21,767 nucleotides of DNA, taken from Saccoglossus kowalevskii. Taxonomy: Eukaryota > Hemichordata > Enteropneusta > Harrimaniidae. The position numbers were made by a program, and so were the translations under genes. Below, one piece after another: positions 1-21,767 of this stretch. The notes under the pieces are model-generated. The model did not search any database and was not told where the DNA came from. It saw only the letters and a list, made by a program, of their open reading frames with translations. The number at the start of each line of letters is the position of its first letter. The first letter of the stretch is position 1. The stretch is from positions 160,201 through 181,967 of the forward strand of contig NW_003134839.1 in the NCBI RefSeq assembly GCF_000003605.2. Direction: 5' to 3'.

Positions 1-63
1 ACACTTGCGGCCATGGATACGGACAGCATCATCATCATCGGATTCATCTAGTGATAGAGATAT
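1..63 (-). CDS. GDA-like exon 7, cut by the window edge (residues 234-254)
   Basis: After a TTTCAG acceptor the frame reads ISLSLDESDDDDAVRIHGRK and one more residue. It aligns with the SHISENRDEVEAV region of guanine deaminase, but the zinc-ligand His and catalytic Glu are absent. The exon continues past position 1. Confidence 0.75.
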   Translation of the reverse strand, partial: MSLSLDESDDDDAVRIHGRKC

Positions 64-3000
64 CTGAAATCAATCACAATGCATGATGGGTACATACCAG
101 TTTAATTTGCGGGAGAAAAATTTTCTGTGAATGTCAGTAAAAATCATGAAAAGCAGTTGAAAATCTAATCAACTTTTGTGATTTTTTTTGTTTTGAGAAT
201 GCTATAAAAATCCTCAAATCAAAAATTAAGTGCTTTATAGAACGTTGACAAATTTCCTGTAATTTTCTAATATGTTACAGCTTCTCCATTGGCCAGAATA
301 ATATCCAATAGAAACACTTGTTACATACCTGCATGGAAATCTCGTTTATTCGCATAGAATCATACAATCCATTCATCAATTCTGGTGTGACAGTGGTCAG
401 CGCTGAGGGCGATATAATCGGTGTAATCAAGGGAGACTTTTTTTGTTTGACGTCATAGAGAAACCTTGAAAGAACAAATAAACTGTTAGGATGTACCAGT
501 TAAAGGGCGGTAGTCGTTGTGCCGCGTCCTGTTCGATATGGGACTCATAGCGACGTATACAACGCGTGTAAAATACATAATAGTAGTTTATAAATAAATA
601 AACGCTGCTCGGACTGATAAATATGATATATAGAAGATAATATTTGGTAATCGTAATCCTAAATAACTATTAAAATCTGCGTGACTGCCAACGCGCTTTA
701 AACACTTCATTGGAACGCACATCGAAAAATTAAATTACAGAAAAATAATGTATTTATAAAACATAAAACAACCTAAACATTTAATTAAAAAGGGATTGAA
801 ACATTCCTCTGAACAAAGTGAAGAGAATACAGTTGCACATGTTTTTACCTCTCCCTCAGTATCCAATCGTCAACCCCTAAATATATCACTTAGAGTAGGT
901 TTCTCTGCAGTGAATCAAGTCTACAGAAAGGCGTTTATAATGGTTTTTAGTTGACAGCTGACACCACTTTAATGTGTCTTTGCATGTCGGACTGAATGTC
1001 GGTACAAGGTACAATGTTGTATAAATAATGCTGTGACAGATATTTTATTTAGATTTAGGGGTCGGTTTGAAATCATAAGGGTTGCCATACGATTTGTTAA
1101 AACAAAAAGTACAAGCTAGAAACAGAGGGAAAACAAATTGCACGCTAGGAAAAAATGTTGGCATATTGAAGAAAAAAAGAAGTAAAAATAAACTGATCAT
1201 ATTCGTCAAGTCACACTCCCGTGACATCAAATGGTCGACCCTTAAATACAGTCTCCATCAAACCAGGCTTCTAACTAACAGCGCCCTCTTCTGATCGTCA
1301 GTGTCAATGGACGTATTTCTAGACGATACAGAGATGTGTTGTTTTGTTTAATTTTAATTGCAGCTAATAATTCTACATAATTAGGAGTAAGTTACTTTCA
1401 TCATTTTATATTATTATTTACAAACCTGACCATGATTGAGATGAACGTCATCTAGTCTACACTATTCGACCAGGAATTTCCAGAGGGGTCAGCCATATTA
1501 AACACAACAGCCGTTATTTGTCGGTCGTTGCCCTCCATGAAAAATTTGAATAATTTATTTCTTTTTCGTTTTTTTTTTTTATTTAATCGCACATTTAGGG
1601 AATATTTACAATATATAACTGCGTAAAACACTGTCAATAAATAAATATACAGAACAAACAGGTGAACAGAAGTGAAAACAATATTTTGAAAACGTATTTT
1701 TATATATATCGGGTTATCCAAAATTAAGAAACCGTTACCAGTTGTTTGTTGCTCTCGTTACATATTCAGACGGACGAAACCATTTCAGTTAACCGTCTTT
1801 GTCTCGGGGTAGGTGCTCGTTCTATGATCGTATAGTGAGAATGGGTCTGCTGACAACGAGAACAACACCTAACGCACCGCCCCTGCAATGCAGTGGGTAT
1901 GGGTGCAATTTGTGGAACCCCCATTACAGAGAAAATGAAAATGTCAGATTTTGATTATACCCTACATAAAGTTTCTACCCTACTGTGGTTAACCTACCAG
2001 TTCAAATATTATTACGCTTTGTATTCATACAAGAGACATATCGCCTTTAAATAATTGAATCCGTATTTTCAATGAACCCATAGGCCTAAATAAATTAAAT
2101 ACTTTTACAAGTTTTACTATCTATTGTTGACCAAAAGGTAGCCCAATTCTCTCATATATGGTCAGAAGAGAAGTGGCAGTACATGTGTATGAAGAGTATG
2201 TTTCACCCACTTTCGCTGTGCAATAGCTAGCGTCACCATGGGCTACTCTATGCCCGACACTGTCGGGGGTCGCGTGAATTACGCCCTCGGTGGCGGCTGT
2301 ACAGTGTATTGGGCAGTTGGCCGTCGGCTAGGCAAAACCTACGTGACCAGGCCCATTTTGCCACCAAATGTCAAATTTACGTGTTTTACTTACTGTCGGG
2401 TTGCCTTCAATGATTCGTTGGTCAGCTCCATGTAAGCATCGTATCCAACTTCGCCACGAATCGTATCGCGATTGCATTTACCAATAAACGCACGCTGGCC
2501 AACCTTGTCTTTGAAAAGATGACACACAATGTATTAAATTGTGATTACGTCTTAAACAATGTTGTAATACAATGCAAAAACACAATCAGTATTTGTTGCT
2601 ATGAACTAAACAAAATACTCAAAGAGCACTAATTATGAAACAATTTTATTGGGGAAATTGTACTAGTAATTATAATAATGTAATAAACTTTATTGATATC
2701 GTATCCTTTATAGGATCTTGAGTTAAATTACAAATAAAATAAAATAATAATATAATAATGATGATAATAACAGATATGTCTCGATATTAATATTGTGATT
2801 TATTTGGATGGCATTACAGCGTTTACATTACAAGTTTCTATGAATCGCGCCCTCTAGTGCCGAAGTGCGTCTATGATGCAATATATGACATGGAAGTCGT
2901 TCAAAGCGTAAATTCTGTTTTTATTTGTAGTCATTCATCCTTGAAGATTACGTATTTAAGAGATTTACCAATATTCTAGATGACGAACATCTACATAACA

Positions 3001-6000
3001 CATAGCTTCGATTTAAACGAAATTGCCTTCACTTTTGACATCGCAGAGCGCTGTCACTAGAGGGCGCGACTTGTAGGAATGTTGTATTGTTGGAGCCAAA
3101 TTGTTCATTCAATTAGTTCATTCAAACACACTAAATCTCTGGGTCCCTGGCTCAAACATATACAGATTTGGAAGCGGTGTGTTATCATTATGGCATATTG
3201 AAGAAACTTTATTTACCGTGAACGGAAAAGAAAAGTTCATTACAATTATTATCGTTTGTTTGTAGCCGCGAATTCGTCTAAGGTTTTTAATTTTTCTTGA
3301 AAGAAAAATGGTGAATAATTTTAAGACCCAAATCAAACTCACCAACAATATCCCATAGCTCGATTGCCGCCTCGGCATGTATACCGCTTCGGTAACAGGC
3401 TGTGGTGATGCCGTTCTTCACGTTCCGATCCTAAAACGTGCAAACAGTCGTGTGAGGGCGTTTCTGATATACAGTAAATACAGCAATCTAATATGAATAT
3501 CGCCACCACACGGCAAAACATAATAAATATTCAATTGTGAAAAATAGATAATTCGTACATACCACTGCTTTTGTGAAAACTTTTTTGGCGAATTTCGGAT
3601 CGTGATACCTAGTTTCTAAGGGCCAGCAACGTGACTTGACAACATCCCAGTACGGCAAGGCCACGGACGTACCGGACAGTGGATACAGCATCACGTTATT
3701 ATGGACGTCCACTAAACCAGGCATCATAAACTGACTGAAATGAAACTAACATAATATCAACATATTGCGCGCACTCGTATGTAGGGTTCGTGGACGTCGT
3801 CAGATCCGCCATCTTGTTCATCCTCGTTCGCGGCTTGCCGTATTATAATAACTAAAACAGCCACTCTCCCATATATGTATCTATTACACAGCTTCTTAAC
3901 AGGTATTTTCACAACATTCAGAAAACAAAAGCGGTTGTTTGGGATAACTTAGAGCGAACATGTTTCAAGCACTAGTTACCACCAAACTGCGCATAAAACA
4001 GTTTTAGAGATTTGCTAAATAAACAAAAAAACAGATTTACGCTCAAGCTTATAAACTTGAACAAATGTGAAAACTATGCATCACCCTTCATGTGCATGAC
4101 TAAAATGGAATTTAACGAGAATCTTAACGATTTGCTTTATAGCGCCCTCGTCGACAAAAAAATCTCTTACCCTTCTGTCATCTGCTGTACATGCTTTGAA
4201 TGGAGTCCATATTTTTTCAATAATTCTTTCAAACGGTCTTTTGGTTGGAAGAATAAAATCTGATTTATAAAAGGAATAAAATTGTTAATATGAAAAGAAC
4301 AAATCGTGAAACGTTTGGGAGATTTAATAAAATTTTCATACAAGTATTATTATGACCACAAACCCGTTCTTTTTTTTTTGTTTCAAGTTTTTTTTTTATT
4401 TTTTAAAAATAAATATTTATAAATTTCAATTGCAATTTATTCAATTAACCAAATAAAGAGCACAGTTCGCAAAGACGCCATAACTTTAGCGGATGGATAT
4501 TTCTCTAAGTTTAACATGTAATGTGTGAGCTGATTCACTCACATAAATAAGCCATGTCACGTGGGCATCCATGAAATATTTGAAAATGTTCAAATCCTAT
4601 TTTATCGGTCAATAGAAACCTTTATTTTCAGTTTGAATACAAAATTTATAAATATTTAGAAAAGAAGAACAAACAAACAAGAGTACGGGTTCGTAGCTGT
4701 GATAGTAAACACATCTACTTTATGAGTTTGGTATGACTAGGTGGAAGGTATTCTCGATCTGGTAAACTAATATTGATTATACTGGCAGCACAACAAACCC
4801 TCGTCTATGCCACGGATATTTATGCCCCTCAATTTCAGGATCGCGATGGGAGTGCACCGAGGCCAAGGCGAGGTTAATATCCAAATAATATCGTTTAATT
4901 ACTAATAGTTCTTTCCAACGTGATAACACAATGTTCATTTGGAAAGTTCTCTCCCATAATGCAATTGACGCATGCTCAGCAGTGAACATTTGAATTCAGG
5001 AGTAATGACCAGAGGAGAATGTAGTAGCGAGCGTTTCCCAGATCTGAACTATACGTATTTATCAGAGACCGATATTTGTTATCACACTTGCATATGCTGG
5101 TTGGCAAATATATGTAAACATATGACGTCACAGTGCATTGGTTCCATCCGTCACAAACGCCTGGTATTCGTATGTAAATCACGTCGTTATTTAAACTGCG
5201 CAAATAAGCTGCAATACGTGTCAACATGAATAATCATATATATAGGACATTTTAATAACTACAATAACAGTGTTCAGAGCAAATTTTCCGCGGTTACGAT
5301 TTTCACAAAAACAAATACTAGTACTGCGGCTAAAATTAAATGGACCGTATCAGTGCTACGAACGGATCCCAGGAATGTGAATATTCTAAACGGTCGGGTG
5401 GCCCATGAAGGGAACACACAATGCGATAAGGGTGTTACGTAATAATGCAAGCAGATATTCACACATCGATGGCAGCTCTAATAAATCACGTCAAGTCTCC
5501 TAAAGCGGACTATATTTGAAATAGTTTTCAATTTACAGCATATCACAGAAGGTCTTGCGTTCTGATTTCGTGCTTGCTTGATTTTGTTAAATAACCCCCT
5601 CACCCACCCAAGCAGAATTATTGGTTCTGCCCTTATTACATTCATACTTCAATGGTAAGCACACGTAGTTATACAAAACTAACAACGGTATATTACATCG
5701 TGCTAGCCGCGTTCATTCCATGATGTGATCTCAATCGACCGCGCATTTTTGCAAATGAATCGTACTATCATAAAAATATAACTTTTAAGTATAGTTAACA
5801 GAGAAATTGAACCAAAACGACGATAAACACGCACTGAAGCAAGTAGTAGTGTTGACAAATGCTGCAAAGAGGCGAACACGTAATTGCATTCATTGATAGC
5901 AACGCAGCACACGGCTGTTACGCCAATGAAGCGACACCCTGCCATAACGTACCTTGCCATCTTTAACGCCCAGGGCGTAGTCCGTCACTACATCCATCGG

Positions 6001-6051
6001 TTTATCGTCCGTGGCATGGACAAAGTTACCACAATACACATGGGAGGACAT
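1..6051 (-). CDS. Guanine deaminase-family protein (GDA-like), probable pseudoenzyme; 5' seven coding exons, 3' part off the window
   Basis: Seven exons joined by GT-AG introns give an open frame of 254 residues: 5953-6051, 4171-4259, 3563-3734, 3343-3430, 2394-2508, 329-464 and 1-63. The protein follows guanine deaminase (amidohydrolase superfamily, guanine to xanthine) from its start: GNFVHAT near residue 8, FMMPGLVD at 65-72, KNGITTACY near 125, DKVGQRAFIGK at 150-160. By eye alignment to the human enzyme, key positions differ. The DTHIHASQ region reads DVHNNVML, so one HxH zinc histidine is Asn76 and the guanine-contacting Gln is Leu79. The PRFS loop reads SPSA, losing its Arg. The SHISE motif reads ISLSL, losing another zinc His and the catalytic Glu. 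Frame and splice sites are intact, so this looks like a maintained paralog rather than a decayed copy. ATG at 6051 was chosen because it gives the family N-terminus. The C-terminal half is not visible. Confidence 0.9.
329..464 (-). CDS. GDA-like exon 6 (residues 188-233)
   Basis: Encodes FLYDVKQKKSPLITPIISPS, then ALTTVTPELMNGLYDSMRIN and EISMQ. Matches the family PIVTPRFSLSC region, but the Arg that contacts the purine in known structures is Ser208 here. Acceptor TTTCAAG, donor GTATGT. A perfect CRE-like TGACGTCA lies at 448-455, inside the coding sequence. Confidence 0.88.
465..2393. other. GDA-like intron 5: AT-rich, with one MITE and a GC-rich block
   Basis: Holds the TTAA-flanked MITE at 500-702. 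A GC-rich block at about 2215-2345 has an open frame on the plus strand, but no splice signals or recognised protein support it. The rest is AT-rich with short T-runs and shows no coding signal. Confidence 0.6.
500..702 (+). mobile_element. MITE family C, copy 1 (long, diverged)
   Basis: Starts TTAAAGGGCGGTAGTCG and ends AACGCGCTTTAA. It shares the internal block TCGATATGGGACTCATAGCG and the following CGACGTATACAACGCG with copies at 7596 and 9267. TTAA at both ends points to piggyBac-like insertion. The 3' half is longer than in the other copies and unrelated to them, so this copy is rearranged. Confidence 0.75.
2394..2508 (-). CDS. GDA-like exon 5 (residues 150-188)
   Basis: Encodes DKVGQRAFIGKCNRDT, a clear guanine deaminase block, then YMELTNESLKATRQ. 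Acceptor TTCAAAG, donor GTAAGT. The segment after GK is shorter and more divergent than in the family. Confidence 0.92.
2730..2775. repeat. AT-rich simple repeat
   Basis: Imperfect AATAAA/ATAATAATG/ATGATAATA low-complexity run in GDA-like intron 4. Confidence 0.7.
2847..2859 (-). promoter_or_regulatory. CTCF-like motif, minus orientation
   Basis: GCGCCCTCTAGTG is the reverse complement of CACTAGAGGGCGC, close to the bilaterian CTCF core. It lies in the intron between GDA-like exons 5 and 4, facing the next motif. Confidence 0.35.
3055..3067 (+). promoter_or_regulatory. CTCF-like motif, plus orientation
   Basis: CACTAGAGGGCGC is identical in its 13-base core to the reverse complement of the site at 2847-2859, 208 bases away and inverted. 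It may be a CTCF site, or the pair may be the ends of a short inverted-repeat element. Confidence 0.35.
3343..3430 (-). CDS. GDA-like exon 4 (residues 121-149 and split Asp150)
   Basis: Encodes DRNVKNGITTACYRSGIHAE and then AAIELWDIV. The KNGxTTACY block is highly characteristic of guanine deaminase. Acceptor TTTTAG, donor GTGAGT. Confidence 0.92.
3563..3734 (-). CDS. GDA-like exon 3 with altered metal-binding motif (residues 63-120)
   Basis: Encodes QFMMPGLVDVHNNVMLYPL through KVFTKAV. The amidohydrolase HxH motif should follow the VD pair; only the first His remains and the second is Asn. Of two tandem acceptors (TTTCAG and the CAG four bases later), only the first keeps the frame with exon 2. 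Donor GTATGT. Confidence 0.92.
4171..4259 (-). CDS. GDA-like exon 2 (residues 34-62 and split Gly63)
   Basis: A short exon encoding ILFFQPKDRL through HVQQMTEG. It matches the family segment between the N-terminal strands and the FMPGLVD motif. Acceptor AAATCAG, donor GTAAGAG. It ends with two bases of a Gly codon, which fixes the next acceptor. Confidence 0.85.
4793..4876. repeat. Short GC-rich repeat with small inverted ends
   Basis: Begins AACCCTCGTCTATGCC and ends GGCGAGGTT, so its ends are inverted copies around AACC-CTCG. It is GC-rich against AT-rich flanks. Probably a small dispersed element; there is no second copy in the window. Confidence 0.35.
5123..5130. promoter_or_regulatory. 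CRE palindrome TGACGTCA
   Basis: Perfect CREB/ATF full site in GDA-like intron 1. Occupancy cannot be judged from sequence. Confidence 0.35.
5953..6051 (-). CDS. GDA-like exon 1 (residues 1-33)
   Basis: Begins MSSHVYCGNFVHATDD and ends ALGVKDGK before a GTACGT donor, phase 0. The family N-terminal strands are recognisable. Untranslated exons could lie further upstream (higher coordinates) and would not be visible by coding signal. Confidence 0.85.
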
Positions 6052-7330
6052 ATTGGTCGCTAACTATAGTACTTCCCGGGTTGCTGAAGCGAGAATTCAC
6101 GATATACCACAAACCACCTGTTGCACCGAGTCGTCTGCAGTACGTTGGCTTTCGTAGAAACTGGCGTATTTTTCTGAGCCACGAATCGCTGTCTCGCACC
6201 TCCTATACTTGGATAGTCTTGTCGCGTTATAATAATTCTATTTTAATAACCACTATACACTCTGCACTAATTCATCATATTATATATGGGCCATACAAAA
6301 CATAATTCTTGTTTAACTTTCTTTTTATAATTATGCAACTCATAAACGTAACACGGGAAAATGAACATGCGCAACTTTTGGAAACGCGGTACTGGGTGTA
6401 TATGAACTGCGTTTTCAAATAAAAAATAAAACAAAACATGATGTAAAAACACAATATTCTGACTCAAACATGCTATTTCCCTAAAATGAGATATTCATGA
6501 TGACCTTTCCGTGACCTTTCTGTGTGTACATCTGTTATTATCCGCCAGTCACGTGAAACTTGTGTCCCAGTCGATTACGTCATCGGATCATGTATTTTAT
6601 CACCGTTCGAGGCTAGTGTAACCCCTAACCCAATCCACCAAGTCTATGTTTCGTATGACACCGAGTGTGTATGACAACAAATTTTCATCGAGTCTACAAG
6701 TTGCTGACGCAATGTATGCCGGGATTTCCTATAAGGTGAACCCTTTGCCAACAAAGCGTTATTGTGACGTCAGAATGATGTAATGTACATGAATGCTAAC
6801 ATTTTGTTATGCTGTACTGAACAGCTATCGCAACCTATTTACTACCAGTTCCTTCTTTTCAACACAAACTCACAAAATGGTCCTTTTTATTGTGATAAAA
6901 ACAACAATTTGTTTATTAGAAAAGTAATATCGAACAGAACTAAATATTATAAGACACTCATTAGATCTCAGACTAGTAATACGATTCTTAAAATTCTTAC
7001 ACAGCTGCAAAGATCAAAATGTCCAGAACGCATCTCCCGTTTTTTTTAAAAATGTCCGGATCCGTTTTACAAAGAAATACACAATTTCCGAAAAAGCGCG
7101 AAGTGTGCAGAATATCCTAGTGTTCGGTATACTTCGACGGTATCTATGCCAATGCTACAGAGCGTGGCACACATAGCCTATGCAATTGAGCCGATTAACA
7201 CTTTAAACAATAGGCTTTGCGAGTCTGTTGTATTACTAGTCTGAGATTAGATCAAAGATCAGTCAACCCTATACAAGTAATTTAGACAAAATTAATATAG
7301 CTACCATAACAACTTTAAATAAAGACTAAT
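6052..7330. other. Upstream region of the GDA-like gene
   Basis: Immediately 5' of the GDA-like ATG the minus strand reads CCCGGGAAGTA, an ETS/GABP-like site, at about 6073-6083. No TATA box stands out. The remainder is AT-rich, has a CRE at 6765-6772, and shows no coding exon I can support. Confidence 0.4.
6765..6772. promoter_or_regulatory. CRE palindrome TGACGTCA
   Basis: Perfect full CREB/ATF site about 710 bases upstream of the GDA-like start codon. Confidence 0.35.
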
Positions 7331-7332
7331 TC

Positions 7333-7595
7333 AGACCATAACATATTTCACAAAATATTCAAAACCCCAGTAAAGCTAAATGAATGATTTCAGAGTGCAT
7401 ATTTGGGTCCACTTCACTTAATACTCCCTATAATTTGTTCATCAAATATTTCACATAATAGTCCTAAGACCACAGTATTTTGTAGAAATGATGTCAGAGT
7501 GCATATTCATAAATCAAATATTTCATATAATGGTATCAAGACCCCAATACAGCTATAGAAATTATTTCAGAGTGAATATTCAGACCATCAAATAC
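7333..7595 (+). repeat. Degenerate tandem repeat, about 73-110 base spacing
   Basis: Related lines recur: CACAAAATATTCAAAACCCC, CACATAATAGTCCTAAGACC and CATATAATGGTATCAAGACC, each followed by CAGAGTG(C/A)ATATT. The array stops at the MITE inserted at 7596, and similar sequence (AAATATCAAATATAAC) resumes after 7724. Confidence 0.55.
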
Positions 7596-7724
7596 TTAAA
7601 GGGCGGCAGTCGTCGCGCCGCGTCCTGTTCGATATGGGACTCATAGCGACGTATACAACGCGTGCAAAATATTTTATTTACATGAAATTCGAACACGCGC
7701 TGCGCGACGACCACCGCGCTTTAA
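7596..7724 (+). mobile_element. MITE family C, copy 2 (best preserved)
   Basis: 129 bases from TTAA to TTAA. The left end TTAAAGGGCGGCAGTCGTCG and the reverse complement of the right end, TTAAAGCGCGGTGGTCGTCG, form terminal inverted repeats. It is CpG-rich, has no coding capacity, and has inserted into a decayed tandem array. Probably moved by a piggyBac-type transposase. Confidence 0.85.
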
Positions 7725-7998
7725 ATATCAAATATAACATTCCCACGACCCAAATAAACCCTTTTAAGTTCTTTTAAAGGAATAACTGGTGTGTATATGC
7801 AAAACGATTCCAGTAAAAAAATCTGTTGTTATCGACGTTTAACAAACGCATAAATCTACATGTCCTTCAATGAGTTATATTTAGAATACCGGTACCAGTA
7901 ATAACCATGGACATACTCAGTAATTATTCATCCAGGGTGCTGTCAACCCTGGCTACGTAAAGTATCTAACGAAGATCAAAAAATAAATAAAATGAATA

Positions 7999-8030
7999 AA
8001 CATATATATATATAAATAAACAAACAAACA
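7999..8030. repeat. Microsatellite (TA)n then (AAAC/AAAT)n
   Basis: CATATATATATATAAATAAA is followed by CAAACAAACA. Simple repeat. Confidence 0.75.
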
Positions 8031-8065
8031 CCAGTCGCGTGGTTTGGAATGCAGCACATCTGAAG

Positions 8066-8073
8066 TGACGTCA
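8066..8073. promoter_or_regulatory. CRE palindrome TGACGTCA
   Basis: Perfect full site, first of a pair with the one at 8412, 346 bases apart in a gene-free stretch. Confidence 0.35.
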
Positions 8074-8170
8074 TTAAATATTTAGGATAGCATTATACTA
8101 AAAAAATAAAGCTGAGAATTTGTTCAATTACTATGTTCTTGGAGTCAAATTAACGGCCGCACCATTACAG

Positions 8171-8435
8171 TGTCGTCATTACCGCATTGCATGACGGGTA
8201 ATACCTGCATGCGTTTTAAATACAACCCTCTACCCCAAAACCCACCCTGCCATAGATATGGTGGCTTACTTAGAAGGTGAGTTTGTTTGTTGTATCTTTA
8301 CTTCAAGAAACTTGTTTTAAAACGTGTTTTAGTGACTTTTGTTTTGTTTTTGTCAGATTTTGGATTTTTTTTTTTCAATTTCAAGAGATGATATCTTTAA
8401 TTCTCTAAAAGTGACGTCATTACCGCATTGCATGA
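8171..8435 (+). repeat. Direct repeat of a 23-base CRE-containing block
   Basis: CGTCATTACCGCATTGCATG occurs at about 8174-8193 and again at 8415-8434, followed by AC in both. The second copy has a perfect TGACGTCA (8412-8419), while the first reads TGTCGTCA. Between them an ATG at 8259 runs into a GTGAGT donor, but I could not find a following exon. Confidence 0.55.
8412..8419. promoter_or_regulatory. CRE palindrome TGACGTCA
   Basis: Perfect full site at the start of the second copy of the 23-base repeat. Confidence 0.35.
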
Positions 8436-8759
8436 CATAGTGTGACATGGCAGACATGATAACAATAATATAAGTGCGACTATTGTCGAACATCTCGTTT
8501 CATCAACACATAAATATCACGTGTCAGCTCAAAATAGAACGAGACTTACAGACTATAATAATAAATTATCTATTTATACATGGCTACCCAGCATAATATA
8601 AACATTTGAAATGTACACATCAAATGATAACAACCACGATAGATTATTTCTTAAATTATTTTAATGCGCCATGCGACAACTACATACAAGCTGATCAGCT
8701 TATCACAGACTTTGTACTGATGTGATTTTAATGAAAATCCCGCTTCAAGTCACGTGACT

Positions 8760-9170
8760 TACTGAGACGATTCCGTTTCAATAGACCATTTTCCATACAC
8801 TGCGAGAATCACGCGTTATGCGTGAAATCGAACGTAAAAACAGGACAAACAAAGGTCATAGCGTCGTAGTCGCGTCAAACATCGTGTGGGATTCGACAAA
8901 CGCGAAAGTATTTCGGGGACATTTCCATGCTTAATAATGTGCTGTCCACATTTGATGATAGGCAATTTCGATTAAGTGAGGGTATTCGGAAGCAATATTC
9001 CTCTGTCGAAGATCGGCCGGTCAATGTAAGCTGCGAAATAAAGAAATTCTAGTTCAAAATCAAATCGTTCGATTTTTGCGGCAGACGTTCGACGCGCGTC
9101 TTTCATGCATCTCGCGAGATCTCGCAATTGTTCGGAAAATCACCTATTGGGGGATGGTCGCAATATTTGT
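8760..9170. promoter_or_regulatory. CpG-rich patch with a CGCG palindrome, possible orphan promoter
   Basis: CpG is frequent here, against a CpG-poor background. The perfect palindrome ATCTCGCGAGAT at 9109-9120 contains TCTCGCGAGA, a motif known from TATA-less animal promoters. No coding exon is visible nearby. It could drive a noncoding RNA, a distant first exon of the GDA-like gene, or nothing. Confidence 0.35.
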
Positions 9171-9266
9171 TTGTATTGGAGTTTCGGTAGGTTTCTGTAT
9201 GTAAATTAGGGGAAATTAAAATGACTTGTTACCAGTAGCATAATACTGGGTAATCCTCATTGAGGC

Positions 9267-9392
9267 TTAAAGGGCGCCGCGCCGCGTCCTGTTCGATATA
9301 GGACTCATAGCGACGTATACAACGCGTGTAAAATACATTGTTTATTTACATGAAATTCGATCACGCGCTGCGCAACGACCACCGCCTTTTAA
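9267..9392 (+). mobile_element. MITE family C, copy 3
   Basis: 126 bases, TTAA at both ends, same orientation as the copy at 7596. It shares CCGCGTCCTGTTCGATA, CGACGTATACAACGCG and TTTACATGAAATTCGA. A few bases are missing just inside the left end. Confidence 0.85.
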
Positions 9393-9833
9393 GGTAGAAG
9401 CATATTCATAATTTCTGAAAAAAAGTCATAAATCACATAACAATGTTTATTATGTAAAATCATGTCACATGGCACCATAAAATAGCATTCTTTTGTGTGT
9501 TACAGTGACGTTTTCTGAGAAACTTGTCCTAATATTTCATAGAACATTTTACATTTTTTGACTATTTTTTAAAATCTAGATTTTTTATATAATAATTTAG
9601 GACAACAAAATGTACCACATAATTAATCAATATATGATTTGTTCAGCCTATGTCACCAGACTAAAATTTGAGATATGGCAAAATGCTAATGGTTATAAAA
9701 CTGCAGAAATGGCCGCTAAATACAATTAGGCTAGTGACCCCTAGTTTTTTAAGCCATTGTTCTTATATTGCCCCGAAGCACAATTTATTGCAAAATAAGT
9801 ATATTGTGGGTATGTTATGAATAGGCTTCTACG

Positions 9834-10003
9834 TTAAAGCGGGGGCGTTGTCACCTGCGCATTTGTCGCAGGTGATAGTCTTAGCGTGTCATTGTTTACA
9901 AACACGCGTCCACCCATGAGCCTTTGCGTTTTAAACACGAGTTGTTATCGTCGGTTGGGACTCAGTTCTCGCGCGTGCGCAGGTGACGACCCCTCCGCTT
10001 TAA
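9834..10003 (+). mobile_element. MITE family D, copy 1
   Basis: 170 bases with about 27-base terminal inverted repeats: left TTAAAGCGGGGGCGTTGTCA, and right, read on the minus strand, TTAAAGCGGAGGGGTCGTCA; both continue with CCTGCGC. Ends at a TTAA shared with the next element. Short open frames across it are accidental. Confidence 0.85.
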
Positions 10004-10108
10004 AGGGTGGTCATCGTCGCGTGTTCGAATTTCATATATTTCACACTTGTTGTACACGACGCATACAGAACAAGACGCGCAGTGATCGCGACGACTGCAG
10101 CGCTTTGA
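10000..10108 (-). mobile_element. MITE family C, copy 4 (reverse, diverged)
   Basis: Starts TTAAAGGGTGGTCATCGTCG and continues GTGTTCGAATTTCAT, which is the right end of family C in reverse. It ends near GCAGCGCTTTGAA, where TTAA has changed to TTGA. It abuts family D copy 1 at a single TTAA. Confidence 0.7.
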
Positions 10109-10204
10109 AGTAAGTACCACCAGCTCCAGTTACATAAATTTGCAAAGACTTCAGTACTGATATAAGAGTACTTGTAATATCGTCTGATTCTGTACAAGGA
10201 TGAA

Positions 10205-10600
10205 ATACAATGACCAAATATGGACAAAAGTGTAGTAAAGATGTGAGGCAATGACCAAATATGGACAATGGTATACTGTAAAATGACTAATTTTCATTTA
10301 AATTTCACTGATTTGCCATTTCAGGCATATTCAGTGGGTTTTAAAATCACGGTTTTATCATTTAGATAATGTGTTCTATGCTAAATTTTACATATTCATT
10401 GGGTTTTAATTTAGTGCATTTTCCAGTCAGCGAAATAAGCCAAATTAAAACCCAGTGAATAATTAAGCCCTTTACAGTAGTAATTATGTAATTTAATGCC
10501 CAAATATGGATGGTATAGTAATACCCAAATATGGACAAAGGTAAAGTAATGATGTGATGAAATGCCTAAATATTAATGATGGTATATTAATGATATAATG
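10205..10600 (+). repeat. Degenerate 41-base minisatellite interrupted by a MITE
   Basis: Monomers carry CCAAATATGGACAA with AGTAATGATGTGATG-like spacers. Two units precede the MITE at 10274-10479 and about three decayed units follow it, so the array is older than the insertion. Confidence 0.6.
10274..10479 (+). mobile_element. MITE family B, copy 1
   Basis: About 206 bases. Begins TACTGTAAAATGACTAATTT and ends AATTAAGCCCTTTACAGTA. Contains CAGGCATATTCAGTGGGTTT and an internal AAACCCAGTGAATAATT that is its inverted partner. Ends in TA on both sides, consistent with TA-target insertion. Confidence 0.8.
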
Positions 10601-11044
10601 CAATGCCATAAATTGTGTTTAGTTGGGATGATTCTCCAGATGAGTAGTGAGACAAGAAATTTGCTGAAAACAGTCTTCATACGGAAATATAGACCGATTT
10701 TGGATGCACATGGACAACCACAAATGCTGCAGGGGAAGGATCAGACTCGGGTAGAATGCTTTTTCCCCACTCTCCTTCTTCCCATGAATGACAGCTGCTC
10801 TATTGGCTTCAAAAGCCCTAGTTCCAAACATGTACTGATTTCTCCAAAGCGCTTAGTCAGAGGTAATTGCTTTCCATGAGTTGACATCGATATTGCAGCT
10901 CCTCATTAGTCTTGCCTTCAGATTGTCTCAGCATCGTATGAAACACGACATAATTTGACCATAAACACAATGTCTATTCACATAAACACATGCATTAAAT
11001 AATACAGCAATAAGATGCAAGATACAACCACCTCCAGTGGGAAG
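10600..11044. other. Gene-free stretch with one unexplained open frame
   Basis: After a possible TTTAG acceptor, a plus-strand frame from about 10625 runs to a GAG|GTAATT possible donor near 10863, including RNLLKTVFIRKYRPILDAHG. I do not recognise it and could not find partner exons. It may be chance or a decayed exon. Confidence 0.2.
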
Positions 11045-11251
11045 TACTGTAAAATACTTTATTTTCGCTTGGGATTAATTTCTGCTATTTTTGCTGAAGG
11101 AATGATTCAGTGAAAATCAAGCAAACGAATATATCTTGTTTCCTATATTTTACATTCAACTTTTCAGAAATCAGTGAAAATAAAATACAAAACACCGAAA
11201 AGGTCTTTTCAGCGAAAATTTATTTCCAGCTGAAATAAAGTATTTACAGTA
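11045..11251 (+). mobile_element. MITE family A, copy 1
   Basis: 207 bases. Left end TACTGTAAAATACTTTATTT; right end AATAAAGTATTTACAGTA is its inverted copy. Inside are GATTCAGTGAAAAT and ACAAAACACC blocks shared with the copies at 15982 and 19005. The first ten bases are the same as in family B. Confidence 0.85.
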
Positions 11252-11850
11252 AGTATATCAACTGATTTGGACCATCCACTCCAGCATAAATGTCATCAAA
11301 TATTTCCGGTCTAATTATTTGAACAGGTAGTTGTTATTCTTCAAATACTTCACTACAATTACGTTTTGTAGATCACTTTTAACAAACCTTCCTTGAAAGA
11401 AAAATATTACATTTCTCCATGATGACTCGCCATTTAACAGTGAATAAGATAACATGTTATATTAATCAAATACTGTTCAGGCCAAGAAAAAAAACAAATT
11501 GTGTGGTTCATATAACCCCACCTACCTCTATTTCTTACTGCCCAACTTTTAAACTTTTTCTGGCCATTTGTGAAAACGTCACAAAATTGTGGCAGGCTTT
11601 AAACGTTATTTTAAAGAAATTCAAAAGTTTGCAAAACTTGGTAACATGATTTATAACACTACAATCTACGAAAAACATTTCTTGAATGTAAAAAAAACAA
11701 TGAAACACAGTATACATAGAAAAATAAAAAAGATTAGGTTTTCTCAATCGCCTTGATCAAAACTTTGAGAATGCCCTTATGCTTGGATTTAAGAACATTA
11801 TTAGTTAAGGTAGTGTGGTGTAATTCTGTGTTGTCTCGAGTACCTCATAT

Positions 11851-12005
11851 TTAAAGTGGAGGGGTCATCACTTGCCAATGTGAATTGGGAATTCATTCCC
11901 AAGTGACACTAAAAATGCAAAGGCTCATGGGTGGACGTTTGTTTGTGAGCAACGACAGGCAAAAGCTGTCTGCCACATGCACAGGTGAGGACTCCCCCAC
12001 TTCAA
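11851..12005 (-). mobile_element. MITE family D, copy 2 (reverse, CpG-decayed)
   Basis: Starts TTAAAGTGGAGGGGTCATCA and shares GCAAAGGCTCATGGGTGGAC with the reverse complement of copy 1. Where copy 1 has CpG, this copy usually has TpG or CpA. Ends ACTTCAA, where TTAA has been lost. Confidence 0.85.
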
Positions 12006-12564
12006 CAGAATAAAGCATTGGCAGGTTAGAAATTAGCATTGTATTGTGTTTGTTAGGATTACCAGAACTTAATAAAAATAAAATCGAGGTACCGGTAATC
12101 ATAGAATGTGGGATGCCATGTGAAATATGTCACAACAATTTTCACAACTTCAAATGAGTTACTTGGTTGTGATTTTTTAGTGATTAGTTACAAAATTATT
12201 TCAATGCCAAAACTATTATTAATAAGTACAAAATTAGCTCTAACATATTCAGACATAATTAATAACATAATGCTCAGTAATGTCATTTGAAATGCTATTC
12301 TGTTCAAACAGCGAGTTGTCAAGTCACAAACCGCTATCAGTAAAGCGTTTGTGTCACAGCGAATGGACAATTCTCAAGTCTACAAGTGGCATTGACATTT
12401 TACATTGCTTGTTTTTTCAATTTGATGATCTAATAGCCGACTTTATATCTTCTACTGTTTTCCCATGCATTCTTGTGTCTCTAACAATAATTAAAAACTC
12501 GCTCAAAATAAAGAAAATTTTCTAATACTTCTAGACATTAACAAGTACACTGCGAGACACTGTA
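12006..12564. other. Gene-free stretch
   Basis: AT-rich with overlapping short open frames on both strands. None has family similarity or matched splice sites. I see nothing functional in it. Confidence 0.5.
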
Positions 12565-12775
12565 TACTGTAAAATGACTAATTTTCGCTGGATTTAAATT
12601 TTGCTGATTTACCATTTCAGGCATATTCAATGGGTTTTAAATTCACGGTTTTATCATTTAGATAATGTGTTCTATGCTAAATTTTACATATTCACTGGGT
12701 TTTAATTTAGCACATTTCCCAGTCAGTGAAATAAGCAAAATTAAAACCCAGTGAATAATTAACCCCTTTACAGTA
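12565..12775 (+). mobile_element. MITE family B, copy 2
   Basis: Same orientation as, and nearly the same sequence as, the copy at 10274: starts TACTGTAAAATGACTAATTT, shares TTATCATTTAGATAATGTGT, ends CCCCTTTACAGTA. High similarity suggests a recent burst. Confidence 0.85.
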
Positions 12776-13076
12776 TTATTTTTTTACCAAGCAAAATTTT
12801 GCAATATTCAATTACATGCTTGCCATAAAAAAACATCGGTGCAAATTCTTAAAACTTAATAACCAGGTTCCTTCACTCCATTTTGGTCATCCTTTCTCTG
12901 AACTGAATACGATGACATCGCATTTTTATTTCGAAAACTTCTTCCTAGTAACAGGACAACCCATAAATGTAAAAATAAAGTGAAACTATTTTTCACATTC
13001 AAGTAGCAATCTACTCTAACCTTTCATAACCAGACGTCCTTGTCCAAATTTTTGTCCACATTTTTCTTATATTCTT

Positions 13077-13213
13077 CAATATTTCTGGAAATGAATTCAA
13101 ATTTTGGAGCCAACAGATAAAAATTGAGTCAATGTTCAGTTTTTACTCAAAAAGCTTGGTTTTTTTTGTTCCAATCTTCTGAAAGAAATTGCAGACTATA
13201 AACGGATTTTGTG
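13077..13213 (+). repeat. Dispersed direct repeat H, copy 1
   Basis: Shares CAATATTTCTGGAAATGAA, TTGAGTCAA, CAGTTTT and AATTGCAGACTATAAA, in the same order, with 13662-13804. The two copies flank the last exon of LYRM7. Confidence 0.7.
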
Positions 13214-13306
13214 ATGAAAAGAGGGAAGTGGGGGTGAAAAGGTTAAACTAGCACATTACACAATAAAAGACAGATATGCTGTAACTGTATCACAAAACTT
13301 CAACAA

Positions 13307-13312
13307 TTTATT
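13307..13312 (-). terminator. LYRM7 polyadenylation signal AATAAA
   Basis: AATAAA on the minus strand, 63 bases past the LYRM7 stop codon. It is a plausible end for a short 3' UTR. A second possible signal would lie further on in AT-rich DNA. Confidence 0.6.
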
Positions 13313-13374
13313 GACAAATAAAATTTAGGTAACAAATATGAACGCATCTACAAATCTTCCAGTTCCATAACACA

Positions 13375-13469
13375 TCACCTATCCTTTCTGGATTTCCTCG
13401 TTGGTGGCGATCTCATCGATGGGGGCACAAAGTTGTCAAGTAGTTCAGTTTCCTCTCGTATTTTCAACT
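13375..13469 (-). CDS. LYRM7: LYRM7 exon 5 with stop codon
   Basis: Encodes ELKIREETELLDNFVPPSMR then SPPTRKSRKDR and TGA at 13377-13375. Acceptor ATCCGCAG. Confidence 0.88.
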
Positions 13470-16400
13470 CTGCGGATAGAAACGTAAATGTTTACTCAAA
13501 TTATCTCACAGGTTTATGTAAATTTTGAGTGAGTGAATCATGAGAGACAACGACAACAAAGAGAAACATTTTAAAAAGTCCTTAACTTAGAAATTATCAA
13601 ACTTGACATGTAGATTAGTGTCCTTTTTCACCTCCAGACTTTCTCACCTAAATTTTGCAATCAATATTTCTGGAAATGAACCCCAATTTTGAAGCAATTT
13701 GGACAAAATTTGAGTCAAATTTCAGTTTTCACCCAAACAATTTTGCTATTTTTGTCCCAGTCTTCTGAAGGGAATTGCAGACTATAAATGGGACTGTTTT
13801 GTGGATTTGTGTGAAGAAAACTGGTGTTTTCTTCCTAGATTTGGCATGCTGACTACTGCGCCCTCTAACAGGACTGATTTTGTAGGAATCCTGAGTCAGG
13901 GTGAAATTCCCCAAATCAAATTTAGTATGCTAATTGACTGCTGGGAAGATAGGTAACTTGAGGAGGCACAAACTACTGTGAATATACTTTATTTTAGCTG
14001 GAATTAATTTTCGCTGAAAAAAAAAAAAAAACTTTATTTTTGATGAGGCCAGACGTTTTTTATTCCCTGTTTCGCGAGTTTTTATAAGGCAATTATTTTG
14101 AGGAGGGCGAGAAAAAAATAAAATTAATTCTTTTTTTCCATTAGATTTGTGTGATTCTCAAAGAATTGTAAGTGAGATCATTGATCGGAGAGAAGAAATG
14201 AAATAAAATTTTATTCCATGTATAACCTTGTTTCTTATCTGTGCTAGACCTCGGTACTTTGATCATGATACTCCCACGGAAATGCAACTTGGATTTGTGT
14301 GTGGTATGTGGCGGGTGGTAAAACAATGAAGATAAAAATAATATTTTTTTAGCATTTTTTTGCGCCTACAAGTCGGCGGGCGTGAGAAATTACGCAGAAA
14401 TAAAATTAAATTTCTATTTCACTTTCGGCTCCTGTTCATTCGGCGGGTTCGCGAAACAAAGGATAATAAAAGTCTCGCCTGAGTTGAATGTAAAAGATGG
14501 ATTTTATTTCATCCCTTCAGCAACATGTTTTTACTCCTGATTTCCTTTGTTTTTACTCCTTTGTTTATGAAATGAATTACATTTTTCCAAATTCCATAAC
14601 TATGGAAAGATGATTTTCAAGATTGCTAATTAATGTATTATTTTTCTGTTGTGTCAATGATTCACCAGTAAACCAGAAACTAATAGTGCCATTGTGCATC
14701 CTTGACCCGTCATGTTATAGAGGGCACATTGTTGTTGACATCTTTGCTACCAGAAGTGGCACGAGAGTCGTGACTGACACAAGCTGATTCACTCCCCAAC
14801 CCTAATACCTAACAGTCAGGCCAATCAGAGAGAAGCTTGATTGTTGACAGTTTCTTTCTATAAGGCTACTTGAAAGATTGTGCCTGATTGGCTACTCAAC
14901 CCTAATACCTAACAGTTGAACCAATCAGAGTGCAGCTTGTTTGTTGACAGTTTCTTTCTATAAGGCTACTTGAAAGATTGTGCCTGATTGGCTACTCAAC
15001 CCTAATACCTAACAGTTGAACCAATCAGAGTGCAGCTTGTTTGTTGACAGTTTCTTTCTATAAGGCTACTTGAAAGATTGTGCCTGATTGGCTACTCAAC
15101 TCTAATACCTAACAGTTGAACCAATCAGAGTGCAGCTTGTTTGTTGGCAGGATTTGTATATGCTTGTTTAATCAAACAAATATGGTCCCCGTATGGAACT
15201 CACCATAATTGCCTTTATCATTCAGGACAGCTTGTATGACCGTTTTCCTCAGCAGAGTCTCAGTATCTTTCGCCAACTTTAACAACTGAAAAAAAAGAAA
15301 TTTGAAAACTGAAGATGAGACATTAACAAAAAAAGTTTCCCCAAAACACAATTATTTTATTCGCTCAGCCACATCAAGTCAAAGTGTGCATAATACTGTG
15401 AGCTTCTTTAATTTCATGAGACAAATTTTCAGAGTGAATATCACAACAATTTGTAATAGTAAAAATTATGCAGTTCACAGTAATTATGCTGCCATTGTAA
15501 ATGTACACATGGCAATAATAGATGTACCGGTAAATAACGGTACATCATGAAACAGTAAATTACTTACTCCTTGTATTTTCTCTGCGTCAGTTTCTTTTTT
15601 ATTTTTCTGAAATTCATCATTTATCCTTGATCTACAAACTAGATAAAACATTGAAAGTGAAAACAAAAATTAACCTGTCAAAATTAACTTGTCAAATTTC
15701 AAAAATTTATGTTAAATATACCGGTCAAGTCTTTGATAAAGCCCATTTCTTATTTCAAGACCAAACAAATGCAAATATTGAGTGTGAATGAAATCGTCGG
15801 GCCAAACCGAAGAAGTGGTTGTTGTCATTTTATTTTATTTGGACAAATCTAAAAACAAAACTGAATGTTGGTAACCAGGGTAACTAGCAAATAAATCCAC
15901 TTCCACAAAGTAGAAATACCTGGGTAAGCCCTCCATTCTCACATGGAAACCGACTGATGACGCTAAAACTTAAAACTCATCTACTGTAAAATACTTTATT
16001 TTCGCTTGGAATTAATTTTTGCTATTTTTGCTGAATGACTGATTCAGTGAAAATAAAATCCAGCGAATATACCTTTTTTCCCGATATTTTACATTAAACT
16101 TGTCAAAAATCAGTGAAAATAAATTCCATACAAAACACCCAAAAAGTCTTTTCAGTGAAAATTAATTCCAGCTAAAATCAAGTATTTTACAGTATTCAGC
16201 TAATTGCACAAACAATTTGTCCATGGTCTATGAAATGCTTAGTTGAACTTACCAGCTAATGCATACTGATCTCCCTTGAACACATCTAACCTGGCTCTGT
16301 GGAGCGACTTAAAACACGCTAGCACCTACAATTATATATAAAATACAAATCTCAAACATGTACAGTACAGACTGTGTGTAACTTAACGTCCAAGCTTGCT

Positions 16401-16682
16401 ATCCGCTGGCTTTGCTATTTCATCCATTTCAGTTCCATCCTATGCGAGATACCCTATTTTCCCTGGTTTCGCGTTAACACCACGGCGAACGAAATGACCG
16501 ACAGCGAAAGCAAGCGAGCTACAGAACTGCAGCTTGGCAACTCATCAATCAACCAACTCGATCTTCATCATAGTCAGTCTATAAATTGGGCGCTACAGTT
16601 TATGACAGTCCAGCAAAGACTTGAAACTTTCCCCTCCTCTGTACTGCCGATGGTAATCAGCTACACCTACCTTTGACCGCAT
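13375..16682 (-). CDS. LYRM7: LYRM7, mitochondrial complex III assembly factor (complete, five exons)
   Basis: Exons 16671-16682, 16253-16325, 15568-15638, 15204-15285 and 13375-13469 join in frame to 110 codons and a TGA, close to the roughly 104 residues of vertebrate LYRM7. LYRM7 (yeast Mzm1) is a mitochondrial matrix LYR-family protein that stabilises the Rieske iron-sulfur protein UQCRFS1 before it enters complex III. Matching features are the start MRSKVLACFKSLHRARLDVF, INDEFQKNK at about residues 37-45, and a DTETLLRKTVIQ helix near residue 60. The LYR position reads CFK, as the human protein also lacks a strict LYR there. The tail is basic (PPTRKSRKDR). Exon 1 codes only four residues; its ATG was chosen because MRSK plus a GTAGGT donor joins exon 2 in phase. 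All introns are GT-AG. It is head to head with TMEM232. Confidence 0.93.
13662..13804 (+). repeat. Dispersed direct repeat H, copy 2
   Basis: Second copy of the 13077-13213 sequence, about 585 bases away, on the other side of LYRM7 exon 5. Confidence 0.7.
13974..14022 (+). mobile_element. MITE family A, truncated left end
   Basis: TACTGTGAATATACTTTATT followed by AGCTGGAATTAATTTTCGCTG matches the left end of family A. It breaks off at an A-run, and no right end follows. Confidence 0.6.
14042..14495. repeat. Inverted repeat, possible decayed MITE
   Basis: The left arm near 14042-14078 has CCCTGTTTCGCGAG. The right arm near 14448-14495 reads TTCGCGAAACAAAGGATAAT and then AAAAGTCTCGCCTGAGT. 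Read in reverse, the right arm matches the left with a few differences. Interior AT-rich. Confidence 0.5.
14801..15149 (+). repeat. 100-base tandem array, 3.5 units, each with inverted CCAAT boxes
   Basis: Units start at 14801, 14901, 15001 and 15101 with CCTAATACCTAACAGT; the fourth is cut after about 49 bases. The period is exactly 100. Each full unit has CCAATCAGAG and, about 70 bases on, CTGATTGG, an inverted pair. Units 2 and 3 are almost identical; unit 1 differs most. Confidence 0.95.
15204..15285 (-). CDS. LYRM7: LYRM7 exon 4
   Basis: Encodes LLKLAKDTETLLRKTVIQAV then LNDKGNY. Strong acceptor of T-run plus CAG, donor GTGAGT. Confidence 0.92.
15568..15638 (-). CDS. LYRM7: LYRM7 exon 3
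   Basis: Encodes VCRSRINDEFQKNKKETDAE then KIQG. A nearer TTTGTAG could serve as acceptor but puts a stop in frame, so ATCTAG was chosen. Donor GTAAGT. Confidence 0.9.
15639..16252. other. LYRM7 intron 2
   Basis: Apart from the family A MITE at 15982-16194, plain AT-rich intron with no further signal seen. Confidence 0.6.
15982..16194 (+). mobile_element. MITE family A, copy 2
   Basis: 213 bases from TACTGTAAAATACTTTATTT to AAGTATTTTACAGTA. Terminal inverted repeats of about 40 bases, with GGAATTAATTTTTGC and AATTAATTCCAGC as partners. Best-preserved copy of the family. Confidence 0.9.
16253..16325 (-). CDS. LYRM7: LYRM7 exon 2
   Basis: Encodes VLACFKSLHRARLDVFKGDQ then YALA, the first LYR-domain helix. 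Acceptor TTGTAG, donor GTAAGT, leaving one base of the next codon. Confidence 0.92.
16326..16670. other. LYRM7 intron 1
   Basis: A 100-codon plus-strand open frame covers most of it, but it ends inside the LYRM7 exon 1/donor area, lacks family similarity and is taken as chance. No repeat is seen. Confidence 0.5.
16671..16682 (-). CDS. LYRM7: LYRM7 exon 1, coding part (MRSK)
   Basis: Twelve coding bases ATGCGGTCAAAG followed by the GTAGGT donor. The 5' UTR lies upstream in the shared promoter region; its start is not determined. Confidence 0.75.
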
Positions 16683-17189
16683 GTTTCAGTGATATTACCT
16701 ACAGTCCCATTGGAAAGCCTGTTAACGTAAACGTGTGGATATACATGAACGTACGAAAGGTCAAAGGGGAATATTTACTAGGAACTGCGCCATCACCGGT
16801 TGCCTTTAGTTGTCGCGAGAAACCCTGAGACTGTTGATTCAAATGATCTGATTGGTTAGTTTTCCCGACAATCTCAGAAAGAATACATTTTATTGGCCAG
16901 TTTCTAATCGCGCAAAATGCGAGAGTTCGCTATTTCCATGGTACCTGCTACAACAAAATGGCGGCCACCGCGAAGGGAAAATCAAAATATTTGTAAATAT
17001 AAGGATATTTGAAAATTATGCAGCTGTCATCTGGAATTATGTTGCCTGTATGTTTCAGCGCTTCCCAACGGTAGTATCGGTTACGTACTTTTTTGTTCAG
17101 ACTGATCTCTGGATCTAAGAACTTATTTATACTGATTGTAAACAACCGTCACTGATCGAGCTCGGTCCGTCCACTTTCTAAACATCAAC
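16683..17189. promoter_or_regulatory. Bidirectional promoter region of LYRM7 and TMEM232
   Basis: Only 507 bases separate the two divergent start codons. The region holds two ATTGG (inverted CCAAT) boxes, at 16851-16855 and 16892-16896, and a YY1-like AAAATGGCGGC at 16955-16965. It also has a TCGCGAGA half-site at about 16813. No TATA box is in an obvious position. The pattern suits a broad housekeeping-type promoter. Confidence 0.65.
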
Positions 17190-17323
17190 ATGCCGATCAC
17201 AAGAGTGCCAATTGTCCACAAATTTGGGATTATATCCCAGAGCCAACGAGAAGAACTCCAAGAACGGTTGATGAAACAGGCTTTTAAACAAGGCGTCAGT
17301 AGTGATAATCGACGTACAACACG
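17190..17323 (+). CDS. TMEM232: TMEM232 exon 1
   Basis: Starts MPITRVPIVHKFGIISQSQR and ends SSDNRRTT plus two bases of an Arg codon before GTGAGT. Confidence 0.85.
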
Positions 17324-20300
17324 GTGAGTGACAAATACCTGTTTTGTATACACAATACAATGGGTCATTCCAGTTTTTGCCCCCCCCCTCCCCCACCGAT
17401 GGATATTAAGGTTACGACACCTTATGGATTTAAATCCATCATTCAGGTGTCGGATTTTTGTTAACTAACACACCCCCTAGAAACTTGACTGATCTGACGT
17501 ATACGGATGGGTATGTGAACAAATTAAATATATCAAAAATATGACACCTCTCGGAATTAAACCATCCGTAGGGGAGGGGGCACAGGCGCTTGGAACGTTT
17601 CTTGGATAATAAAAAATGACCTAAAGTAGGATCGGCATAAAGTTTAGTTCAGGTCGCCTGTACATTCCCCTACACTCATATAACACAAGGTAGGAAAGCG
17701 TTGACACCATGACATCGAAATTGTCCGAATGCTCGGGTCTCTGCTTCAAAATATCCGCGTAGATGGATTTGTTCTTATTGCTCTGGACTGGTGTTTCGAT
17801 TTTCACAGGATTTAACCAGTTTTAGTTCGAATAAAGGTAATATAAGTCGATCGATAGTTTCTACTGATATCATGCTTGTGTGAAGCGGATCGAAATATAA
17901 TTTGGAAAATCGTGTTATTTTCGGGAAATTGCAATGTCATTGTGTCAAAGCTTTCCTACCTTGTGTTATTACATGAGTAGTAGGGGAATTTACCGGCGAC
18001 TGACTAACTTTATGCCGATCCTACTTTAGGTCATTTTTTATTATCCAAGAAACGTTCTGAGCGCCTGTGGGAGGGGGTGGATGACAACTGGAATGGGCCA
18101 AGGAGACAGACGACTCAAATTGATGATGTTATTGTTACATCTAATAAATACTCGGAACATGATTATCTATCACAGCTAGGCACTCTTCCTCGAAATGGAG
18201 ACTATCTTCCGATATTACTGGGCTTTATTTTGATAAAGTTTCTAATAAATTTCCTAGTTGTAAACAAATTGGGTTAAATATTGGGCGAATATGTCCCAAT
18301 CAAGAGGCTTTATTTTAAACTATTTTCCTCTGCATAAAATAATGTCAACGTAGTACACAACCTTAGAACATGATGTGATATTTTATAATTACTTTCATAG
18401 AAATCCACTAGACATCACCGATGATTTTATCTCCCAGTACAACTCTGCATCAACACATGATGAAAAAAAGAGAGTTGATGACATAGCCACAAAGATGATA
18501 TCAAGATCCAGGGTAAGTAAAACTATAAACCATTGCCCAGTATGGTTCAGGACTGACAAAGTTGACTTGATAATGTAAAAGTCTGGATGACTGATTTTTT
18601 CCACTATGATCACAGGGAGCCCAGGAACTATAATCAACTGTAAGCAATCTCTATGAGCGATTTGGTATCTGCTGGTATCTAGTGTAAGGAATAGACAAGG
18701 GATGAAGGCACCAGTGATCCCATATTTTTTAAACTGGAAAAAACAGCAGAAAAGAATGAAAAATAAAATCTATAAAAAATACTAGCTTGGAGAATATTTG
18801 TTGATCTTTCAAATTTCGCCAAAGCCTTACCTATATTTTACCGATATCTGCAGAATAAATCATGCACGCTCATAGAGACTGCGTACAGTTGATTATAGTT
18901 CCTAGGCTCCCTGTGCTATGATATGGAAAATAATAAAACATAAATTAGAATAAATGAATGAGTAGAAATTGGATACACTTACCTATCTTTATGGTTCCTA
19001 CAGATACTGTAGAATACTTTATTTTCGCTATTTTCGCTGAATGCTTCAGTGAAAATAAAATCCAGCGAATATACTTTTTTTCCTATATTTCACATTTCAA
19101 CTTGTCAAAATTCAGTAAAAATAAATTCCAAACAAAACACCCAAAAAGCCTTTTCGGCGAAAATTAATTCCAGCTAAAATAAAGTATACTACAGAAGACA
19201 GATTACAGCCAAAAACAGTAAAAAATCTAAAAAAAAAATCTAAAAAACAATCTTCCCAGTGAAATTAATGTAAAGTCTAACAATATAATCATACAATCTA
19301 AAAAAAAAAAAATATATTGCTTGAAAACAGAAGTGGTTTATAGTTTATGTTAGCACAGGGCTGTAGCTTAAAGCTAGCTAAATGTTAAATAATTCTCGGA
19401 CCATACTGTGTATATAGCACACAATGCCGGAAAAACAAGCGATTCACTATTATTTTAATTGATTTACTGTTAATTTTACCATAAAAGGTCAGTTTTGTTT
19501 TGCACATACTGTGAAAACAACATAGAGAATGGCAGTGTCTGTAGTGTATCGTTTGAAACTTCACCATTTTCAAATGCTTAGGTTCGGTATTTAATCCACA
19601 TTCTTACTGTGCACACATGTTATATAAAGAGCTACCTTCACAAGTGATGTTTAGTTATTTAACTTGCACTAATTTTTTTGCCAGGAAAAAAAAACATTAG
19701 TGAAAAAAAACATCCTGCTGACTCTTAATAAAAAATCAAATATAAACCTTCGAATAACATCATTTTTATCACCAAAGTTGCATAATTTTATGTAGTTTTC
19801 AAAAATTTCTTATTAATTTACCAATTTACTTATTAGTTTTAAATGAAAATCATTCTTATTTGATAATTTTTGTGATTTGAAAATTATCATTTATGCAGAG
19901 CAAGTTAATGAAGGTTAGTTTTTGGTGAAAATATTTTCTCTATTTATACTTTCCTGTTTCCTATTTATAAATTTCAAGGGCAATTAAATGCAACCAGCCA
20001 ATCAATGAATACAGTTAAATGCAACCAGCCAATCAATGAATACAGTTAAATCCAACCAGCCAATCAATGAATACAGTTAAGTGCAACCAGCCAATCAATG
20101 AATACAGTTAAATCCAACCAGCCAATCAATGAATACAATGACTTTGTGTCATGTTTCAATTTTATCAGCCAATAAAAACCTTGTTTTAGAAGAAATTCAT
20201 ACAATATTTGTTGACTTTGATTTGAATAATTTTTTCTAGAGAAGAGCTGGAATCAAAGATGGTGGTCATGGCAATCATGTTGATTTACCAAGAGCCTGGT

Positions 20301-21313
20301 CTGAGTTATCCATATTGGCACAGTGCCAGGGAAAAGTACAGGAAGGTAATGATTGGTCAACTTTTACAATGACATCACTGAATGCACTCACAGCAGCCTT
20401 CAGAGAAAATGGCTGCCAAGATGTGGAGCAGAAGAGCCACAGACATGTTTTTTCTCTCTCAAATAGTGTTTCATTCTCCCCTATTATTATGCCCAGTGTT
20501 TCAAATACCACGGTTACATAGATCAGGGGAATGGTAGATGTGATAACGGCGGTGAATGGAAGCATATTTGAGAGGCAAGTCTTAGCTCTCTTGCTCAACA
20601 GCCATTTACATATTTTCAGAACTATTATTCATTCACTCCAAAACATCGCTTGACTTTTTAAAAAAAATGTAGCGAATGGAGCAAATATCACGAACAAGCA
20701 TAATTGCCACTTGTTTTATTTCCCCTGAAATAAAACACAGTGGTGTCAACAAAGTTACCATGCTCATTTGTATACTTTCGGAATTTTTATTTAGTCTCTC
20801 CAAAACATTAGTCGAAATTTAAAAAAAAATCGAATCGAATTTGAGCACATATCACAAATGAGCAGAATCACAACACAGGGTACTCTAATCTTTCGCGTAG
20901 AACATTGTGGCGTTAACACAATTAGCATACAACGCATGCACAATGATATGTACAATGTATTTGTATTCAGTGTAGTTTGCCTGTGGCATGGATTGATTAC
21001 AAATCTCTGGCAGTATTCATTCATTTCTACTGATGTCAACCTCAGATACCTAACCTATATCCGGGAATTATATATAATAATAACATAACGCATTTGTAGA
21101 AGCACATGAGTTATGTTACCCTCCATTCATGCTCTCATTTCTGTCATCCTTACAGAGGCCTTAGATATATTGATCACATCGTTAGACCAAGCCCCAGTTA
21201 TCAGAGGTCACATTCCCAGTCTTTTCTTCTTAGCTGAGACGACGCTATACTGGTTGAGAACAGACGCTATGACTCAGCCGTATCTACGGAGTGGAGAAAT
21301 CAAATTACTCAAG
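17190..21313 (+). CDS. TMEM232: TMEM232 (transmembrane protein 232), N-terminal four coding exons; continues off the window
   Basis: Exons 17190-17323, 18401-18512, 20240-20345 and 21156-21313 join in frame to 170 residues. The order of motifs fits TMEM232: MPITRVPIVHKFGIISQ at the start, a charged helical stretch with HDEKKRVDDIATKMISRSR near residues 64-82, and a HGNHVDLPRAWSEL block near 92-105. Then LAQCQGKVQEEALDILITSL and YLRSGEIKLLK, ending at 170. TMEM232 is a poorly understood animal protein linked to sperm flagella in mouse; despite its name, no strong membrane helix is visible in this part. All introns are GT-AG and phases agree at each junction. ATG at 17190 is the first in frame and gives the family start. 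I am sure it is one gene; the family name is from recall of its conserved blocks. Confidence 0.82.
17361..18100. mobile_element. Foldback element of about 740 bases in TMEM232 intron 1, with a nested insert
   Basis: Ends TGGGTCATTCCAGTT (left) and AACTGGAATGGGCCA (right) are inverted. Inner arms at 17581-17712 and 17930-18070 match over about 130 bases, including AAAAAATGACCTAAAGTAGG and its reverse. The loop is about 17720-17925. The left arm is interrupted by an insert of roughly 185 bases (17391-17578). Confidence 0.85.
17391..17578. mobile_element. Nested insert within the left arm of the foldback element
   Basis: Bounded by CCCCACCGATGGAT and ACCATCCGTAGGGGAG, which are inverted copies of each other. 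Contains a hairpin GACACC...GGTGTC around the perfect palindrome ATGGATTTAAATCCAT near 17424-17439. The right arm of the host element lacks it. Confidence 0.6.
18401..18512 (+). CDS. TMEM232: TMEM232 exon 2
   Basis: Acceptor TTTCATAG. Encodes NPLDITDDFISQYNSASTHD then EKKRVDDIATKMISRSR. Donor GTAAGT, phase 0. Confidence 0.85.
18597..18930. mobile_element. MITE with about 60-base inverted ends
   Basis: The left end has ATCACAGGGAGCCCAGGAAC then TATAATCAACTGTA. The right end has TACAGTTGATTATAGTTCCT then AGGCTCCCTGTGCTATGATA. The arms match in reverse over about 60 bases with few changes. The interior has no open frame of note. One copy in the window. Confidence 0.85.
19005..19195 (+). mobile_element. 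MITE family A, copy 3
   Basis: Starts TACTGTAGAATACTTTATTT and ends AATAAAGTATACTACAG. Lacks about 20 bases near the left end that the other copies have. Same orientation as copies 1 and 2. Confidence 0.85.
19984..20138 (+). repeat. 31-base tandem array, five units, each with a CCAAT box
   Basis: Units start at 19984, 20015, 20046, 20077 and 20108 with TTAAATGCAACCAGCCAATC (G/C and A/G variants). Each has one CCAATCA core. A further CAGCCAATAAAA lies just after the array at about 20167. Confidence 0.95.
20240..20345 (+). CDS. TMEM232: TMEM232 exon 3
   Basis: Acceptor TTTTTTCTAG. Encodes RRAGIKDGGHGNHVDLPRAW then SELSILAQCQGKVQE. Donor GTAATG. One base carries into exon 4. Confidence 0.88.
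20346..21155. other. TMEM232 intron 3
   Basis: Contains an old tandem duplication of period 162: CCAAAACAT starts at 20638 and 20800, each followed by an A-run, then GAGCA(A/C)ATATCAC and AGCA(T/G)AAT. No coding signal beyond chance open frames. Confidence 0.55.
20638..20871 (+). repeat. Decayed tandem duplication, period 162
   Basis: Two related segments of about 70 bases at 20638 and 20800 share CCAAAACAT, an A-run, a GAATGGAGCA/GAATTTGAGCA block and ATATCAC. Similarity is partial. Confidence 0.5.
21156..21313 (+). CDS. TMEM232: TMEM232 exon 4
   Basis: Acceptor CCTTACAG. Encodes EALDILITSLDQAPVIRGHI and continues to YLRSGEIKLLK. Donor GTGTGT. This is the most conserved-looking block of the visible protein. 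Confidence 0.9.
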
Positions 21314-21361
21314 GTGTGTGCATATTGTAGTCAATGCAACATTTGTGTACAATATTTTGTA

Positions 21362-21767
21362 TACAGTCAAACTTGTGTTAGTGACTATCTTTACCTGAAA
21401 GATCACCTGCCGATATAAAGATCCCCTGCCTATAGTGACCACTGTTGTGCAGGCTCAGTGTAATTTCCATTTGAAGTGACCTGTATACAAAGACCACCTG
21501 TCTATAGTGACCACTTTTGTGCAGGCTCAGTGTAATTTCCATTAAAGTGACCTGCATACAAAAATCACCTGCCTATAGTGACCACTTTTGTGCAGGCTTA
21601 GTGTAATTTACATGTAAAGTGACCTGTATATAAAATGGTGGTTACTATATAGAGGTTTGATTGTATCTTGGGTGGTCACTATACAGAGGTTTGATTGTAC
21701 CTTGGGTGGTCACTATACAGAGGTTTGACTGTACCTTGGGTAGTCGCTATACACAGAATTGACTTTT
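21362..21767. mobile_element. Foldback element with two internal tandem arrays; runs to the window edge
   Basis: The left end TACAGTCAAAC is mirrored by GTTTGACTGTA ending at 21733. The left half repeats TATAGTGACCAC at 21431, 21503 and 21574 (period 71-72). The right half repeats GAGGTTTGATTGTA at 21652, 21686 and 21720 (period 34). GTGGTCACTATA in the right half is the reverse of the left-half motif. Confidence 0.75.

Follow-up and report, generated by a model that had tools for sequence, protein, structure and literature searches.

The question raised by this locus is whether a gene that resembles guanine deaminase (GDA), and that has lost much of the GDA active site, encodes an enzyme, a protein kept for some other purpose, or nothing at all. 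The window, that is the whole stretch of DNA analysed, is 21,767 nucleotides long and comes from the hemichordate Saccoglossus kowalevskii (contig NW_003134839.1, positions 160,201 to 181,967). We consider, with a probability of roughly 0.5, that the gene would be a selected pseudoenzyme descended from an animal GDA and holding a non-catalytic job, most likely a binding role.

The gene lies on the minus strand of the window, from 6051 to 1, and consists of seven exons and six introns with 254 open codons. All six introns are GT-AG and the phases are compatible throughout, so that the intact frame and six complete introns described in the earlier note stand; its span of 1 to 3734 needs correction, since the gene begins at 6051. 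Exon 1 (5953 to 6051) carries the start codon and the N-terminal segment MSSHVYCGNFVHA...GVKDGK, ends at the donor GTACGT, and is identical to human GDA at 15 of 31 aligned residues. Exon 2 (4171 to 4259) has fitting AG/GT borders and phase; it shares 3 of 19 residues with the human protein in a MAFFT alignment and is gapless in the phmmer alignment. Exon 3 (3563 to 3734; 21/57 identical) retains MPGLVD, exon 4 (3343 to 3430; 14/29) retains KNGITTACY and has RSGIH for FATIH, and exon 5 (2394 to 2508; 16/34) retains DKVGQRAFIGK and has CNRD for VCMD. Exon 6 (329 to 464) is identical to human GDA at 10 of 45 residues, and exon 7 (1 to 63), which is tentative and truncated by the window edge, at 1 of 11. 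A GDA profile run over 1203 six-frame segments of the window, each of at least 12 residues, reported exons 1, 3, 4, 5 and 6 with E-values no higher than 0.11 and all other rows with E-values of at least 5.6; neither exon 2 nor exon 7 was reported in this search. The GC content is 50% at third codon positions versus 35.5% in the introns.

The GDA ancestry that had been proposed for this gene is borne out. The predicted protein matches human GDA (PDB 2uz9) at E = 2.8e-44 over residues 3-246, with 36% identity across 224 aligned residues and two small gaps within the part encoded by exons 1 to 6; the gene is a relative of GDA and chance is not an issue. Homology along the barrel covers the first half, and the TIGR02967 score of 101.3 bits, set against a cut-off of 375.4 for a full protein, was obtained from the N-terminal half only. 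In a tree of 24 rows the nearest row was human GDA, with a branch length of 2.73 for the window protein versus 0.11 for the human one.

Relatives for comparison were obtained by a GDA alignment search of genome contigs, from which the best 80 of 571 loci were taken in a scan that relied on two peptide patterns, together with one viral-contig locus (L081); viral contigs searched with the window protein gave no relatives. A protein was obtained from 79 of the 81 loci, L035 and L081 being below the length limit. Seventy-eight bacterial GDAs were compared, with L026, L035 and L081 left out; L026 has a GDA frame, and all three carry DxHxH and TPRF. Rows were chosen with a DxHxH pattern, and because of the two peptide patterns 9 of the 38 conserved columns owe part of their conservation to row choice, so the tests below were repeated with the search-pattern and DxHxH columns removed.

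The changes that had been noticed at the active site are read exactly so in exons 3 and 6. In exon 3, HIH of the HxH zinc motif on strand 1 has become HNN, SQY has become MLY, so that the guanine-contacting Gln is Leu, and the pocket Trp is Val; in exon 6, TPRFS of strand 4 has become SPSAL, with Ser for Arg and Ala for Phe. The second His of HxH, the Gln, and both the Arg and the Phe of TPRF are each present in 81/81 other rows. The Asp and first His of DxHxH are retained. Altogether 19 of the 38 near-invariant GDA columns are lost, and near-invariant hydrophobic residues have twice become Arg, from Phe in exon 4 and from Met in exon 5, the latter in a column that sits inside one of the peptide search patterns. 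The readable half holds three zinc positions; two differ from GDA, and one of these two lies in the tentative exon 7. The Arg-Phe pair of TPRF we take to be site residues of GDA, and H84, Q87 and R213 are presumably in human GDA numbering, with alignment columns numbered one higher; W102 of cypin (PMC11694556) was used to match the two numberings. The Gln is given as a substrate contact in PMC13054789. We infer that the Gln and Glu of the literature correspond to the GDA positions considered here; the Gln is lost, and so is the Glu if exon 7 is right.

Losses fall preferentially on residues with an assigned role. With exon 7 included, 7 of 8 such residues are lost versus 11 of 29 others (p = 0.017); the contrast is 6/7 versus 6/21 (p = 0.013) without the search-pattern columns and 5/5 versus 6/20 (p = 0.009) when the DxHxH columns are also removed. 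Without exon 7 the test is borderline (5/6 versus 11/29, p = 0.056), and it gives 4/5 versus 6/21 (p = 0.055) and 3/3 versus 6/20 (p = 0.047) after the same two removals. The strand bodies and catalytic ends differ in the same sense. Identity to human GDA is 19/30 in the bodies versus 5/30 at the catalytic ends (p = 2.4e-4, exon 7 included), and 18/24 versus 4/24 (p = 5.5e-5) over the four barrel-strand anchors that remain without exon 7. With exon 7 included, the difference between body and end is +0.47 here versus -0.23 to +0.10 in the 78 bacterial GDAs, and over the four anchors, too, none of the 78 shows a comparable skew. The loss is directed: the strand bodies largely match the human protein and the catalytic ends largely do not. 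A pseudoenzyme is defined by the lack of conserved catalytic motifs in its sequence (PMC10211241), and in this respect the gene would qualify as one; on the further trait, an expressed and functional protein that lacks the parent activity, the simulations described below bear only indirectly. The loss of both zinc and guanine residues supports the earlier view that zinc deaminase catalysis is unlikely, and judged from its residues the product is very probably not a zinc guanine deaminase.

The fifth strand is less secure. The His and Glu of SHxSE would be replaced by ISLSL in exon 7, the acceptor of which scores 3.8 bits versus 6.4-12.5 for eight other acceptors, a comparison that favours the latter as they trained the scoring matrix. 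On the minus strand 139 of 1062 AGs score at least as well, and four AGs in the stretch from exon 6 to the window edge outscore it, each opening into a frame that contains a stop. ISLSL in place of SHISE can be read in exon 7 as had been claimed, but because exon 7 is weak, HISE, with its third zinc His and its Glu, can be called lost only tentatively. As for another splice choice, no exon restoring HxH or HISE was found in the window with the GDA profile over six-frame segments. One profile row (1044-889) falls in the intron that separates exons 5 and 6 and covers the same part of the profile as exon 6, and within it the segment from 1030 to 925 (minus strand) has a fitting AG, GT and phase and reads LVPTFSPTC against VTPRFxPSC in GDAs, restoring the Phe and leaving Thr for the Arg. 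Its E-values are 5.6 by profile and 11 by tblastn (window-wide). In a resampling test chosen after the candidate had been seen, 0 of 300 resampled versions of the intron scored as high where the profile covers strand 4, and 12 of 300 did so anywhere in the profile. This weak alternative to exon 6, or relic of one, is a doubtful lead under which the Arg would still be lost, and it leaves the verdict unchanged.

Whether the open frame could have survived without selection was addressed by neutral simulation to the observed loss. No stop was acquired in 2 of 2000 runs, and 0 of 2000 remained free of both stop and frameshift; the corresponding counts were 5/2000 and 0/2000 without exon 7, and 8/2000 and 0/2000 with exon 7 and the DxHxH columns taken out. 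The argument draws its force from how many sites were lost, because runs with only 4 of 38 sites lost were stop-free in 91 of 400 cases, and it presupposes that positive selection did not cause the losses. Within these terms the intact frame does speak against a dead gene, as the earlier note held, and the simulations suggest that in all likelihood the gene is under selection as a protein. That it is instead a decaying pseudogene, open by chance, is improbable: the long branch and the unseen C-terminal exons, with a run of N following, would suit such a gene, and against it stand the simulations, the intact splice sites of exons 1 to 6, and a loss concentrated at catalytic ends while strand bodies stay.

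The sequence shows that the strand bodies and nearly the full chain length of the first half of the barrel are kept, in an intact frame, and that the catalytic ends of the strands are rewritten. A protein of this kind may adopt a GDA-like barrel that neither builds the zinc site nor holds guanine, and selection would have retained it for a task other than catalysis. The product probably has a non-enzyme job, and for a binding role as a whole the chances seem about even. The retained fold might act as an inactive subunit that dimerises with an active GDA and tunes it, or, by analogy with the CRMPs, the predicted protein might serve alone as a scaffold. In cypin, such a scaffold role means binding of tubulin or PSD-95, and the regulatory or cypin-like role put forward in the earlier note is a conjecture for this gene. 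The partner version is disfavoured, within the readable genome only, because no active GDA partner was found.

Clustering of changes at catalytic ends, the very long branch, and the replacements of Phe and Met by Arg at near-invariant columns, which could suit an anionic ligand, would also fit a pocket reshaped for a different ligand, to be bound or converted; this is a possible but less likely explanation, and the change at two of three readable zinc positions, one in the tentative exon 7, counts against it. HxH is replaced in some members of the superfamily, NagA among them, which bind their metal at another place, and the retained Asp and first His of DxHxH would be compatible with a still hydrolytic amidohydrolase with an altered metal site. 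Such an enzyme is improbable here, as it would need a new metal site, and none is visible, and besides the second His the existing site has lost its Gln, Arg, Phe and Trp. The poor acceptor and 1/11 identity of exon 7, the 15.8 kb of N that follow, and the phase-compatible candidate at 1030-925 would all be compatible with exon 6 or 7 being partly misread, with the SHISE exon in the N-run or an alternative exon 6 in use and the site partly conserved. We hold this to be very unlikely, as exon 3, which is well supported, would still carry HNN and the Leu for Gln, and Thr stands in place of Arg in the alternative exon 6. The selected pseudoenzyme thus remains our preferred reading.

Past the window edge, downstream of exon 7, 15,830 bases read N; the C-terminal exons fall there, and with them the C-terminal His and Asp of the site and any tail for binding a partner. 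A search for C-terminal exons in some 10 kb beyond this run gave nothing better than E 4.1. The C-terminal half of human GDA had no match in the genome, an empty result that shows nothing without a known positive. Searches of the genome for a second GDA returned the window gene and one row at E 0.53 with the window protein, the window gene and one row at E 3.62 with human residues 32-272, and the window gene only with TIGR02967. A search with PF01979 failed to recover the window gene, and the two matches that it listed were on contig C3419, so family searches are insensitive here. In a small genome sample made up of nine stretches, 2025 of 4500 bases (45%) read N, although Ns are not necessarily gaps, and for this reason the absence of a second GDA is rejected as proof. 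The description of the gene as a paralog is accordingly unproven, no second GDA having appeared in the readable genome. In the same genome uricase gave no match, and the PNP family gave four. It is conceivable, if rather unlikely, that this is the animal's only GDA gene, turned non-enzyme, with the family's guanine deamination lost and binding kept; if true, it would be a natural experiment in which a scaffold role of GDA/cypin is set apart from catalysis.

If a descendant of GDA has been retained after losing the catalytic residues, it would show that a fold can be worth keeping for itself, and the gene would offer natural material for asking what a retained GDA fold binds. Among the titles listed in a search of largely open-access literature, none concerned a catalytically dead GDA. 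Compared with human GDA/cypin (2uz9; TIGR02967), the window protein shares the strand bodies MPGLVD, KNG-TTACY and DK-GQRAF-GK, and differs in lacking the second His of HxH and the Gln, Trp, Arg and Phe of the site. In trypanosomes, prozyme and the deoxyhypusine synthase paralog are described as dead paralogs that activate an enzyme (PMC6221367, PMC3663545). They resemble the present case as inactive family members in use, and differ from it in that no active GDA partner was found here in the readable genome. The CRMPs, or dihydropyrimidinase-like proteins, are likewise PF01979 relatives of an amidohydrolase without its activity, and CRMP-4 retains two of six metal residues and a cavity (PMC4051505). 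They are kin of dihydropyrimidinase, whereas the window gene is kin of GDA and has no known microtubule or signalling role. Beside the CRMPs, the gene would represent another lineage in which amidohydrolase chemistry was lost and the protein stayed.

The minus strand of the window contains a seven-exon gene that runs from position 6051 to the window edge at position 1, with a reading frame of 254 codons and no stop. All six introns are GT-AG with compatible phases, and the intact frame and introns described in the earlier note are borne out by this model. The predicted protein matches the human guanine deaminase (GDA) structure 2uz9 over residues 3-246 (E = 2.8e-44) and Pfam Amidohydro_1 (PF01979) with 45.4 bits (cut-off 25), and sequence comparison establishes its homology to GDA. 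It is 36 % identical to human GDA (224 positions) and 28 % identical to yeast GDA (174 positions); as human and yeast GDA are 47 % identical (173 positions), yeast GDA is closer to the human enzyme than the window protein is. In a 24-row tree the human protein was the row nearest to the window protein by path, the end branches were 2.73 for the window protein vs 0.11 for human, long branches being unsure, and the fork of window protein, human and yeast lacked resolution.

The window protein was aligned with 81 other rows (78 bacterial GDAs plus 3 fragments of GDAs whose structures are solved), in which 38 columns were at least 95 % conserved. Nineteen of these are kept; DxHxH retains its Asp and its first His, and various Gly, Pro, Asp, Glu, Thr and Leu positions are likewise unchanged. 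The other 19 are lost, including residue 211, where human GDA also departs from the bacterial GDAs. The replacements reported previously at three sites are seen in the alignment: the second His of HxH is Asn (HNN), the guanine-contacting Gln is Leu, and the Arg of TPRF is Ser in exon 6 (464-329, SPSAL), where the Phe is Ala. The pocket Trp is Val. The further claim that SHISE has become ISLSL, with Ser and Leu at the His and Glu, can be read in exon 7 (63-1) and holds if that exon is correct. The gene model is least secure at exon 7, where the acceptor scores 3.8 bits (small matrix built from eight acceptors), 139 of 1062 AG sites score as well, and 1 of 11 positions is identical to human GDA.

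With residue 211 excluded, losses affected 7/8 residues of known role vs 11/29 of the rest (p = 0.017), 6/7 vs 6/21 without the search-pattern columns (p = 0.013), and 5/5 vs 6/20 when the DxHxH columns were also removed (p = 0.009). Omission of exon 7 changed these three comparisons to 5/6 vs 11/29 (p = 0.056), 4/5 vs 6/21 (p = 0.055) and 3/3 vs 6/20 (p = 0.047), respectively. Some of the active-site roles used are background assumptions. Those of the Gln and Glu were taken from a paper on a related hydrolase (PMC13054789).

Five barrel strands were divided into the 6 residues preceding an anchor (body) and the 6 from the anchor onward (catalytic end). Anchors and limits were the author's choice, set after the sequence had been viewed, and the fixed segment lengths and bacterial control were intended to curb this after-the-fact choice. 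Matches to human GDA numbered 19/30 in the bodies vs 5/30 at the catalytic ends (p = 2.4e-4), a body-minus-end fraction of +0.47 vs -0.23 to +0.10 in the 78 bacterial GDAs. When strand 5, which depends on exon 7, was dropped, the counts were 18/24 vs 4/24 (p = 5.5e-5; bacterial range -0.21 to +0.13), without strands 1 and 5 they were 13/18 vs 3/18 (p = 0.001; +0.56 vs -0.28 to +0.17), and for strands 2 and 4 only they were 8/12 vs 2/12 (p = 0.018; +0.50 vs -0.33 to +0.25). At the sequence level, residue loss in the window protein is directed toward the catalytic ends.

If neutral decay had caused the losses at near-invariant sites, stops and frameshifts would be expected in the same frame. Decay was simulated from the window gene's own codons with 0.1 indels per substitution, 4/5 of them frameshifting, presuming no positive selection at the scored sites; such selection would also mean a functional gene. 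Stop-free outcomes numbered 2 of 2000 when 12/28 sites had changed, 5 of 2000 without exon 7 (10/26 sites) and 8 of 2000 without exon 7 and the DxHxH columns (9/23 sites), and in each of the three settings 0 of 2000 escaped both stop and frameshift, which agrees with the earlier argument that the intact frame speaks against a dead gene. An earlier simulation (400 runs per setting) gave 0 stop-free runs at 19/38 sites and 91 at 4/38. The GC content of third codon positions is 50 % vs 35.5 % in the introns. Alternative splicing that restores HxH and HISE had been named as grounds for abandoning the reading; a GDA profile applied to six-frame segments recovered exons 1, 3, 4, 5 and 6 and found no HxH or SHxSE segment in the window. 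A chance-level profile row (E = 5.6) in the intron upstream of exon 6 places LVPTFSPTCKDTL at the VTPRFxPSC of GDA, and the corresponding stretch at 1030-925 (minus strand; LVPTFSPTC), which is flanked by AG and GT and shares its phases with exon 6, may be a relic or an alternative exon. In a test devised after the row was seen, its score was equalled in 0/300 resampled introns with its own profile part and in 12/300 with the whole profile. This candidate would restore the Phe and not the Arg, and leaves HNN and Leu unaffected. On re-checking, the likelihoods were altered neither by this candidate, nor by the use of DxHxH as a criterion in choosing the alignment rows, nor by the mistaken omission of one GDA locus (L026) from those rows. 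A 76 nt dispersed repeat occurs at 500-575, in the same intron just upstream of exon 6, and at 7596-7671 and 9260-9335.

The C-terminal exons are unreadable because the 15,830 bases adjoining the window are N; beyond the far end of this run lies a leucine-rich repeat open frame (locus L085, 3795-4082, plus strand), which we take to be like CFAP410. Searches covered the 572 Mb assembly of 4830 contigs, where the window is C2658:160201-181967. Human GDA residues 32-272 matched exon 3 of the window gene best (E = 6.8e-5) and nothing better elsewhere in the readable genome, and no second GDA was found there by the window protein, the NCBIfam GDA profile TIGR02967 or the human C-terminal half among the best candidates scored. 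Since an ordinary animal GDA should outscore an exon with 36 % identity, we infer that an ordinary second GDA is absent from the readable and scored part of the genome. A PF01979 search missed the window gene itself, and 2025 of 4500 bases (45 %) in a sample of 9 small stretches were N. The window gene may be the only GDA gene of this genome, or it may be a paralog. Both PF01979 matches listed fall in a different amidohydrolase gene, which carries a DTHTH motif (contig C3419, about 135629-141447, loci L082 and L083), to which the GDA profile matches weakly (11.4 bits). Uricase had no match in this assembly, 45 % N in the small sample.

Upstream of the GDA-like gene are a LYR-motif gene on the minus strand (about 13390-16330, without a located first exon; PF05347, 36 bits), possibly LYRM7-like, and, on the opposite strand, a TMEM232 gene (17190-21313, plus strand, four exons seen; PF15877, 157 bits), both ordinary in animals. 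Three dispersed repeat pairs (10296-10490 and 12592-12786; 11045-11120 and 15982-16057; 16094-16212 and 19096-19214), some with inverted ends, may be small DNA transposons. Tandem arrays have units of 100 nt (14797-15150), 31 nt (19984-20137), 72 nt (21413-21634) and 34 nt (21637-21753).

The window protein would have retained the GDA fold, probably lost zinc and guanine binding, and may have been maintained by selection as a binding protein. Its closest parallel is the CRMP family, dihydropyrimidinase kin without its activity and of the same Pfam family as the window protein; CRMP-4 retains 2 of 6 metal residues (PMC4051505). Cypin itself binds tubulin heterodimers (PMC4519774), and catalytically dead paralogs that act as activators of a working family member are another precedent.
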